A DNA stretch of 64,000 bases from Anaerostipes caccae L1-92. Lineage in GTDB: Bacteria; Bacillota; Clostridia; Lachnospirales; Lachnospiraceae. The notes below the pieces were generated by a model that was given only the letters and a program-made list of their open reading frames with translations, made no database searches and was not told the origin of the DNA. The DNA is taken from assembly GCF_014467075.1 (NCBI RefSeq), contig NZ_AP023027.1:2173501-2237500 (forward strand). The letters are read 5' to 3'. Positions 1 to 64,000 of the stretch are shown piece by piece (the stretch's first letter is position 1; every line of letters starts with the position of its first letter). A program made the translations under genes and the position numbers.

Positions 1-1812
1 CTTGGCTTTATTCGCCGCATTTGCATTGTCCAAAGCAGTCTGGAGGGCCTGGCGCTGCTGTTCTTCCTCATAGCGCTGTTCATCTGTGCGCCGCGAAATA
101 AGAATTGCCAGCTTATCATTTGAATATGGATTATCCACATTGATAATCTGAGTCGAGATCCAGTGATATCTGCCGTCTGTGAGTTTCTGCCTGACTTCAA
201 GGAAAACCTCATCCTTTTCATGCCCCAGCGTTTCTGTAAGATACTCCGTTCCAAAACGATGCCGAAACTCATCAGCATGTTCCGGGTGTACCGTCAGAGC
301 CATGTCCTGAAACAGTCTGCTGTAAGATTTCTGCTGCCCCAGGCCAATCATCAGGCCCGGTTTTACGTAAATAAAATTCAGTGTATCCTCTGTCAGATTG
401 ATGCTGATAATCACCGGATAGGCGTTGGAAATTGCGCCTACCAGTGTGATGCGTTCCTGCAGTATTTCCCTCTCTGCTTCCTGTTCTGCCAGCTTTTCCT
501 CTGTAACATCATGAAAGGCGGCAACAAAAACCGGTTCTCCATTTTCATCAAATGTTCTTTCCAGAATACCGGAAACCCAGAAATATTCTCCTCCCGCCCT
601 TTGAACGCGGAACTCAAATGTACTTTTCCGGCCATCTGTATCGGCAGTTTCAATCATCTTCACAAGCCTGTCATAATCGTCCGGATGAATCAGATTCTCT
701 ATCGGCTCACCGAGAACTGTGTCCTCAACATCACCTTCCGTATACTTCAAAAGCTGCATTCCCTGCCGGTTCAGCTGCAGAAACCGATATGGTTTGTCTA
801 CAGATATAAGTGCAATTCCTTCCGGAACGGCATTATATAAATGTCCTATGTAATCTGCCTGGTTTGAAAGTTTTTTATTTGTTTTATTTGCGTACCAGTA
901 ATAAGAAAATACTAAGAGAAAGATACCTGCCAGGATACTTCCGATCAATTCCATGGAACGTCTCAGAATTACTCCGGTCTGGGCAGTCACCACGTCCTTC
1001 GGAATAATAGACATAACATACCAGTCTGTCTCAAGCTTCAGAGGAGCATAACAAAAAACCGTATCCTTTCCCTGATAATTTAAAACTGCCCACCCCGTCT
1101 TCTGCTGTTTCAGTGAATCGGCAAAGCGCTTAAGACTCTCCGAATCGTTTTGCGCTTTTGGCAGCATATCAAAGAGATTTTTCATCGTTTTGTTGCTGTT
1201 TATATGAGGAGACCGGATCAGGACATCCCCGTTCTTATGGACCACGTAGGAAAAACCGGTATCATGATAAAAAGACAGGCTGAAACTGTCGGCAATATTC
1301 TCCACCTCATATTCTTTGACCAAATAGCCCGCGGTGCCGTCCTTTAATTCCACTCTCACAAACAGGTGAAATACATTGACACCGGTCACACTGCTGATAT
1401 GAGGTTCAATGATACCGTTTCTTTTTGTCGTCTTATCCAGCACTTTTTGTACGTGCGCATCCGGTTCTGTTTCTGTGGAAAAACAGCTCCCGTCGGGGAG
1501 ATACAGGCTGATTCCTTTATCCGCGCGTGCATAGCTTTCCAGCGCCTCCCTCAGTTTCCCCTTCTCCGTCTTTGAAAACTTCTTTAAATAGCCTGTCATC
1601 ATGCTCATAGAATCATACTCATTGCGCAGCTGTACTTTCAGAGTATTTAATCCTTGCTGAGTACTCTCTCTTATAGTGCTGATGGACTGTTCCCACAGCT
1701 GCTTTTTTACTCCCCTTACAAAAGAGAATGTCAAAAAGCTTAAAATGATGCCAATGATAACTGCGGCAAGAGCAATCTTCCTCTTTATATTTCCGGAGTC
1801 TCTTTTTTTCAT
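1..1812 (-). CDS. Membrane Cache/PAS sensor protein, probably a hybrid histidine kinase (C-terminus missing)
   Basis: The gene starts at ATG 1810-1812 and stays open for 604 codons to the left edge, so the C-terminus is cut off. A short cytoplasmic start is followed by a membrane segment (about residues 13-32), an extracellular Cache-like region (about 35-283), a second membrane segment (about 284-306) and a PAS domain (about 320-440, with the usual HPDD motif). A second PAS-like segment follows (about 465-580), then a helical linker ending ALDNANAANKAK at the edge. That linker usually precedes the HisKA segment of Lachnospiraceae hybrid kinases, so a kinase output is likely; a GGDEF or EAL output is possible. 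The start overlaps the stop of the upstream lipoprotein gene by one base (TGATG), which suggests translational coupling and a ligand-binding partnership. The domain reading is firm; the output domain is inferred. Confidence 0.8.
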   Translation of the reverse strand, partial: MKKRDSGNIKRKIALAAVIIGIILSFLTFSFVRGVKKQLWEQSISTIRESTQQGLNTLKVQLRNEYDSMSMMTGYLKKFSKTEKGKLREALESYARADKGISLYLPDGSCFSTETEPDAHVQKVLDKTTKRNGIIEPHISSVTGVNVFHLFVRVELKDGTAGYLVKEYEVENIADSFSLSFYHDTGFSYVVHKNGDVLIRSPHINSNKTMKNLFDMLPKAQNDSESLKRFADSLKQQKTGWAVLNYQGKDTVFCYAPLKLETDWYVMSIIPKDVVTAQTGVILRRSMELIGSILAGIFLLVFSYYWYANKTNKKLSNQADYIGHLYNAVPEGIALISVDKPYRFLQLNRQGMQLLKYTEGDVEDTVLGEPIENLIHPDDYDRLVKMIETADTDGRKSTFEFRVQRAGGEYFWVSGILERTFDENGEPVFVAAFHDVTEEKLAEQEAEREILQERITLVGAISNAYPVIISINLTEDTLNFIYVKPGLMIGLGQQKSYSRLFQDMALTVHPEHADEFRHRFGTEYLTETLGHEKDEVFLEVRQKLTDGRYHWISTQIINVDNPYSNDKLAILISRRTDEQRYEEEQQRQALQTALDNANAANKAK

Positions 1813-3089
1813 CACTGTACTTTCCTCTCTTTTTCTGCCTGCCGGTCCATACGGTTCATGACGGATCTCACCGGCTTTCCTGAAAGAATCTGTTTCGATG
1901 CCTCCGCTGTCAGGTTCCAAATCGGCAGTTTGAGCATACTGTCTGTACCGATCACTGTTTTACCGTCCTTATAGCAGGACAGCAGGGGACGTATTTCTTC
2001 TACGGAAGACGGTTTTCCCCCTTTCAGCGGGCTGAATGAGCACTGCTGGTCCGAAAATTTTTGGATATTTTCAGCCTGAGTAAAGTATTCCACGAACATT
2101 TCAGCAGCTTTTACATGACGGCTGTCTGCATTCACACTTAAACGCGTGTCTGCGTTTACGACCAGCATCGAGCCTTTTTCCAGCAGAGGAAGAGGGCTGA
2201 CACTGAATTTCAGATCCGGGTTCATCGTCTTTACTCTTCCTGCTGCCCATGCGCCTGTGAGCATAAACGGAGATTTCCCTTTGGCAAATTCCTCAAGGTC
2301 ATCTGAAGTTTTTTCAGTCTTCAGAGACTTGCCAGGATCTATATACCCCTGTTGGATCAGGCTCTGCGCCAGATCAAATCCCGGAGTCAGATATCGGCTC
2401 AGCTTCTCTTTCCCATTATTCAGGTTTTCAAACACCTGTTTCTGGTTATTTTGCTGATAGACGGAATAGAAGCCTCTGCCGACAGCCAGCGTTTTTAAAG
2501 AGATATCATTGTTGCAGATGACCGGAGTGATCCCCTTTTTCGTAAAATAGCTACACACACTTTCCCATTCTTTTAAATTTCCCGGGGTCTTTTGCTTATG
2601 TTTTTTCAAAAGATCTTCATTGCAGTAGAGCCCAAATGCAGATACCGTAGTCGGAACCCAATAGATCTTTCCTTCATCTTTCATCTGAGTCAGCATTTGA
2701 TCTGTATAGTCCGGAATCGTGCGAAGGCCTGACAGGTCTGCAGCCTGTCCTTTCGCCTTCAGTTTCAGAAGGATATCATGATTGACCATGAAAACATCGT
2801 CGCCCTTCCCTGTTTCCATCCGTTTTTCCAGGGCTTCAAAGTATTGTGTCCCTTTCAGGCTCTCATATGATACTCTGATATCAGGATTTTCCTTCATAAA
2901 GCCTGAAATAATCTCCTCGATCACTTTGACATTTTCAGGCTCATATTTGTTTCCGAAAAACGTAATCGTCGTGACATCTTCAGAATCTGCTTCTTCATTC
3001 ATGACCGTATGTTTGCTGCTGCACCCGCACAGTACCAGCATACAGATAAGCACCGCCGCACAGCACCTTATCATCTTCCTTCTCTTCAT
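1812..3089 (-). CDS. Extracellular solute-binding lipoprotein (ABC family 1 type), without a permease
   Basis: A protein of 425 residues. The N-terminus has a basic stretch, a hydrophobic core and a lipobox LCGC with the lipidated Cys at residue 23. The body has the features of family 1 (sugar or oligosaccharide) solute-binding proteins, including the segments ITFFGNKYEPENVKVIEEII and LTGAWAAGRV. No permease or ATPase gene lies nearby. The next gene is a membrane sensor that overlaps it by one base, so the protein more likely presents a ligand to that sensor than feeds a transporter; this is inference. Upstream, 36 bp away, is an arginase-fold gene on the same strand. The ligand is unknown. 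Confidence 0.85.
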   Translation of the reverse strand: MKRRKMIRCCAAVLICMLVLCGCSSKHTVMNEEADSEDVTTITFFGNKYEPENVKVIEEIISGFMKENPDIRVSYESLKGTQYFEALEKRMETGKGDDVFMVNHDILLKLKAKGQAADLSGLRTIPDYTDQMLTQMKDEGKIYWVPTTVSAFGLYCNEDLLKKHKQKTPGNLKEWESVCSYFTKKGITPVICNNDISLKTLAVGRGFYSVYQQNNQKQVFENLNNGKEKLSRYLTPGFDLAQSLIQQGYIDPGKSLKTEKTSDDLEEFAKGKSPFMLTGAWAAGRVKTMNPDLKFSVSPLPLLEKGSMLVVNADTRLSVNADSRHVKAAEMFVEYFTQAENIQKFSDQQCSFSPLKGGKPSSVEEIRPLLSCYKDGKTVIGTDSMLKLPIWNLTAEASKQILSGKPVRSVMNRMDRQAEKERKVQ

Positions 3090-3125
3090 TGCACCTATCC
3101 CCTTTTCTGTGTAAATAATGATTTT

Positions 3126-3908
3126 TTACCTCTGAGGATCATCGGGAAGGGGCATCATCCCGTCCAGACATTCCAAAACTTCTTTGTTGACACGGTCACT
3201 CTGCATGATCTCTCTTCTGCCAGACAACAGGCCGCCCTGATATTCTCCGCAGATATCGGCCCCTAAGATGTTTCTGTCCTGCGCAATCATAGTACATATT
3301 CTGCATACCTGCCCTGTGGTCATGCTGCCCTGGTCCCAGTTTGTAGACAGCTCGCTCAGGCTCAGCACATCCTTGTCCAAAGACAGATAGACATCCGTCC
3401 GGATCTCTCTCTGAAGCCATGTCTTCCAGTCAAAATCCGGGGATACAGCTTCTTCCTCCGGCACTGCCGCCATGTGATTTCTGTATCTCGGCTCCACCTC
3501 CCGCAGATATGCGGCCGAAGTACCGATCAGGATTACTTTTTTCAGATGTTCCATCTCATCCATGGCCCTCCGCACCCAGCATCCGCAGGATAAAAGTTCA
3601 GGAAACAGCGGCTTCTGAAGATCCGTGTGGCAGTCAAACAGCACCAGCGTAAAATCCCTGCATATCTCTTTCTGCAGAAGAAAGGAGACATAGTGGTAAT
3701 TTCCCGAACCGAGAAAATAAATATGAGATGGCTTTCCTGCCCTGATTCTCTCTCTGATCGTCTCCGCCGCAGTATCCTCACAATATCCGTTGGTCCCCGG
3801 AACTTCTCTCAGGTTGATCCGCTGATGAGGAGCTGATTGATAAAACTCTTCCTTATCGTACAGATCGTCAAAGTCCAGGACTGTAATCATCTGCTGCACA
3901 TCTCTCAC
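3126..3908 (-). CDS. Arginase/ureohydrolase-fold protein
   Basis: A protein of 260 residues with the metal-binding signature of the arginase superfamily. GSGNYHY (His72) stands for GGDHS, FDCHTD (Asp92, His94, Asp96) for the DAHxD motif, and SLDKDVLS (Asp178, Asp180) for SxDxD. ADICGEY (Glu222) matches the C-terminal acidic motif. These residues could bind a dinuclear Mn centre, so hydrolysis of a guanidino, formimino or amide substrate is plausible. The substrate loops differ from classical arginase or agmatinase, so I do not assign a substrate. It lies 14 bp after the EIIC-EAL gene and 36 bp before the solute-binding lipoprotein, clearly in the same operon. A metabolic enzyme inside a signalling operon is unusual. 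Confidence 0.75.
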   Translation of the reverse strand: MRDVQQMITVLDFDDLYDKEEFYQSAPHQRINLREVPGTNGYCEDTAAETIRERIRAGKPSHIYFLGSGNYHYVSFLLQKEICRDFTLVLFDCHTDLQKPLFPELLSCGCWVRRAMDEMEHLKKVILIGTSAAYLREVEPRYRNHMAAVPEEEAVSPDFDWKTWLQREIRTDVYLSLDKDVLSLSELSTNWDQGSMTTGQVCRICTMIAQDRNILGADICGEYQGGLLSGRREIMQSDRVNKEVLECLDGMMPLPDDPQR

Positions 3909-3922
3909 TCCTTTTCGGACTG

Positions 3923-6010
3923 TTAAAGATAAGTCTTAATAAATTCCTCCGGCGGGACCGGCCTGCCGTAATAATAACCCTGGAAGACTTTGCATCCCAT
4001 TTCTTTCAGCAAGTCTCTCTGTTCCTCTGTCTCTACAAATTCTGCGACTACATGAAACTTCAGCGTCTGTGCCATATCCACGATGCCGGAGACAATATTT
4101 CTGGATCTCTCATTGTCCACAAGCTGTCTGACAAGTCTGCCGTCCAGCTTCACTTCCTCGAAAAAATAGTCCTGAAGATATACCATAGACCCATGTCCCA
4201 TGCCGAAATCGTCCATGCTGATTTCGATGCCGTTTCGCCTGATATTTTCCAGTTCTCCGGTCACCTTTTCTGAGTGGTCCAAAAATACCCGTTCCGTGAA
4301 TTCAAAGACCATCTGTTTTTTCCCAAAGTCATAGTGTGACAAGAGATCCAGCACATGTCTGCTCCAGTCCTTCTGCTCCAGCTGGCTCGGGGAGATGTTG
4401 ACTGAAACCCTCAGACTCTGGTCCGACACACGGTTCATTTTTTGTATATCCGTACAGGCTTTTTCCAGGATAAAATTCCCCAAAGCCTGAAGCTGACCGC
4501 TCTCTGAAGCCAGCTGGATAATCAGGGGCGGAGCAATATATCCTGCCACCGGGTGATTCCATCGAAGCAGGGCCTCCGCACCATAGATGCCCCCGTCAGC
4601 CGACATCTGCACCTGATAGTGAAGGGTAAGGCATCCTCTCTCCAGTTCATTCTTCAGATCGTATGCCAGAGTTTTTGCGGCATAGCTGTGGATGTAATCA
4701 TCGGAAAGGAGGATCGGTCTGCGGCCTGACTCATCTCCCTGATCCATATCCTCTGTCATTTGCCGGACTTCCTCTTTAAAATTTCTCGTCTGCTTCTCTT
4801 CACTGTATCTGATAAACGGAATATAGATCAATGTGCCGATCAGCAGATTCACAATCTGCAGAACACTTCCTGCTACAGATCCCGTTGCCTCATAGCCGCT
4901 GAAAATAACGGGTACTGTCCATTCTACCGATCTGGTCACATACGGCACCAGTCCCATCGTCATCGCAAAAGTACTTGTAAGCACAAACACAAGAGGCGTC
5001 AGAATAAACGGCACAAACATAACCGGATTAAAAATCACCGGAAATCCAAAAATAGCGATCTCACTGATATTAAAGAGGACGGAAATCCCCGCGACCTTAC
5101 CGAGCTTACGATTATGACTCTTTTTCGCCGCTATAAGGAGTGCCGTAATAAGACAGAGAGCCGCCCCGCATCCGCCGATAAACACAAAAATATCCATAAA
5201 AGACTTGGAGTAGATCTCCGTAGGCATTTTCCCCGCTGCGATCAGCGTCTGATTGACAGATACTCCAGGTTCAAACAGTCTCTTTGCCACTGCATCCAGA
5301 GTATTCGTCCCATGGATTCCAAAAAACCAGAGAACATGAGAAAAGAAAACATACAGCAGGGCCCCTGACAGGTTCCCTGACAAATGACGAAATGCCTTCA
5401 TAGACAAAAACGAACCGAAATTTGTGATATTGCTTGCTCCCGTCCACTCCCTCAGCAGTACGCCGGCTCCAGCGAACAAAAGGGTAATTATAACGATCGG
5501 CAGCAGATTCAGGATGGATAAGTTGAACAAATACTCTGCTCCCACCGTATGCATCGCCTCAAACTTCCTTGCCGCCCTGACACTCAGCCGGAACAGCGCA
5601 CAGGACAGCATCGTGATACACATAGCCGTAAAAACCCATTCCGGCCCGAAAATATACTCTTCATTCTCCATGATACCCCCGCAGAAGGCCATATAGGATA
5701 CCAAGGCCGTAACTGCATAGTAAAATGCCTCATTGGACTCCGACATTCTGCCGAAAGACAGGCTGATCGTCACAGTGAGAAGCAGAGCAAGGGAACCAAG
5801 CGTAATCGTATATACTGCATCCAAAATATTCAAAATCCGCCCTCCCAGGAAAGCGGTTATAAATTCCTGATACGGCGGATATGGAAAACTCTTAAATAAA
5901 AGTGCAAAGGAACCCAGGATTAAAAAGGGGATGACTAATGTCAGCCCCTGCTTAACCGATAAAATCGCTGTCGATTTCCCAAGATCCCTATAATAGTTTC
6001 TGATTTTCAT
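3923..6010 (-). CDS. PTS EIIC membrane domain fused to an EAL c-di-GMP phosphodiesterase
   Basis: A protein of 695 residues. Residues 1-405 form a multi-spanning PTS EIIC domain of the lactose/cellobiose type, with the FGIHGTN loop at 230-236 and the typical C-terminal segment TGSVAGSVLQIVNLLIGTLI. After a linker (405-450) comes a complete EAL domain (455-695). Catalytic positions are present: EALLRW (Glu479), VNISPSQ (Asn538), FEFTER (Glu570), DDFG (Asp600-601), VKLDG (Lys621), AEFVET (Glu657, Glu660) and QGYYYGRP (Gln677). It should therefore cleave c-di-GMP to pGpG. No EIIB or EIIA domain is present in it or next to it. I infer that the transporter fold acts as a sugar sensor controlling the phosphodiesterase. 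It is 21 bp downstream of the DUF3783 gene and 14 bp upstream of the arginase-fold gene. Confidence 0.9.
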   Translation of the reverse strand: MKIRNYYRDLGKSTAILSVKQGLTLVIPFLILGSFALLFKSFPYPPYQEFITAFLGGRILNILDAVYTITLGSLALLLTVTISLSFGRMSESNEAFYYAVTALVSYMAFCGGIMENEEYIFGPEWVFTAMCITMLSCALFRLSVRAARKFEAMHTVGAEYLFNLSILNLLPIVIITLLFAGAGVLLREWTGASNITNFGSFLSMKAFRHLSGNLSGALLYVFFSHVLWFFGIHGTNTLDAVAKRLFEPGVSVNQTLIAAGKMPTEIYSKSFMDIFVFIGGCGAALCLITALLIAAKKSHNRKLGKVAGISVLFNISEIAIFGFPVIFNPVMFVPFILTPLVFVLTSTFAMTMGLVPYVTRSVEWTVPVIFSGYEATGSVAGSVLQIVNLLIGTLIYIPFIRYSEEKQTRNFKEEVRQMTEDMDQGDESGRRPILLSDDYIHSYAAKTLAYDLKNELERGCLTLHYQVQMSADGGIYGAEALLRWNHPVAGYIAPPLIIQLASESGQLQALGNFILEKACTDIQKMNRVSDQSLRVSVNISPSQLEQKDWSRHVLDLLSHYDFGKKQMVFEFTERVFLDHSEKVTGELENIRRNGIEISMDDFGMGHGSMVYLQDYFFEEVKLDGRLVRQLVDNERSRNIVSGIVDMAQTLKFHVVAEFVETEEQRDLLKEMGCKVFQGYYYGRPVPPEEFIKTYL

Positions 6011-6031
6011 TGCATAACTCCCCAGATTCGA

Positions 6032-6433
6032 TCACTGCCCGGACATTTCTTCATGTTCATCCCTGAGATTCTCATATAGAGTCATAGAGTCCCAAGTCTG
6101 GTTTGTATCCGTCAGAACGGCCTTTAAATTTATCTTTTTAAGCTTCTCTTTTCGAAAACTCATAATCATCTCATCAATCTGGCGGCCTGTGAAGCCTTTC
6201 ATGACAAGCATCTCTTCTGTGAATCCCGGACCGTCATAGCAGCTGCCGCCCGGTTCGATGCCGGGAACTCCTGCCAGTGCCCCGATCGGTTTCAGATAAT
6301 CTTCTTTTTTTATATTTTTTATCCGTACACCCATGCGGACCAGGATAAACTTTATCTTTCTTGCCCGCTCGGAACCGTCTAAATTATACAGCAATACAGC
6401 TGCACCGCTGTTTTTTCTTTGATTCATTTTCAT
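6032..6433 (-). CDS. DUF3783 domain protein
   Basis: A protein of 133 residues. The start at 6433 (MKMNQRK) is chosen because AAAAGG lies six bases upstream; the frame is open a little further, without a ribosome binding site. The C-terminal half, with EEMLVMKGFTGRQIDEMI and LKAVLTDTNQTW, matches the DUF3783 family, which is common in Clostridia and has no known function. It ends 21 bp before the EIIC-EAL gene, so it may be the first gene of that signalling operon. No membrane segment or catalytic motif is visible. Confidence 0.75.
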   Translation of the reverse strand: MKMNQRKNSGAAVLLYNLDGSERARKIKFILVRMGVRIKNIKKEDYLKPIGALAGVPGIEPGGSCYDGPGFTEEMLVMKGFTGRQIDEMIMSFRKEKLKKINLKAVLTDTNQTWDSMTLYENLRDEHEEMSGQ

Positions 6434-6503
6434 GTCCTGCCTTTTCATTATAGTAGTTTTATTATACCTTATTGGGCGGAGCGCGTCCACCCGAAGGGTA
6501 TTA

Positions 6504-6564
6504 CATTTTCCACATGATTGTAGTGAGACATTCTAAGAGCCGAATGGAAATCGTGTAGAAAATG
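6504..6564. repeat. Conserved-core hairpin, copy 1 (61 nt)
   Basis: A 16-base arm starting cattttccacatgatt is matched by aatcgtgtagaaaatg with one C/A mismatch and one T/G wobble. The arms enclose the conserved core TAGTGAGACATTCTAAGAGC. The same 61-nt unit recurs at 7709-7769 and 23347-23407, and a variant lies at 7589-7658. It sits upstream of the DUF3783 gene. Confidence 0.8.
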
Positions 6565-6654
6565 GACGTAATATCTACTGGATAAATACTTATCAAACGA
6601 TCGTTGAATAGCTTTTTTTATTCAGAGAATACTTATCCATCAGACATTATGTCC
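6564..6654. repeat. 91-nt imperfect palindrome
   Basis: The left arm begins ggacgtaatatctactgg and the right arm, read on the other strand, begins ggacataatgtctgatgg. About 18 of the first 22 positions pair. The left arm recurs at 7538-7559. It resembles a miniature inverted-repeat element; no target duplication is obvious. Confidence 0.65.
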
Positions 6655-6880
6655 ATTTTTACCAGTTCGTAGGCATTGCATTAGAAGCAAGGTTCGTTTA
6701 CTTCTTTCAGAAAAGGTTCAGAGGCAAGGAGGGGAGGTTCGATTCACCAAATTTGCACTTCGCCTGCGGCTCCTGCTCATTAAGTTCCTTCCAACGGGCC
6801 GCTGGAGAGACTTTGCTGAAAGTTGGAAAATCTTACCTTCCTGAGACAGCAAGCCGCAGAACTGGTAAAAATGTCATGAC
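6651..6880 (+). repeat. Left arm of a long inverted repeat
   Basis: This segment, from gtccatttttaccag to aaaaatgtcatgac, is similar to the reverse complement of 7335-7541. Shared blocks include ttctttcagaaaagg, gagactttnctgaaagtt and ctgagacagcaagccg. By eye the best part (6790-6880) is well over 80% identical. The two arms flank the CRISPR remnant. Confidence 0.75.
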
Positions 6881-6937
6881 ATACAGAAAAATACCCTGGC
6901 AGTTAAACATTGACTACTTTTCTGTGCCTAACTATCA

Positions 6938-7098
6938 GGGTATATCTTATTTCTGTTACTGTTTATCGATGTCCTTGCGGATGCGGGAGCCGTTTATGGA
7001 AAATTTCAATACAACTCTTGTTACTGTTTATCTGAACTCTGTCTGGAAACATAGAGGTGAATGATGTTATTTCAATACAACTCTTGTTACTGTTTATC
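6938..7098 (-). CRISPR. Orphan CRISPR remnant: three repeats, two spacers
   Basis: Two identical 30-nt repeats lie at 7003-7032 and 7069-7098, separated by a 36-nt unique spacer. A third repeat at 6938-6967 keeps only the 14 bases ctgttactgtttatc-side of the unit and is separated by 35 nt. Read on the minus strand the repeat starts GATAAACAGTAACAAG and ends GTTGTATTGAAAT, with a small internal hairpin (ACAA-gag-TTGT). The ATTGAAAT end resembles the 5' handle of many type I and III crRNAs. Loss of the 3' half in the terminal repeat fits a trailer end, so the leader would lie on the right, where 7099-7290 is AT-rich. No cas gene is in the window. Confidence 0.65.
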
Positions 7099-7334
7099 CA
7101 ACGCTTTTAAGCCATTCTTCCATTTCATTATAGCCAGTTTTCCTGATAAAATCAACGTTTCTCTAAATATTTCCCAACCGTCATCAATTTTCTCACATTT
7201 TTCTCCAATACACCTTCAAATGGCTATTTCCCACGGTTTGTATGCAATTATCAATTTTATAGGTTGGGAAATCAGTATACCTTATCGCGCAGAGCGCGCC
7301 ACCCGAAGAGTATGAAATACAGTGTGCCCTTTGG

Positions 7335-7541
7335 TATGACATTTTGACCAGTTTTCCGGCTTGCTGTCTCAGAGATGTAAGATTTTCTAACTTTCAGTAA
7401 AGTCTCTGCGGTGGCCCGTTCGGAACTCGCTGGCGCGGGGGCGGCCTCACTGTGCTTTGCACACCACCTCCGAGCCTTTTCTGAAAGAAGAAAAACTAAC
7501 ATCTCTTCGAATGCAAGGCCTCCAAACTGGTCAAAATGGAC
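7335..7541 (-). repeat. Right arm of a long inverted repeat
   Basis: Its reverse complement matches 6651-6880. It contains an extra GC-rich stretch near 7425-7465 that is diverged in the left arm. Together the arms look like two inverted copies of one non-coding element. Confidence 0.75.
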
Positions 7542-7588
7542 GTAATATCTACTGGATAAGTATCCACCAAACACATGGAACCGTCCAA

Positions 7589-7658
7589 CGATAGTTTTTT
7601 AGCACTATTGGAGGAACGCATTTCAAAGCGTGACGGAAATAGTGGAGAAAAACTATCG
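7589..7658. repeat. Conserved-core hairpin, variant copy (70 nt)
   Basis: The stem (cgatagtttttt-side at 7589-7609, paired with 7638-7658, 18 of 21 pairs) has a sequence unlike the 61-nt copies. The loop keeps the same landmarks, TTGGAGgaacGCATT and GACGGAAAT. The inner GGC/GCC pairs of the other copies are replaced by CGC/GCG here. Confidence 0.7.
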
Positions 7659-7708
7659 CAGGTGGCACCTTTGATTTCTAAGCAGCCTGCTCCAGCAAAT
7701 AATATGTC

Positions 7709-7769
7709 CATTTTCTACACGATTGGAGTGAGGCATTCTAAGAGCTGAACGGAAATCGTGTAGAAAATG
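7709..7769. repeat. Conserved-core hairpin, copy 2 (61 nt)
   Basis: Perfect 16-base arms (cattttctacacgatt and its complement) enclose TTGGAGTGAGGCATTCTAAG and GAACGGAA. Same length and core as the copies at 6504 and 23347. It lies 59 bp upstream of the DUF1622 gene. Confidence 0.85.
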
Positions 7770-7827
7770 TCATACTATATCTGAATGAAATCTTACAAAT
7801 ATGCAGACGATAAAATGAAGCTATGTT

Positions 7828-8175
7828 ATGAAAACACAGAAAGCGTACAGCAATATGCCTGATCATCTTTTAACAGAAACTGTGATGCTCTGCATCCACC
7901 TCCTGGAACTTTTCGGGATCTTTGTCATCGTCTTTGGCTGTATCAAAGCTTTTCTCCAGTATCTCCGGGCAGGATTTACCACAGAGGGAAGGGAGATCAA
8001 GCTGGAATTGGCCAAAATTCTGGCTTTTGCCCTGGAGTTTAAGCTGGGAGGTGAAATACTCAGGACCGTCATCACGAAAAACATGAACGAACTTTATATG
8101 CTTGGAGCTGTCATCCTTTTGAGATCTTTTCTGACTCTGGTGATCCACTATGAAATCAAATTCGAGTCAGATTAA
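7828..8175 (+). CDS. DUF1622 membrane protein
   Basis: A protein of 115 residues with three hydrophobic segments (about 17-42, 62-78 and 90-108). The pattern LLELFGIFVIVFGCIKAF, REIKLELAKILAFALEFKLGGEIL and LLRSFLTLVIHYEI fits the DUF1622 family of small inner-membrane proteins, whose function is unknown. It is one of the few plus-strand genes here. It overlaps the end of the convergent aminotransferase gene by four bases. An earlier ATG exists at no better site, and the ribosome binding site is weak. Confidence 0.8.
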   Translation: MKTQKAYSNMPDHLLTETVMLCIHLLELFGIFVIVFGCIKAFLQYLRAGFTTEGREIKLELAKILAFALEFKLGGEILRTVITKNMNELYMLGAVILLRSFLTLVIHYEIKFESD

Positions 8176-9350
8176 TAGCTCTCCATCAGTCTGCCGAGCC
8201 GGCGGATGCCCTCCCGGATCACCTCCGGCTCTGAATTCGTATAATTTAAGCGGAATGTAGGCACCGGCTTCTGATCATCCACATAAAATGGATTTCCCGG
8301 CACAAAAGCGACCTTTTCTTTCATCGCACGGTCGAACAATTCGAGGGATGACTCGCCTTCCGGAAGAGATCCCCATACAAACATGCCTCCCTTCGGCATG
8401 GTGTAGGTAACAGTGTCCGGAAAGAAATCTTTCATCGCCTGAAGCATAGCATCGCTCTGCTCTTTATAAAGGGTTTTGATTTTGCCGATGTGTTCATTTA
8501 ATTCATGGTTCATGAGATAATCGTACACTGCATACTGAGCAAAAATATTGCTGTGCAGATCAGCTGCCTGCTTTGCGGTCACAAGATGCTGCATCAGTTC
8601 TCTGTCTTTCGTGCAGATCCATCCAAGTCTCATTCCCGGTGTGATAATCTTTGAGATCGTCCCGAAGAGCACACTCTTTTTCAGGCCGAACGATCCGATA
8701 TAGGGAAGCACTTCTCCCTCAAACTTCAGCTGTCCATACGGATCATCCTCGATCAAATAGGCAGAATAACGGTTTAAAAGAGCACACAGTGCTTTTCTTT
8801 TCTCCACAGAATATGTAAGTCCGGTTGGATTCTGAAAATTCGGAACCGTATATAAAAGTTTTACATTCCTCTCCTCCAGGATCTGCTCCAGTCTGTCCAG
8901 ATCGATCCCGTCGTCCAGAAGAGGCACCGGACAGAAATCTGGTTCAAATACGGTAAACGCCTGAATCGCCCCCAAATAGCCGGGTTCTTCGATCGCAAGC
9001 GCGTCACCGGGATTGATCAGCACCTTTCCCATCAGATCCAACGCCTGCTGCGACCCTGTCGTAATCAGCACATCGTCTGCCTGTACATCCATCCCGTATT
9101 CGTCCCGGTATCTCTCTGCCACCCATTCCCTGAGCGGCCGGTAGCCTTCCGTGCTGGAATACTGGAAAACCTCGTCACCAAATTGGTCTATAACCCGTTC
9201 CATAGACTGTTTAAGTTCTTCCTTCGGAAAGGAAACCGGATTAGGCAGTCCTCCTGCAAAGGAGATGATGTCATCCTGCTGGATAACTTTTAATATTTCC
9301 CTGATAAAGGATGCGGGGGTGTTTAAGATTCTTTCTGAAAACTGTGTCAT
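8172..9350 (-). CDS. PLP-dependent aminotransferase, class I/II (2-aminoadipate / MocR-like catalytic type)
   Basis: A protein of 392 residues covering the whole fold type I aminotransferase domain. Visible landmarks are TTGSQQALDL (phosphate binding), NFQNPTG (Asn174), EDDPYGQL (Asp202-203, Tyr205), SKIITPGMRLGW (Lys234 for the PLP Schiff base, Arg241) and FRLNYTN near the end (substrate carboxylate Arg). The sequence matches the subgroup of 2-aminoadipate and aromatic or branched-chain aminotransferases related to LysN. There is no N-terminal winged helix, so it is an enzyme and not a MocR regulator. The exact amino donor cannot be read from sequence. It is separated from the upstream gene by a terminator and appears to be monocistronic. 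Confidence 0.88.
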   Translation of the reverse strand: MTQFSERILNTPASFIREILKVIQQDDIISFAGGLPNPVSFPKEELKQSMERVIDQFGDEVFQYSSTEGYRPLREWVAERYRDEYGMDVQADDVLITTGSQQALDLMGKVLINPGDALAIEEPGYLGAIQAFTVFEPDFCPVPLLDDGIDLDRLEQILEERNVKLLYTVPNFQNPTGLTYSVEKRKALCALLNRYSAYLIEDDPYGQLKFEGEVLPYIGSFGLKKSVLFGTISKIITPGMRLGWICTKDRELMQHLVTAKQAADLHSNIFAQYAVYDYLMNHELNEHIGKIKTLYKEQSDAMLQAMKDFFPDTVTYTMPKGGMFVWGSLPEGESSLELFDRAMKEKVAFVPGNPFYVDDQKPVPTFRLNYTNSEPEVIREGIRRLGRLMESY

Positions 9351-9383
9351 ACTTTTGTACCTCTTCTTTCTGCGGTGATGTAA

Positions 9384-9416
9384 GAAAAGCCCTAAACCGG
9401 CTGTCCGGCTTAGAGC
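9384..9416 (-). terminator. Intrinsic terminator of the nucleoid-associated protein gene
   Basis: On the minus strand a 12-bp stem (GCTCTAAGCCGG / CCGGTTTAGGGC, two wobbles, loop ACAG) is followed by TTTTCTT. It lies between the end of the gene at 9485 and the aminotransferase start. Confidence 0.75.
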
Positions 9417-9484
9417 GCCCTAATAAATTAATTTTGCTTATTATATGCCTTTCTCTCCTGTCTGTCAAGAAACCGAAAGGATAC

Positions 9485-10501
9485 CTACTTTATCTTCACC
9501 TGTTCTATGTTTTTAATGATGATCGTGCTTCCTCCCCCCTGTTCTTCCAGGATCTCTACATTGTCTTTTGTAATATATTCTTCCATTGGGATCTTGACCT
9601 CGATCCCCGCGTCGGTCTCAAGAATCTGATATTCCAGCTTCTTTACGGTATTTTCTTTGGCCACCGTAAAGGTATCATACTGCAGGTCATATCTCTCGAT
9701 GCGGTCATCAAACTCCTGTTTCTTCTCCGTGCTGTCCCCAAAGATCCTGTCGCCGATCTCGTTGACCCGAAACTCATTTTTTTCCGCAAATTCTTCTCTC
9801 AGCTTACTCCTGGCATCCAGCCGGTTTCTCAGCGGTTCATTCTCGTACCGGTTATTGATATCCGTGATCACCTTGTTTAAGATCTGGAATTTCTTTTTGG
9901 GAGCCATATCTGCGTGGCACTGGAGAAAGCGCTCAGAAATATAGTTTATCTTGTCGCCTGTCAGCATCTCAAACTTCTTCTCCACCAGCTGGACTTTATA
10001 CTCCAGAAGATCCACAATTACAGCCTCCGTGAGCTTTGCCCCGTCCATAGGCATCACCCGCTGCTTTACAATGTCGTTGACTTCATTTTCTTCCTCTTTA
10101 TGTATGTAAGTCTCCTTATAATTCATTTTCAGAAGCGCCAGATGTACAACACTGTATAACTGGAAACTGACCACGATCAGATCTGCCGCCGGAATTGTCA
10201 CACTGTCGCACATAATATCAAAAAGACTCTCCGACAGTACACGGCTGGCTTCCACAAAGCTTTCATCCTCCTTTTCATCCATCGATTCCAAAAGGCTTAA
10301 GACCGGTGAAAGGCTTCCGTCAAACTGGCATTTTTTTGTGTCATCACTCTCCAGGATCTTAAATATATGGCCCCTGATAAATTCCATCAAGTCCGGTCCC
10401 AAATCCAGCAGGTCGTTGGACAGTCCAAGATACCCGTTGTGGCTGTCCAGAATATGGATAATCCCTTTTCTTATGATAATATCATCTCTCTGTATCTGCA
10501 T
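9485..10501 (-). CDS. 37-kDa nucleoid-associated protein (NdpA/YejK family)
   Basis: A protein of 338 residues of the NA37 family, known from Escherichia coli YejK as a nucleoid-bound protein of unclear function. Landmarks are the N-terminal IQRDDIIIRKGIIHILD, LGLSNDLLDLGPDLMEFIRGHI, and the central PAADLIVVSFQLYSVVHLAL. I place the start at 10501 (MQIQRDD) because AGTAGG lies six bases upstream; the ATG at 10507 abuts that motif. The gene stands alone, with terminators on both sides. Confidence 0.8.
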   Translation of the reverse strand: MQIQRDDIIIRKGIIHILDSHNGYLGLSNDLLDLGPDLMEFIRGHIFKILESDDTKKCQFDGSLSPVLSLLESMDEKEDESFVEASRVLSESLFDIMCDSVTIPAADLIVVSFQLYSVVHLALLKMNYKETYIHKEEENEVNDIVKQRVMPMDGAKLTEAVIVDLLEYKVQLVEKKFEMLTGDKINYISERFLQCHADMAPKKKFQILNKVITDINNRYENEPLRNRLDARSKLREEFAEKNEFRVNEIGDRIFGDSTEKKQEFDDRIERYDLQYDTFTVAKENTVKKLEYQILETDAGIEVKIPMEEYITKDNVEILEEQGGGSTIIIKNIEQVKIK

Positions 10502-10545
10502 GTTCATCCTACTTTCTATTAAATTTTCTTTGACCATTATACTAG

Positions 10546-10576
10546 AAAAAATCCGTCCGGACAACTCCGGACGGAT
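10546..10576 (-). terminator. Terminator of the PPEP-like protease gene
   Basis: A perfect 11-bp stem (ATCCGTCCGGA and its complement, loop GTTG on the minus strand) is followed by a run of T on the minus strand. It lies 18 bp beyond the stop at 10595. Confidence 0.85.
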
Positions 10577-10594
10577 CTCTATAACCCCTTCACC

Positions 10595-11383
10595 TTACAT
10601 TTCTGCAAGGACATTTTTGACATATTCATAGGCTCTCGGGCAGTGGCTCTTTAAAGAAGCTCTGTTCATAGAATACTCTTTAAATACCTCTGCAAAGAAC
10701 TCTTTGTTGTTTGATACCGCATATGCTCTGTTGTCGCCGGCAAAATTGTTCTTTTCTGCATTATAGATCGCTCTGAACTCTGCTGTGGAATCAGCTCTGT
10801 TGTTTACATATGCTACGAAGTGTCCTACCTCATGAATCAAAACTCTGTTGACATTATTCTTTACAACGATTTTTTTCTGAGATGGACTGAAGACTCCGTC
10901 TGCCCCTTTCAGTAAAGAAGAATTTGGATTTGTCTCGATGGCCATTCCCACTCTGTTGAATTCGCTGATTACCTTGTCATCGACAATCCCCTTCAGCTGG
11001 CTGATATTTGCGTTTCCTGCCTGTGCAAGATTTGTTGTTTTGATGACCTTCTTAATGGTTGTTGTTGTTTTGACCGTTTTTTTCTTTGCTTTTTTTGTTG
11101 TCTTTACAACAATATCCGTCTGAACTGTCTCTTCTACTTTTTTAGATACGCTTGTGATCACTTTTTTAGAAGTTTTTTTCGTTTTTTTGGTTGTGACTTT
11201 TTTGCGTTTTACTTTTTTCTTTAATTTATATGTCTTTGTTTTAACTTTTTTGGATGTACTTGTTTTGACTGTTACTTTACTGCTGGCTGCCTTCACAGGT
11301 GCTGCTGCGGCCGGAGCTGTGAATCCGACAACAAGCAAAACTGCCAATGCACTTACTAAAACTTTTTTGATTGCTTTTTTCAT
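10595..11383 (-). CDS. Secreted zinc metalloprotease of the lethal-factor-like / Pro-Pro endopeptidase type
   Basis: A protein of 262 residues. It has a signal peptide (1-28, AAAA end), a Lys/Thr-rich stretch at 36-115 that looks like a wall-binding or spacer segment, and a catalytic domain at 120-262. LIHEVGHFV gives His184, Glu185 and His188; KEFFAEVF (Glu228) is the likely third zinc ligand. The tail, FFAEVFKEYSMNRASLKSHCPRAY in pieces, closely resembles the C-terminus of Clostridioides difficile Zmp1/PPEP-1. That protease cuts adhesins and is under c-di-GMP riboswitch control. The start at 11383 is chosen because AGGAGG lies nine bases upstream; an ATG two codons earlier is too close. Two c-di-GMP-I aptamers precede it. 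Cleavage specificity cannot be read from sequence. Confidence 0.8.
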   Translation of the reverse strand: MKKAIKKVLVSALAVLLVVGFTAPAAAAPVKAASSKVTVKTSTSKKVKTKTYKLKKKVKRKKVTTKKTKKTSKKVITSVSKKVEETVQTDIVVKTTKKAKKKTVKTTTTIKKVIKTTNLAQAGNANISQLKGIVDDKVISEFNRVGMAIETNPNSSLLKGADGVFSPSQKKIVVKNNVNRVLIHEVGHFVAYVNNRADSTAEFRAIYNAEKNNFAGDNRAYAVSNNKEFFAEVFKEYSMNRASLKSHCPRAYEYVKNVLAEM

Positions 11384-11442
11384 GATCATGCGCCTCCTAT
11401 ATTTCATAGACACAAGCCAGTGACCATCCTGATCTCTGGTAC

Positions 11443-11475
11443 GAAAAAAGCACTCTGCTTATTTCATAACACATG
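11443..11475 (-). terminator. Terminator of the promoter-distal c-di-GMP riboswitch
   Basis: On the minus strand, GTTATGAAATAAGCA pairs with TGCTTTTTTCGTAC around a GAG loop, with one mismatch and one bulge, and the T run lies in the 3' arm. It sits between the second aptamer and the start codon, where an expression platform is expected. A further hairpin (CATGAG / CTCATG) links it to the aptamer. Confidence 0.6.
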
Positions 11476-11489
11476 AGCTTTCCTCATGC

Positions 11490-11570
11490 GGCAACCGGCT
11501 ATCGTAATCTCTTAGAGATCTTAGACCCTTGGCTTTGTGTCACTACCTTTCGATAGTTTTACTAAATATT
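11490..11570 (-). promoter_or_regulatory. Cyclic di-GMP-I (GEMM-I) riboswitch aptamer, promoter-distal copy
   Basis: On the minus strand it shows the GEMM-I landmarks in order: AGTAAAACT, a hairpin ACTATC-GAAA-GGTAGT with a GNRA tetraloop, GACACAAAGCC, the receptor AAGGGTCTAAG, a variable stem, and the closing AGCCGGTTGCC. The ligand-contacting G at the Vc2 G20 position appears kept. Compared with the common GCAAAA...GGCGC form, a C-G pair seems replaced by T-A. It precedes the PPEP-like protease gene by about 110 nt. Confidence 0.88.
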
Positions 11571-11679
11571 AAATTACTGATTAATTAACTTATCATTTCT
11601 GATGTGATTCTGTGCAGAATATTAATTAATCCAGCTTTATGAAATTTGGAGCATCTATCCGGAAGTAACCCTTCCAAAT

Positions 11680-11716
11680 AAAAAAACCATCTGCAAAAAA
11701 TTCTTTACAGACGGTT
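11680..11716 (-). terminator. Terminator of the promoter-proximal c-di-GMP riboswitch
   Basis: A 13-bp stem (AACCGTCTGTAAA with TTTGCAGATGGTT, two G/T wobbles) is followed by seven T on the minus strand. It lies between the two aptamers, so transcription must pass two checkpoints before the gene. Confidence 0.85.
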
Positions 11717-11773
11717 GCGCTTATAATCATATAAGATAGATAATTATTATCCATACACATTAATATATAATGT

Positions 11774-11860
11774 GGCAACCGGCTGTCATAATCCCCGTTT
11801 GGAGGACCTTAGACCCTTGGCTTTGTGTCACTATCTTTCAATAGTTTTACCGATGAATAA
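11774..11860 (-). promoter_or_regulatory. Cyclic di-GMP-I (GEMM-I) riboswitch aptamer, promoter-proximal copy
   Basis: On the minus strand: CGGTAAAACT, hairpin ACTATT-GAAA-GATAGT, GACACAAAGCCAAGGGTCTA, a TCCTC/GGGGA stem, then TATGACAGCCGGTTGCC. It matches the other aptamer at nearly every conserved position but differs in the variable stem, as expected for an old duplication under selection. It has its own terminator about 60 nt downstream. Confidence 0.9.
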
Positions 11861-11906
11861 TTCAATTGTATGATAAGACCCAGTTAGCTATTCTTATCTT
11901 AATTCT

Positions 11907-11935
11907 ATTGTATGCTCTCTTTCACACTTTGTCAA
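11907..11935 (-). promoter_or_regulatory. Sigma-A promoter of the riboswitch-protease transcript
   Basis: On the minus strand TTGACA (11930-11935), a 17-nt spacer and TACAAT (11907-11912). Transcription would start near 11900, giving a leader of about 515 nt that contains both aptamers. Confidence 0.75.
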
Positions 11936-11963
11936 TGATTTTTGCTATAATATAGAAGAAAAA

Positions 11964-12911
11964 TTAATTTTTAATGCAATGATTATTTTTTACGCGTTTA
12001 TAGATCTCTTTGCTTCCTTTATACTTTGACGGTGTACAGCCCATTTTTTTCTTGAATACCTCAGTAAAATAGCTGCTTCCTGAAAAACCCGTTTTCTGTG
12101 CAATCTCTGTCATTGAGTACGTTCCTTCCTCAATCAAAATCAGGCTCCTGCGTATCCTGTATGTATTTACATATTCAATCGGACTTTCTTTCACCACATT
12201 TCTGAACATCCTGCAGCACTCACTCTGGCAGGACTGACATATCTCAGCGATATCTTTCAGGGTAATTTTCTTTGTATAATTTCTTTGTATATATGAAATT
12301 CCCTTTCTGATCCTCTCTGCATCTTTATTTATTGAGACAGCATTCCCTTTTTCTTCCCCCAGAGCCTTGACAAACTCCAGCCAAAGCAGGGAAAAGCCCG
12401 ACGTCATCATCAGTTCAAATCCCTCCGGTCTCTCCTCATATATGCGGATTAGTTCTGCCAGCTGTCGCATCAGCCGTTTCTGCCATGGAATATCACCGTA
12501 AAACGGCACACAAGAGATCTCCGGATTGTTTATGACCGGTTCCATGAACTTTCGGTAGATCAGGCTTTCGGTACTTCCTCCCAGAAAAAAAGCTTCTGCC
12601 CTAACAACACCGAATCTGCACTCCAGTTTTCCTTTCATCTCAGCCATATGAAGTACATTCTGATTGATAAAAATTCCGTCTCCCTTTTTTAATTCATAAA
12701 CCCGGTCCCCTGCCTCATAGATACATTCCCCTTCTGTGATGACAGAGAATTCAATTTCAGGGTGCCAGTGACACCGAAAATACCGATTATAATATCTGAA
12801 AAAGCTGTCGCTGCTGGCCCATATGGGAAATCGCTGGTCCAAAGTCTGATTCAATTCTCTGAAATTCTGATCTGTTTCAATTTGCCTCAATATATTCGCC
12901 CTCTCCTTCAT
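11964..12911 (-). CDS. AraC-family transcriptional regulator with an N-terminal cupin domain
   Basis: A protein of 315 residues. The N-terminal half (about 45-130) is a cupin-type ligand domain with HWHPEIEFSVITEGECIY. The C-terminal 100 residues hold two helix-turn-helix units: ITLKDIAEICQSCQSECCRM, and SMTEIAQKTGFSGSSYFTEV followed by FKKKMGCTPSKY. Such regulators usually control sugar-use genes and sense a sugar through the cupin. The annotated ATG lacks a good ribosome binding site; a TTG at 12890 is preceded by GGAGAGG at eight bases and could be the true start, removing seven residues. The neighbouring HAD phosphatase gene is divergent and is a candidate target. Confidence 0.9.
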   Translation of the reverse strand: MKERANILRQIETDQNFRELNQTLDQRFPIWASSDSFFRYYNRYFRCHWHPEIEFSVITEGECIYEAGDRVYELKKGDGIFINQNVLHMAEMKGKLECRFGVVRAEAFFLGGSTESLIYRKFMEPVINNPEISCVPFYGDIPWQKRLMRQLAELIRIYEERPEGFELMMTSGFSLLWLEFVKALGEEKGNAVSINKDAERIRKGISYIQRNYTKKITLKDIAEICQSCQSECCRMFRNVVKESPIEYVNTYRIRRSLILIEEGTYSMTEIAQKTGFSGSSYFTEVFKKKMGCTPSKYKGSKEIYKRVKNNHCIKN

Positions 12912-13006
12912 AGGATTGTTATAAATCCGCCTAATATGCTGATATAATATCCTTCTGTTTCAAATTATAATGATAATAGAATAAAATTGCAAGGAGGCAC
13001 ACGAAC

Positions 13007-13669
13007 ATGATTCAAGGTGTAATTTTTGATATGGACGGGCTGATGCTGGACACGGAGACCCTGGCTATCCCCGCATGGCTTAAGGCCGGAAAAACTTATG
13101 GATTTCCCATCACAGAGGAGCAGGTGGCACATACTTTCGGCTTTTCTGTTCAAGGTATGCAGGAATACTTTATGTCTTTGTTCGGAGATAAATTCCCTTT
13201 TGAAAAAGCACTTCAAATAAGAAAAGATTACGTAAATGAATGGATTGATGAACACGGAGTCCCATTTAAACCCGGTCTGCTTGAACTTCTGCCGTTTTTA
13301 AAAGACAACGGCTACAAGATCGCCGTTGCCACATCCTGTGACCTGGAGCGTGTTACCCGCTACTTTCATCAGGGCGGGATCATGGATTTCTTTGACGCCG
13401 TGGTAACCGGGGAGATGGTCCCAAGAAGCAAACCACACCCTGACATTTTCCTGAAAGCATGTGAAGAACTGAGACTCGATCCGTCCGTATGCCTGGGGCT
13501 GGAAGACTCCCCTGCGGGATTGGAATCTATCTTCAGGGCCGGAATGACCGCCGTGATGATTCCTGATAAAATTCCTTATTCAGATAAACTCAAGGAGTTT
13601 ACCGGCACTGTGCTCGGTGATCTGTCCGAGGTAATCACTTATCTTGAAAATGAAAGCAGGACCAGATAA
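13007..13669 (+). CDS. HAD-family sugar-phosphate phosphatase / beta-phosphoglucomutase-like
   Basis: A protein of 220 residues with all HAD motifs: FDMDGLMLD (nucleophile Asp8, acid-base Asp10), VATSCD (motif II), SKPHPD (motif III Lys) and LGLEDSPAG (motif IV). A helical cap follows motif I, as in subfamily IA enzymes. The sequence is close to beta-phosphoglucomutase and 2-deoxyglucose-6-phosphate phosphatase relatives; the substrate is not readable. AAGGAGG eight bases before the ATG confirms the start. It is divergent from the AraC regulator and ends convergent to the CPBP protease gene. Confidence 0.88.
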   Translation: MIQGVIFDMDGLMLDTETLAIPAWLKAGKTYGFPITEEQVAHTFGFSVQGMQEYFMSLFGDKFPFEKALQIRKDYVNEWIDEHGVPFKPGLLELLPFLKDNGYKIAVATSCDLERVTRYFHQGGIMDFFDAVVTGEMVPRSKPHPDIFLKACEELRLDPSVCLGLEDSPAGLESIFRAGMTAVMIPDKIPYSDKLKEFTGTVLGDLSEVITYLENESRTR

Positions 13670-13697
13670 TTCCTGTCTGTTTACCCGCATGTCTGTC

Positions 13698-13732
13698 ATA
13701 CTGCTGATCTGTTTTTTATCGGTCAGCAGTAT
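13698..13732. terminator. Shared terminator between convergent genes
   Basis: A perfect 10-bp stem (ATACTGCTGA and its complement) with a T-rich loop lies between the HAD gene and the CPBP gene, overlapping the 3' end of the latter. TTTTC follows on the plus strand. Confidence 0.65.
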
Positions 13733-14561
13733 TTTCATTGTCTATCTCAAGAATTCTGCCCACATGATCTGTTTCAAAAAACATTTCTTTGTTTGCAAGG
13801 ACGATCCCGACTGCAGCCACTGTAATGACAATGGTCTCTATACACTTTGTCTGGGGCGTCATAGCGATTTTTTCCTGAGAGAAATTTACGACGATATGAA
13901 AAAAGATGCTCGCCATCATACTCCGGTTATTCTTTACGTACACCCACGTCGTAATAAATCCCAGAGGGATTACACTGATAAAGAAATTTATTGCATAGCC
14001 GGTACCAAGCTGCAGAAGTCCAGCCTGATAAGACCCTTCGATGAAAAACAGTGGGATATGCCAGGCAGACCAAATGAAACCAAACAGGACAGATTCCCAA
14101 AACCAGCTTCCGTACTGGGCGATGGCGTCTTCCCCATACCCTCTCCACCCCAGTTCCTCTATAACAGAGGCAAGCAGTATCGTGAGAAGGGCTGAACTGC
14201 CCTTTATGGAAAAAGAAAATCCCTCGGCAAACGAAAACTGATCCAGACTCTGACCAAAAAATACAGACAGAAGAATTGAAACTGCAACAATACATACAAA
14301 CAGGGTAAAAGCAGAAAACAGATTTACAGGATGTACGCGGTAAAATCCAATCAGCTTTCGCTTCAGGTCCGATTTAAGCGCCTTACTTTTGGACAGGAGA
14401 ACCGTCAGTACTGCCGTTCCTGCCGGAACACACAATCCCAGGAACATCCATGTCATTGCCGCCTGATTATCTTTACAGACTGCTGCTGCCGTCCAGAAGG
14501 CCCATGTAAGTCCAAAGACAATCAGGTAAAACCGAATTGGGCGGTATTGATATTGGTTCAT
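13716..14561 (-). CDS. CPBP-family (CAAX-like) intramembrane protease
   Basis: A protein of 281 residues with about eight membrane segments. The Rce1/CPBP motifs are present: VIEELGWRG (motif 1, EExxxR), FGFIWSAWHIP (motif 2, FxxxxxxH) and FFHIVVN (motif 3). These residues form the glutamate-based intramembrane active site. In Firmicutes such proteins act in peptide processing, bacteriocin immunity or protein secretion. It begins three bases after the stop of the XRE regulator, so the two form an operon and the regulator probably controls it. Confidence 0.88.
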   Translation of the reverse strand: MNQYQYRPIRFYLIVFGLTWAFWTAAAVCKDNQAAMTWMFLGLCVPAGTAVLTVLLSKSKALKSDLKRKLIGFYRVHPVNLFSAFTLFVCIVAVSILLSVFFGQSLDQFSFAEGFSFSIKGSSALLTILLASVIEELGWRGYGEDAIAQYGSWFWESVLFGFIWSAWHIPLFFIEGSYQAGLLQLGTGYAINFFISVIPLGFITTWVYVKNNRSMMASIFFHIVVNFSQEKIAMTPQTKCIETIVITVAAVGIVLANKEMFFETDHVGRILEIDNENTADR

Positions 14562-14564
14562 ATC

Positions 14565-15473
14565 TCACACCTCAAATTCTGGTTCAGGGACCGCTTCGAT
14601 GATCAGTTCGCTTTTCATACCATTCAGCTCGATCATATTGGTGCTGTCATCAATTTCTTCCTCTTTCACAGAAAAATCTTCTGCGGTACCGCCTTCTTTT
14701 TCGTAGTAAATATGATTGCCGATCCCTTTCTTTACGGCAAAGAACTCCATATTTTCGGGCACTGTAAGCCTCGAGGTCGATGAAAGCTGATTGATATCCA
14801 GGCGTCCGCAAAGCCCGGCACAGACAATGTTCATATCTTCATTGCTGTTGATCTCCACATGTCCTGTCACATCATGCACAAGTACTCTCTCTGTCTTTCC
14901 TGAAAACTCGATATTCTTTGCCTCCATGCGCGTAAGTTCCAGCACAGAAGTATTCCCGGAAATCTCCGCCTCGCCAGTATACTGCTGCGGAATCCAGATG
15001 AACACATCCAGTTCCTTTTTCGCCCTGGATTCCGTCATGTTTCCAAACCGACGGACATCAATATCAATCTTTTTCCTTACGTCATCGATCCGGACTTTAA
15101 AGACGGACTGAATCTCCTCAATCTGGTCCGACGCAAGGCGCACCCGGATCTTCTCACCTTTATATCCGCAGAGGGATACTTTCTTTGCTCCCGAAAAAGT
15201 AATATCGTAATTTTTCCCGCAGTCGATGTCATATTCCGTTGTACTGTCATATAGATAGTCACCTTTTTGTCTGCTTCTTTCTTCACTTTCAAGCAGCTCA
15301 TCAATGGAAATGTCAAACAGAGACGCAATCGCTTTTACATTCTCTATGTCCGGCACTCCCGCTCCGGTTTCCCATTTTGTCACCGCCTGCCGGGATACCC
15401 GAAGCTTTTCAGCCATCTTTTCCTGAGACATCTTTGCCTGCCTGCGCAGGTCTTTTAATTTTGTTGAAAACAT
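14565..15473 (-). CDS. XRE-family regulator with a C-terminal DUF4097-like beta domain
   Basis: A protein of 302 residues. Residues 1-65 are an HTH_3 domain (LKDLRRQAKMSQEKMAEKLR, with the recognition helix VSRQAVTKWE). The rest is a repetitive beta-rich segment with motifs such as VSLCGYKGEKIRV and VLVHDVTGHVEI, resembling DUF4097 adhesin-like domains. The start at 15473 follows GAGGAGGAAC; upstream codons in frame have no such site. The CPBP gene follows three bases later. Pairing of an XRE regulator carrying this domain with a membrane protein suggests envelope-stress sensing; that is inference. Confidence 0.82.
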   Translation of the reverse strand: MFSTKLKDLRRQAKMSQEKMAEKLRVSRQAVTKWETGAGVPDIENVKAIASLFDISIDELLESEERSRQKGDYLYDSTTEYDIDCGKNYDITFSGAKKVSLCGYKGEKIRVRLASDQIEEIQSVFKVRIDDVRKKIDIDVRRFGNMTESRAKKELDVFIWIPQQYTGEAEISGNTSVLELTRMEAKNIEFSGKTERVLVHDVTGHVEINSNEDMNIVCAGLCGRLDINQLSSTSRLTVPENMEFFAVKKGIGNHIYYEKEGGTAEDFSVKEEEIDDSTNMIELNGMKSELIIEAVPEPEFEV

Positions 15474-15576
15474 TTTATGTTCCTCCTCTGTTTTGATGGT
15501 GAAAGTATAGCAGTCAAAGTTTTTCCCAACAAGCAACTGTTGTTTACATATGAGTTTTTTATGCTACTTTCCGTAG

Positions 15577-15612
15577 CAAAAGAGGCCCTGCACGGATGCA
15601 GGACCTCTTTTG
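15577..15612 (-). terminator. Terminator of the butyrate operon
   Basis: A 16-bp stem (CAAAAGAGGTCCTGCA on the minus strand, one wobble, loop TCCG) lies 23 bp beyond etfA. The T-rich part is inside the stem, so it may act in both directions. Confidence 0.8.
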
Positions 15613-15634
15613 TGAGTTTTATTGATGTTTGTGA

Positions 15635-16672
15635 TTATTTTACAACAGCTTTTAACTGTTCTGTCAGCATCGGAACGATCTTATTTAAATCTCCGACAAT
15701 ACCGTAGTCAGCCACGTCAAAGATTGGCGCTGTGTCATCTTTGTTGATTGCTACAATGATGTCTGCTTCTTCCATACCTGCTACGTGCTGGATAGCTCCG
15801 GAAATACCGATTGCAAAGTATACGTTCGGACGTACTGTCTTACCAGTCTGTCCAACCTGAATATCTCTCGGTTTCCATCCTGCATCTACGACTGCACGGG
15901 AGCAGCTTACTTCTCCGCCTAAAACTTCTGCTAAATCTTCTAAGATCTTGAAGTTTTCTGGACTTCCTACTCCACGTCCTCCGGATACAAGGATGTTGGC
16001 ATCCATGATATCTACCACATCTGTCACAGATTTTACAACTTCCATGATCTCAACATATTTGTTGTCCGGTGTGAATCCAGGATTGAATTCGATGACCTCG
16101 GCTTTTGCACCTTCGATCTTATCGATCGCCTGCATAACACCAGGACGTACCGTAGCCATCTGAGGACGGTTGTCCGGGCAGGCAATAGTAGCGATCGTGT
16201 TTCCACCGAATGCAGGACGTGTCATCAGTAACTGATTGTGTTTCTGCTCTCTTCCAGGGATTGCAACTAATGGGAAATCACCGATTTCAAGGACTGTACA
16301 GTCAGCAGTAAGACCTGTTGCAACTCTCGCAGACACACGAGGTCCTAAGTCTCTGCCGATTGCTGTCGCACCAACCAGCATGATTTCCGGTTTGTATTCA
16401 TTGATCACAGATGCAAGTGCATGAGTATAAGGCTCTGTTCTGTATTCTTTCAGTTCAGGATCATCAACGACGATTACCTTGTCCGCACCGTAAGCTGCAA
16501 GTTCATCTGCAAGGTCTTTCACTTCAGATCCAATTAATACAGCTGTTACATCAGTATCTAAATCTTTTGCAAGGTCTTTGGCTTTTCCAAGTAATTCAAA
16601 AGCGATGCCGCTTAATTCATTGTCTACCTGCTGTGCAAAGACATAAACTCCTTTATATTCTTCTAAACCCAT
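15635..16672 (-). CDS. etfA: Electron transfer flavoprotein alpha subunit
   Basis: A protein of 345 residues. It pairs with EtfB and carries FAD in its C-terminal domain, seen as [35 protein letters not shown] and [20 protein letters not shown]. In clostridia EtfAB with Bcd couples crotonyl-CoA reduction to ferredoxin reduction by electron bifurcation. I choose ATG 16672 ([15 protein letters not shown]), the usual family start, with GGTGA five bases upstream. In-frame GTG codons at 16681 and 16684 are alternatives with AAGG nearby. It is the last gene of the butyrate operon. Confidence 0.95.
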
Positions 16673-16698
16673 TTTATTCACCACTTTTCCTTTTTAAA

Positions 16699-17481
16699 TT
16701 AGATTACATGTTTTTCTTTTAATTTGTCCATGATATATGCTACGGATTCTTCAGGATCTAAGGTTACCTTTTCTCCTGCACCCTTACGAACCTTATCAGA
16801 TGCTTTCGCGATCTTTGTAGGTGATCCGGCAAGTCCGATGTTTGCATCATCGACATCTTTTAAGTCTTTTCTTCCCCAAACAGTAACTTCTGCATCGTAT
16901 GCATCGAAGATTCCGCCCGGTGTCATGTAACGCGGCTCGTTTAATTCAGAAAGTGCTGTGATCAGGCAAGGCATTTTTGCCTTTACAACATGATATCTGT
17001 CTTCATACTGACGTTCAACAACAACATTGTCTCCGTCAATCTTGATATCCTGAGCGTAAGAAATAACCGGAATATCCAGATGCTCTGAAATCTGAGGACC
17101 TACCTGTGCGGTATCTCCATCGATTGCCTGACGTCCTGTGATGATCAGGTCGTAGTCAAGATTTCGGATCGCACCTGCAAGCGTTGTAGAAGTAGCCCAT
17201 GTATCTGCTCCTCCGAGAACTCTGTCTGTGACAAGGACTCCCTTATCTGCACCCATTGCCATAGCCTCACGTAAAACTTCGTCCGCTTTCGGAAGTCCCA
17301 TTGTAAGAACTGTCACTTCTGCATCATATTCATCTTTTAATTTCAATGCTGCTTCCAATCCAGCTTTATCATCTGGATTCATGATAGTCAGCATCGCACC
17401 TCTATCCAAAGTACCATCCGGGTTAAATTTAACTCCGCCTTTAGTATCTGGTACCTGTTTTACACATACAACGATTTTCAC
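16699..17481 (-). CDS. etfB: Electron transfer flavoprotein beta subunit
   Basis: A protein of 260 residues, full length. The start MKIVVCVKQVPDT is diagnostic. ITGRQAIDGDTAQVGPQISE is the family signature region that binds the second flavin in bifurcating enzymes. It lies between bcd (16 bp upstream) and etfA (26 bp downstream) and works with them in butyryl-CoA formation. Confidence 0.95.
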   Translation of the reverse strand: MKIVVCVKQVPDTKGGVKFNPDGTLDRGAMLTIMNPDDKAGLEAALKLKDEYDAEVTVLTMGLPKADEVLREAMAMGADKGVLVTDRVLGGADTWATSTTLAGAIRNLDYDLIITGRQAIDGDTAQVGPQISEHLDIPVISYAQDIKIDGDNVVVERQYEDRYHVVKAKMPCLITALSELNEPRYMTPGGIFDAYDAEVTVWGRKDLKDVDDANIGLAGSPTKIAKASDKVRKGAGEKVTLDPEESVAYIMDKLKEKHVI

Positions 17482-17496
17482 AGTAAAGTACCTCCC

Positions 17497-18648
17497 TTAT
17501 TTTAACAGATTTCCAGAAATAACCATGCGCTGAACTTCTGATGTTCCTTCGTAGATCTCAGTGATCTTAGCATCGCGCATCATACGTTCTACATCGTATT
17601 CTCTGATATATCCATATCCACCGTGTAACTGAACAGCTTTTGTTGTTACTTCCATTGCCACTTCTGCTGCATATAACTTCGCCATAGCTGCTTCCACACT
17701 GTATACTTTCTGTGTAGCTTTTGCCATCGCTGCTTTATAAACCAACAGTTTTGCAGCTTCAACCTTAGTAGCCATATCAGCTAACTGGAACTGTGTATTC
17801 TGGAACTGTCCGATTGTACGTCCGAACTGTTTTCTCTCTTTTACGTATTCAACGGTTGCTTCCAGCGCACCTTCTGCCAGTCCGAGAGCCTGGGAAGCGA
17901 TACCGATACGTCCGCCGTCCAGAGTGTGCATAGCGATTCCGAATCCCTTGCCCTGTTTTCCTAATAAGTTTTCTTTCGGAATGCGGCAGTCTTCGAAGAT
18001 CAGCTCATAAGTAGAAGATCCGCGGATACCCATTTTCTTTTCCTTTGTTCCAAAGGAGAAGCCTGGTGTTCCTTTATCAACGATAAATGCGGAAATCTCT
18101 TTTAATTTTCTTCCGCGTTTTTCGATGATGCCTGTAACAGCAATCACGATATAAACGTCTGCTTCTTTACCGTTTGTGATGAAGCATTTGGAACCGTTTA
18201 ATACCCACTCGTCTCCGTCTAAGACAGCTTTTGTCTGCTGACCCTGAGCGTCTGTACCGGCTCCCGGCTCTGTAAGACCGAATGCACCTAATTTTTTACC
18301 GGATGCAAGGTCCGGAAGATATTTTTTCTTCTGTTCTTCTGTTCCGTAAGTCATGATCGGATCACAGCACAGAGAGGTATGTGCAGATACGATAACACTT
18401 GTAGTACCGCAAACTTTTGCTAATTCTTCCACACACATAACGTATGTAAGAGGATCACAGCCCTGTCCGCCGTACTCTTTCGGGATCGGGATACCAAGAA
18501 AACCGTTCTTAGCCATCTTCTGAGCAGTTTCTTTCGGGAACTGTTCTGTTTCATCCACGTCCTGTGCAAGAGGCTTTACTTCATTTTCGGCGAACTCTTT
18601 GAACAGAGTTCTTGCCATTTCGTGTTTCTTACTTAATGCGAAATCCAT
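17497..18648 (-). CDS. bcd: Butyryl-CoA dehydrogenase
   Basis: A protein of 383 residues of the acyl-CoA dehydrogenase family; it reduces crotonyl-CoA to butyryl-CoA with EtfAB. Landmarks are AFGLTEPGAGTDAQG (FAD binding), LNGSKCFITNG, RKQFGRTIGQFQNTQFQLAD, LHGGYGYIREYDVERMMRD, and IYEGTSEVQR with the catalytic Glu367. The length and order are those of short-chain clostridial Bcd. It sits between hbd and etfB with small gaps. It is the committing step of butyrate fermentation in the cytoplasm. Confidence 0.95.
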   Translation of the reverse strand: MDFALSKKHEMARTLFKEFAENEVKPLAQDVDETEQFPKETAQKMAKNGFLGIPIPKEYGGQGCDPLTYVMCVEELAKVCGTTSVIVSAHTSLCCDPIMTYGTEEQKKKYLPDLASGKKLGAFGLTEPGAGTDAQGQQTKAVLDGDEWVLNGSKCFITNGKEADVYIVIAVTGIIEKRGRKLKEISAFIVDKGTPGFSFGTKEKKMGIRGSSTYELIFEDCRIPKENLLGKQGKGFGIAMHTLDGGRIGIASQALGLAEGALEATVEYVKERKQFGRTIGQFQNTQFQLADMATKVEAAKLLVYKAAMAKATQKVYSVEAAMAKLYAAEVAMEVTTKAVQLHGGYGYIREYDVERMMRDAKITEIYEGTSEVQRMVISGNLLK

Positions 18649-18667
18649 TTCTTATTCCTCCATTTAA

Positions 18668-19507
18668 TTATTTACTATAATCGTAGAATCCTTTACCGGT
18701 CTTCTGACCTAACATACCGCCGCGTACCATTTTTCTCAGCAATGGGTGAGGACGATATTTGGTATCTCCAAACTCGTTGTAAAGTACTTCCATGATAGCA
18801 AGGCAAACATCTAATCCGATCAGGTCACCTAACGCCAACGGTCCCATCGGGTGATTAGCTCCTAATTTCATCGCTGTGTCGATACCTTCCACAGATGCCA
18901 CTCCGTCTGCATAGATTCCGATTGCTTCGTTGATCATCGGGATGAGGATTCTGTTTACAACGAAACCAGCTGCTTCTTCTACCTGAACCGGTGTTTTTCC
19001 GATTTCTTTAGAGATCTCGATGATTTTGTCAACGGTCTCCTGAGGAGTATTGATTCCTGCGATTACTTCAACAAGCTTCATAACCGGAGCCGGATTGAAG
19101 AAATGCATACCGATCATCGGGCGGTCAAGTCCTGCTCCGATTTCAGTAATAGAAAGGGAAGATGTATTGGTAGCGAAGATTGCTTCCGGTTTGCAGATAT
19201 CCTGTAATTCTTTGAATGTCTGCTTTTTGATCTCCATGTTTTCGATTGCTGCTTCCACAACAAGGTCACAGTCAGTGCAGATATCTTTTACGCCTGTTGT
19301 GATCTTTGCTAAAATGGCATCCGCTTTTTCCTGGTCCATTTTGCCTTTTGCAACTCTTTTTTCAAATCCTTTTGCGATTCTTGCTTTTCCGTTTGCTGCG
19401 AACTCTTCATTGATGTCGCAAAGGCAAACTTCATAACCTTCTGTCTGCGCAAATGCCTGGGCAATTCCGCTGCCCATTGTTCCAGCACCGATAACTCCAA
19501 CTTTCAT
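18668..19507 (-). CDS. hbd: 3-hydroxybutyryl-CoA dehydrogenase
   Basis: A protein of 279 residues; it reduces acetoacetyl-CoA to 3-hydroxybutyryl-CoA. The N-terminal Rossmann fold has [25 protein letters not shown] carries the catalytic His, and [16 protein letters not shown] and the C-terminal GKGFYDYSK are typical. The clostridial form is a single-domain enzyme of about this length. It is preceded by AGGAGG and lies 45 bp after crt. Confidence 0.95.
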
Positions 19508-19552
19508 TATGATTCCTCCTGTATTTAAACTCTAATTGTTGCCTGCCAATGA

Positions 19553-20329
19553 TTATTTATTTTTGAATCCGTCGACTTTCGTCTTGTTTAAGAATGCTTC
19601 CATGCCTGCTCTCTGGTCTTCACTCTCAAAGCAGCTTCCGAATGCTTTTTCTTCCACGACGATAGCCTGATCCATGTCCACATCCAGACCTTCATTGATG
19701 GCTTTCTTTGAAGCGCGGACTGCGATCGGAGCGTTCTTTGCGATCTTTGCAGCCATCTTCTTTGCTGCGTCTAAGAGCTCTGCCTGCGGATATACCGCAT
19801 TGACGAGTCCGATTCTGTATGCTTCATCTGCCTTGATGTTGAATGCAGTGTAGATCATTTCTTTTGCTTTTCCAGCGCCTACGAGACGGGCAAGCCTCTG
19901 CGTTCCGCCGAATCCAGGAGTGATCCCAAGACCTACTTCCGGCTGTCCGAACACTGCATTTTCTGCACAGAGACGGATGTCACAGCTCATAGAGATCTCG
20001 CATCCTCCGCCCAGTGCAAATCCATTCACTGCAGCGATGGTCGGGATAGGAAATGTCTCTAACTTGCGGAATACGTCATTTCCTTTTTTACCGAACGCTT
20101 CTCCCTCTGCCTTTGTCAATGTACTCATCTCTGCGATGTCTGCTCCGGCTACGAAAGATTTGTCTCCTGCTCCGGTAAGTATTAAGGCTCTTGTATTTTC
20201 GAGATCAACAGCATCCAAAACTTCGTCAATCTCTCCGAGCACCTGGCTGTTCAGCGCGTTTAATGCTTTTGGACGGTTAATAGTGAGGATTCCTACAAAA
20301 CCTTCTGTTTCATATGTGATGAATTCCAT
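19553..20329 (-). CDS. crt: Crotonase (3-hydroxybutyryl-CoA dehydratase)
   Basis: A protein of 258 residues of the enoyl-CoA hydratase family; it dehydrates 3-hydroxybutyryl-CoA to crotonyl-CoA. The oxyanion-hole segments KSFVAGADIAEM and FALGGGCEISMSCDIRL, and the catalytic region FGQPEVGLGITPGFGGTQRL with its Glu, are all present. Position between thl and hbd supports the assignment over a general hydratase. Confidence 0.94.
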   Translation of the reverse strand: MEFITYETEGFVGILTINRPKALNALNSQVLGEIDEVLDAVDLENTRALILTGAGDKSFVAGADIAEMSTLTKAEGEAFGKKGNDVFRKLETFPIPTIAAVNGFALGGGCEISMSCDIRLCAENAVFGQPEVGLGITPGFGGTQRLARLVGAGKAKEMIYTAFNIKADEAYRIGLVNAVYPQAELLDAAKKMAAKIAKNAPIAVRASKKAINEGLDVDMDQAIVVEEKAFGSCFESEDQRAGMEAFLNKTKVDGFKNK

Positions 20330-20354
20330 GGATTCATTCTCCTTTCAAATTAAA

Positions 20355-21536
20355 TTAGTCCATTTCAACGATGGTAGAGCATCCCATACCGCCGCCGATG
20401 CAAAGTGTTGCAAGACCTTTCTTAGCTCCCCTGTCTTTCATTGCGTGAAGCAGAGTTACGAAGATACGGCATCCTGAAGCTCCAACCGGATGTCCGATCG
20501 CGATTGCCCCGCCGTTTACATTTAATTTGCTTAAGTCGAATCCTAAGTCTTTTCCTACTGCCACAGACTGAGCTGCGAATGCTTCGTTTGCCTCGATCAG
20601 ATCGAAGTCATCGATGCTCATTCCTGTTCTTTCCATAACTTTTCTTGTGGAAGCGACCGGTCCGATACCCATGATCTTAGGATCTACACCGCCGAGTGCT
20701 CCGGCAACCCATGTAGCCATCGGTGTAACACCTAATTCTTTTGCTTTTTCTTCACTCATAACGACAACTGCTGCCGCACCGTCATTGATTCCTGAAGAGT
20801 TCGCTGCAGTTACCATTCCGTCTTTCTTGAATGCCGGTCTTAATCCTGAGATGCCCTCTGCTGTTGTTCCAGGACGAGGTCCTTCGTCTTTATTCACGAT
20901 GATGGTTTCTTTTTTCTTCTTTACTTCTACCGGCACGATCTCTTCGTCGAACTTTCCGGCTTCCTGAGCTGCAACTGCCTTCTGCTGGCTTGCTGCTGCA
21001 AACTCATCTAATTCTTCACGGGTAAGTCCCCACTGGTCACAGATGTTCTCTGCTGTCATACCCATGTGATAGTCGTTGAATGCACACCATAATGCATCAT
21101 TGACCATAGAATCTTTCAACACGCCGTTGTTCATACGGTATCCGAAACGCGCCTGATCTAATACATATGGAGCCATTGACATGTTCTCGCATCCGCCTGC
21201 TACGACAACGTCAGCGTCACCGCTTCTGATCATGTCTGCAGCCATGTTTACCGCTTTCAGTCCGGAACCGCATACAACGTTGATCGTTGTTGCCGGAACT
21301 TCGATCGGAAGACCTGCCTTGATGGATGCCTGACGAGCAACGTTCTGTCCTAAACCAGCCTGGATAACACATCCCATGTATACTTCATCTACCTGCTCTG
21401 GCTTAACATTGGCTCTGTTCAGAGCTTCTTTGATAACGATTGATCCTAAGTCAGCAGCCGGAGTTGTGCTCAATGCTCCGCCCATCTTACCTACTGCTGT
21501 ACGACAAGCACTTGCAATAACTACTTTTCTTGACAT
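20355..21536 (-). CDS. thl: Acetyl-CoA C-acetyltransferase (thiolase)
   Basis: A protein of 393 residues; it condenses two acetyl-CoA to acetoacetyl-CoA, the first step to butyrate. The acylated Cys is Cys89 in [19 protein letters not shown] holds the catalytic His and LCIGGGMG the second Cys. The start at 21536 ([16 protein letters not shown]) follows TGGAGGAATT; the frame is open upstream but without a site. It is the first gene of the six-gene operon thl-crt-hbd-bcd-etfB-etfA. Confidence 0.95.
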
Positions 21537-21816
21537 ATCAATTCCTCCATAATAATTCTGTGTTATATAGTGTTTGGCAGTTCCCCGCCGATATGTTAAT
21601 AGTATCACAATCACTTTTTCATTTCAATTACAAATTTGTTTCAGGCCTTGCTACAGGCTTCATATCATCTTAAAAACTGCGTATTTAAGCCGTTTGTTTC
21701 GGTCTTTTGTATGCAGTATAGATTGTACTTTTTTAAATACAGCCATATGTTCGTTTTTTTATTTAGAAAACTTTTATATATTTTTAGACATTGTATCCCC
21801 TAAAATCAACTTAATA

Positions 21817-21834
21817 TCGTCACAATTTTAACAA
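21817..21834 (-). promoter_or_regulatory. Candidate Rex operator
   Basis: On the minus strand TTGTTAAAATTGTGACGA has a perfect TTGTTAA half-site and a second half agreeing at four of seven positions with TTGTTAANNNNTTAACAA. Rex represses the butyrate genes in other clostridia according to NADH/NAD. It lies about 280 bp upstream of thl. Confidence 0.4.
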
Positions 21835-21862
21835 TATGTTCTGTCTTTTTTCTCAGGAAACT

Positions 21863-21889
21863 AAAAAAAGATGGGCTGAAAGACCATCT
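21863..21889 (-). terminator. Terminator of the DUF2000 gene
   Basis: Stem AGATGG/CCATCT with a nine-base loop (minus strand) followed by seven T. It lies 85 bp beyond the stop at 21974. Confidence 0.75.
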
Positions 21890-21973
21890 TATAACCGGAG
21901 TTCCCATGAATTGGAGAACTATATAGGAAGACTTATCAAAACATCTGTGTACGTTTCCTTTTTTCTTTTGTTT

Positions 21974-22396
21974 TTACCTTAAAAGAGGCAGACTCCCGGT
22001 TAATTTATTCACCATCTTTTTAGGTCCGCAAAGAGCCACTCCAAGGTAATTGAGCTGTTCCCCCGGCGTCTTTGACATCTTTTCCGCGAACTCGTCATAA
22101 ATCATACAGCTCTGTGCCAGATCCGAAAAATCTGCAGCGATGAGTTCGCTGAATTCGGGCTGGTTCACTTTTTCTCTTAGTTCTTTTAATACTTTCCGGC
22201 TGCCTTTTAAAACAGGAACGGGAAAAGTTATGATCCCCATATGTTCGTTTCCTCCGCTGTCCATGACATCCGTGCCTATAGCCCCCGGCATATGTTTCCC
22301 CATGGTCATACCAAGGATCACCCCTGTATTTACCGCAATCCCGGCAGGAAGCTCCCCGTCGATGACAACCACACATTTTTCATTCGCAATATCCAT
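21974..22396 (-). CDS. DUF2000 family protein
   Basis: A protein of 140 residues. KCVVVIDGELPAGIAVNTGVI, LGMTMGKHMPGAIG and GITFPVPVL-like segments match the DUF2000 family, related to peptidyl-tRNA hydrolase Pth2-like folds but of unknown function. I set the start at 22396 (MDIANEKC), where TGGAGGAATC lies just upstream; a longer frame has no site. It is monocistronic. Confidence 0.78.
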   Translation of the reverse strand: MDIANEKCVVVIDGELPAGIAVNTGVILGMTMGKHMPGAIGTDVMDSGGNEHMGIITFPVPVLKGSRKVLKELREKVNQPEFSELIAADFSDLAQSCMIYDEFAEKMSKTPGEQLNYLGVALCGPKKMVNKLTGSLPLLR

Positions 22397-22477
22397 TTGA
22401 TTCCTCCATTTGTGAACAGATTTTTTGACAGGCTCTATTGTAACCTGTACGGCAAGAAATTTCTTGTATGATATTGC

Positions 22478-22541
22478 TGTGTACAACCCGCGGAGCGTTA
22501 TTTTATAGGAAAGATCGTAGAGCTTTCCTATGAAATAACAA
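22478..22541 (+). repeat. Terminator-associated repeat, copy 1
   Basis: CTGTGTACAACCCGCGGAGC is followed by an AT-rich hairpin (TTTTATAGGAAAG... CTTTCCTATGAAA). The same unit lies at 44665-44747 and 54374-54460. It directly follows the hsp20 terminator. Confidence 0.75.
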
Positions 22542-22542
22542 T

Positions 22543-22569
22543 ACCGGGATGCCTTTTCAGCACCCCGGT
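22543..22569 (-). terminator. Terminator of the hsp20 gene
   Basis: Stem ACCGGG/CCCGGT extended by inner GC pairs; on the minus strand ATTGTTATTT follows. Confidence 0.65.
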
Positions 22570-22583
22570 CAAATCTTTCAGCG

Positions 22584-23030
22584 TTATCCTTCTATTGAAA
22601 TGAACTCCTCTGACGGTACTTCTTTTCTTTCCTCGGCTTTCGGAAACCTCAGCACCAGTTCACCGTTGTCAAACTTTGCCCTGATATCTTCCTGTTTCAG
22701 TTCTTTTCCGACATAGAAACTTCTGCTGCACTGTCCGGAATAACGCTCTTTCCGTATATAGTTTCCCTCTTTGTCTTTCTCGTCTTTTACTTCGTTCTTT
22801 GCCGCACTGATAGTCAGATAACCGTCTCTCAGCTGGGCGGAAATGTCCTCCTTGCTGAAACCGGGAAGTTCCATACTTAATTCATATCCGTCTTCAGTAT
22901 CTTTAATATCTGTCTTCATGCCGCGTTCAAAATCTCCAAAGCCAAAACGGTCAGCAGGAAATGCATTTTTAAACGCCCGGTCCATCCATCCGTCAAAAAG
23001 ATTTTCTCCAAAAATACTTGGCATCAACAT
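22584..23030 (-). CDS. Small heat-shock protein (Hsp20 / alpha-crystallin)
   Basis: A protein of 148 residues with the alpha-crystallin core (about 40-140): MKTDIKDTEDGYELSMELPG, FSKEDISAQLRDGYLTISA and the C-terminal NGELVLRFPKAE. Such proteins hold unfolding proteins as an ATP-independent chaperone. The start MLMPSIFGENLFDGW follows AGGAATGACTT. A strong sigma-A promoter lies at 23104-23132. No CIRCE or CtsR box is visible in the leader. Confidence 0.92.
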   Translation of the reverse strand: MLMPSIFGENLFDGWMDRAFKNAFPADRFGFGDFERGMKTDIKDTEDGYELSMELPGFSKEDISAQLRDGYLTISAAKNEVKDEKDKEGNYIRKERYSGQCSRSFYVGKELKQEDIRAKFDNGELVLRFPKAEERKEVPSEEFISIEG

Positions 23031-23103
23031 AAGTCATTCCTCCTATTCTATCTTCTGTGCGGGAATCCCGCACTGTTATATGTTGTTTATTTGTTCTATA
23101 TGT

Positions 23104-23132
23104 AATATAACAATTATTTTTCTGTCTGTCAA
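23104..23132 (-). promoter_or_regulatory. Sigma-A promoter of hsp20
   Basis: Minus strand: TTGACA (23127-23132), 17-nt spacer, TATATT (23104-23109). The start codon is about 70 nt downstream. Confidence 0.7.
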
Positions 23133-23232
23133 CTCATCAAATAAATGTTCACAGTTTTTTCACAAAATAAGAATGCCCACAGGACACACCGTATTTCATA
23201 CTCTTCGCGTGATAAGGTATGCTGTAAACAAG

Positions 23233-23268
23233 CAAAGGCTCAGGAGCCTGTCTGCCCCTGAGCCTTTG
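23233..23268 (-). terminator. Terminator downstream of ilvN
   Basis: Perfect 12-bp stem CAAAGGCTCAGG and its complement, loop of 12. It lies 145 bp past ilvN, beyond the conserved-core hairpin; the T tract is poor on the minus strand (TTTGCTTGTTT) and better on the plus strand. Confidence 0.6.
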
Positions 23269-23346
23269 AATCGTATAATTTTTTTATTTCCGTCGCAAAA
23301 TGATGCCTTATGCTTTAATGCTGCCTCTTCCGGCAGATATTGTATC

Positions 23347-23407
23347 CATTTTCTGCATGATTGGAGTGAGGCATTCTAAGAGCCGAACGGAAATCATGTA
23401 GAAAATG
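23347..23407. repeat. Conserved-core hairpin, copy 3 (61 nt)
   Basis: Arms cattttctgcatgatt and aatcatgtagaaaatg pair with one G/T wobble and enclose TTGGAGTGAGGCATTCTAAG and GAACGG. It begins six bases beyond the ilvN stop codon. The arm carries a changed but still paired position (atga/tcat) relative to the copy at 7709 (acga/tcgt). Confidence 0.85.
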
Positions 23408-23412
23408 TCTTC

Positions 23413-23910
23413 TTATCTGTCCTGCATACTAATAGAATCGATCGCGACGCTTCCGCCCCGCACAACCTCAATGCTGGAAAATCTCTTCTTAAAAACTTTT
23501 AATATCGAATTGTTCTTTGCTTCTGTCCGCACAGATTCGATCAAAATACTGTCTTTCCCCATATCCTTCACACGGAATTTGAAAACCTGTGCCATCTGGA
23601 ACACTTCATTTCTGTCCTTCTGGGTGCAGCCTTTCACCTTGATAAACATAATCTCTTTCATGCGGATCGACATGTTTGTGTAATCCATGACTTTGATCAC
23701 TTCCACGCTGCGGTTCAGCTGCTTTTTGATCTGCTCAAAGGTGGCGTCATCGCTTTCTACGCTTATTGTCATTCTGGACACCGTCTCATCTTCTGTCGTT
23801 CCCACCGTGAGACTCTGCAGATTGTAGGATTTTCCTGAGAACAGACCCGCAATCCTCGCCAGCACTCCCACACGGTTTTCAACATATAAGGATAACCATC
23901 TTTTTTCCAT
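23413..23910 (-). CDS. ilvN: Acetolactate synthase small (regulatory) subunit
   Basis: A protein of 165 residues with an N-terminal ACT domain (WLSLYVENRVGVLARIAGLF, SGKSYNLQSLTVG) that binds valine in the family, and a C-terminal ALS_ss_C domain. It activates the catalytic subunit and confers feedback inhibition. It lies 11 bp downstream of ilvB in the same operon. It is the last gene; a 61-nt repeat hairpin begins six bases after its stop. Confidence 0.93.
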   Translation of the reverse strand: MEKRWLSLYVENRVGVLARIAGLFSGKSYNLQSLTVGTTEDETVSRMTISVESDDATFEQIKKQLNRSVEVIKVMDYTNMSIRMKEIMFIKVKGCTQKDRNEVFQMAQVFKFRVKDMGKDSILIESVRTEAKNNSILKVFKKRFSSIEVVRGGSVAIDSISMQDR

Positions 23911-23921
23911 AGAAAAACCTC

Positions 23922-25661
23922 CTATCGATCCATAATCATTTCGTTGATGGAACCGCCTGTCTTCATCATCGGGAATACCAGCTGCTCGCTGTCAATAATG
24001 AATTCGATCAATGTCGGTCCGTCAGTCTTTTCTTTTGCCTTCTCAAATGCCGCATCAATCTCTTCCGGCCTGGTCACACGGATACCCTGAGCTCCATAGC
24101 TCTCCGCAAGTTTCACGAAATCCGGTGTATACGGAGGGCACGGATGGTTCTCCGGCGTACAGTTGCCTTTGCAGCTCTTTCTGTATTTCAGACATGTGCT
24201 TGCAAACCTTCTATTATAGAAGAGATCCTGCCACTGCCTCACCATGCCCAGATATCCGTTGTTGAAAATACAGAATACCACAGGAAGTTCCTGCACGACT
24301 GCTGTCGCCATTTCCTGGATGTTCATCTGGGCTCCGCCGTCTCCGCTGATGCATACGACTTCCCTTCCGGGATTTCCGATACATGCACCCAAGGCCGCCG
24401 GGAATCCGTATCCCATCGTACCCAGCCCTCCTGATGTCAGCAGCTGGCGGTTTCCATGGAGTTCTACATACTGTGTCGCCCACATCTGATTCTGCCCTAC
24501 GTCTGTGACAACGATCGGTTCTTTAAAGTCTTTGTTGATGGCCTCTATGATCATCTGAGGAGTCAGATTTCCCTCGGCATCCTCCATCTTGATCGGATGG
24601 GATTTCTGCCAGCTCTCCATCATGGAGATCCAGCGCTCCACATTCAGAGCCGGTTCTTTTTGTGCCAATTCCAGAATATCTAAAATCGCTTCCTTTGCAT
24701 CTGCAACGATCGGAATATCCACGGTTACATTTTTAGAAATGGCCGCCGTGTCGATATCAATATGTATGATCTTTGCCTTGGACGCAAACGTACCAAGTTT
24801 TCCCGTGATCCGGTCATTGAATCTCGTCCCGATGGAAAACAGGACATCACAGTTTGCAATAGCTTCATTTGCCGCAAAGTTTCCGTGCATGCCGATGTTG
24901 CCAAAGTAGAGCGGATGGTCCGTTGGCAGTACTCCGCGTCCCATAATCGTAGACACCACAGGTACCTTCAATATTTCCGCAAGCTTTGTCATCTCTTTGT
25001 GGGCTCCGGCAATCTTTGTTCCTCCGCCGATCAAAAACAGTGGTTTTTTAGACTTGTGAAGAGCTTTCATGGCTCTCATCACCTGTCCGTGATGTACTTT
25101 TGTGTTCGGTTTGTATCCTCTGATATTTACGCTGTCCGGATACTCCTCACTGCCGAAGGTGCCCATCACGTCTTTTGGCAGATCGATCAGCACCGGCCCC
25201 GGTTTCCCGGTCCTTGCGATATAAAAGGCTTCTTTGATAATACGTCCCAGATCTGCCCTGTCCCTTACAACGATCACAAATTTGGCGACATTTCTTGTCA
25301 CGCCCACAATATCAACTTCCTGGAACGTATCATTTCCGATCAGCGGAAGCGCCACCTGCCCGGTGAAGCACACAAGCGGTACACTGTCATAATTCGCCGT
25401 AGCGATTCCCGTCACCAGGTTTGTCGCCCCCGGCCCGCTGGTCGCAAGACAGACCCCCACTTTACCGGTAGACCTTGCATACCCGTCTGCCGCATGGATC
25501 AGTCCCTGTTCGTGTCTCGGAAGGATCACGTCGATCGTGTCATCTTTGTATAACTCATCAAAAATATCGATGACGCAGGCCCCCGGATACCCAAAGACGG
25601 TATCTACGCCTTCTTCTTTCAATGCCTTTACCAAAAGCTGGTTTCCTGTAATTTTTCCCAT
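23922..25661 (-). CDS. ilvB: Acetolactate synthase large subunit
   Basis: A protein of 579 residues; this ThDP enzyme makes 2-acetolactate or 2-aceto-2-hydroxybutyrate for branched-chain amino acids. RHEQG holds the catalytic Glu51; ATSGPGATNLVTGIA, FTGQV and the ThDP motif GDGGAQMN (440-447) with IFNNGYLGMVRQW are canonical. A short insertion around residues 488-512, after RRFAST, carries four Cys (490, 497, 501, 508); classical enzymes are shorter there. It follows scpB by 13 bp and precedes ilvN, an unusual link between chromosome segregation and amino-acid synthesis. No T-box or leader peptide is visible since it is internal to the operon. Confidence 0.95.
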   Translation of the reverse strand: MGKITGNQLLVKALKEEGVDTVFGYPGACVIDIFDELYKDDTIDVILPRHEQGLIHAADGYARSTGKVGVCLATSGPGATNLVTGIATANYDSVPLVCFTGQVALPLIGNDTFQEVDIVGVTRNVAKFVIVVRDRADLGRIIKEAFYIARTGKPGPVLIDLPKDVMGTFGSEEYPDSVNIRGYKPNTKVHHGQVMRAMKALHKSKKPLFLIGGGTKIAGAHKEMTKLAEILKVPVVSTIMGRGVLPTDHPLYFGNIGMHGNFAANEAIANCDVLFSIGTRFNDRITGKLGTFASKAKIIHIDIDTAAISKNVTVDIPIVADAKEAILDILELAQKEPALNVERWISMMESWQKSHPIKMEDAEGNLTPQMIIEAINKDFKEPIVVTDVGQNQMWATQYVELHGNRQLLTSGGLGTMGYGFPAALGACIGNPGREVVCISGDGGAQMNIQEMATAVVQELPVVFCIFNNGYLGMVRQWQDLFYNRRFASTCLKYRKSCKGNCTPENHPCPPYTPDFVKLAESYGAQGIRVTRPEEIDAAFEKAKEKTDGPTLIEFIIDSEQLVFPMMKTGGSINEMIMDR

Positions 25662-25674
25662 ATGCTGTCCTCCC

Positions 25675-26250
25675 TTAATTTTGTTCCAGTTCCTCTAATG
25701 CATATTTTACTTCCTCCTGAGCTTCTTGTTTAAAGTCCTCTACCTTATCCTGTTCAATTTCAGGAAGCTCTTTTATGGATCCCACTCCAAAACAGCGCAA
25801 GAATTCTTCCGTCGTTCTGAATAATATCGGTCGTCCGACGGCGTCTAAACGCCCGGCCTCCCGGATTAAGTTATACTCTAATAACTTATTGACCGGATGG
25901 TCGCATTTGACCCCTCGGATGGCTTCTATCTCTTGTTTTGTCACCGGCTGCTTATATGCGATGATCGATAAAGTCTCCATCATGACATCGGTAAGCTTCG
26001 GTTTTTTCGGCTGGTTTACAATTTTAATTAATTGATCATAGTATTCCGGCCTGGTGCACAGCTGGTAAGAACCGTCCAGCTCAAGAAGCCGGATTCCGCT
26101 GTCTTTTCTGTTGTATTTTCTTTTCAGCTGATCAATTAAGTAAAAAAATAAATCCTCCGGGATATCCAGAGCTGCCATCAGCTGTTTCTTCGAGACGCTC
26201 TCTCCCATGGAAAATAAAATTGCCTCAATCACTGCCTGTTTCTGTCTCAT
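25675..26250 (-). CDS. scpB: Segregation and condensation protein B
   Basis: A protein of 191 residues with the tandem winged-helix fold. QAVIEAILFSMGESVSKKQL at the start and IIAYKQPVTKQEIEAIRGV in the middle are typical. It binds ScpA and the SMC ATPase to form the condensin ring. Its start lies 26 bases inside the 3' end of scpA, a common coupling for this pair. Confidence 0.93.
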   Translation of the reverse strand: MRQKQAVIEAILFSMGESVSKKQLMAALDIPEDLFFYLIDQLKRKYNRKDSGIRLLELDGSYQLCTRPEYYDQLIKIVNQPKKPKLTDVMMETLSIIAYKQPVTKQEIEAIRGVKCDHPVNKLLEYNLIREAGRLDAVGRPILFRTTEEFLRCFGVGSIKELPEIEQDKVEDFKQEAQEEVKYALEELEQN

Positions 26251-26995
26251 GCCTCTCCAACACCTCTATTATAATTTCCTGTCCGATCTTTTCCTGGACA
26301 GCCCGTATCTTTCCAACCTTCATCAGTTCCAAAACTGAAAGAAATGTGACGACGACTTTTTCTTTGGTCATCTGTCCTTCCAGCAGCTGTCTGAATGACA
26401 TGCGTCTCCTGGAAGAGATCAGATATTCCACTTCTTCCATCTTATCTTCCAGCCGGACTTCCTCCTGTTTGATCTCTCCAAACTTGCTCCTGATGGGATC
26501 GATCTTATCTTCCCTTTTGCGCATGACAAATTGGAAAATCCTGTTCAGATCCTCCATGGTGACATCCCTTGTGATCTCCCGGACGTCAACCGGACGGCGG
26601 TATCTGAGCACCTCTTCCGGCACGGCCCTTTCTTTAAAAAAGATCTTCTCCGCCTCGTACTCTCTGGCTTTCAGTTCTTTGGACGCGTACTTGTATATTT
26701 TGTACTCCAGGAGCCTTAAAACCAATTCCTCCCTCGGATCGCCTTCTTCCTCATCATCTTCTTTGGCCGGAAGAAGCATTTTGGCTTTGATCCTGAGCAG
26801 TGTCGCCGCCATCACAAGAAAATCACTCATCACATCCAGATCTTCCTCCTCCATCTCACGGATATAGGCAAGATACTGTTCCGTGATCTCAGAGATAGGA
26901 ATGTCATAGATATCCACCTTATTTTTCTCAATCAGATGGAGCAAAAGATCCAAGGGTCCCTCAAAAACATTTAATTTTATATCAATCGCTGCCAT
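26225..26995 (-). CDS. scpA: Segregation and condensation protein A (kleisin)
   Basis: A protein of 256 residues. The N-terminus, IKLNVFEGPLDLLLHLIEKN, is the hallmark and binds the SMC neck; the C-terminus forms a winged helix that binds the SMC head. The start at 26995 (MAAIDIKL) has AGTAGGA nine bases upstream and leaves an 11-bp gap to the preceding metallophosphoesterase gene. Confidence 0.93.
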   Translation of the reverse strand: MAAIDIKLNVFEGPLDLLLHLIEKNKVDIYDIPISEITEQYLAYIREMEEEDLDVMSDFLVMAATLLRIKAKMLLPAKEDDEEEGDPREELVLRLLEYKIYKYASKELKAREYEAEKIFFKERAVPEEVLRYRRPVDVREITRDVTMEDLNRIFQFVMRKREDKIDPIRSKFGEIKQEEVRLEDKMEEVEYLISSRRRMSFRQLLEGQMTKEKVVVTFLSVLELMKVGKIRAVQEKIGQEIIIEVLERHETETGSD

Positions 26996-27006
26996 ATTAA
27001 AATGTC

Positions 27007-27876
27007 CTACTTTTTCTTTAATGTAATACACGATACCTCAGGCCTGTTAAACAGCCTGATCTTAATTGAATGATTTCCCAAACCGCGGCTTAAGATCATG
27101 ATCGATGTACCGATCTGATATTCTCCCGCATCATACTTTGGAAACAGCTGAAACTGAGGCGATATCACACCGCCGATCTTCGGAAGTCTGACCATCCCTC
27201 CATGAAAATGCCCGGATAAGACCAGATCACACCCCCACTTGGAATACTGCCTGAAATAATTTGGATTGTGGGCCAGAAGTACCTGAAAAAATTCCGGATC
27301 TGCATCTCCGAGCGCATCCGACATCTCCTCCAGCGAAGGCGGAGCAGGATGAAACTTGCGGTACTGTTTTTCTTCCATATCATAAGCCGTCAGACAGATG
27401 GCAGAAATACCGCTGTCGACCATGATACTCTCGTTGGACAGATGAACGACTCCGCATTCTTTGAGCTGGTGAACGTATTCTTTATAGGCCACTCCATAGA
27501 CTTCCTCATTTCTCTTGAGCCTCATTTCATGGTTCCCGTCCGCATAATAGATACGGTATCTCCGGGAGAGTTCTCTCATCAAATCCAGCGCGACTTCATA
27601 AGACGAGTCCACCCTGCTCACAAGCATATCCCCGCCCACAAAAACGGCATCGGGACTGCAGCCGTCGATCATGTCGATCAGCGCCTTATTCTGGTAATCA
27701 AATTCATTGCAGTGGAGGTCTGTCAGGAACACGATTTTAAAGCCGTCAAATTCCTCCGGCAGTTTTGCAGAAACAACCGTATATTCTTCCAACGACAAGT
27801 TTTGATTTTCATTCATACTCGCAAAACATACAGCCGCCCCCAATATTACAGCTGCAGTTAAAATTATAAACAACAT
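27007..27876 (-). CDS. Membrane-anchored metallophosphoesterase (YaeI-like)
   Basis: A protein of 289 residues. One hydrophobic N-terminal segment (1-20) anchors a calcineurin-like domain with all metal motifs: FLTDLHCNEFD, VFVGGDML, DGNHEM, LLAHNPNYF and LSGHFHGG. Family members act on phosphodiesters, including UDP-diacylglucosamine in distant relatives; the substrate here is unknown. It is the first gene of the operon with scpA, scpB, ilvB and ilvN. Confidence 0.88.
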   Translation of the reverse strand: MLFIILTAAVILGAAVCFASMNENQNLSLEEYTVVSAKLPEEFDGFKIVFLTDLHCNEFDYQNKALIDMIDGCSPDAVFVGGDMLVSRVDSSYEVALDLMRELSRRYRIYYADGNHEMRLKRNEEVYGVAYKEYVHQLKECGVVHLSNESIMVDSGISAICLTAYDMEEKQYRKFHPAPPSLEEMSDALGDADPEFFQVLLAHNPNYFRQYSKWGCDLVLSGHFHGGMVRLPKIGGVISPQFQLFPKYDAGEYQIGTSIMILSRGLGNHSIKIRLFNRPEVSCITLKKK

Positions 27877-27983
27877 ACTCTCTCACTTTCCCGGTATTTG
27901 GAAGTCCTGTTTCTTTTAAAGGCCATTCCCGTACCTTTCTTGACAGTCCGGGTACACCTTTCCCTATTTTACTAAATAATTTG

Positions 27984-28027
27984 AAAAAAAACAAGAGGGA
28001 CGGATGCCGCATACGGGCTTCCGTCCC
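27984..28027 (-). terminator. Terminator of the sorbitol operon
   Basis: Stem GGGACGGA/TCCGTCCC on the minus strand followed by CTCTTGTTTTTTTT. It lies 30 bp beyond the EIIA gene. Confidence 0.75.
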
Positions 28028-28056
28028 CCATTGTCCATTGTTATGAAACATAATAT

Positions 28057-28410
28057 TTATTCTGTGATAGAAATTGTGCTTCCCACTTTTAATGTCGGCA
28101 CATCTGTTTTTTCTACACAGATGCTTCCCGGAAGGCATTCCCCGCTTCCGTTGAATGAGTATGTTACGTGGCCTAAGTTGTTCAGGTTTTCTCTGGCAAC
28201 ATCTCCAACCATGGTAATCTTGTATTCCTGTCCGTCGATCACAAGCTTACTGCCCGGCTTGATCTCTCCCTGAACCGGAGTCACTTCTACAGAGTAGCAG
28301 AAATCTTTTAAAGTATCCGGAGCGTTGTCCCCAAATGTTACGAAGATCCCCTCTCCGACAAATGCTTCTACCTGATCTCCCATTCCTTTGATTGTTGTCT
28401 GATAAATCAT
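28057..28410 (-). CDS. srlB: PTS glucitol/sorbitol EIIA component
   Basis: A protein of 117 residues of the EIIA-Gut family. GEIKPGSKLVIDGQEYKI, MVGDVARENLNNLGHVTY and the full length fit. It accepts phosphate from HPr and passes it to the EIIB part of the adjacent EIIBC protein. It is the last gene of the sorbitol operon. Confidence 0.92.
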   Translation of the reverse strand: MIYQTTIKGMGDQVEAFVGEGIFVTFGDNAPDTLKDFCYSVEVTPVQGEIKPGSKLVIDGQEYKITMVGDVARENLNNLGHVTYSFNGSGECLPGSICVEKTDVPTLKVGSTISITE

Positions 28411-28439
28411 GTTCTTCTTCCTTTCCTGCTAAAACTGAA

Positions 28440-29453
28440 TTATTTGTATAATCCGATACTTGCTACGAATGCTACAAGCACACGCGGCACACCTATGATG
28501 AACCTTGAGTATAGCACAGAAGGCACACCGACTTCAACTGTTTCCGGATCTGCTTCTGCAAGTCCCAGACCTACCGGAATAAAGTCACAGGCACACTGTG
28601 TGTTGATGGCAAACAATGCCGGCAGTGCAAGTCCTGGAGCAATGTTTCCTTTTCCGATTTCCACACCGATCAGAGTACCGATGATCTGAGCGATAACGGC
28701 TCCAGGCCCTAACAGACAGGACAGGAACGGGATAGAACAGATCAGTCCTAAGATCACAAGTCCCACGATATTTCCGCAGAGTGGTTTTAACATCTGTGCA
28801 AACCAGTTTCCGAAACCGGAGCCCTGGATAATACCGATCAGCAGTGACACGAATCCCATGAACGGGAGAATCGTATGTAATACGGTGTTGACGGATTCTT
28901 TCGCAGCCGCGTTGAATGTCGCTACGACTTTCCCTGCGCCCATACCAATCTTCTGGATGAAGCTGGATTTCTTTCCGCCGTTTCCGCCCATCTGCTCGGA
29001 AACTTTCTTGTCTGCACTGTATTTGAATTCTCTTTCTTCTGTCTTAGGCGCCTCTGATCTGATCGGAGCCGCAGATCCGTCTGCTGCGCTGATCTGGTTC
29101 ATGCCGACACCGGATACATAGATGTCTTCTGTGATGTACTTCGCCATCGGTCCGGATTTTCCGACCGGGTTTACATTGATGGTAGGAATTCTTTTCTGAG
29201 GATAGATACCGCAGCGAAGAGTTCCTCCACAGTCGATGATGACTAGGAAAATTTCCTTTTCCGGTACAGTTGTCTTAAATCCGTTTACCGCACGGCATCC
29301 GGTGAGGTCTACGATCTTCTGAACGATATCAGGTTCTGCTCCTCCTCCGGTGATGAATAATAAAACGTCTTTTCCTTCTTCCGGTTTTACGGTTAAAGGT
29401 CCGCCGAATCCGCCGCTTCCTTTTTCAATTTTAATTGCTCTGTATTCTGCCAT
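28440..29453 (-). CDS. srlE: PTS glucitol/sorbitol EIIBC component
   Basis: A protein of 337 residues. The N-terminal EIIB domain (1-160) has the phosphorylation Cys in [19 protein letters not shown]; the C-terminal half (190-335) is membrane embedded, with the segments [19 protein letters not shown] and [19 protein letters not shown]. With SrlA it forms the permease that takes up glucitol as glucitol-6-phosphate. Confidence 0.92.
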
Positions 29454-29475
29454 GATGAATCCTCCTTTTCTCTCT

Positions 29476-30030
29476 TTATTGATCCTCTAACTTAATCTCG
29501 TTGCTCAGTTCGATTCCCTGCTGTTTCATAACGATCTTTGTCGTAAAGTCAGTTACCCATCCGGCAAAGAAGTTCATGACAAGACCGACTAACAGATAAC
29601 GAAGTGCAAGGTCTGTTTCGTTTAAGCCGAGTTTCTGGATTCCAGCTGCAATTCCCATGTAGATGAAGATTTCACCCGGGTTGATATGCGGGAAAATACC
29701 GCTGTTTGTGTGGCAGTGATAAGCTGCTGATGCATAGTAGCTTGGTTTCTGGCGTTCCGGCAGGAATTTACCCATAGAAAACGCCATTGGGTTACCTAAC
29801 ATGAATGCCGCGATAAATGGCAGCACCCCATAAGCCAAAATAACATTTTTAGAGCACACCTTCGCAAATTTGTTGATCCTGTCCTGTCCAACCAATGCGA
29901 TGATGGTGTTCATTAAAATAAGTAACAGTAATACTTTCGGTACAATTCCTGACACCCATCCGATAAAAGTCTGGGCACCAGTGTCAAATAATCCCATAAA
30001 TCCTGACGCAAATTTTACAATAACGTTCAT
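29476..30030 (-). CDS. srlA: PTS glucitol/sorbitol EIIC component
   Basis: A protein of 184 residues with about four membrane segments and the family stretch [20 protein letters not shown]. It forms the membrane channel with SrlE. It lies between gutM and srlE with gaps of 15 and 22 bp. Confidence 0.92.
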
Positions 30031-30045
30031 ATATATTTCTCCTTC

Positions 30046-30507
30046 CTATTTGCAGGCTTTTCTGGATTTGCCGAGAAGCATGTCCGCAATTCTCGTCAAG
30101 AGTCCCGGCGTCTCCACTACTTCGCCTCCGTCCATGATCGTGTTGTAGTTGGAGGCTGCATTCAAAACGGATCGTCTCAAAGAATATTCCATGCCTTTGC
30201 AGTCTTCTTTCGTAATCAGTCCCACATTCTTTCCGTTGAAATCATCAAACTTCTTAAATCGTGCAAAGATTGTAAATCCCCGCATGAAACATCCTTCTTT
30301 GATCATGCCACGTTTATCAATTGCAAACATCACCATAGCTCCGGCATGAAAACCGCCTTTGCTTTTTCCGATTGCCACTCTTCCGATTTTTCTCATTCTT
30401 CCGTAGTGGACGTTAAAGCCCTTCATCTGAACCATTGAAAACAGAAACTGCAGTATAAATGCCGTCAGCAGCGCTCCTGCAATCAATAAATAGTATGACA
30501 TACGCAT
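30046..30507 (-). CDS. gutM: Glucitol operon activator-type protein GutM
   Basis: A protein of 153 residues. It has one N-terminal membrane segment (6-25), then MKGFNVHYGRMRKIGRVAIG and KGMEYSLRRSVLNAASN, typical for GutM. In enterobacteria GutM activates the gut operon, though the membrane anchor argues for an indirect role here. It lies between the PRD regulator and srlA. Confidence 0.88.
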   Translation of the reverse strand: MRMSYYLLIAGALLTAFILQFLFSMVQMKGFNVHYGRMRKIGRVAIGKSKGGFHAGAMVMFAIDKRGMIKEGCFMRGFTIFARFKKFDDFNGKNVGLITKEDCKGMEYSLRRSVLNAASNYNTIMDGGEVVETPGLLTRIADMLLGKSRKACK

Positions 30508-30518
30508 CCTCCTTAACC

Positions 30519-32441
30519 TTATTTAAAAATATTGTTCTCTTCCACAAAATACAGAAGTAATTCCCTGTAACTCTTCATCTGCCGAAGCTTCTTCACCACG
30601 TCTGGCTCATGGGCGATCGCCAGCATGTTGTCATAGAGCTGAATCAGCACGGAATCATTTTTCATTTCTTCCGGGATGGCCAGCAAAAACACCAGCTGAA
30701 CTTCGTCCTCTCCCTTTGCCTTCTCTTCTTCCGGAAATACACCGAAGGCAAGGGTCAGCTTCTGCAGTTTATTCGTCGTATGAGGAAAAGCAATATTTTT
30801 TTCAAATATCATTGTCGATTCCTGTTCCCGAATGCGGATTCTCTCCTCAAAGCCTTCGTCCACAAGTCCCTGTTTATACAGTTCTTCGGTCATCATGTCC
30901 ACATTCTCTTCATAGCCAAGTTCCGGCCTAAGCACAAAGAACCGTTCCTCGTCCAGCATGTTCAGGAACACTGAATCAATTCCCCGGCGAATCGGTATTC
31001 CCATCTCCGCCATATTTTTTACACTTTCTACTTTACTTTTCAGCAGATTCTTGTCGAACACCTCATCAATATCAATAATCGGTGTCGGCCCTTTTGTCTT
31101 TAAATTTGTTGTCGTAATAATCAAGTCGTAGGAATCTTCTTTTTCCGCCTCAAAATCTCCATTAAAATAATAATCGATAGCCGGTTCCACCTCAAAAATA
31201 TTTTTCAGCTGGCTGGCGATCAGTCTTCCGATGATCTTTCCTGAGCCGCATACAATGGCAATTCTGTACTGCTTCTGTTCCGGCGCCTGTTCTAAAAGAA
31301 ACACGCCGAAATACATTGCCAGAAACCCCAGCTCGTCCTTCGTCACCTCGACTCCGGTCCTCGTTTCGATGACATCTTTGGCTATGCCGGCCATCGTGTA
31401 GGCAACGGAGTATTCATCTTTTACTTCTTCCACCAAAGCATTCCGGATATGAAATCCATATTTCAGCCGGTTGATCATAAAAAATACATGATAGACAAAA
31501 TCATCAAACAGTTCATTTACGATCACTGTAACACCGATCTCATCCCGGATGCGGTCTAAAATCTCAATAATCAGATCTGCCGCCTCTTCTGAAATCTGGA
31601 TATAGTTCTCTATCCCTTCCGTATTAACAGGAGTCCTCATCCCTGCAATAGGCAGACAGAGGAAGATCCTCTCTGGTTTTGGTATTTTGAACGGAACAGC
31701 CTCTTCCACTTTGTCCGCAAATTCGTCCGCAATCTCGTATACTTTGCTGTCATAAAGCTCCAGATACCTGTGGTCCAGAGATTCAATCGTATGTCCGTTC
31801 CCAAGGCGGTCGATCATGACTACAAATGCCCTGAAAAATTGTCCGAATCCCAAGGCATCCAGAGAATATTCTGTCTGCATATCATACAAAAGCTGCCTTA
31901 ACCGGCTGCCCAGCGGATAGTTGAGATAAATCTGCTCATAGACATTTTCCAGAAGAAACAGGCGGATCTTAATCTCTTCCCCGCAAAGGGAGAGCCCTGT
32001 GTTTGCCTTTCCTTCCACTGTCAGATCATACTTTTTTATCTGTTCCCGGATACGATTTAAATCTCCGACGGTTGTCGTTCTCCCTACCTTCATCTCCTCC
32101 GACAGGTCATCGATCAGATACGGCTTTTTGGCATCCATCAGCTGCCAGAAAATATACGCCATCCTTGTCTGAGGGGAATTAAAATATTCTTCCTGTTCGT
32201 AGATCTTATCTCGAATCTCCTCATAACCCTTCTGATCGAATACAATAAGCTTATACTGTCCTTTTTTATTGCTGATGACTGCATATCCGCCCATCAGGCA
32301 GTTCAGCTCTTTTACATCGTTCCGCACAGTCTTTGTGGAAACGCTGAGCTTCGCCGCAATGCGTTCTACGTCGGAGGAATCCTGTACCTCCACGTTCCTC
32401 AACAGAGCAGCCATTCTGTTTTCATCATTAAAAAGTTTCAT
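30519..32441 (-). CDS. gutR: PRD-containing transcriptional activator of the sorbitol operon
   Basis: A protein of about 640 residues. Domains in order: a DeoR/HTH_11-type helix-turn-helix (VERIAAKLSVSTKTVRNDVK), two PRD domains, an EIIB-like domain with VCGSGKIIGR (Cys), and an EIIA-Fru-like domain with the phosphorylatable His in IAFPHTTN. It lacks the RNA-binding CAT domain, so it should be a DNA-binding activator, controlled by phosphorylation through EI/HPr and the sorbitol EII. I take ATG 32441; an in-frame GTG at 32459, with GGAG five bases upstream, is equally possible. It follows srlD by a short gap. Confidence 0.88.
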   Translation of the reverse strand: MKLFNDENRMAALLRNVEVQDSSDVERIAAKLSVSTKTVRNDVKELNCLMGGYAVISNKKGQYKLIVFDQKGYEEIRDKIYEQEEYFNSPQTRMAYIFWQLMDAKKPYLIDDLSEEMKVGRTTTVGDLNRIREQIKKYDLTVEGKANTGLSLCGEEIKIRLFLLENVYEQIYLNYPLGSRLRQLLYDMQTEYSLDALGFGQFFRAFVVMIDRLGNGHTIESLDHRYLELYDSKVYEIADEFADKVEEAVPFKIPKPERIFLCLPIAGMRTPVNTEGIENYIQISEEAADLIIEILDRIRDEIGVTVIVNELFDDFVYHVFFMINRLKYGFHIRNALVEEVKDEYSVAYTMAGIAKDVIETRTGVEVTKDELGFLAMYFGVFLLEQAPEQKQYRIAIVCGSGKIIGRLIASQLKNIFEVEPAIDYYFNGDFEAEKEDSYDLIITTTNLKTKGPTPIIDIDEVFDKNLLKSKVESVKNMAEMGIPIRRGIDSVFLNMLDEERFFVLRPELGYEENVDMMTEELYKQGLVDEGFEERIRIREQESTMIFEKNIAFPHTTNKLQKLTLAFGVFPEEEKAKGEDEVQLVFLLAIPEEMKNDSVLIQLYDNMLAIAHEPDVVKKLRQMKSYRELLLYFVEENNIFK

Positions 32442-32477
32442 AAGCTTACCTAATACCACCTTTTCTCCGTATGGAGC

Positions 32478-33293
32478 CTAACCTCTTGTTTTTCCGCCGG
32501 CTACATTGATGGTCACACCATGTACATAAGAAGATCTCTGGCTTGCCAGATAGACACACATATCTGCCACTTCGGAGAGTTTTCCAGATCTTCCGAGCGG
32601 TGTTGTGGATGTCTTGCTGTAACCCGCTCTTAAATCATCCACTGTGATCCCTCTTGTATACGCCAGCGCTGATTCATACGCTAACGTTCTTAATCCTGTC
32701 GCTTCCATGATGCCCGGTGCCACGCCTACTACGCGCACTCCCTGTTTCCCTAATTCTTTTGCCCAGCTTCTGGTCAGGGAATTCACTGCGTTCTTTGTCG
32801 CCGCGTACACGCTCTGTCCCTCGGAGCCTTCCAGTCCGCTCTCTGAAGACATGTTGATGATGACCCCTTCTCCTTTTTCCACAAGGATTCTGCCCACTGC
32901 CTGTGCACAGAAGAACACTCCCTTTAAGTTGACGCCGCACACTTTATCCCAGACTGCTTCGTCCAGTTCATACTGTCCTTTCGGCTCTTTCGGGTCTACC
33001 AGGAGTCTCGGAATATTGATCCCTGCGTTGTTCACCAGTACATCTACGGTTCCGAATGTGTCCACCACTTCTTTTACCATAGCATCCACATCTTCTGCAC
33101 TGGTTACGTCGGTCTTCACGTAATGGAACCTGCCGGCTGCAGTGTCAAACTCCGGCGCTTCCGGCGCCATGTCGGAAACAACCACATTGCACCCGACATT
33201 TAAAAATTCCTGGGCAACTGCTTTCCCGATTCCGGATGCCCCGCCGGTTACGATGACTGTCTTGCCTTCAAGGCCCAACCATGATTCGCTCAT
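32478..33293 (-). CDS. srlD: Sorbitol-6-phosphate 2-dehydrogenase (short-chain dehydrogenase)
   Basis: A protein of 271 residues. The NAD site TGGASGIGKAV, the NNAGIN motif, and the catalytic Ser-Tyr-Lys (SSESGLEGSEGQSVYAATKNA) are present. It oxidises sorbitol-6-phosphate to fructose-6-phosphate. The start at 33293 (MSESWLGLEGKTVIV) follows AGGAGG. First gene of srlD-gutR-gutM-srlA-srlE-srlB. Confidence 0.92.
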   Translation of the reverse strand: MSESWLGLEGKTVIVTGGASGIGKAVAQEFLNVGCNVVVSDMAPEAPEFDTAAGRFHYVKTDVTSAEDVDAMVKEVVDTFGTVDVLVNNAGINIPRLLVDPKEPKGQYELDEAVWDKVCGVNLKGVFFCAQAVGRILVEKGEGVIINMSSESGLEGSEGQSVYAATKNAVNSLTRSWAKELGKQGVRVVGVAPGIMEATGLRTLAYESALAYTRGITVDDLRAGYSKTSTTPLGRSGKLSEVADMCVYLASQRSSYVHGVTINVAGGKTRG

Positions 33294-33527
33294 AAATAAT
33301 CCTCCTAACATGTGACTTGTTTACTTGATGATTTCATTATAAAGTCAATGCTGAAGAAATTTAATTCTGTCTTTTTCCATGCCGATGAAAAGAAGTGTCT
33401 TATTTATGAAATAAACGGAAATTATACTTTATATATTATTCAGATTTGTTTATAGAATGTTTATATCTGAGGTATTTTATTATAACTTATCAAGAAATGA
33501 TAATCTACTATTTTTGTTAACTTTCAC

Positions 33528-34712
33528 TTAAAAATATCGCTCAGCCAATCGTGTCAGACTGGTAAGGAAGTTCATTTTCTCTACGCTCTCTGTGGCTTTT
33601 ACCGGTTTTTTCAGAAGGACTTCATCTCCTCTTTTATATATAATATATCCCAATACCTGACCCTTTTTCACAGGGGCTTTCACCTGGCCGATACGGATCT
33701 GCTTCTTCACATCATTTTTACTGCCCTTCACCAGGACAATCTTCGCAGGAATATCCTCTTGATAGGAGACGGTCTCTTTCTTTCCTTTTGTCACCGCAAT
33801 CTTTCCGATATCCTTTGCTTTCGTGTGGTCCTCCATGACCTGGCAGTGAGAAAATCCATAGTCCAGCAAAGCACTGGCATCTTTCACCCTTGTCTTGGAA
33901 TCGTCGCTGGCCATGACAACAGCAATCAGACTGACCCCGTTTCTCGTAGCCGTGGCACTCAGACAGAACTTTGCGGTGCTGGTGCTTCCTGTCTTCAGGC
34001 CGGTACATCCGTTATACTGCTTTAACAGTTTATTTGTATTGCTCAGACCGAATTCCTTCGTTCCCTTTTTCGTCTCATGGGTAAATTTGTCCATCCATAT
34101 TTTTGTATATTTAAAAATATCCGGGTGTTTTGTCGTCAGTTCTCTTGACATCAGGGCAATATCATAGGCTGAAGTCTCATGTCCTTTGATATCCAGTCCG
34201 CAGCTGTTTTTAAATGTGGTATTTTTCATGCCAAGCTGCTTCGCCTTTTCATTCATCCGCTTTACAAAAGCGCCCTCGCTTCCCGCGATATGTTCCGCCA
34301 TGGATACAACCGCATCGTTGGCACTGGAGATCACGATACATTTAAGCATCGTGTCCACCGTCTGGCTTTCTCCAGGTTCTAAGAACACCTGGGACCCTCC
34401 CATCGAAGCCGCGTGCTCGCTGACTGTCACTTTATCTGAATACTTAAGATTTCCTTTGTCCAGTTCTTCAAAGATCAAAAGAAGAGACATGACTTTTGTC
34501 ACACTGGCCGGAGGCAGTTTCATGTCTTTGTCCTTTTGATACAGTATGGTGCCGCTCCCCGCCTCCATCACAACTGCAGATTTTGCAGTCAAGTCAAGCC
34601 CTTCTCCGTCCTGAGCCACTGTAAGCAATGTTTCCGGTTCTGTGGCACACACCATGGTTCCGGATGAAATGCATAACAGTAACGAAAGAATAAAAATTGC
34701 TGCTTTTTTCAT
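33528..34712 (-). CDS. D-alanyl-D-alanine carboxypeptidase (DacF/PBP5 type)
   Basis: A protein of 394 residues with a signal peptide (1-23) and a Peptidase_S11 domain. The active site is SVTK (Ser70, Lys73), SSAND (SxN) and KTGST. A C-terminal PBP5_C domain follows and the end, MNFLTSLTRLAERYF, looks like an amphipathic membrane anchor. It trims pentapeptides of peptidoglycan outside the cell. The gene is separated from the upstream NUDIX gene by a terminator and seems monocistronic. Confidence 0.92.
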   Translation of the reverse strand: MKKAAIFILSLLLCISSGTMVCATEPETLLTVAQDGEGLDLTAKSAVVMEAGSGTILYQKDKDMKLPPASVTKVMSLLLIFEELDKGNLKYSDKVTVSEHAASMGGSQVFLEPGESQTVDTMLKCIVISSANDAVVSMAEHIAGSEGAFVKRMNEKAKQLGMKNTTFKNSCGLDIKGHETSAYDIALMSRELTTKHPDIFKYTKIWMDKFTHETKKGTKEFGLSNTNKLLKQYNGCTGLKTGSTSTAKFCLSATATRNGVSLIAVVMASDDSKTRVKDASALLDYGFSHCQVMEDHTKAKDIGKIAVTKGKKETVSYQEDIPAKIVLVKGSKNDVKKQIRIGQVKAPVKKGQVLGYIIYKRGDEVLLKKPVKATESVEKMNFLTSLTRLAERYF

Positions 34713-34771
34713 AAAATAAACCTTTCACCTCTTATGTTACAGTTTAATAAGGAACAAGCCGATTTATTACA

Positions 34772-34816
34772 AAAAAAAGAACTGTAAATGGATTTACCCA
34801 TCTACAATTCTTTTTT
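34772..34816 (-). terminator. Terminator after the NUDIX gene
   Basis: AGAATTGTAGATGG pairs with CCATTTACAGTTCT (one mismatch, one wobble) around GTAAAT and is followed by eight T on the minus strand. It ends the long operon starting at ruvA or earlier. Confidence 0.8.
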
Positions 34817-35268
34817 CATCTTCTTTGCCTGATTCCCCATTGATTTTTGGATTTTAGCTTTTTGTATTCTTCGTATGCTTCCTTTAAAATCTCTTTTTCA
34901 TTCGGGAACTTTAACAAGTGGTAGGCTTCGTGAAATTTGTAGTACCCAGAGTCAACGAAAAACTCTTCTTTCTGCGGTTTTGAATGATACCCTTCTGCCT
35001 CCATCAAATACCAGTGAACGCTTTTTACGATCTGCTCATGGAAAGAGTAAAAGGAATACTCGCTCTTTCCGACATATTTGATAATTCGGGCATTGGCATC
35101 TGTCTCTTCTTTTACTTCACGCAAAGCGGTTTGTTCGTGCGTTTCCCCTTTTTCAACTGTACCTTTCGGAAGTACCCAGCCGTCATATCTGTTCTTATAA
35201 CTTTTGTACAACAGCAATATCTTCCCTCTGTAAATTACGACACCTCCACAGCTTGTTGCCTCTGTCAT
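34816..35268 (-). CDS. NUDIX hydrolase
   Basis: A protein of 150 residues. The NUDIX box reads GTVEKGETHEQTALREVKEE with TDANARI after it. WVLPKG before it is typical of diadenosine-polyphosphate or nucleotide-sugar hydrolases; the substrate is not known. The start at 35268 (MTEATSCGG) is preceded by GGAGG; a TTG four codons before overlaps that site. Confidence 0.88.
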   Translation of the reverse strand: MTEATSCGGVVIYRGKILLLYKSYKNRYDGWVLPKGTVEKGETHEQTALREVKEETDANARIIKYVGKSEYSFYSFHEQIVKSVHWYLMEAEGYHSKPQKEEFFVDSGYYKFHEAYHLLKFPNEKEILKEAYEEYKKLKSKNQWGIRQRR

Positions 35269-35373
35269 CGCGGCCTCCAATCATCCTGCCTCAACGCTAT
35301 TTTGGGTCTCTCTAGAAATTATTATAACGTTAATGGATATGCATTTCAACATTGGATTTTGCTTTCCCATTCC

Positions 35374-36858
35374 TTACCTGAAATAAGCGTCAAAGACATT
35401 TTTTGCAATCGGAGCTGCCACGCGGCCTCCGGATCCGCCGCCTTCCACGATCACGCTTACGACGATCTTTCTGCCGTTATGCTCCGCACAGCCGATAAAC
35501 CATGCGTGTGAATCCTTATCATCGTTATACTCGGCAGAGCCGGTTTTTCCATAGACTTTATATCTTGAAGAGTAGGCTGATGTACCCGTTCCGTTTGTCA
35601 CAACTTTCCTGAGCATTTTTCTGAGTTTTTTACACTCTTCGGCGCTGAGCGGGCTGGCGGTCTCTTTCGCCTTCGTCTCTTTGATCACCCCTCCGTTTAC
35701 ATTTTTCACCTTGTCCACAAGATAGGGCTCCATCATGACTCCGTCATTGGCGATAGTACTCATGACTGCCGCATTCTGAAGCGGCGTAATCAGTGTACTT
35801 CCCTGTCCTATTGCGATCTGGGGAACCTGACTGTCTTTGGAACTTCCGTCAAATGTAAACCGGCTGGATACCGCTGCCAGGTTAATCGGAATTCTGGAGT
35901 TAAACATCATATCCTCTGCGAGGGAAGCAAATTTACCTTTATTCAGCTGGGAAGCCATATGGACAAAAGCGGTATTGCACGATTTTTCCACTGCTCCTTC
36001 CAGATCCACAGTTCCATGGGCGGTTCCCCCATAGCAGCGGATTTTTACATTGTTGATAGTCGTAGATCCGGTACAGTGATAGGTAAAGTTTTTATAATCT
36101 TTGTGTTCTCTCATAAACTCCAGGGCAGTGATCACCTTAAAGGTAGACCCCGGAGGATACAGCCCCTGTGTGGCCCTGTTGATCAAAAGTGCATCTTCAT
36201 CCGTATTCAGTTCTTTCCAGTTTTCCTTTACCAGAGCCGGACGGAAATCCGGTTTTGAAACCATGGCGATGACTTTTCCGGTTTCCGGGTCCATGGCCAC
36301 CACCGCTCCTTTTTCTCCGCTCAGCGCATCATACGCTGCCTTTTGTACCCTTGTATCAAGCGTAGTGTAAACATTGTCCCCGATGCTCTTTTCCCCTTTC
36401 AGATTACTCTCGATCTGGGATAAAAGATTTGCATTGGATTTCAGCAGATCAAAATTACATTTGGATTCCAGGCCGGATTTTCCTTTGGCGTTGTACCCTA
36501 CCACATGGGCGAACATCCGTCCATACGGATAATCCCTTGTCTCGCTGTCTCCATCGCTGACGGTCTGGGCCAGGACTTTTCCGTTTGCACTGATGATTTT
36601 TCCTCTCACCACATATTTCTCTAATTCCTGAAGTCTTAAATTATGGGAATCGGTGATTACATTCTGACTGTCTCTGACGACAAAATGTATGATATAACCG
36701 ATCAGCACAAGAAACAGTCCCACAAAGATATATGTAATCTGAAGGATCTGTCTATTGGCGTGCTTTTTCTTTCTTCCCGCGCTTCGTTCTGTTTTTGGAG
36801 AGGGAGATTTCTTTGGTATCTCCGTTTCCGCTTTCTTTCTGCGTTTGAATAAGCTCAT
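35374..36858 (-). CDS. Class B penicillin-binding protein (PbpA/FtsI-like transpeptidase)
   Basis: A protein of 494 residues with one N-terminal membrane anchor (about 42-62) and a transpeptidase domain. STFK is the nucleophile motif (in YPPGSTFKVITALEF), SCN the SxN motif, and KTGSAE the KTG motif. It crosslinks peptidoglycan with its partner FtsW/RodA protein, encoded immediately upstream. The start at 36858 (MSLFKRRKK) has GAGGAAG upstream and lies 107 bases inside the partner gene. Confidence 0.92.
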   Translation of the reverse strand: MSLFKRRKKAETEIPKKSPSPKTERSAGRKKKHANRQILQITYIFVGLFLVLIGYIIHFVVRDSQNVITDSHNLRLQELEKYVVRGKIISANGKVLAQTVSDGDSETRDYPYGRMFAHVVGYNAKGKSGLESKCNFDLLKSNANLLSQIESNLKGEKSIGDNVYTTLDTRVQKAAYDALSGEKGAVVAMDPETGKVIAMVSKPDFRPALVKENWKELNTDEDALLINRATQGLYPPGSTFKVITALEFMREHKDYKNFTYHCTGSTTINNVKIRCYGGTAHGTVDLEGAVEKSCNTAFVHMASQLNKGKFASLAEDMMFNSRIPINLAAVSSRFTFDGSSKDSQVPQIAIGQGSTLITPLQNAAVMSTIANDGVMMEPYLVDKVKNVNGGVIKETKAKETASPLSAEECKKLRKMLRKVVTNGTGTSAYSSRYKVYGKTGSAEYNDDKDSHAWFIGCAEHNGRKIVVSVIVEGGGSGGRVAAPIAKNVFDAYFR

Positions 36859-38167
36859 TTTCTTCTTCCTCACTATTTGCTAACATGTGCAGTCCCTGAA
36901 TGACACTTAAAATAATCAAAGTACTCAGCACCGATGTTCCCCCGTAGCTTACAAGAGGGATGGTAACACCTGTGGACGGTATGAACTTGGTCACTCCGCC
37001 GATACTTAAAAACACCTGAAAAATAAAACAAACACCAAAGCCAAGACAAAGCAGCTTGTTGAACAGTGTACGGCTTCTGGTGGAAATGTCCATGAACAAG
37101 ATAAAACAGCTGATCAGTACGAAGATCAGACAGATCCCGAAGATCACACCGAATTCCTCACTGATCACGGAAAAAATAAAATCTGATTCCCGGACCGGGA
37201 TATCAAACGGCCTTCCCTGGGTAAGGCCCATCCCAAACCAGCCGCCGGTGCCGATGGCAAACAGAGACTGGCATACCTGTGCGCCTCTCCCCTCGATCAT
37301 GGAAAACGGGTCCTGCCAAACAGCTACCCGGACCTGTACATGAGAGAATAAATGATAGGCGATCACTGCCGCAAAGGCTCCTGCCCCCAATCCGCCCAGA
37401 AGATAACTCGGCTTGGCAGTCGCAACGTACAGCATCATCAGATAGATCATAAAATAGAGGAGCGCTCCTCCCAGATCCTTTTCCACCACAAGAACCAGAA
37501 CATAGAGACCTGCGATCACCGTGATCTTTACCAGATCCCTGAATTCTTTTGCCTTGCTCAGCATAGCCGCAGCAAAAAACACAAAGATGATCTTGACAAA
37601 TTCAGACGGCTGGAATGCCAGGCTTCCGAACTGGACCCAGTTATAAGCACCATTTTTCATGACCCCGAAAACAAATACGGAGGAAAGCAGCGCAAAGCCG
37701 CCGATGGCATAGACCCATCCCAGCTTACTCCAGAACGACAGTTTGTGCATCATCAGGGGAATCAGTCCTGTGACAAGCACTCCGATGGCTACAATGGCAA
37801 ACTGCTTCATGGCCAGTTCAAAAGAAAGCCTTGTGAGAATCACAAATCCGGTTCCCAAAAGAAAACACATATTGTTGATCAGAAGCCTGGATGACCTCTT
37901 ATAAATTTTCGGATATAAGATCATGACGATTTCAAAAAATACGATCTGTGCCGCAAAAAATATCAGAACTTTCAGTTCCAGTGTCTTTAAAAACAAGACC
38001 AGATTGCACAGAAACAAAAATATAAACATATAAATGACCTGATTGTCAAGCAGTGCCTCCTGCCGTTTTTTATTTTTCGGCCGGAACATGGTAAAACAAG
38101 AAAATGTATAGACCAGACACATGATCAGTATCAGGTATTTCGCAGCCACTGCAATGATTTGAATCAT
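36752..38167 (-). CDS. FtsW/RodA/SpoVE-family SEDS glycosyltransferase
   Basis: A protein of 471 residues with at least ten membrane segments. The SEDS signature is present: NGAYNWVQFG, FQPSEFVKIIFVFFAAAML and ESDFIFSVISEEFGVI. It polymerises lipid II at the membrane with the class B PBP downstream. The hydrophilic tail (430-471), rich in Lys and Glu, is encoded in the stretch that overlaps the PBP start. The clostridial pair of this type is usually annotated FtsW-like and PbpA-like; I do not fix division versus elongation. Confidence 0.9.
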   Translation of the reverse strand: MIQIIAVAAKYLILIMCLVYTFSCFTMFRPKNKKRQEALLDNQVIYMFIFLFLCNLVLFLKTLELKVLIFFAAQIVFFEIVMILYPKIYKRSSRLLINNMCFLLGTGFVILTRLSFELAMKQFAIVAIGVLVTGLIPLMMHKLSFWSKLGWVYAIGGFALLSSVFVFGVMKNGAYNWVQFGSLAFQPSEFVKIIFVFFAAAMLSKAKEFRDLVKITVIAGLYVLVLVVEKDLGGALLYFMIYLMMLYVATAKPSYLLGGLGAGAFAAVIAYHLFSHVQVRVAVWQDPFSMIEGRGAQVCQSLFAIGTGGWFGMGLTQGRPFDIPVRESDFIFSVISEEFGVIFGICLIFVLISCFILFMDISTRSRTLFNKLLCLGFGVCFIFQVFLSIGGVTKFIPSTGVTIPLVSYGGTSVLSTLIILSVIQGLHMLANSEEEENELIQTQKESGNGDTKEISLSKNRTKRGKKEKARQ

Positions 38168-38175
38168 ATTACCAC

Positions 38176-40551
38176 CTATAATATTCCTCTCTTAAAGTGT
38201 CCTTTTGTAAAATTCGGGAATGGAAGCTCTGCCGGCTTTCCCTCAAGTATTTCACAGGAAGCCCTGTAGACTGCAGAAGCTTCCTCTCTTGTCTCTTTCG
38301 TGAAATGAAGGCGCAGATTCCCCGGGGCCAGCCTGCGGACTTTTCGGATCTCAGATCCAAGCCACAGAGGCTCTCCGTTATAGATTTCATTAAAACATCC
38401 TTTACATTGATTTTTGACATAAAAATCTTTTCCATACCGGTCTTTTAATGTCATCCAGGAGTTCTTCCGGTCACAGCCTGTGCTGTTTTTTCTCTGGCAC
38501 TGCGCCGAAACCATGAGGGGCAGATGTCCGTAAAACAGAAAATCTGCATCTGTATACGACAGGTCCCTCAGTTCGTCAAAATTCAGTTCCGCAGGCATTG
38601 TCATGCGGATATCCTGTCCATATATCTGTTTCAGCGTCCGGTATGCCTCCCGGTTGTAACAATAGACCATATAATCGGCCAGTACATTCTTCCTGCATTG
38701 CTTTTCTCTGAGCCATATGAGTTCCTCTAAACTGCGGACGCAGATTTCATCCACATCCGGACCGGACAGCAGCTCCCAGGACTGTTCCAAGAACCGAAGC
38801 TCCGGTTCCCTCACAATCTGAGGCAGCATAACCGTGACCTGCTTTCCTGCCCTTCTGCACCGTGATAAAATCTCCGGTTCCTCCGCCGCTTCATAAAGAG
38901 ACAGATAGATCTTCTCTGCTCTGTCCCATGTGAGGACTTCAGGAAGCAGCGACCGGTCTTCCAGTGAAACGGTTAAAGCGGGAGTTTCAATTCCATGTAT
39001 CTCTGGTTTTACCTGCAAATCAGGAATTAAATATGCGGCTGGTTTCCTGCGGCTTTTTTTCAGGATCTCCTCTGTAAGTTTTTCAAAGGCATCTCTTCTC
39101 AGCTGCTTCAATGCCGCTACCGGGAGAAAGATATCTCCATGGATTTCTGCCTCAAGCTCTGTAAAGATAAAATCACTCTCTCCGGTTTTGGTTATCTGCT
39201 TTATGATATCCTCTTTGGAGAGGGGACGTTTCCTGGCCGGTTCTGCCAAGGCACCCGGGACCTCCACTTCCAGTTCTCCTGAAGTTATCAAAAGTTTAGC
39301 ACACTTTCCAGGAGAAATTATAATTTTTCCCTTAATATTTTCTTTCGATTTCTTTTTCAGACTCTCTGCCGCCCTGTCCTTTAAGGACTGGTTCTTCGTC
39401 CGGAAGATACGCATGCCCGGTTTCAAATGTTTCAGCTTCTGTCCGTTTAAGCAGACTTTGTCCCCCTTTTTCCAGATATCCGGGCTGGTAAGCTCCACCT
39501 TTTCTCCTCTTTCCAGGGAAATCTCCAGCACATCTCCTTTTCCCAGATCCTCTGCTGCCTGAAACATAATATGCCGGCCCTGAACAGACTGGACTTTCCC
39601 AACGAAAATCCCCTGATGATTCGGCCTGTATAACGACATCATATCCCTGCCGTTATGCTTTTTATAGTAGCCGGACGTAAATCCGCCCCGGTTAAATAGT
39701 TCCAGCAGTTCCTTCTCATCTTCTTCATCTACCTGATACAGCTGTCCGCTTTCATACAGATCCACATATTTTCTGTAAATCCTCGTGACAGTTCCCACGT
39801 ACTCCGGCTGTTTCATCCTGCCCTCGATCTTCAGTGAATCTACGCCGTGTCCGATCAGTTCAGGCAGTTCCCTGATTGTGCAGAGATCCTTTGGACTGAG
39901 CAGGTAATTCTGTCCTCTTTGGTTTAACTTTGTGCCGTTCTCATACAAATCAAAGGGCAGACGGCAGGTTCCGGCACAGCGTCCCCGGTTGCCGCTCCTG
40001 CCTCCCAGCAAGCTGCTCATCAGGCATTGTCCGGAATAACAATAACAAAGGGCTCCATGGACAAAACACTCCATATCCAGCCCTGTATCTTTTTTTATCT
40101 TTTGAATTTCTGTAAGCGAAAGCTCTCTGGCAGGGACGACTCTGCTTCCTCCAAGCTCTTTTACCAATCTCGCCCCATGGATGCCGGTCACGGTCATCTG
40201 CGTGCTGGCGTGGATCTCCATGCCGGGAAAGCAGCGGCGGATTACACTCACGGCTCCTAAGTCCTGAACAATGACCGCGTCCAGCCCCCTCTCATAATAA
40301 GGTTCTAAAAACCCTGCAAGTCCCGAAATCTCCTCCTGCTTCATCAGGGTATTGACTGCCAGATAAACCTTCCGGCCAAAAAGATGAGCATAATCTATAG
40401 CCCACAACAGCTGTTTCTGATCAAAATTATCTGCATAAGCTCTCGCCCCATAGCAGCTCCCGCCCAGATAGACGGCGTCCGCTCCGTTTAAGACGGCAGC
40501 CTTCAGGCTCTCGGGAGAGCCTGCGGGGGCCAGTACTTCTGTTGACTTCAT
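38176..40551 (-). CDS. U32-family peptidase / collagenase-like protein with DUF3656
   Basis: A protein of 791 residues. The N-terminal U32 domain has VLAPAGSPESLKAAV, EIHASTQMTVTGIHGARLV and the Cys-rich CYCYSGQCLMSSLLGGRSGN with CAGTC. Relatives (YhbU, RlhA, TrhP) modify RNA by prephenate-dependent hydroxylation and carry an Fe-S cluster, so RNA modification is more likely than proteolysis. A DUF3656-like middle and a second U32-like C-terminal part follow. Start at 40551 (MKSTEVLAP), four bases after zapA. Confidence 0.88.
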   Translation of the reverse strand: MKSTEVLAPAGSPESLKAAVLNGADAVYLGGSCYGARAYADNFDQKQLLWAIDYAHLFGRKVYLAVNTLMKQEEISGLAGFLEPYYERGLDAVIVQDLGAVSVIRRCFPGMEIHASTQMTVTGIHGARLVKELGGSRVVPARELSLTEIQKIKKDTGLDMECFVHGALCYCYSGQCLMSSLLGGRSGNRGRCAGTCRLPFDLYENGTKLNQRGQNYLLSPKDLCTIRELPELIGHGVDSLKIEGRMKQPEYVGTVTRIYRKYVDLYESGQLYQVDEEDEKELLELFNRGGFTSGYYKKHNGRDMMSLYRPNHQGIFVGKVQSVQGRHIMFQAAEDLGKGDVLEISLERGEKVELTSPDIWKKGDKVCLNGQKLKHLKPGMRIFRTKNQSLKDRAAESLKKKSKENIKGKIIISPGKCAKLLITSGELEVEVPGALAEPARKRPLSKEDIIKQITKTGESDFIFTELEAEIHGDIFLPVAALKQLRRDAFEKLTEEILKKSRRKPAAYLIPDLQVKPEIHGIETPALTVSLEDRSLLPEVLTWDRAEKIYLSLYEAAEEPEILSRCRRAGKQVTVMLPQIVREPELRFLEQSWELLSGPDVDEICVRSLEELIWLREKQCRKNVLADYMVYCYNREAYRTLKQIYGQDIRMTMPAELNFDELRDLSYTDADFLFYGHLPLMVSAQCQRKNSTGCDRKNSWMTLKDRYGKDFYVKNQCKGCFNEIYNGEPLWLGSEIRKVRRLAPGNLRLHFTKETREEASAVYRASCEILEGKPAELPFPNFTKGHFKRGIL

Positions 40552-40555
40552 ATGA

Positions 40556-40942
40556 TTACCGTTCCTTTTTTGCAACTGATGCCTCTTCCAGTACCCGAAT
40601 CCTTTCCCGGTACTCTGTCAGCTGTTTTTCCAGTGATTCATTCTTGATCTGGAGTTCTACCAGTTCATTTTTCATACGGTACAATTCCGTATCCTGTAAT
40701 TCCATGTCTTCCCGGCTTTTCTCCAGTGTATTTTTCATGCACATATATTCATCGGCCACACTCAGTGCCAGATGAAAACTCTGCATGTCCGGCGGCAGCT
40801 TCAGATAATGCTCCGAAGCTTTCAGGTCGCGGATCTTTGCGTTCAGATAAGATGCGATCTGGTGCATAAACTCTTCTGGTTCTTCTCCGCCAAGATAATA
40901 TAATTTTCCGTCTATGACTACTTCTACGACGTTTTTCTTCAT
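40556..40942 (-). CDS. zapA: Cell division protein ZapA
   Basis: A protein of 128 residues. The N-terminal globular part (VEVVIDGKLYYLGGEEPEEF) and the long C-terminal coiled coil (75-125) are typical. It bundles FtsZ filaments. Between ruvB and the U32 gene, with short gaps on both sides. Confidence 0.88.
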   Translation of the reverse strand: MKKNVVEVVIDGKLYYLGGEEPEEFMHQIASYLNAKIRDLKASEHYLKLPPDMQSFHLALSVADEYMCMKNTLEKSREDMELQDTELYRMKNELVELQIKNESLEKQLTEYRERIRVLEEASVAKKER

Positions 40943-40954
40943 AAGTAAGCCCTC

Positions 40955-41953
40955 CTATTCCGGGATTGGCAGTCCAAAATGCTGATAGGCAGCGCCGGTG
41001 ACAATTCGTCCTCTCGGCGTCCTCTGGATCAGTCCGTTTTGAATCAAATACGGCTCATAGACATCCTCGATGGTTCCGGAATCTTCACCTACGGCTGCAG
41101 CCAGTGTGTCGAGTCCTACCGGACTGCCGTGAAAGACCTCGATCATCGTCTTGAGCAGAGTCCGGTCAATCTGGTCGAGTCCCAGGGTATCTACCTCCAA
41201 ATGGTTTAAGGCAGACATCGCCACTTCTTTTGTAATGACTCCATCGTACTTTACTTCCGCGAAATCTCTGACCCTCTTTAAAAGGCGGTTGGCCAGCCTC
41301 GGTGTCCCCCTGGATCTTCTGGCAATCTCCCTCGCTCCTTCTTCTTCAATCGGAATGCCTAGCACCGCCGCTGAATTAATGACAATGGTCATGAGTTCCT
41401 CTGTCTCATAAAAATTCAGCCGGTTGACGACACCAAAACGGTCTCTTAACGGAGCCGTCAGCATCCCTGCCCTGGTCGTGGCACCCACTAAAGTAAATTT
41501 CGGAAGTTCCAGCCGGATAGACCTGGCGGCCTGTCCTTTCCCCACCAGGATATCGATGGCGAAATCTTCCATGGCAGGGTACAACACTTCTTCCACCTGA
41601 CGGTTCAGCCGGTGGATCTCGTCGATAAACAGCACGTCCCCTTCCTGGAGATTGTTAAGCAGCGCAGCTATTTCCCCGGGCTTTTCAATGGCAGGTCCGC
41701 TTGTGACCTTTAAGTGTACTTCCATCTCATTGGCGACGATGCCCGCCAGCGTAGTCTTTCCAAGTCCCGGCGGTCCGTAAAGAAGAACATGGTCCAGGGA
41801 CTCGCCTCTGCTCTTTGCCGCCTCGATGAAAATTCTCAGATTCTGCTTTACCTTTTCCTGTCCGATGTAATCGTCCAGGTTCTGAGGTCTTAGATTATTT
41901 TCTATTGTAATGTCTTCTTCCACCAGTTCCGTGGAAATCATTCTATCCAACAT
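40955..41953 (-). CDS. ruvB: Holliday junction branch migration ATPase RuvB
   Basis: A protein of 332 residues. The N-terminal segment [18 protein letters not shown], Walker [10 protein letters not shown], Walker B FIDEIH, sensor [19 protein letters not shown] and the C-terminal winged helix ([11 protein letters not shown]) are all present. It drives branch migration with RuvA. It lies nine bases downstream of ruvA. Confidence 0.97.
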
Positions 41954-41962
41954 AATGTTCCT

Positions 41963-42559
41963 CTATATCAGCTTTGTCAGCGCCTTTTTCAGTAACTGCT
42001 CAGGGCTGTACTCTGCTGCATTTTCTACTTTCTTAATGGCCATCATCGCTTCAGACCTGGAGTAGCCAAGGCTTACAAGCCCCTGTGCCGTAACAGCCAC
42101 AGAATCTTCTGCCGGTAAATCTCCTGCAAAGTCCATCGGTTCAGCCTGCTCAAATTCTTCAAAGTCCAGTTTGTCTCTGAGTTCCAGAATCAGTTTCTTG
42201 GCTCCCTTCGGTCCAAGCCCCGGAGTCTTTGAAATCGTCTTGGAATCATCGCTCATCACCGCAATCTTTAATTCATAGACAGACAGGGTCGACAAAACGG
42301 ATAGTCCCACCTTAGGACCGATGCCGCTGACTCCGATCAGAAGTTCAAACGCTTCCAGCTCCTCCTTTGTCCGGAATCCGAAAAGGCTTATATCGTCTTC
42401 CCTCACATGCATGTGGGTATAGATCCTGACTTCCTGTCCGATGCCTCCCGGAAACTCCTGTCCGGCCGGCATCATGATATCATATCCTATGCCGTTATTC
42501 TCTACCACCGCTCCCCCAGGCGTCATGGAAACTAAAATGCCCTTAATATATGAAATCAC
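41963..42559 (-). CDS. ruvA: Holliday junction DNA-binding protein RuvA
   Basis: A protein of 198 residues. Three domains: an OB fold (MISYIKGILVSMTPGGAVVE), helix-hairpin-helix repeats (LIGVSGIGPKVGLSVLS, KTPGLGPKGAKKLILEL) and the C-terminal RuvB-binding domain (AVTAQGLVSLGYSRSEAM). First gene of the ruvA-ruvB-zapA-U32 run on the minus strand, divergent from the RNase H-like gene. Confidence 0.97.
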   Translation of the reverse strand: MISYIKGILVSMTPGGAVVENNGIGYDIMMPAGQEFPGGIGQEVRIYTHMHVREDDISLFGFRTKEELEAFELLIGVSGIGPKVGLSVLSTLSVYELKIAVMSDDSKTISKTPGLGPKGAKKLILELRDKLDFEEFEQAEPMDFAGDLPAEDSVAVTAQGLVSLGYSRSEAMMAIKKVENAAEYSPEQLLKKALTKLI

Positions 42560-42623
42560 TCCATATCCTCCTTGCGACGTTTTGAAGTCATTATAACATA
42601 AATCTCACACCTGTGGTTAGGGA

Positions 42624-42652
42624 TTGAAAAAAATTCATACAGGAACTATAAT
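42624..42652 (+). promoter_or_regulatory. Sigma-A promoter of the RNase H-like gene and lrgAB
   Basis: TTGAAA (42624-42629), 17-nt spacer, TATAAT (42647-42652). The start codon is 34 nt further on. Confidence 0.75.
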
Positions 42653-42685
42653 GAAGGACAGCAGTTTTGGAAAGGAGACGAGACG

Positions 42686-43618
42686 ATGGAAACAAAAGAA
42701 AATCTTTTATATCTGGATATCGAGACTACGGGACTTTCACCGGAAACTTCTGCCCTCTCCGTCATCGGATGCTGTGAGAAAGGCCGGGAGCCCAGGCAGT
42801 GGTTTAATGAATCCGGATTGGAACAAAAACAAATCCTCACCTCATTTTTAAGCTGTGCGGATTCTTATGACGTCATCGTCACTTATAACGGTGGGACCTT
42901 TGATCTTCCCTTTTTGAAAAAAAAGTGTGAGGAGTTTGGTCTTCCATATTCCTTAGATAGCAAACGCTGCATTGATCTTTATAAAAATCTCCGTTCCTTC
43001 AGGCACCTCCTCCCATTAAAAAATCTCAAACAAAAATCAGTGGAAGAATTCCTGGGGATTCAAAGAACGGACCGCATATCGGGACGGCAGCTGATCAAAG
43101 TTTATCAGGACTACATAAAAACAAAGGATCCGGAATTAAAATCTATGATTTTGCAGCATAATAAAGAGGACATCTTATCTCTTTCCCGGATCCAGTCCCT
43201 GCTGATCTTTGAGCCTTTGGCCGGCGGCCATTTTTCAGTGGAAGAACACAGCCTGTCGGAACATACTTTTTCTGTCCGCCTTTCTCTCCCTTTCAATACT
43301 CCGGTGCCACTTTCTTTTAAGAAATCAGGACATCGGCTTGAGATCTCCGGGGCAGAAGCAAACCTTCAATGTCCCCTGATACACGGCCAGCTGAAGCACT
43401 ACCATAAAAATATAAAGGATTACCGTTATCTTCCTCTGGAAGACATTGTAATCCCTGTATCCATGGCCGCCTTTGTAGACCGGTCTGCAGTTTTAAAGCC
43501 GGTTCCGGAAAACTGTTATACCAGGTTTTGTCCGGATGAGACTTTCTGCTCCAACCCCGGTGACCTCTTTCAGTACTGCAAAGATATCGTATATTACTTA
43601 CTTAGAAAGGATAAATAA
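42686..43618 (+). CDS. RNase H-like exonuclease (YprB / RNase_H_2 family)
   Basis: A protein of 310 residues. The DEDD-type 3'-5' exonuclease fold is visible: YLDIETTGL (Asp11, Glu13), VTYNGGTFDLPFL (Asp), and HNKEDILSL (late Asp). The C-terminal 30 residues hold four Cys (277, 282, 288, 298) that could bind a metal. AAGGAG sits nine bases before the ATG. Function in DNA or RNA trimming is inferred. It is followed by lrgAB one base after its stop. Confidence 0.82.
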   Translation: METKENLLYLDIETTGLSPETSALSVIGCCEKGREPRQWFNESGLEQKQILTSFLSCADSYDVIVTYNGGTFDLPFLKKKCEEFGLPYSLDSKRCIDLYKNLRSFRHLLPLKNLKQKSVEEFLGIQRTDRISGRQLIKVYQDYIKTKDPELKSMILQHNKEDILSLSRIQSLLIFEPLAGGHFSVEEHSLSEHTFSVRLSLPFNTPVPLSFKKSGHRLEISGAEANLQCPLIHGQLKHYHKNIKDYRYLPLEDIVIPVSMAAFVDRSAVLKPVPENCYTRFCPDETFCSNPGDLFQYCKDIVYYLLRKDK

Positions 43619-43619
43619 C

Positions 43620-43997
43620 ATGAGACACTTATTACAAATGAGCTTCCTTTTCTTCGTCTGTCTGGCCGGGGAAGGGCTGGCTAAGCTGCTTCCGTTTGCG
43701 TTTCCGGGAAGTATCATGAGCATGTTCCTGCTCCTGCTCCTTCTGCTCTCAAAAATTGTAAAAGAGCATCAGATCCAGGATATCTGCGATTTCCTTCTCC
43801 ATCACATGGCCTTTTTCTTTCTCCCCGCCGGAATCGGCATTATGGAAAAATACCAGCTGTTACAGGGCCGGATCATACCGTTTCTCCTGATCTGCCTGGT
43901 CACAACCGTCCTCACATTTTTTACTACTTCGTTATCTATGAGGCTCATCTTCGCCCTGCAAAAGAAAGGAAATGACTATGAAAGAACTGACTGCTAA
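43620..43997 (+). CDS. lrgA: CidA/LrgA-family holin-like membrane protein
   Basis: A protein of 125 residues with four membrane segments. FVCLAGEGLAKLLPFAFPGS and HHMAFFFLPAGIGIMEK are the family stretches. With LrgB it affects murein hydrolase activity or pyruvate/glycolate movement in other bacteria. Start at 43620, where AAAGGAT is nine bases upstream. Confidence 0.88.
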   Translation: MRHLLQMSFLFFVCLAGEGLAKLLPFAFPGSIMSMFLLLLLLLSKIVKEHQIQDICDFLLHHMAFFFLPAGIGIMEKYQLLQGRIIPFLLICLVTTVLTFFTTSLSMRLIFALQKKGNDYERTDC

Positions 43998-44658
43998 TCC
44001 AATGTTTCCAATCGCGCTTTCTCTCTGTGTCTATGAAGGATTCCGTATCCTGCAGAGAAAAACAAAAGTTTCTGCGCTGAATCCTCTTCTGCTCTCCATT
44101 GCATTCATCATTTTGTTTTTGAAGATATTTTCCATACCTCTTGAGGATTATAACAGCGGAGGTGCTGTCATCTCCATGTTCCTGGCTCCGGCCACCGCAT
44201 CATTAGCTCTCTCCATCTACCGGGAATTTGATCTGCTGAAGAAGCACTGGCTGCCAATCCTCGTGAGCTGTTTTGTAGGTTCTGTGACATCTATGTTGAG
44301 TGTCTGTGTCCTCTGCCGTCTCTTTGGTTTCAATGAACATCTGACGGCCTCCCTGATTCCAAAATCCGTCACAACCCCGATCGCCATAGAAATCAGCAGT
44401 CAGCTTTCCGGCATTCCGTCCATCACGGTGGCTGCAGTTGTTATCACCGGAATTCTAGGAGCCGTGATCAGCCCTCTGCTGATCAAAATGTTTAAAGTCA
44501 AAGATCCTGCTGCCGCCGGTGTCTCCATCGGAACATGCAGCCATGCCGTCGGAACTTCCAAAGCAGTGGAACTGGGTGAAATCGAAGGAGCCATGAGCGG
44601 CATCTCCATAGGGATTTCCGGTATCATAACGGTCATTCTGGCATTAATACTTTTCTAA
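43978..44658 (+). CDS. lrgB: LrgB-family membrane protein
   Basis: A protein of 226 residues with about six membrane segments. LIPKSVTTPIAIEISSQLSG, ASIGTCSHAVGTSKAVELGE-like and EGAMSGISIGISGI are diagnostic. The start at 43978 (MKELTANPMF) has AAAGGA seven bases upstream and overlaps lrgA by 20 bases. Confidence 0.9.
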   Translation: MKELTANPMFPIALSLCVYEGFRILQRKTKVSALNPLLLSIAFIILFLKIFSIPLEDYNSGGAVISMFLAPATASLALSIYREFDLLKKHWLPILVSCFVGSVTSMLSVCVLCRLFGFNEHLTASLIPKSVTTPIAIEISSQLSGIPSITVAAVVITGILGAVISPLLIKMFKVKDPAAAGVSIGTCSHAVGTSKAVELGEIEGAMSGISIGISGIITVILALILF

Positions 44659-44664
44659 GAACAA

Positions 44665-44747
44665 AGTTGTCAAATGATTTCCTTACGCATCTGTGTACAA
44701 CCCGCAGAGCGTTTTTATTCCATGGGACGAACTTTCTTATGAAATAA
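44665..44747 (+). repeat. Terminator-associated repeat, copy 2
   Basis: GTCAAATGATTTCCTTACGC then ATCTGTGTACAACCCGCAGA and GCGTT, followed by a partly decayed AT-rich hairpin ending TTATGAAATAA. It lies beyond the terminator of the PHP gene, between convergent genes. Confidence 0.75.
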
Positions 44748-44749
44748 AA

Positions 44750-44780
44750 AACCCTGCGCAAAAAAAATTTACGCAGGGTT
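44750..44780. terminator. Shared terminator of lrgB and the PHP gene
   Basis: Perfect 9-bp stem AACCCTGCG and its complement with a T/A-rich loop; TTTTC follows on the plus strand and TTTTTTATTTC on the minus strand, so it can work both ways. Confidence 0.8.
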
Positions 44781-44786
44781 TTCTTC

Positions 44787-45509
44787 TTAGTTTCTTTTAT
44801 TGCTCAGAGCTTCTTTAAACGCCTTAACAGAGCGGTTCACCACCAGTTCTTCCGGAAAATCAACTTCTGAAAGCAGGGCTTTTGCTTCATTCAGGTCACC
44901 TACCGCATATGGAGTATGCGCATCGCTGTTGACAATCACAGGAACATTATGCTTCCTGCACAGATCCAGCATCACAAAATAGTTTTCTCTGGCATTGACC
45001 CGGAAGCTTTCGGGGCAAAGGGAACTGTTGTTGACCTCTAACAGTGTTTTTGTCTCTTTTGCACCCAAAACCAGTGCTTCATAATTGATCGGAATCCTGC
45101 CGTCGTCGGGATGGCTTATGATATCCACCAGAGGATGCTTCATAGCTCCTAAGTATGCGGCAGTATTCTGTTCCTCATCTCCTATTTTATAACAAAGTTC
45201 ATGGATTCCCGCAATTCTGATATCTAAAAATTCCTTCATCAATTCATTATCAAGGCTGAGTCTTCCGTTATAATCGATAATATTGATTTCTGACCCAAAC
45301 ATCATCTCGATGCCGTACAGCTGCCTCGGCAGTACTCTTAAGTTTTTAAAATAAATGTCTGTACAGGTTCCCGGAATCCCTTTGGCATGTTCCGTGATCC
45401 CAAACAGTTCAAAACCGCTCTCCGCTGCAGCAGCCGCCATCTCGCTGACGGTTCCAAATGCATGTCCGCTGGCAATCGTGTGAGAATGCACGTCTAATTT
45501 AAACTCCAT
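44787..45509 (-). CDS. PHP-domain phosphatase (YcdX-like)
   Basis: A protein of 240 residues. DVHSHTIASGHAFGT holds the HxH metal site; FGITEHAKGIPG, HPDDGRIPINYE and VIVNSDAHTPYAVGD supply the other metal ligands of the trinuclear centre. YcdX-type proteins hydrolyse phosphate esters; the substrate is unknown. Monocistronic or downstream of the serine hydrolase gene (71 bp). Confidence 0.88.
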   Translation of the reverse strand: MEFKLDVHSHTIASGHAFGTVSEMAAAAAESGFELFGITEHAKGIPGTCTDIYFKNLRVLPRQLYGIEMMFGSEINIIDYNGRLSLDNELMKEFLDIRIAGIHELCYKIGDEEQNTAAYLGAMKHPLVDIISHPDDGRIPINYEALVLGAKETKTLLEVNNSSLCPESFRVNARENYFVMLDLCRKHNVPVIVNSDAHTPYAVGDLNEAKALLSEVDFPEELVVNRSVKAFKEALSNKRN

Positions 45510-45580
45510 AAATCTTACTCCTTCTTTTCAGTCAGTCTGATTCTTTCCCTCTTAAAAATTACACATTATGTTTTATCATA

Positions 45581-47401
45581 CTATAAAGTAAAAGAAATTG
45601 GAACCTCTCTAAGGAATCTCTCTCCTGCCTCATGGTCTTCTTCTCCCAATACTTTAGGGCAGACCGTCTGATCCATCAGAAGATCCATCAGACCGATTGT
45701 GTCCTTTTCCATCAGACTGTCTAAGAGAAAACTGCTGGTCCCACCGGTCATTACGGAATCAAGTCCGGTCATAAGAAGGTCTTTTCCCGGACACTCATTC
45801 CACAGCATTTCTATGTTTTCACCGATAAAGCGGATCTTAAGCAGACGAGACGACGCCTCCTCGATAAAGGAAATTTTCAGTTTCAGCACGGTATATCCGT
45901 CCTCATCAAAAGCTGCCTGTCCTTTTACAGCTACCAAATAAGACTCTCCGTGCATATCCATCTCCGTGATCCTGGCTTCCTTCCACCCCACTTCCAGACA
46001 ATAAGGTTTTTCTCCTTCCCGGAAACAAAAATAAAATTTACGGTCTTTTGTAAAAAAACCTGCCTCGCTGATTCCGTCCGTATAGTTGTTGTGAAACACC
46101 TGCATGATCAATGGAAAAAGTCCTACATGCTGCTTTTTCAGCTTAAAAAACCTGCCTTTAACTCCAAGAATCAGTTTTCTTCTCTTATAGGATTCACTTC
46201 CGTTCCAGAGAATTTTTTTCAGCCCGCGGTAAGAGACCGCCGGAAATCTGGTATCATAGAGTCCTGTCCTATTCTGAAATTTTAAGAGTTTATCATAAGC
46301 CCGCCGGTTTTTCTTTAACTTTTCCCCGGGAGTGAACCCGCCTTCAAAATATTTGGCCACTGTGTCTAGGAGCAGGGATGTGTGGAATAGTTCATTGCTT
46401 CCCGCATTGGTGACAATGACCATATCCAAATCAGGATATACCATGACATTCTGTCCCAGCATGCCGTTAAAGGCATAGCTCCCCGGACGGCCTGCCATCC
46501 ACATTTGATAGCCGTAGCCATACTCCCCGAACTGCTTCGGGGTTTCCACATGACATGTGGACGCCTCATCAATCCATCTCCGTGGTATAAGCTGCCGCCC
46601 ATTCCATACTCCTTTTTGAAGACAAAGCTGTCCGATCTTTGCCGCATCTTCCGGACAGAGAAATAACCCCCATCCTCCTTTCGTGATGCCTTTGGGACAG
46701 CTCTCCCAAAAGATCCTGGTTATGCCGAGGGGTTCAAACAGCCTGGGCTTCAAATACTCCATCAGAGATTGTCCGGTTATTTCCGTCACAATAGCGGACA
46801 GCATATAGGTGTTCATACTGTTATATTCAAATTCCAAGCCCGCCGGGCCGTTTACCGGCGAATCCAGAAAGCCCTGTACCCAGTCATTACAGGCCACGGC
46901 ACCTTTTTCGTTGAATGCCACCCGGCTGGTCATGGTCAGCAGATGTTCCACTGTAAGATTCCTCTGCTGAAATCCTCTGATAGAAAATACACTTTTGTCG
47001 AAGATCCCCAGAATCTTATCATCAAGCCTTAAACCGCCTTCTTCGATCAGCATGCCAATCGCCATTCCGGTGATGCTCTTGCACAGGGAATGGGTAATAT
47101 GCCAGAGATTTTCCGGATACGGCGCGTAATGACATTCCCCGATTACATATCCATGTCTTAATATCATCACCTGATGAATATCCACTTTAGAAAGACTCAA
47201 GAGGTCTTCCATCAATCCCCTGACCTGATCCGAATCGATCCCCTGCTCCTCAGGCACCGACCTGGGCAGCTTCTGTCCTGACTCAGGCATACTGTAAAAT
47301 GACGGCTTCTGCGGAATAAAATTTACTTTGCTTATATGTTCTGTGTTTCCTCTTACTAAATTAAAAACCAGTTCCAGCATTGCCTGCTGTTCTTTTAACA
47401 T
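45581..47401 (-). CDS. Serine hydrolase of the beta-lactamase (class C / esterase) family
   Basis: A protein of 606 residues. The catalytic domain (about 45-390) has the SxxK motif SLCK (Ser105, Lys108), the EYNS motif (Tyr-x-Asn) and GYGYQMW. No signal peptide is seen, so the enzyme is cytoplasmic, as in the EstB-like esterases. The C-terminal 200 residues are a beta-rich extension of unknown role. An esterase or peptidase function is likely; resistance to beta-lactams is not implied. Confidence 0.85.
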   Translation of the reverse strand: MLKEQQAMLELVFNLVRGNTEHISKVNFIPQKPSFYSMPESGQKLPRSVPEEQGIDSDQVRGLMEDLLSLSKVDIHQVMILRHGYVIGECHYAPYPENLWHITHSLCKSITGMAIGMLIEEGGLRLDDKILGIFDKSVFSIRGFQQRNLTVEHLLTMTSRVAFNEKGAVACNDWVQGFLDSPVNGPAGLEFEYNSMNTYMLSAIVTEITGQSLMEYLKPRLFEPLGITRIFWESCPKGITKGGWGLFLCPEDAAKIGQLCLQKGVWNGRQLIPRRWIDEASTCHVETPKQFGEYGYGYQMWMAGRPGSYAFNGMLGQNVMVYPDLDMVIVTNAGSNELFHTSLLLDTVAKYFEGGFTPGEKLKKNRRAYDKLLKFQNRTGLYDTRFPAVSYRGLKKILWNGSESYKRRKLILGVKGRFFKLKKQHVGLFPLIMQVFHNNYTDGISEAGFFTKDRKFYFCFREGEKPYCLEVGWKEARITEMDMHGESYLVAVKGQAAFDEDGYTVLKLKISFIEEASSRLLKIRFIGENIEMLWNECPGKDLLMTGLDSVMTGGTSSFLLDSLMEKDTIGLMDLLMDQTVCPKVLGEEDHEAGERFLREVPISFTL

Positions 47402-47541
47402 CGCACTGCACCCTCTTCTATACTGTCTGTTCTTCTTTTGCTTTCTGTATAATATAGCACAAATTTAAAAATGGAAAAAGCACCTTAGCATTACGATTCT
47501 TCTATGTTTGAAAAAATATACAAAGAATTTTAAATTTTGTC

Positions 47542-47569
47542 TTTACTTTTTCTAAAAAACCTATATAAT
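47542..47569 (+). promoter_or_regulatory. Promoter of the tRNA-Glu gene
   Basis: TTTACT (47542-47547), 16-nt spacer, TATAAT (47564-47569), 21 bases before the tRNA. Confidence 0.6.
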
Positions 47570-47590
47570 AGATAAAGGTGACAGCAAAAC

Positions 47591-47662
47591 GGCCCCATGG
47601 TCAAGAGGTTAAGACGCGACCCTCTCAAGGTCGAATCACGAGTTCAATTCTCGTTGGGGTCA
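47591..47662 (+). tRNA. tRNA-Glu (anticodon CTC)
   Basis: 72 nt. Acceptor stem GGCCCCA/TGGGGTC with discriminator A, D arm TGGTCAAGAGGTTAAGACG, anticodon stem CGACC/GGTCG around loop CTCTCAA (anticodon CTC, codon GAG), and T arm CGAGTTCAATTCTCG. No CCA is encoded. The single tRNA stands between a promoter and a terminator. Confidence 0.95.
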
Positions 47663-47666
47663 TACA

Positions 47667-47702
47667 GCCGGAACATCGTATTTATGCGGTGTTTCGGTTT
47701 TT
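47667..47702 (+). terminator. Terminator of the tRNA-Glu gene
   Basis: CCGGAACATCG pairs imperfectly with GCGGTGTTTCGG and is followed by seven T. Confidence 0.75.
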
Positions 47703-47770
47703 TTGATTTATGAAGTTTCAATAATTTATTGCTGTATTTCCGCCCTTTGTCCTGCTTGTATTATTTTCCA

Positions 47771-47799
47771 TTGGAAATATTTCGTAGATATTTTATAAT
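47771..47799 (+). promoter_or_regulatory. Sigma-A promoter of the AbrB-type gene
   Basis: TTGGAA (47771-47776), 17-nt spacer, TATAAT (47794-47799), 32 bases before the start codon. Confidence 0.75.
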
Positions 47800-47831
47800 A
47801 AAAGCACCAAAATACATAGGAGGAGTCGTAA

Positions 47832-48095
47832 ATGAAATGTACAGGTGTTGTGAGAAAACTCGATGAATTGGGGCGTATTACCTTACCAATCGAACTGAGG
47901 AGAAATTTAGGTGTGGGAGATAAAGATCCCCTGGAGATTTTTGTAGATGAGGATACAATTCTGCTTAAGAAGTATCAGCCGGCAGACATCTTTACCGGGG
48001 AGATGGAGGATCTCATTGATTACAAAGGAAAGAAAGTATCCAGGGAATCAGTTCTGAAGTTAGCCGAGAAAGCTGGTCTTAAGATCTCAGAATAA
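47832..48095 (+). CDS. AbrB/SpoVT-type transition-state regulator
   Basis: A protein of 87 residues. The N-terminal swapped-hairpin DNA-binding fold is clear from GVVRKLDELGRITLPIELRR and DPLEIFVDEDTILLKKY. The C-terminal 40 residues are helical. It resembles AbrB and Abh, which repress growth-phase genes in Bacillus. A clean promoter and AGGAGG precede it. Confidence 0.9.
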   Translation: MKCTGVVRKLDELGRITLPIELRRNLGVGDKDPLEIFVDEDTILLKKYQPADIFTGEMEDLIDYKGKKVSRESVLKLAEKAGLKISE

Positions 48096-48100
48096 AGTTT

Positions 48101-48137
48101 ATCCCAGGACAAACAGTGTCCTGGGATTTTCTAATTT
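48101..48137. terminator. Shared terminator of the AbrB and YedK genes
   Basis: Perfect 11-bp stem ATCCCAGGACA and its complement, loop AACAG, then TTTTCTAATTTTTT on the plus strand. It overlaps the 3' end of the convergent gene. Confidence 0.85.
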
Positions 48138-48694
48138 TTTGCTTCCGCTGCTACATGGGATAAGCTCTCAGGTTCGATATGCAGCAGATGTTCAAACGTC
48201 TCATTACCGAACCAATCCTCGATGTGTCTTTCTTCAATTATCATGGGCATCCGTTCATGTATCCCCCTGACCGATCGGTTTGCTTGGGTTGTCAATATGA
48301 CAAATCTGCTGCTGTCTTGATCCGGTTTGTAAAAGCCGGCCATAAATATGACCGGAGATGTCTCTTTAAAAAAAGCAATTTTATTTTTCTCCCTGTCCCA
48401 TTCATAAAATCCTGCCGCCGGAATAAGGCATCGGCGCTCCAACAGGCTTTTTCTGAACATTTTCCGCTCCAAAGCGGTCTCAGACCGTGCATTGATCATC
48501 AGCCCCTTTTTGTCAAAGCGGGAAAATCCCCAGCTGAAAAGTTCTTCTGCATACTCTTCTCCCTGTTTAAAGATAACCGGCGCCTTTTGTGACGGAAAGA
48601 TTTCTCTTCTGCCTGCCAGGCTCAGATCGATCATTTTTACAAGATTTTCTGCCTTACGTATAGATTGTTCATCAATAAAAAAACGTCCGCACAT
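48131..48694 (-). CDS. SOS response-associated peptidase (YedK/HMCES family)
   Basis: A protein of 187 residues. Cys2 (MCGRF) is the nucleophile that bonds to abasic sites; NARSETA, RRCLIPAAGFYEWD (Glu) and GIHERMPMI (His) complete the active site. It shields abasic sites in single-stranded DNA through a DNA-protein crosslink. No LexA box is obvious in the short leader. Confidence 0.92.
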   Translation of the reverse strand: MCGRFFIDEQSIRKAENLVKMIDLSLAGRREIFPSQKAPVIFKQGEEYAEELFSWGFSRFDKKGLMINARSETALERKMFRKSLLERRCLIPAAGFYEWDREKNKIAFFKETSPVIFMAGFYKPDQDSSRFVILTTQANRSVRGIHERMPMIIEERHIEDWFGNETFEHLLHIEPESLSHVAAEAKN

Positions 48695-48762
48695 TGATAT
48701 TTACCCCCATAAGTTCAATATCCCCAACTGCATAATATCTGATACCTGTTATTATTTTTTTA

Positions 48763-49749
48763 TCAGACACAAAAATGCAGCACTGTCATCCTCGTAAAAG
48801 TATTGGAAACAGTGCCGCGGCTGCCCGATCCGTTATCTGCATAGAGATAAATCGTATCACCTGCAAGAACCTTAATAACCAGTGGAGAAAAATGAATTAC
48901 ATTGTAGCTGTTACCTGACATCCGATTTTGAGAATAACCGCTGTCCACTGCATTTCGATACACTCTTATTGTGATTGTATCCCCATCATTAAAGTTACTG
49001 TTACAGCGGACTTGTGCAGAAACAATGATATAACCGTCTTTCAGACAGCGGATTCCCTGATTATAAAAATCTAAATTTCCATATCTGTCTGCGCCTCTTG
49101 TTAAATTCAGCTTGGATGCCGTCTGCGTCAATATCTTATCAGCTTCAAGACATGCCGTAGCAAAAGATACAAGATTAGCAACCCTTTCTGCCTGGATCTC
49201 TATATCAGTACAGTCTGCTTTTTGATCTAATACAGAATCTACATTACTTAAAGTTTCAGTAATTTTATTGATTTCTGCTGTATGTATCCTATAAGCTTCA
49301 ATATTCACAAGACCATTCGGATCCAATAATATTTCAACTGGAGTTGTATCCGAAATCTGAAAACAAAAATCCCATGACAGAGAAAATCCGGGACTTTCTA
49401 ACGCTGAAGGAATATATTTCTCATGAGATGCCTGAGCAAGACAGAATAAAATTTCTCCTTCATCCGGATCTTCGGCATAGAATCCAACCTGCCACAAATT
49501 ATAGCTTTGCTGCAGTCCTAAATTTTCAAGCATCACCGGAATAATTAATTTTTCCCCTTCTATTCTTACAGGCTGCAAATTAATCTCATATCCCCCTTCT
49601 GTAACATTTGTTTGTTGGCGAAGATTCACTTCCGGGACCTTGCCCGCCCCTGTTACCGCTCTGTTAATTTGCAATGTCTGCCCCTGCAAAAGTTTTAACT
49701 GTAATGCTCTCCCCTTATCTGTCAATACTGTATTTGCCCAAATATCCAT
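48763..49749 (-). CDS. Solitary phage tail-collar fibre protein
   Basis: A protein of 328 residues. The N-terminus (ANTVLTDKGRALQLKLLQGQ, INRAVTGAGKVPEVNLRQQT) is the conserved base of phage tail-collar fibre proteins. The middle (165-215) is helical and repetitive. The C-terminal 110 residues (GADRYGNLDF... FTRMTVLHFCV) are beta-rich, like a receptor-binding knob or jelly roll. TATAAAGGAGA lies just before the ATG. No other phage gene is within 15 kb on either side. It could be a relic, a moron or part of a phage-derived particle. The gene looks AT-richer than its neighbours. Confidence 0.75.
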   Translation of the reverse strand: MDIWANTVLTDKGRALQLKLLQGQTLQINRAVTGAGKVPEVNLRQQTNVTEGGYEINLQPVRIEGEKLIIPVMLENLGLQQSYNLWQVGFYAEDPDEGEILFCLAQASHEKYIPSALESPGFSLSWDFCFQISDTTPVEILLDPNGLVNIEAYRIHTAEINKITETLSNVDSVLDQKADCTDIEIQAERVANLVSFATACLEADKILTQTASKLNLTRGADRYGNLDFYNQGIRCLKDGYIIVSAQVRCNSNFNDGDTITIRVYRNAVDSGYSQNRMSGNSYNVIHFSPLVIKVLAGDTIYLYADNGSGSRGTVSNTFTRMTVLHFCV

Positions 49750-49913
49750 ATAATCTCCTTTATAATAAAACTTATTACTTTGTCCAAAGAAAGCATATCA
49801 TATCTATTTTGGGCAATGCGGGCAAATAAATTTATGTCTCTTTGATGTGTTCTTTCGATTACTTTTAGATGCTGTATGCCTTTCTGTCTCTCAGAAATTA
49901 AACATATAAATAA

Positions 49914-49947
49914 TGCCCGGAAAATTCCTTTCAGAAAGTTCCGGGCA
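49914..49947 (-). terminator. Terminator of metY
   Basis: Perfect 9-bp stem TGCCCGGAA and its complement, 19 bp beyond the metY stop. The minus-strand tail is ATTATTTATATG. Confidence 0.75.
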
Positions 49948-49965
49948 CTATAATATATTTCGTAT

Positions 49966-51249
49966 TTATTTCACCTGGCTCAGCGCCTGGTCAAGGTCTG
50001 CGATGATATCCTCAGCATTTTCGATTCCCACGCTGAAACGGATCAGGTCCGGCTGTACTCCCGCCTCCAAAAGTTCCTGGTCATTCATCTGACGGTGGGT
50101 ATGACTGGCAGGATGCAGCACACAGCTTCTGGAATCTGCCACATGTGTTACGATGGCTACCAGCTTTAAGCTGTCCATCATCTGGATGGATGCCTCACGG
50201 CCGCCTTTCAGGCCAAACGTAATAACTCCGCAGGCTCCGTTTGGCATATATTTCTGTGCTCTCTCATAAGCCTCATCACCTTCCAGCATCGGACAGTGTA
50301 CCCATGCGACTTTATCGTTGTCCCTGAGCCATGCAGCAACAGCCTTTGCATTCTCACAGTGCCTTGCCACTCTTAAGTGCAGAGTCTCCAGACCGATGTT
50401 CAAGTAAAATGCGTTCTGAGGCGACTGGATAGAACCCAGATCCCGCATCAGCTGGACCGTTGCCTTTGTAATATAGGCTCCTTTACCAAACTTTTCTGTA
50501 TAAACCACGCCATGGTACGTTTCATCCGGCTGGGTAAGGCATGCAAACTTATCACCCTGTGCATCCCAGTCAAAGTTTCCGCTGTCGACGATGGCTCCTC
50601 CCACACATACTGCATGGCCGTCCATATACTTTGTTGTGGAATGGGTAACGATATCGGCACCCCACTCAAACGGGCGGCAGTTGATCGGTGTCGCAAATGT
50701 ATTGTCAACAATCAGTGGAACTCCGTGTCCGTGAGCCGCTTTTGCAAACTTTTCAAAATCAAGAACGACTAAAGAAGGATTTGAGATCGTCTCTCCGAAC
50801 ACGGCCTTTGTATTGTCTCTGAACGCCGCATTTAAATCTTCTTCGCTGACCTCCGGATCTACAAACGTTGCTTCCACACCCATCTTCCTTAAGGTATGTG
50901 CAAACAGATTATAGGTCCCCCCATACAGAGCCGTTGTACAGATGATATGATCTCCCGCTTCCGCGATGTTCATGATGGCATAAAAGTTGGCCGCCTGTCC
51001 GGAAGAAGTGAGCATTGCCGCCACTCCGCCTTCCAGATCACAGATCTTTGCCGCCACCGCGTCGTTGGTAGGATTCTGGAGTCTCGTATAGAAATATCCC
51101 GCATCCTCCAGGTCAAAAAGGCGTCCCATCTGGTCACTTGTGTCATATTTAAATGTAGTGCTCTGATAGACCGGCACCACCCTCGGTTCCCCTTTTTTCG
51201 GCTCCCATCCGGATTGGATACATTTTGTCTCAATTTTGTAATCGCTCAT
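49966..51249 (-). CDS. metY: O-acetylhomoserine sulfhydrylase
   Basis: A protein of 427 residues of the Cys/Met metabolism PLP family. VDNTFATPINCRPFEWGAD and STTKYMDGHAV (Lys207, Schiff base) are typical, and the length is that of the O-acetylhomoserine branch. It makes homocysteine from O-acetylhomoserine and sulfide. It lies 15 bp downstream of the ABC ATPase gene, suggesting a shared transcript. No S-box or T-box is seen. Confidence 0.93.
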   Translation of the reverse strand: MSDYKIETKCIQSGWEPKKGEPRVVPVYQSTTFKYDTSDQMGRLFDLEDAGYFYTRLQNPTNDAVAAKICDLEGGVAAMLTSSGQAANFYAIMNIAEAGDHIICTTALYGGTYNLFAHTLRKMGVEATFVDPEVSEEDLNAAFRDNTKAVFGETISNPSLVVLDFEKFAKAAHGHGVPLIVDNTFATPINCRPFEWGADIVTHSTTKYMDGHAVCVGGAIVDSGNFDWDAQGDKFACLTQPDETYHGVVYTEKFGKGAYITKATVQLMRDLGSIQSPQNAFYLNIGLETLHLRVARHCENAKAVAAWLRDNDKVAWVHCPMLEGDEAYERAQKYMPNGACGVITFGLKGGREASIQMMDSLKLVAIVTHVADSRSCVLHPASHTHRQMNDQELLEAGVQPDLIRFSVGIENAEDIIADLDQALSQVK

Positions 51250-51264
51250 GGTTCTTCCTTTCTC

Positions 51265-52059
51265 TTATGATAATAACATTCTGTCGTTGGCAAAATCTTC
51301 TCCGCTGGTTTCCTCAAACTTCTGCAGAAGATCGGCGACTTTCAGGTTCTTCTTTTCTTCCCCTGAAACATCATAGATGATCCTGCCGCTGTTCATCATG
51401 ATCAGACGGTTTCCGATGCGTATGGCATCTTTCATGTTATGAGTTACCATCATAGCGGTCAGACTGTCTCTTGCGATGATCTTCTCCGTAAGTTCCAATA
51501 CCTTTTTCGCCGTCTTCGGGTCCAGAGCCGCCGTGTGCTCGTCTAAGAGCAAAAGACTCGGCTTGTTCAGCGTAGCCATTAGCAGTGTCAGGGCCTGTCT
51601 CTGTCCTCCGGACAAAAGGCCTACCTTTGAGGTAAGACGATCCTCCAGTCCCAAGTCCAGCATCGCCAGCTTTTCTTTATACATCTTTTTCTCGCTCTTT
51701 GTAATGCCCCAGCGCAGGCCGCGGTTCTTCCCACGGCGGTGAGCCATGGCCATATTCTCCTGAATTTCCATGCCGGCTGCGGTTCCCATCATAGGGTCCT
51801 GGAACACACGCCCAAGCATATAGGCCCGTTTGTGCTCCGGCAGGTCCGAAATGTCTTTGCCGTCCAGAAGGATAGTTCCCTGGTCAATGGGATATACGCC
51901 TGCGATCATGTTCAGCATCGTTGACTTGCCTGCCCCGTTGCCTCCGATCACAGTCACAAAATCCCCCGGATTCAGGTGAAGATCGATCCCGTCCAGCGCC
52001 TTCTTTTCATTGACCGTGCCTTTATTAAATGTCTTGTGCACATCGATGATGTTTAACAT
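51265..52059 (-). CDS. ABC transporter ATP-binding protein (TrpZ-like)
   Basis: A protein of 264 residues. Walker A GGNGAGKST, signature LLSGGQRQALTLL and Walker B LLLLDEHTAALDP are intact. It powers the permease encoded upstream; the two genes overlap by seven bases. The arrangement SBP-permease-ATPase and the SBP family match the transporters of the TrpXYZ type, some of which carry tryptophan. Confidence 0.9.
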   Translation of the reverse strand: MLNIIDVHKTFNKGTVNEKKALDGIDLHLNPGDFVTVIGGNGAGKSTMLNMIAGVYPIDQGTILLDGKDISDLPEHKRAYMLGRVFQDPMMGTAAGMEIQENMAMAHRRGKNRGLRWGITKSEKKMYKEKLAMLDLGLEDRLTSKVGLLSGGQRQALTLLMATLNKPSLLLLDEHTAALDPKTAKKVLELTEKIIARDSLTAMMVTHNMKDAIRIGNRLIMMNSGRIIYDVSGEEKKNLKVADLLQKFEETSGEDFANDRMLLS

Positions 52060-52967
52060 GCGGTGTTCCCTCCTTTTCCAGGAATTCTTTTCTGGGAGTA
52101 TCTGGACTTGATCGCCGGGATACCCAGAGCTAACGCTACGACTAATGCCGTAAACAGCTTCATATCGTCTGTGCTGAGTCCCATATACAGCACCAGTGAA
52201 ATGATCATGCGGTAAATGACAGAGCCAAACACGACAGAAGCCAGTATATACATGAAATTAAACCGTTTTCCAAAGATTACTTCTCCGATCACGATGGATG
52301 CCAGACCGATGACAATGGCTCCGGTCCCCATCTTAATATCACCATATCCCTGGCTCTGTCCGACCAGAGCACCTGAGACGGAGATCATTCCGTTGGAAAT
52401 GACAAGGCCGATGACTTTTGATGTATTCGTATTAGCCCCCAAAGCCCTGACCATATATTCATTGTTTCCGGTCGCCCTCAGGGCACATCCGATCTCTGTG
52501 CCGCAGAACCAGTAGATGCACAGCACCACAAAAATACTGATCACTGCTCCAACGAGCAGAGTAGCCATCGTCTGATCCAGTTTCAGTGCATCAATAGCCT
52601 GGGTGAATACGGTATCCTCTCCCAGCAGTGATGTGTTTGGCTGTCCCATGATACGGATATTGACCGAATACAGGGCGATCATTGTCAGAATACCGGCTAA
52701 AATCGCAGGGATTTTTAATTTCGTATGTAAAAATCCGGTGACTGCTCCTGCCGCCATTCCCGCCGCCAATGCGATGACAAGAGATGCAAAAGGGTTCACT
52801 CCTTTTACGATCATAACTGCGCTGATGCATCCCCCAAGGGCAAACGTACCTTCACAGGACAAATCCGGAATATCCAATATCCTGAATGTAATATAGACAC
52901 CAAGCGCCATGATTCCCCACAGTGTACCCTGGGCAATCGCACTCTGCATGTTTACTGCTAAATCCAT
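52053..52967 (-). CDS. ABC transporter permease (branched-chain-type, TrpY-like)
   Basis: A protein of 304 residues with eight to nine membrane segments. LDIPDLSCEGTFALGGCISA and LRATGNNEYMVRALGANTN are conserved in this permease family. It overlaps the ATPase gene by seven bases. It is separated from the SBP gene by 212 bp, with a strong terminator. Confidence 0.9.
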   Translation of the reverse strand: MDLAVNMQSAIAQGTLWGIMALGVYITFRILDIPDLSCEGTFALGGCISAVMIVKGVNPFASLVIALAAGMAAGAVTGFLHTKLKIPAILAGILTMIALYSVNIRIMGQPNTSLLGEDTVFTQAIDALKLDQTMATLLVGAVISIFVVLCIYWFCGTEIGCALRATGNNEYMVRALGANTNTSKVIGLVISNGMISVSGALVGQSQGYGDIKMGTGAIVIGLASIVIGEVIFGKRFNFMYILASVVFGSVIYRMIISLVLYMGLSTDDMKLFTALVVALALGIPAIKSRYSQKRIPGKGGNTAC

Positions 52968-53110
52968 TCTTCTTCTCCTTTTCTTACTTTACTGTCCACG
53001 AGAATTTATTATACCACGATTTAAGACTTTGCACCAGTGAAGTTCTGAGAAAGCTGTCCATGTATATAACTGCTATTTTCTTTCTTAAAAGGCGGACTAA
53101 TTCTCCGGAA

Positions 53111-53152
53111 GAAAAAAGCTGTCTTCTTTCACTCCATGAAAGAAGACAGCTT
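53111..53152 (-). terminator. Terminator between the SBP and permease genes
   Basis: A perfect 15-bp stem (AAGCTGTCTTCTTTC and its complement, loop ATGGAGT) followed by TTTTTTC. It should make the lipoprotein more abundant than the permease, or separate the two transcripts. Confidence 0.88.
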
Positions 53153-53179
53153 ATATACCTATCATTTATTACGGTAGAT

Positions 53180-54196
53180 TTATTTTTTCTTTTCTGTGAT
53201 CGTTGTCACCATCTTGGCTTTTTTCTCTAAATCTTTCGGAACCTTGATTCCCAGCTTCTTTACGGTATCTTTGTTGATGATCAAGTCAGCATTGCTCTGA
53301 TATTCGATTGGCATTGTCTTTGTCTCTGCTTTGCCCTCTAAGATCTTGACTGCCTGCGCAGCGGTCTGTTTTCCAAGTTCGTAGTAGTTGATTCCGTATG
53401 TAGCAAGGCCTCCGCCGGTGCACATACCTTCTTCTCCCACGATAACAGGAATCTTGGCTTCGTTGGCTACCATAGACACGGTATTCATTCCGGCTGCGAT
53501 CAGATTGTCTGTCGGCGCATAGATGGCATCCGCTTTCCCTTTCAGGGATTCCACTACCTGACGAATCTCGCTGGATTCGGATACAGTAGCATCCATGGTC
53601 TCAAATCCTAACTTCTTTGCTTCTTTCTTCGCCATAGCGACCTGGATCTTTGAGTTTGCTTCTGCTGAACAGTATAACATAGCTACTTTCTTTGTTTTCG
53701 GAAGCATCTGTTTTAACAGTTCCATCTGCTTTTTCACTGGTGTCAGGTCTGAAGTTCCGGAAACGTTGTTGCCTGGCTCCTCATTGCTCTTTACAAGTTT
53801 TGATGCAGCCGGATCTGTTACGGCTGTCACCAGAATCGGAATATCCTTTGACTCATTCGCCATCGCCTGAGCCGCAGGTGTGGCAATCGCCAGAACCAGA
53901 TCACACTTGTCATTGACAAACTGAGATGCGATGGTCTGACAATTTGACTGCTCATTCTGAGCATTCTTATATTCAATCTTGATCTTATCTCCGTCTTTAT
54001 ATCCGGCATCCTCAAGGCCTTCTTTAAAGCCTTTGTAAGCCGCATCTAAAGCTGCGTGCTCGGTAAGCTGCACAACGCCGATCTTCTTTTGTTCCTTTTT
54101 TGCCTCGTCTTTCTTGTCACTTCCTCCGCATCCGGAGAGTACCGCTGCACTCATCACGGCTGCAAGCCCCACTGCCATAAACTTCTTTAATCTCAT
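53180..54196 (-). CDS. ABC transporter substrate-binding lipoprotein (TrpX-like), copy 1
   Basis: A protein of 338 residues of the ABC_sub_bind family. The lipobox is LSGC (Cys23) in AAVLSGCGG. SNCQTIASQFVNDKCDLVLA, LYCSAEANSKIQVAMAK and GLATYGINYYELGKQTA are family motifs. It brings substrate to the permease encoded downstream. A paralogue lies 296 bp upstream. The ligand may be tryptophan or another amino acid. Confidence 0.9.
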   Translation of the reverse strand: MRLKKFMAVGLAAVMSAAVLSGCGGSDKKDEAKKEQKKIGVVQLTEHAALDAAYKGFKEGLEDAGYKDGDKIKIEYKNAQNEQSNCQTIASQFVNDKCDLVLAIATPAAQAMANESKDIPILVTAVTDPAASKLVKSNEEPGNNVSGTSDLTPVKKQMELLKQMLPKTKKVAMLYCSAEANSKIQVAMAKKEAKKLGFETMDATVSESSEIRQVVESLKGKADAIYAPTDNLIAAGMNTVSMVANEAKIPVIVGEEGMCTGGGLATYGINYYELGKQTAAQAVKILEGKAETKTMPIEYQSNADLIINKDTVKKLGIKVPKDLEKKAKMVTTITEKKK

Positions 54197-54303
54197 AACT
54201 CTGTCCTCCGTCCTTGTTGTTGCGTCATCACTTCAACGCTTTTATGTGCTAAATTATAGCACTGCCGTTCCTCATTGTCAAGCAGATAACAAAGTGGGCA
54301 AGC

Positions 54304-54373
54304 CGCTTGAACTCTCCAACCCCTCAATCTTTGAGGGGCTTGGTAACTTCGCGTACCAGATGCAATTTGATGC
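54304..54373. other. Two small hairpins in the leader of SBP copy 1
   Basis: CCCCTCAATCTTTGAGGGG (8-bp stem, loop TCT) and TTTGATGCAGTCAAA. The second touches the start of the repeat at 54374. They match no riboswitch I recognise. Confidence 0.4.
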
Positions 54374-54460
54374 AGTCAAATGATTTCCTTACGCATCTGT
54401 GTACAGCCCGCGGAGCGTTTTTTGTTTCATAGGGCAGGTCGCAGAACTTTCCTATGAAAC
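54374..54460 (+). repeat. Terminator-associated repeat, copy 3
   Basis: GTCAAATGATTTCCTTACGC, ATCTGTGTACAGCCCGCGGA and GCGTT, then a hairpin TTGTTTCATAGG... CCTATGAAACAA. Best preserved copy of the family. It directly follows the terminator of the second SBP gene. Confidence 0.8.
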
Positions 54461-54490
54461 AAAAAACTGCCCCGGTCTCCCGGAGCAGTT
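54461..54490 (-). terminator. Terminator of the SBP copy 2 gene
   Basis: AACTGC/GCAGTT with an inner CCGG/CCGG stem; TTTTT follows on the minus strand. Confidence 0.75.
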
Positions 54491-54492
54491 CT

Positions 54493-55491
54493 CTATTTGC
54501 TCTTATTCTGTGTTTTAACGAACTTGGCTGTTTTTTTCAGTTCATCCGGAACCCGAATCCCCAGTTTTTTCACCTGGTCTTCATTGATGATCAGATCATA
54601 CTGATCCTGATATCCTACCGGCAGTTCAGAAATCTTTTTCCTGCCTTCCAGTATCTCTTCCGCCTGTTTCGCGGTCTGCTTTCCGAGCCGGTAATAATTG
54701 ATGCCGTATGTTGCAAGCCCGCCTCCTGTACAGAGAGCTTCCTCTCCAACGATCACCGGGATCTTAGCCTCATTGGCCACCATGCTGACAGTATTCATGC
54801 TGGCGGAAATGATATTGTCCGTCGGCACATAGATAACGTCTGCCCGGCCTTTTAAAGACTCCACAACCTGCCGGATCTCACTGGATTCCGACACTGTGGC
54901 ATCCATCGTCTCAAAGCCCTGTGCCTCAGCCGCCAAACGGGCCTGTTTTACCTGAAGCACAGAATTTGCTTCCGCAGAGCAATAGAGAAACGCCGCCTTT
55001 TTTGCCTCCGGCACCAGCTTTTTGATCAGCCCTATCTGTTCTTTCACCGGGGCCATGTCAGAAGTTCCCGACACATTTGTACCCGGTTTTTTATTATCCT
55101 TTACCAGCTTGGCAGCCTGGTGGTCTGTCACTGCCGTGGCAAGGATCGGAATATCCTTCGTCTCCGTAGCCATGGCCTGTGCAGCCGGTGTTGCAATGGC
55201 CAGCACCAGATCACTCCGGTTCCCGACAAACTGGGAAGCGATGGTCTGACAGTTGGACTGATCATTCTGGGCGTTTTTATACTGAATCTCAATATTTTTG
55301 CCGTCCACGTATCCGTCTTCTTTCAGGCCGTCAACAAATCCTTTTCTGGCGTCATTTAACGCATCGTGTTCTACCAGCTGCAGAATTCCGATCCGCTTTA
55401 CATTATCTGATTTTTTGTCTGCACATCCTGTAAGAGTCATCACAGTCGCAAACACTGCCAGGATGCCAAACGCTTGTGCTTTTCGTCTCAT
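54493..55491 (-). CDS. ABC transporter substrate-binding lipoprotein (TrpX-like), copy 2
   Basis: A protein of 332 residues, paralogous to the one at 53180 along its full length, including QTIASQFVGNRSDLVLAIAT and SSEIRQVVESLKGRADVIYV. The lipobox is LTGC (Cys23). It has its own terminator and lies right downstream of pnp (8 bp), with no permease of its own. It may share the downstream permease and offer a second ligand range. Confidence 0.9.
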   Translation of the reverse strand: MRRKAQAFGILAVFATVMTLTGCADKKSDNVKRIGILQLVEHDALNDARKGFVDGLKEDGYVDGKNIEIQYKNAQNDQSNCQTIASQFVGNRSDLVLAIATPAAQAMATETKDIPILATAVTDHQAAKLVKDNKKPGTNVSGTSDMAPVKEQIGLIKKLVPEAKKAAFLYCSAEANSVLQVKQARLAAEAQGFETMDATVSESSEIRQVVESLKGRADVIYVPTDNIISASMNTVSMVANEAKIPVIVGEEALCTGGGLATYGINYYRLGKQTAKQAEEILEGRKKISELPVGYQDQYDLIINEDQVKKLGIRVPDELKKTAKFVKTQNKSK

Positions 55492-55499
55492 ATTCTTCC

Positions 55500-57587
55500 C
55501 TATGATAATTTTTCTTCCAGTTTTAAGTTGATTCTGCCCATCTTGTCAATTTCCAGTACTTTGACGGCTACGCGGTCCCCGATGTTGACCACATCTTCCA
55601 CTTTCTCCACGCGATCTTTTGCAAGTTTGGAAATATGGATCAGTCCGTCTTTGTTCGGTGAAACCTGTACAAAGGCACCGAACTGCATGATTCTCACGAC
55701 CTCGCCCTCATAGATATCGCCCACATTCAGCGGTTCCACGATAGATTTAATAATACCAATCGCTTTATCAATCATTTCCTGATCTTCACTTAAGATATCC
55801 ACTCTTCCGGACTCATCAATATCAATTTTCACGCCGGTCTCATCAATAATAGCATTGATCGTCTTGCCCTGTTTGCCGATGACTTCGGAAATCTTCTCAG
55901 GATCAATGGTGTACTGGGAGATCTTAGGCGCATATTTTCCTACATGGTCTCTCGCTTCTCCGATGACCGGATTCATAACGTCGTGAAGAATATAGGTTCT
56001 CGCTTCTTTTGTCCTTGCGATCGCTTCACGGATAATCTGGTCTGTAAGTCCGTGGATCTTGATATCCATCTGGATGGCTGTGATTCCCTTATCGGTTCCT
56101 GCCACCTTAAAGTCCATGTCTCCGAAAAAGTCTTCCAGACCCTGGATGTCGGTGAGGATCAGATAATCATCGTCGCTGTCTCCTGTCACCAGTCCTACAG
56201 AAATACCGGCTACCGGCGCTTTGACCGGCACACCTGCTGCCATCAGAGACAGAGAAGATGCACAGATGCTTCCCTGGGATGTGGAACCATTGGATTCCAT
56301 GATCTCAGATACGGTACGGATCGCATACGGGAACTCTTCTTCTGTCGGAAGCACCGGTATCAGTGCACGTTCTGCCAACGCTCCATGTCCGATCTCTCTT
56401 CGTCCCGGACCTCTGCTCGGTCTGGTCTCTCCTACGGAATAGGAAGGAAAATTATAGTGGTGCATGTAGCGCTTGCTCGTCTCGTCCTGATCCATGCCGT
56501 CCAGTCTCTGCGCTTCTGAAAGAGAGCCCAGAGTGGTCACGGTCATAACCTGGGTCTGTCCTCTCTGGAACAGTGCAGAGCCGTGGACTCTCGGCAGACA
56601 GTCAACCTCTGCCGCCAAATGACGGATCTCCGTGATATCCCTTCCGTCCGGACGCTTTTTATCTTTTAAGATCATTTTTCTCACGGTCTTCTTCTGGAAG
56701 GTATACACAGCCTCCCCGATCTGAGACAGCCACTCTTCATTGTCGGCATAGCGCTCTGCTAATTTATCTTCAATACCGCGGATATTTTCTTCCCTCACCT
56801 GTTTTTCATCGGTGAAGACCGCTTCTTCCATGGCTTCCGGTGTAATAAAGGAAACCATATCCTCATACATCTCCTGATCGATTTCATGATGCTCATATTC
56901 ATGCTTTTCTTTGCCGCATTCTGCAACGATCGTGTCGATGAATGCAATAATCTCTTTATTTACCTCATGTGCTTTAAAGATCGCCTCAATCATTATATCT
57001 TCCGGCACTTCATTGGCGCCAGCCTCAATCATGATAACTTTTTCTCTCGTAGAGGCCACAGTCAGTGACATCTCGGATACTTCTTTCTGAGCCGCCGTCG
57101 GATTGATGATAAACTCTCCGTCAATCAATCCGACCATCGTGGATGCGGTAGGTCCGTCGAAAGGAATATCAGAAATGCATGTCGCGATAGCTGAACCGAG
57201 CATTGCGGTAAGCTCCGGGCTGCAGTCCGGGTCTACGGACATAACAAGGTTGTCCAGCAGTACGTCGTTTCTGTAATCTTTCGGAAACAGAGGACGCATC
57301 GGACGGTCGATTACACGGTCTGTGAGAATCGCATTCTCAGAAGGTCTTGCCTCTCTCTTTAAAAATCCTCCCGGAATTTTACCCACTGCATACTGTTTCT
57401 CTTCATATTCGACACTCAGCGGGAAGAAATCAATTCCGTCTCTCGGTTTATCGGAAGCCGTAGCTGTCGAGAGGACAACGGTGTCTCCGTAGTGCATAAA
57501 TGCCGCACCGTTTGCCTGTGCCGCCACACGCCCCACTTCTACGGTCAAAGTCCTGCCTGCAAGTTCCATACTAAATTTTTTTACCAT
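55500..57587 (-). CDS. pnp: Polynucleotide phosphorylase
   Basis: A protein of 695 residues: two RNase PH domains, a KH domain (ISEVIGKQGKTINAIIDETG) and an S1 domain (GDIYEGEVVRIMQFGAFVQV). It degrades RNA from the 3' end by phosphorolysis. The start at 57587 (MVKKFSMELAGRTL) has AAGGAG seven bases upstream. Its leader has a 70-nt hairpin that could be a site of RNase III control, as in E. coli. Confidence 0.96.
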   Translation of the reverse strand: MVKKFSMELAGRTLTVEVGRVAAQANGAAFMHYGDTVVLSTATASDKPRDGIDFFPLSVEYEEKQYAVGKIPGGFLKREARPSENAILTDRVIDRPMRPLFPKDYRNDVLLDNLVMSVDPDCSPELTAMLGSAIATCISDIPFDGPTASTMVGLIDGEFIINPTAAQKEVSEMSLTVASTREKVIMIEAGANEVPEDIMIEAIFKAHEVNKEIIAFIDTIVAECGKEKHEYEHHEIDQEMYEDMVSFITPEAMEEAVFTDEKQVREENIRGIEDKLAERYADNEEWLSQIGEAVYTFQKKTVRKMILKDKKRPDGRDITEIRHLAAEVDCLPRVHGSALFQRGQTQVMTVTTLGSLSEAQRLDGMDQDETSKRYMHHYNFPSYSVGETRPSRGPGRREIGHGALAERALIPVLPTEEEFPYAIRTVSEIMESNGSTSQGSICASSLSLMAAGVPVKAPVAGISVGLVTGDSDDDYLILTDIQGLEDFFGDMDFKVAGTDKGITAIQMDIKIHGLTDQIIREAIARTKEARTYILHDVMNPVIGEARDHVGKYAPKISQYTIDPEKISEVIGKQGKTINAIIDETGVKIDIDESGRVDILSEDQEMIDKAIGIIKSIVEPLNVGDIYEGEVVRIMQFGAFVQVSPNKDGLIHISKLAKDRVEKVEDVVNIGDRVAVKVLEIDKMGRINLKLEEKLS

Positions 57588-57614
57588 GTTTAATCTCCTT
57601 AAAACAATATTTAA

Positions 57615-57684
57615 AAGACGCCGAAACAACTAAGCGGTCCACAGCACAGTCTGTGGACTCCTTAGTAGTCTCGGAATACGTCTT
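57615..57684 (-). promoter_or_regulatory. Long hairpin in the pnp leader
   Basis: AAGACG, ACTAAG and GGTCCACAG pair with CTGTGGAC, CTTAGT and CGTCTT over 70 nt, with small bulges. No T run follows on the minus strand, so it is not a plain terminator. Confidence 0.65.
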
Positions 57685-57715
57685 TCACAACTTTTTTATT
57701 GTATCACAACTGAAT

Positions 57716-57748
57716 GAAAAAAAGAAGACAGGAATTTGAATTCCTGTC
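57716..57748 (-). terminator. Terminator of rpsO
   Basis: Perfect 10-bp stem GACAGGAATT and its complement with loop CA, then TTCTTTTTTT on the minus strand. Confidence 0.88.
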
Positions 57749-57760
57749 CCCATAATTCTG

Positions 57761-58027
57761 CTATTTTCTCAGTCCGAGTCTCTCGATCAGCGCACGGTAT
57801 CTAGCAACATCCTTATTCTTTAAGTATGCTAAAAGATTACGTCTCTTACCTACCATCTTTAACAGACCTCTTCTGGAATGGTGATCCTTCTTGTGCATAT
57901 CAAAATGCTCCTGAAGTTCTTCAATCCTTGCTGTAAGGATCGCGATCTGCACTTCCGGTGAACCGGTGTCATTGGCATCCCTTCCGAATTCTGCAACGAT
58001 CTGTTTTTTCTTTTCTGATGAAATCAT
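57761..58027 (-). CDS. rpsO: Ribosomal protein S15
   Basis: A protein of 88 residues. [40 protein letters not shown] and [13 protein letters not shown] are the universal S15 signature. It binds 16S rRNA early in small-subunit assembly. The gene precedes pnp, as in many bacteria. AAGGAGGAAAC precedes the ATG. Confidence 0.97.
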
Positions 58028-58153
58028 TTTGTTTCCTCCTTAAATTATATGAAATAGCCGCCAGATACTAAGACTTGGTCGGAGATGTCCGAAATCTGAG
58101 TACCGGTCAACTTGATAAGTATATCACAGAAAAAATCCCCTGTAAAGGATCAT

Positions 58154-58948
58154 TTACATATTTCTGCTCACTTCCACAGCTGCATTAGCTGCTTCTATGA
58201 CAGCGCTCCTGAGTCCTTTTTGCTCCAGTACTCTGACTGCCTCAATAGTAGTTCCCGCCGGTGAACAAACCGCATCTTTTAATTTCCCGGGGTGTTCCTT
58301 TGTCTCAAGAACCATTTTTGCACTGCCCAGCACTGCCTGGGCAGCAAAGGTATATGCTTTTTCTCTCGGTATCCCTCCGAGCACCGCAGCATCCGCCAGC
58401 GCCTCGATAAACATATAGACGTAGGCCGGTGAACTTCCGCTGACACCGACAACCGCGTCAATGAGCTTTTCATCCACAATTTCTACCTTCCCGAAACTTT
58501 CAAAAATCTTCCGGACTTCCCGTGCTTCTTCCTCCTCAACATATGGATTCATACACATGCCGGTCATGCCTTCCCCTACCAGAGCCGGTGTATTCGGCAT
58601 GGTGCGGATGATTTTTGTTTCTTTTCCGAAGCTTCTCTCCACAGTCTCCATAGAAAGTCCTGCCGCAATAGTGACAACGATCTGGTCTTTGCCGACCTCG
58701 TCCCGAATCTCCCGGATCACCTTATCATACATCTGCGGTTTCACGGACAGAACAATGATTCTTGAATTCTTCGCCGCTTTTATGTTGTCTGACGTTGTTG
58801 TTATGCCTAGCTGCTCTGAGATTTGATTCATTTTGTCCTCAGAGGGCCCGGAAGCGATCATCTCGTCTTTTGTAAATGTCCCTTCCGCAAGAATTCCCGA
58901 AATCATGGCCTTCGCCATGTTTCCGCATCCGATAAATCCAATTTCCAT
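58154..58948 (-). CDS. proC: Pyrroline-5-carboxylate reductase
   Basis: A protein of 264 residues. GFIGCGNMAKAMISG is the NAD(P) site; TMPNTPALVGEGMTGM and the C-terminal SPAGTTIEAVRVLEQKGLRS are diagnostic. It makes proline from pyrroline-5-carboxylate. It lies 15 bp after the pseudouridine synthase gene. Confidence 0.95.
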   Translation of the reverse strand: MEIGFIGCGNMAKAMISGILAEGTFTKDEMIASGPSEDKMNQISEQLGITTTSDNIKAAKNSRIIVLSVKPQMYDKVIREIRDEVGKDQIVVTIAAGLSMETVERSFGKETKIIRTMPNTPALVGEGMTGMCMNPYVEEEEAREVRKIFESFGKVEIVDEKLIDAVVGVSGSSPAYVYMFIEALADAAVLGGIPREKAYTFAAQAVLGSAKMVLETKEHPGKLKDAVCSPAGTTIEAVRVLEQKGLRSAVIEAANAAVEVSRNM

Positions 58949-58963
58949 GCTGATTTCCTTTCT

Positions 58964-59881
58964 TTAACCTAAACGTTTTAAGAGTTCTTCAAAGTATGCA
59001 GGAAGCCCTACCTCAAACTCCATGTATTCCTTCGTCCTCGGATGGGTAAACCCGAGGACTTTGGCGTGAAGACACTGCCCTTCAAGGGAATACTTAGACT
59101 TTTTCGGACCATAGACGGTATCACCCAAAAGCGGATGTCCGATGGATGCCATATGCACCCGGATCTGATGGGTCCTTCCCGTCTCCAGTCTGCATTCGAT
59201 GTAGGTAAAACCTTCTTTCAGGCGTTCCAGCACCCGGTAATGAGTGACTGCTCTCCTGCCGGCCTCCCGGTCTATGGCCATCTTTTTTCGGTCTTTCCTG
59301 CTCCTTGCGATCGGTGCATCCACTGTTCCTGATTCTTCTTTTATGTTGTGACAGACAATGGCGTGATATCGCCTTGTGATCGTATGATCCTTCAGCTGTT
59401 CTGCCAGACACTGGTGGGCCATATCGTTTTTGCAGACGATGAGAATTCCTGTGGTATCCTTATCGATTCTGTGGACGATGCCGGGGCGCAGTACCCCGTT
59501 GATCCCTGACAGCTCATCCCTGCAGTGTTCCATCAGCCCGTTGACCAGAGTGCCCTCATAGTGGCCAGGTGCCGGATGAACGACCATGTTCTTGGGTTTA
59601 TTGATCAGAATAATGTCCCGGTCTTCATAGACAATGTCCAGATCCATTTTTTCAGGCTTAATGGAGAGCTCCGTCGGCTTCGGAACCTTCAAAATGACCC
59701 GTTCCCCTTCCCGGACTTTATAATTGCTCTTTTTTTCAGCGTCATCTACCAGCACCGCTGAATCTTTGCAAAGCTTCTGTAAATAGGATCTTGTAAATTC
59801 AGGGAACCTTCCGGCCAGACAGACATCCAGTCTGCTGCCGGTCTCTTTCTGCGAAACTGTAAATTGTCTCTCTTGTTCCAT
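58964..59881 (-). CDS. RluA/RluD-family pseudouridine synthase
   Basis: A protein of 305 residues. An N-terminal S4 domain (RLDVCLAGRFPEFTRSYLQK) is followed by the catalytic domain with HRIDKDTTGILIV (catalytic Asp) and ECRLETGRTHQIRVHM. It isomerises uridines, most likely in 23S rRNA. It overlaps lspA by one base. In Firmicutes it often follows lspA. Confidence 0.92.
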   Translation of the reverse strand: MEQERQFTVSQKETGSRLDVCLAGRFPEFTRSYLQKLCKDSAVLVDDAEKKSNYKVREGERVILKVPKPTELSIKPEKMDLDIVYEDRDIILINKPKNMVVHPAPGHYEGTLVNGLMEHCRDELSGINGVLRPGIVHRIDKDTTGILIVCKNDMAHQCLAEQLKDHTITRRYHAIVCHNIKEESGTVDAPIARSRKDRKKMAIDREAGRRAVTHYRVLERLKEGFTYIECRLETGRTHQIRVHMASIGHPLLGDTVYGPKKSKYSLEGQCLHAKVLGFTHPRTKEYMEFEVGLPAYFEELLKRLG

Positions 59882-60375
59882 CAGCCCTGTTTCCTTTTTT
59901 CCAAAAATGCAAAATCGTCTTCTTTATAATAAACAAGAATGAGAAAAAACAGTACTGCCATAGATACTGTCACATAGATATCAGCTACGTTGAACACAGG
60001 GAAATTGATCGGCTTAAAGTAGAAAAAGTCCACCACATATCCCCTGAAAATTCTGTCTATAAGATTGCCGACGGCTCCGGCACATAAAAAAACATAGCAA
60101 AAGCGGAGCGGACGGTATTTTTTCTCATCCGGAAGCTTAGAATAAGCAAATGTAAGCAGTGCCACAGCAAGCACTGTGATAACAAAAAACAGCCATTGCT
60201 GGTTTTGAAGAATTCCAAAAGCCGCACCCCTGTTTTCCACGTACTGAAGTTCAAATATATCTTTCAGGATTGAAATTCCTTCTCTCCCTTTCAGGGACAT
60301 CACCGCCGCTGCCTTTGAAATCTGGTCTGCGGCCAGAAAAATTGCGATCGCGGCAAACACTTTTATCTGCTTCAT
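59881..60375 (-). CDS. lspA: Lipoprotein signal peptidase (signal peptidase II)
   Basis: A protein of 164 residues with four membrane segments. The catalytic Asp pair is in VGNLIDRIFRGYVVDFF and FNVADIYVTVS; AADQISKAAA is the N-terminal motif. It cleaves lipoprotein signal peptides at the membrane. Its start overlaps the aroB stop by four bases (ATGA). Confidence 0.95.
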   Translation of the reverse strand: MKQIKVFAAIAIFLAADQISKAAAVMSLKGREGISILKDIFELQYVENRGAAFGILQNQQWLFFVITVLAVALLTFAYSKLPDEKKYRPLRFCYVFLCAGAVGNLIDRIFRGYVVDFFYFKPINFPVFNVADIYVTVSMAVLFFLILVYYKEDDFAFLEKRKQG

Positions 60376-61466
60376 CTCAGCTCTTCCTCTAATACTTCCA
60401 TCATTTCTTCGTCGCTGACCGTGAGGTCAATACAGGCCTCCCCGATCCTTTTTAAAAGGATAAAACGGATATGTCCGCCTGCCATCTTCTTGTCGGATTT
60501 TGTTGTCTCAATGATCCGTTCCGGCGTCAGCCTGTCAAACCTTTGATCCAGGGAAAAGGCATCAAACAGCGCACATATTTCCTCTGTTTCTTTTTCAGAA
60601 ATCATACCGCGGTTTCTGGAGATCTTCAGGGCGAGACGGCACCCGATCGCCACACACTCTCCGTGGAGCAGTGAAAAATCCATCAGTGTCTCCACTGCAT
60701 GCCCCAGCGTATGTCCGAAGTTTAACAGAGCACGCTCTCCCTGCTCTTTCGGATCTGCCTCCACAACCTGCCGTTTGATATCACAGCTTTTTCGGATCAT
60801 CTCAAGCATTGTATCCGGATCTTTCGAGAGGATCTGATCTTTATGGTCTCTGATCCAGCAGTAATAAGCCTGATCTTTGATCAGACCATGTTTGATCACT
60901 TCTGCCATTCCGGAAACATACTCCCGGTCCGGAAGACTCTTCAGCGTATTTACATTAATATATACAAGCTTCGGCTGGTGAAAAGCTCCGATCATATTTT
61001 TATACTGGATAAAATCCACGCCGGTCTTTCCGCCAATGCTGCTGTCCACCTGGGAAAGCAGAGTCGTCGGAATCTGAATGAAATCGATCCCTCTTAAATA
61101 AGTCGCTGCGGCAAACCCGGCCATGTCTCCCGCCACACCGCCGCCCAGAGCCACAATCAGGTCCTTCCGGTCAAAATGATTCCGGATCAGCTGCTCATAT
61201 AAATGTTCCACGGTCTTTAACTGCTTGTGGGCTTCTCCGGCACTGAAGCTGAATGTGGTCACTTTCGTACAGACAGGGTTTAGCAAGTCATACAACTCTT
61301 TTAAATAGAGCGGCGCCACATTGCTCTCTGTCACAATGCACACTTTTCTGTTTAACAGTCCGGCCTCAGAGAGTGCCTCTGTCAGGTCATCAAAAGAGTC
61401 CCTGAAATAGATATCGTATATTTTTTTCCCCTGTTCCCTGACGCTAAGCTTACTCTCTTCCATCAT
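60372..61466 (-). CDS. aroB: 3-dehydroquinate synthase
   Basis: A protein of 364 residues. VALGGGVAGDMAGFAAATYL, PTTLLSQVDSSIGGKTGVD and NFGHTLGHAVE (metal His residues) are canonical. Second step of the shikimate pathway. The start at 61466 (MMEESKLS) has GAGGAG seven bases upstream and lies 17 bases inside the divIVA 3' end. Its location in a division cluster, away from other aro genes, is unusual. Confidence 0.95.
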   Translation of the reverse strand: MMEESKLSVREQGKKIYDIYFRDSFDDLTEALSEAGLLNRKVCIVTESNVAPLYLKELYDLLNPVCTKVTTFSFSAGEAHKQLKTVEHLYEQLIRNHFDRKDLIVALGGGVAGDMAGFAAATYLRGIDFIQIPTTLLSQVDSSIGGKTGVDFIQYKNMIGAFHQPKLVYINVNTLKSLPDREYVSGMAEVIKHGLIKDQAYYCWIRDHKDQILSKDPDTMLEMIRKSCDIKRQVVEADPKEQGERALLNFGHTLGHAVETLMDFSLLHGECVAIGCRLALKISRNRGMISEKETEEICALFDAFSLDQRFDRLTPERIIETTKSDKKMAGGHIRFILLKRIGEACIDLTVSDEEMMEVLEEELR

Positions 61467-62037
61467 ATTCAGGCTCCTCAGCAGCCGCTGCCTCTGTCTC
61501 TTCTTTTTTTGATTTCTTTGTGATCTCCAGATCATATACGGGATTTTTCAGATAATCCAGCTGCCCGTTGATAAACTGCATCATTCTGGATTTGTATGAC
61601 ACATAATCCCCGGTCAGTTTGTTGATCTGTTTTTCCAGAGAAGCGATCTCTTCCAGCTTTTCCTGGTTTTCTTTATCAAATGCCTCTCTCGCCTGCCTTG
61701 CAAAATCCTCGGCTTCTCTTCTGGCCTTTTCTAAGATCTCCCTGGCTTCCATCTCAGCCTGCTCTTCCATGGCTTTGGCCGCCTTATCGGCATTTGCGAT
61801 CGTCTCCTTGGAAGTTTCCTCCGCAAGCACCAGTGCCTTTTTCAATGACTCTTCGATGACACGGTAATGGTCGAGATTCTCTGTAAGGGCTGAGACTCTC
61901 TCTTTCAGTTCGTTATTTTCTTTGTAGACTTTCTCGTAATCTCTGGCCACTTCCTCCAGAAATTCATCGACTTCAATAGCTTTATAGCCAAATCCTCTTT
62001 TCAGTTCCTTACCTAATAACTCGATTGGTGTAATCAT
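61450..62037 (-). CDS. divIVA: DivIVA-domain cell division/polarity protein
   Basis: A protein of 195 residues. MITPIELLGKELKRGFGYKA and EVDEFLEEVARDYE form the membrane-sensing N-terminal domain; a long coiled coil (30-165) follows. It marks curved membrane at septa and poles. The start at 62037 has AGGAGG six bases upstream; the ATG two codons earlier touches that site. Confidence 0.92.
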   Translation of the reverse strand: MITPIELLGKELKRGFGYKAIEVDEFLEEVARDYEKVYKENNELKERVSALTENLDHYRVIEESLKKALVLAEETSKETIANADKAAKAMEEQAEMEAREILEKARREAEDFARQAREAFDKENQEKLEEIASLEKQINKLTGDYVSYKSRMMQFINGQLDYLKNPVYDLEITKKSKKEETEAAAAEEPEYDGRE

Positions 62038-62047
62038 GTGCATCCTC

Positions 62048-62800
62048 CTATTTATAAATTTGCAGCTTTACGTGAAACCTGCCCTTCTTCGTCTCTCTTC
62101 CCAGTTCCTGAAACCGGAATTTGCCGAATCCCCGGACAGATATAACGTCTTCTGGTTTTGCCTGGTAACTGTTCCTTGTCTCCATTTTCCCGCGGATGAA
62201 TACTTTCTGACTCTGAAATAAAGAAAGAGCCTTGCTCCTCGAGAGCCCGAAAGCCAGCCCCACAAGAGCATCCAGCCTTGGTGAAGACACAAATCCATCT
62301 TTTGTACTATATTCCTGCCAGTAATGAATTTCCTTAAAATCTACACCGACGGTTTCCACCTGTGTATTCCTGACCTTTGTAAGTTCCCGGCACAGGAATT
62401 CAGCCATATGTCTGAAACAGAAAACATAAGCCTCCCCGTCCGAAATTAAAATATCGCCGATCTGGTTTCTCTCGATCCCCAGATTCATGAGAGCACCGAG
62501 GTAATCCCTGTGGGTGAGCGTTTCTGCAAACTTCTTAAAAAGAGGCGAGATTTTGGCACACGCCAATGGAATCTCACCTTCATATCCAAACATCTCTTTT
62601 GAGCCGAACACAACAATACAGCGGTCATAATCTTCATGGCCGCCATAAAGTGATGCGTCTGCAAAAGAAAGTTCCTGTCTCATCTCATGAAAGAGGCTCT
62701 GTTCCCTCTCCGACAGAAACGGTGTATGGGTATACACTGAATTCATAAATGCAGTCTGAGCCAATTCCTCCAGTCGCTTTTTAAACAGCTGCTCGTCCAT
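62048..62800 (-). CDS. ylmH: YlmH-type S4 RNA-binding protein
   Basis: A protein of 250 residues. The C-terminal S4 domain (182-245: SRSKALSLFQSQKVFIRGK, PEDVISVRGFGKFRF) and the N-terminal YlmH domain (LGALMNLGIERNQIGDILIS) are clear. Recent work in Bacillus links YlmH to rescue of stalled ribosomes. It lies between sepF and divIVA. Confidence 0.92.
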   Translation of the reverse strand: MDEQLFKKRLEELAQTAFMNSVYTHTPFLSEREQSLFHEMRQELSFADASLYGGHEDYDRCIVVFGSKEMFGYEGEIPLACAKISPLFKKFAETLTHRDYLGALMNLGIERNQIGDILISDGEAYVFCFRHMAEFLCRELTKVRNTQVETVGVDFKEIHYWQEYSTKDGFVSSPRLDALVGLAFGLSRSKALSLFQSQKVFIRGKMETRNSYQAKPEDVISVRGFGKFRFQELGRETKKGRFHVKLQIYK

Positions 62801-62803
62801 GGC

Positions 62804-63334
62804 TTATTTTAACTGAGGTGAGATAATATTTTCATTCATGATCTCACTTCTCAAATCTCCATTGACCTCGATGCTGTCCGGTGCCGCAATAAAAATATTG
62901 TTGGAAACAGCCTGAAGGGAGCCGTCAATCGCATAGGTCGCTCCGCCCACAAAGTCGATGCTTCTCTGGGCAACCGTGAGTTCAACTCCTTCCAGATTGA
63001 TGACAACTGTCTTGCCTTCTTTCAGAAGATCTGCCGCCGTCTGGGCCTCTGCAAAATCCTGTGGCTTAATCACGTAAACTTCTACACCGTGACCGTTCAT
63101 GGATACCACTTTCCCGGAGCCGAAGCGGCGGGGTTTTGGATCTTTCGTCTCTCTGCTCGTGTATGTGATCGGTTCAATCACATTTGACTCTTCTCTGACC
63201 GTATCTTTTTTCCGGAAGAATGAGCGCCGTTCTGTATCCGGTTCTTCTTCCTCCTCTTCGTATTCGTCGTACTCATCATATTCTTCATCTTCCGTAAGCT
63301 TCATAAAATTCAACAGCTTATCCACTGCACCCAT
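62804..63334 (-). CDS. sepF: SepF, FtsZ-associated membrane anchor
   Basis: A protein of 176 residues. A short N-terminal amphipathic helix (VDKLLNFMKLTE) is followed by a very acidic linker (18-35, nearly all Asp/Glu/Tyr), then the SepF core (VYVIKPQDFAEAQTAADLLK, VINLEGVELTVAQRSIDFVG). It tethers FtsZ to the membrane. It lies three bases before ylmH. Confidence 0.95.
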   Translation of the reverse strand: MGAVDKLLNFMKLTEDEEYDEYDEYEEEEEEPDTERRSFFRKKDTVREESNVIEPITYTSRETKDPKPRRFGSGKVVSMNGHGVEVYVIKPQDFAEAQTAADLLKEGKTVVINLEGVELTVAQRSIDFVGGATYAIDGSLQAVSNNIFIAAPDSIEVNGDLRSEIMNENIISPQLK

Positions 63335-63349
63335 GCTCTTTATCCTCCA

Positions 63350-64000
63350 CTATTTGTTGTAGTCTCTTTCCCCAAAAATACCTGTTCCTACCCGCACCAT
63401 GGTAGAGCCTTCTTCCACCGCAACCTGATAATCATTCGTCATACCCATGGAAAGGATGTTCATAGCTATATTATCAAAGTTTTTCTCTTTGATGTCAACA
63501 AATAATTGCCGCATCCTTCTGAAATATACCCGGTTATTTTCTGGATTTTCCACGAATGGTGCGATCTGCATGAGTCCCTGCACCAAAACCCCCGGAAGCC
63601 TAGAAATTTCTTCCAGCGCACCGAAGAGCTCTTCTTCCATAAAGCCGGATTTTGTCTCTTCCCTTGCCAGGTTCACCTGGATCAGCACCGGCACCTGAAT
63701 CTTATGCTTTAAGGCTTCTTTGCTGATCTGCCGTGCCAGCTTTACAGAATCCACAGAGTGGACCAGCGCCACCTTATCCACTATATATTTTACTTTATTT
63801 GTCTGAAAATGGCCGATCATATGCCAGCGCACCGGAGACTTGATCTCCTCATATTTCTTCATGATTTCCTGGACCTTGTTTTCCCCGAAATCCATGACCC
63901 CGCAGTCCATCAGCTCCTCGATCATAGACAGAGGTTTTGTCTTGCTGACCGCGATCACAGTCACCTCTTTTGGATCTCTCCCCGCCTTTTCACAGGCAGC
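63350..64000 (-). CDS. YggS/PLPBP-family PLP homeostasis protein (5' end missing)
   Basis: The frame is open to the right edge; the visible part is 216 residues and begins AACEKAGRDPKEVTVIAVSK. The GTG at 63964 is an internal Val, not a start. The PLP Lys is in AVSKTKP; FGENKVQEIM, WHMIGHFQTNKVKYI and LSMGMTNDYQVAVEEGSTMV are diagnostic. It buffers intracellular PLP. It heads the conserved yggS-sepF-ylmH-divIVA cluster. Confidence 0.93.
   Translation of the reverse strand, partial: AACEKAGRDPKEVTVIAVSKTKPLSMIEELMDCGVMDFGENKVQEIMKKYEEIKSPVRWHMIGHFQTNKVKYIVDKVALVHSVDSVKLARQISKEALKHKIQVPVLIQVNLAREETKSGFMEEELFGALEEISRLPGVLVQGLMQIAPFVENPENNRVYFRRMRQLFVDIKEKNFDNIAMNILSMGMTNDYQVAVEEGSTMVRVGTGIFGERDYNK

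What the first reader, a model, noticed from the sequence alone, without database searches (positions are those of the whole stretch)
11443..11935. Two c-di-GMP-I riboswitches in series, each with its own terminator, before a secreted protease
The sequence shows two complete GEMM-I aptamers (11774-11860 and 11490-11570), a strong terminator after each, and a TTGACA-17-TACAAT promoter. Tandem aptamers can give a steeper or two-input response. Both copies share TAAAACT...GACACAAAG, which looks like a compensated C-G to T-A change from the usual form, so they are kept by selection. Both appear to retain the G that separates c-di-GMP from cGAMP specificity.
Basis: partly seen in the sequence, partly recalled or inferred. 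Interest (0 to 1): 0.8.

Follow-up and report, generated by a model that had tools for sequence, protein, structure and literature searches.

The report
Paired unlike c-di-GMP riboswitches before protease
Two RNA sensors for a bacterial signal molecule sit in a row before the gene of a secreted protease, but they are not twins: the second carries the single-base change that in other bacteria shifts the sensor towards a different signal, and it may act by a different route.

Summary
The two aptamers are real: RF01051 hits of 70.5 and 72.2 bits, with a conserved promoter. (1) Only the upstream copy keeps the specificity-setting G (Vc2 G20, model position 11). The downstream copy has A, the base of 3',3'-cGAMP sensors. 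This holds in 5 of 5 related tandem leaders: copy 1 always G, copy 2 always A. (2) Only copy 1 has a strong terminator (-14.8 to -20.6 kcal/mol in 5 of 5). The hairpin after copy 2 is -2.6 kcal/mol. Copy 2's core can instead pair with a stretch about 120 nt downstream that overlaps a Shine-Dalgarno-sequestering strand.
Most likely this is a serial OFF leader of a PPEP-like secreted metalloprotease: c-di-GMP terminates transcription at copy 1, and copy 2, with relaxed or weaker specificity, adds a later gate, perhaps on translation. No known cGAMP-synthase signature was found. Tandem c-di-GMP-I riboswitches are well known, as is c-di-GMP-I repression of PPEP-1. The conserved G/A pairing with unlike platforms is a new variant. 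Ligand and mechanism of copy 2 are untested.

The parts
11907..11935 (-). sigma-70-type promoter TTGACA-17-TACAAT
   Evidence: 11 of 12 consensus positions; conserved in 5 of 5 related leaders, spacer 17 or 18
11872..11898 (-). 5' hairpin of the leader, GATAAG...CTTATC
   Evidence: coordinates; in the MFE; arms differ but stay complementary in the second pair of this genome (read by eye)
11771..11861 (-). copy 1 c-di-GMP-I aptamer, G at the Vc2-G20 position (window 11851)
   Evidence: RF01051 70.5 bits; base at position 11
11775..11781 (-). CGGTTGC in the 3' part of aptamer 1: antiterminator strand
   Evidence: 7 of 7 pairs with GCAACCG downstream; 7 of 7 pairs in all 5 leaders, once through a G-U
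11756..11774 (-). small hairpin after aptamer 1 (CACATTA...TAATGTG)
   Evidence: present in 5 of 5 leaders
11680..11720 (-). switching strand GCAACCG and intrinsic terminator 1 (stem 11716-11685, then T-run)
   Evidence: -14.8 to -20.6 kcal/mol in 5 of 5 leaders
11487..11573 (-). copy 2 c-di-GMP-I aptamer, A at the Vc2-G20 position (window 11563)
   Evidence: RF01051 72.2 bits; base at position 11
11531..11541 (-). core strand GACACAAAGCC of aptamer 2 that can pair with 11418-11409
   Evidence: duplex -12.8 kcal/mol
11470..11490 (-). small hairpin after aptamer 2 (CGCATGAG...CTCATGTG)
   Evidence: -2.6 kcal/mol; not listed by the terminator scan, whose rule of 3 G-C pairs it cannot meet
11409..11418 (-). 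GGCTTGTGTC: partner of the aptamer-2 core, overlaps the strand that sequesters the Shine-Dalgarno region
11408..11414 (-). TGTGTCT, pairs with AGGCGCA at 11395-11389 over the Shine-Dalgarno region
   Evidence: pair probabilities 0.70-0.83 free, 0.83-0.96 with aptamer formed
11393..11398 (-). Shine-Dalgarno AGGAGG, before ATG at 11389-11387 and ATG at 11383-11381
10595..11383 (-). secreted PPEP-like zinc metalloprotease (PF07737), Lys/Thr-rich N-terminal half, start chosen at the second ATG
   Evidence: PF07737 48.8 bits over cut-off 27.4 (on the ORF from 11413); Pro-Pro endopeptidase of C. difficile is the nearest solved structure

Best explanation
It is a two-stage OFF leader for a secreted PPEP-like metalloprotease. 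Stage 1: the upstream c-di-GMP-I aptamer (G20 type) works like C. difficile Cd1. Without c-di-GMP its strand CGGTTGC pairs with GCAACCG and blocks the terminator; with c-di-GMP the aptamer holds CGGTTGC, the terminator forms and transcription stops. Stage 2: transcripts that pass meet a second aptamer with A at the G20 position. It most likely still responds to c-di-GMP, with lower affinity or relaxed specificity that also admits 3',3'-cGAMP, so the two copies have different thresholds. Its platform is not a strong terminator. The likeliest platform is translational: in the ligand-free RNA the core GACACAAAGCC pairs with GGCTTGTGTC and frees the Shine-Dalgarno; in the bound RNA GTGTC sequesters it and translation is lowered. 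Shown by computation: aptamers, bases at position 20, promoter, terminator 1 and its antiterminator strand, conservation of the G/A order. Inferred: direction of both switches, ligand of copy 2, translational step.
For: Aptamers, with 97.8% of 273 cells paired and 13 of 21 pairs with two-sided changes over 13 aptamers. G in copy 1 and A in copy 2 in 5 of 5 leaders, the 3 single aptamers of this genome all G. Terminator 1 and antiterminator complementarity in 5 of 5. Aptamer-2 core against the region before the Shine-Dalgarno: best of all 11-nt windows of aptamer 2, reached by 3 of 5000 mononucleotide shuffles and 0 of 3000 dinucleotide shuffles, in the relative G010 by 10 of 3000. Shine-Dalgarno unpaired 0.44 with the aptamer formed, 0.77 with the alternative helix forced. 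Relaxed specificity: a natural A variant elsewhere gained c-AMP-GMP binding with perhaps only slight loss for c-di-GMP (PMC9481103, passages). Thirty GGDEF matches in this genome, the 23 readable ones with the canonical Asp. In the relative G009 a copy-1-like aptamer sits directly on a copy-2-like platform, as if the tandem had contracted, which suggests that the platform is functional (read by eye).
Against: The unconstrained fold of the window RNA does not contain the alternative helix: aptamer 2 pairs with the coding region instead, and the Shine-Dalgarno is then unpaired 0.48, hardly more than the 0.44 with the aptamer formed. Ensemble energies are -65.0 unconstrained, -62.6 alternative helix, -59.4 aptamer forced. 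In G010 the alternative helix is in the free MFE, but the Shine-Dalgarno is no more open (0.26 against 0.23 with the P2 helix forced), and there the partner also overlaps a weak terminator, so the translational step is not conserved by this measure. The alternative helix was noticed before it was tested. Shuffled cores match the real region as well in 22 of 3000 and 21 of 3000. The weak hairpin and T6 after copy 2 keep stem and T-run in G006 while the loop changes, so a leaky terminator is possible. No binding or expression data.
Confidence: 0.45

Rival explanations
1. Plain pseudo-cooperative tandem: both copies bind c-di-GMP alike and each terminates transcription, giving a steeper response.
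For: 347 doublets and 12 triplets of c-di-GMP-I are catalogued (PMC9481103 passages); the triple tandem Bc3-5 is more digital (PMC4759541 abstract); weak hairpin plus T6 after copy 2 is kept in G006; G010 copy 2 keeps an antiterminator-like partner GTAACCG.
Against: Copy 2 has A, not G, in 5 of 5; its hairpin is -2.6 kcal/mol; no 7-pair antiterminator partner after copy 2 in the window (best 6 pairs, 4 of them Watson-Crick).
Confidence: 0.22
2. Two-input gate: copy 1 senses c-di-GMP, copy 2 is selective for 3',3'-cGAMP, and either signal shuts the protease gene off (NOR).
For: A at this position is the cGAMP-class base (PMC6274999; PMC9481103); G20A GEMM-I is listed as a c-AMP-GMP sensor (PMC11352751 table passage); A in copy 2 in 5 of 5; G-then-A pairs also in an Oscillospiraceae MAG, twice.
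Against: No GGDEF with Ser/Thr at the Hypr position among 23 readable of 30, no SMODS cyclase. G137, a relative with A-form and no G-form pattern match, also has none among 12 readable of 17. The A form is frequent in the family (40 of 397 genomes by pattern). cGAMP-class riboswitches are described from gram-negative bacteria (PMC9262584).
Confidence: 0.18
3. Copy 2 is a decaying second riboswitch: the A and the weak platform are loss of function, and copy 1 does the work.
For: Weak hairpin after copy 2; own_B copy 2 has lost the GAAA loop.
Against: Copy 2 scores as well as copy 1 (72.2 against 70.5 bits) and the helices covary over a set that includes five copy-2 aptamers; the same A is kept in 5 of 5 while other positions change.
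Confidence: 0.13

Closest known systems
C. difficile Cd1 c-di-GMP-I riboswitch (transcriptional OFF switch; PMC9262584, first part of the introduction and passages read)
   Same: aptamer class, strand of the aptamer that pairs with the 5' arm of the terminator, OFF direction by anatomy; Cd1 is also described with a hairpin HP1 besides P2 and the terminator
   Different: single copy, other gene; the second copy here has another binding-site base and another platform
C. difficile zmpI/PPEP-1 (CD630_28300) mRNA with a class I riboswitch, negatively regulated (PMC6366702, passages read)
   Same: c-di-GMP-I leader before a secreted PPEP-type metalloprotease, predicted OFF
   Different: two unlike copies here; the protein matches PPEP-1 only over residues 191-268; the surface proteins of this genome also lie behind c-di-GMP-I, and no RF01786 hit was found (whose controls did not ring either)
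B. thuringiensis Bc3-5 triple-tandem c-di-GMP-I riboswitch (PMC4759541, abstract and outline read)
   Same: complete c-di-GMP-I riboswitches in series before one gene
   Different: described as three riboswitches with similar structures; here binding-site base and platform differ between copies
3',3'-cGAMP (GEMM-Ib, c-AMP-GMP) riboswitches (PMC6274999, PMC9481103, PMC8835794, passages read)
   Same: A at the G20 position in copy 2
   Different: first P2 pair is G-C, not C15-G40 as in the Geobacter structure; no cGAMP synthase signature found; gram-positive host; associated gene is a protease
SAM-II/SAM-V bi-mechanism tandem (PMC9481103, passages read)
   Same: first riboswitch terminates, second is thought to act on translation
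   Different: here both aptamers are of one structural class; the translational step is only predicted

Membership tests
c-di-GMP-I riboswitch (RF01051) | score above the family's gathering cut-off over the full model | tested here: met
   both copies, 70.5 and 72.2 against 35 bits, model 1-87
c-di-GMP-I riboswitch (RF01051) | G at the ligand-contacting position (Vc2 G20), copy 1 | tested here: met
   window 11851, 5 of 5 leaders
c-di-GMP-I riboswitch (RF01051) | G at the ligand-contacting position (Vc2 G20), copy 2 | tested here: not met
   A at window 11563, A in 5 of 5 leaders
c-di-GMP-I riboswitch (RF01051) | binds c-di-GMP | not testable with these tools
   needs in-line probing
3',3'-cGAMP riboswitch | A at the same position | tested here: met
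   copy 2 only
3',3'-cGAMP riboswitch | binds cGAMP in preference to c-di-GMP | not testable with these tools
   needs in-line probing
3',3'-cGAMP riboswitch | known cGAMP synthase in the genome (Hypr GGDEF or SMODS cyclase) | tested here: not met
   no Ser/Thr at the Hypr position in 23 readable of 30 GGDEF matches, 7 unreadable; no SMODS match
pseudo-cooperative tandem riboswitch | two complete aptamers of one class in series before one gene | tested here: met
pseudo-cooperative tandem riboswitch | each copy has its own strong intrinsic terminator | tested here: not met
   strong after copy 1, -2.6 kcal/mol after copy 2
bi-mechanism tandem riboswitch | second copy controls Shine-Dalgarno access | tested here: inconclusive
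   window: unpaired 0.44 aptamer formed, 0.77 alternative helix, but 0.48 unconstrained; no difference in G010
Pro-Pro endopeptidase (PPEP-1 type) | PF07737 domain and similarity to PPEP-1 | tested here: met
   48.8 bits over cut-off 27.4; 6r56 E 9.7e-6 over residues 191-268
Pro-Pro endopeptidase (PPEP-1 type) | cleaves Pro-Pro bonds in surface proteins | not testable with these tools
   needs an assay; the five surface-protein ORFs read near the single switches hold four PP dipeptides in all

The most novel reading that the evidence does not exclude
A gram-positive gut bacterium uses a natural two-signal RNA gate built from one aptamer scaffold: a c-di-GMP aptamer acting on transcription followed by a cGAMP-selective single-base variant acting on translation. 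Either signal would silence a secreted protease, and the bacterium would make cGAMP by an unknown synthase.
Probability: 0.15. Interest if true: 0.8.

Novelty: new variant of a known kind. Interest (0 to 1): 0.45.

Why it matters
A survey of tandem riboswitches counts 347 c-di-GMP-I doublets as one kind. In the passages read, its list of two-ligand pairs has c-AMP-GMP together with AdoCbl and none with c-di-GMP-I (PMC9481103). If G/A doublets are common, part of the catalogued doublets may be two-threshold or two-signal devices. The frequent A form in this gram-positive family (40 of 397 genomes by pattern), with no known cGAMP synthase signature in the genomes looked at, gives a direct test: either A at this position does not by itself mean cGAMP, or these bacteria make cGAMP in an unknown way.

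Tried and rejected
Idea that the hairpin strand TCATGTG after copy 2 mimics and sequesters the start codon: rejected, the hairpin holds it (unpaired 0.01 free and with aptamer formed). Idea that the three surface-protein genes behind single switches are the protease's substrates: not supported, four PP dipeptides in five ORFs (the PPEP-1 cleavage motif is recalled, not looked up). ON or OFF direction of the three single switches: looked at by eye only, not settled, so not claimed. Tree of 13 aptamers: too short, copies 1 and 2 not resolved (copy 1 needs 3 changes, copy 2 needs 2; no starred branch). PF07737 search of the own genome gave no match although the window has one, so that result says nothing. 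PyrR, trpB and snoRNA hits lie below their gathering scores. Unlike pairs outside the genus: G092 and G188 are A then G, two pairs of one Oscillospiraceae MAG are G then A; L046 and L059 are G-G. By position in the pattern lists, G309, G350 and a second G092 pair are G-G and G271 is A-A; the two G270 pairs could not be typed. L109, L122 and L123 were fetched because of their A, so these numbers are biased, and the list was cut.

Full report
OBSERVATION. The window's minus strand holds two c-di-GMP-I aptamers: 11861-11771 (70.5 bits) and 11573-11487 (72.2 bits), gathering score 35. A promoter-like site lies at 11935-11907 (11 of 12 positions). A strong hairpin with a T-run follows the first copy (11716-11685; -15.3 to -16.1 kcal/mol by the ends taken). 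The promoter scan found 14 sites against 8.2 expected from shuffles, and the terminator scan 2 against 2.0, so by themselves those scans prove nothing. What carries weight is conservation: TTGACA and a -10 of 5 or 6 matches, 17 or 18 apart, in 5 of 5 related leaders, and a terminator of -14.8 to -20.6 kcal/mol in 5 of 5.

CORRECTION 1, BINDING-SITE BASE. In the RF01051 alignment, position 11 is the unpaired base directly 5' of the first P2 pair. In the 3',3'-cGAMP riboswitch structure that place is A14, followed by C15 (P2 runs from C15 to G40), with A41 next (PMC6274999, passages). In Vc2 it is G20; the G20A mutant binds cGAMP (PMC6274999; PMC7288161 table passage). That Rfam position 11, A14 and Vc2 G20 are one place is my reading of the same geometry; the Vc2 numbering is partly recalled. 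Copy 1 has G there, copy 2 has A. Over the five tandem leaders found in the genus search of 11 genomes (two in this genome, two in the near relative G006, one in G010) copy 1 is G in 5 of 5 and copy 2 is A in 5 of 5. The three single aptamers of this genome are G in 3 of 3. The five leaders are related, so they are not five independent events.

CORRECTION 2, PLATFORMS. Copy 1 has the Cd1 layout: CGGTTGC of the aptamer pairs 7 of 7 with GCAACCG (once GCAGCCG, through a G-U) 63-70 nt downstream in 5 of 5 leaders, and GCAACCG is the 5' arm of the terminator. For Cd1 the same competition is described, with ligand binding promoting the terminator (PMC9262584). After copy 2 of the window there is no such partner (best 6 of 7 with 4 Watson-Crick), and the hairpin before T6 has -2.6 kcal/mol. 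The core strand GACACAAAGCC (11541-11531) can pair with GGCTTGTGTC (11418-11409), -12.8 kcal/mol. In the 45-nt region before the Shine-Dalgarno the match is reached by 3 of 5000 mononucleotide shuffles, and in the 46-nt region by 0 of 3000 dinucleotide shuffles. It is the best of all 11-nt windows of aptamer 2. That stretch overlaps TGTGTCT, which pairs with AGGCGCA over the Shine-Dalgarno. With the aptamer formed the Shine-Dalgarno is unpaired 0.44, with the alternative helix forced 0.77. This is a sensible translational OFF platform, but four results weaken it: the unconstrained fold of the window RNA uses pairings with the coding region instead, with the Shine-Dalgarno unpaired 0.48; in G010 the alternative helix is in the free MFE but the Shine-Dalgarno is not freed (0.26 against 0.23); shuffled cores fit the real regions as well in 22 and 21 of 3000; and I found the helix before testing it.

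HOMOLOGY. The helices of the aptamers covary: over 13 aptamers 97.8% of 273 cells pair and 13 of 21 pairs have two-sided changes, no shuffle of 500 reaching either. The sequences are related, so this number is not a probability. The genome has a second tandem pair with the same order. G009 has one aptamer like copy 1 sitting on a platform like copy 2 (by eye), which looks like contraction of a tandem. A single-aptamer tree is too weak to order these events.

WHO. Family-wide, 135 of 397 genomes have RF01051, 8 of 11 in the genus. The G010 leader equals, by eye, that of a named Anaerostipes MAG (L125), so the window is most likely from Anaerostipes (inference).

HOW COMMON IS THE A. A pattern for the A form matches in 40 of 397 genomes and for the G form in 106 of 397 (a few matches do not look like aptamers, and the reversed control pattern rings in 7 and 6 genomes, counted by me from the tables). 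The pattern asks for a GAAA loop and so misses some aptamers. So A is not rare in this family, and A alone does not prove cGAMP sensing. In this genome 30 GGDEF matches are found. In 23 the residue that is Ser in Hypr enzymes (PMC6456294, passages) can be read, and it is Asp in all 23; seven were unreadable. In G137, which has A-form and no G-form pattern matches, 12 of 17 are readable and all Asp (one by eye). In G010 and G319, 35 matches gave 30 loci, of which 20 are readable: 19 Asp (one by eye) and one Asn; no Ser or Thr. No SMODS match in the own genome, while 3 of 14 control genomes rang. A natural A variant in Desulfobacca improved c-AMP-GMP binding with perhaps slight weakening for c-di-GMP (PMC9481103). 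I therefore favour relaxed or weaker c-di-GMP sensing for copy 2 over a pure cGAMP sensor.

GENE. The ORF behind the leader is a secreted PF07737 protein (48.8 bits), nearest among solved structures to C. difficile Pro-Pro endopeptidase over residues 191-268, with a Lys/Thr-rich stretch after the signal peptide (sequence). In C. [quoted passage not shown] Here no class II hit was found (nothing rang in the controls either), and single class I switches precede three large surface-protein genes. Whether those are ON switches is not settled.

NOVELTY. Tandem c-di-GMP-I riboswitches are known in hundreds (PMC9481103), and c-di-GMP-I control of PPEP-1 is known. I saw no report of a c-di-GMP-I/c-AMP-GMP-type doublet in the listings and in the passages of PMC9481103 and PMC12452182 that I read. 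The two founding papers on cGAMP riboswitches were not held, so the claim is limited to that.

Noticed in passing
G000:C1:3083808-3084162 (L001, L007): Second tandem pair of c-di-GMP-I aptamers in the same genome, with the same G-then-A order and the same first platform.
   Followed up: partly
G000:C1:96124 (L011), 742221 (L010), 3209373 (L009): Three single c-di-GMP-I aptamers, all with G, each upstream of a large secreted surface protein (1375 aa with SpaA and collagen-binding domains, 1001 aa with Big_2 domains, 896 aa without Pfam match), each with a terminator-like hairpin between (by eye).
   Followed up: partly
L122 1699-1893, L123 694-449: One Oscillospiraceae MAG with two separate doublets in which a G-type and an A-type c-di-GMP-I aptamer stand nearly head to tail (0 and 37 nt between the model matches), before what look like secreted proteins.
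   Followed up: partly
L015 1501-1661 (genome G009): Single riboswitch that looks like aptamer 1 fused to the copy-2 platform, a possible contraction of the tandem.
   Followed up: partly
family sample: A at the G20 position of c-di-GMP-I is frequent in this gram-positive family (40 of 397 genomes by pattern), including genomes with no G-form pattern match such as G137 and G319.
   Followed up: partly
window 11872-11898: Hairpin at the very 5' end of the transcript whose arms change together between the two tandem loci (by eye); perhaps mRNA stability.
   Followed up: no
window 11345-11573, minus: In the predicted unconstrained fold, aptamer 2 pairs with the first codons of the protease gene (GGTTGC with GCAATC, TAAAACT with AGTTTTA); could be chance, and could not be compared with relatives.
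   Followed up: no
window 9485-10564 and 11964-12911: Neighbours are a 37-kD nucleoid-associated protein (NA37) downstream and an AraC-type regulator upstream, no obvious link to the protease.
   Followed up: no
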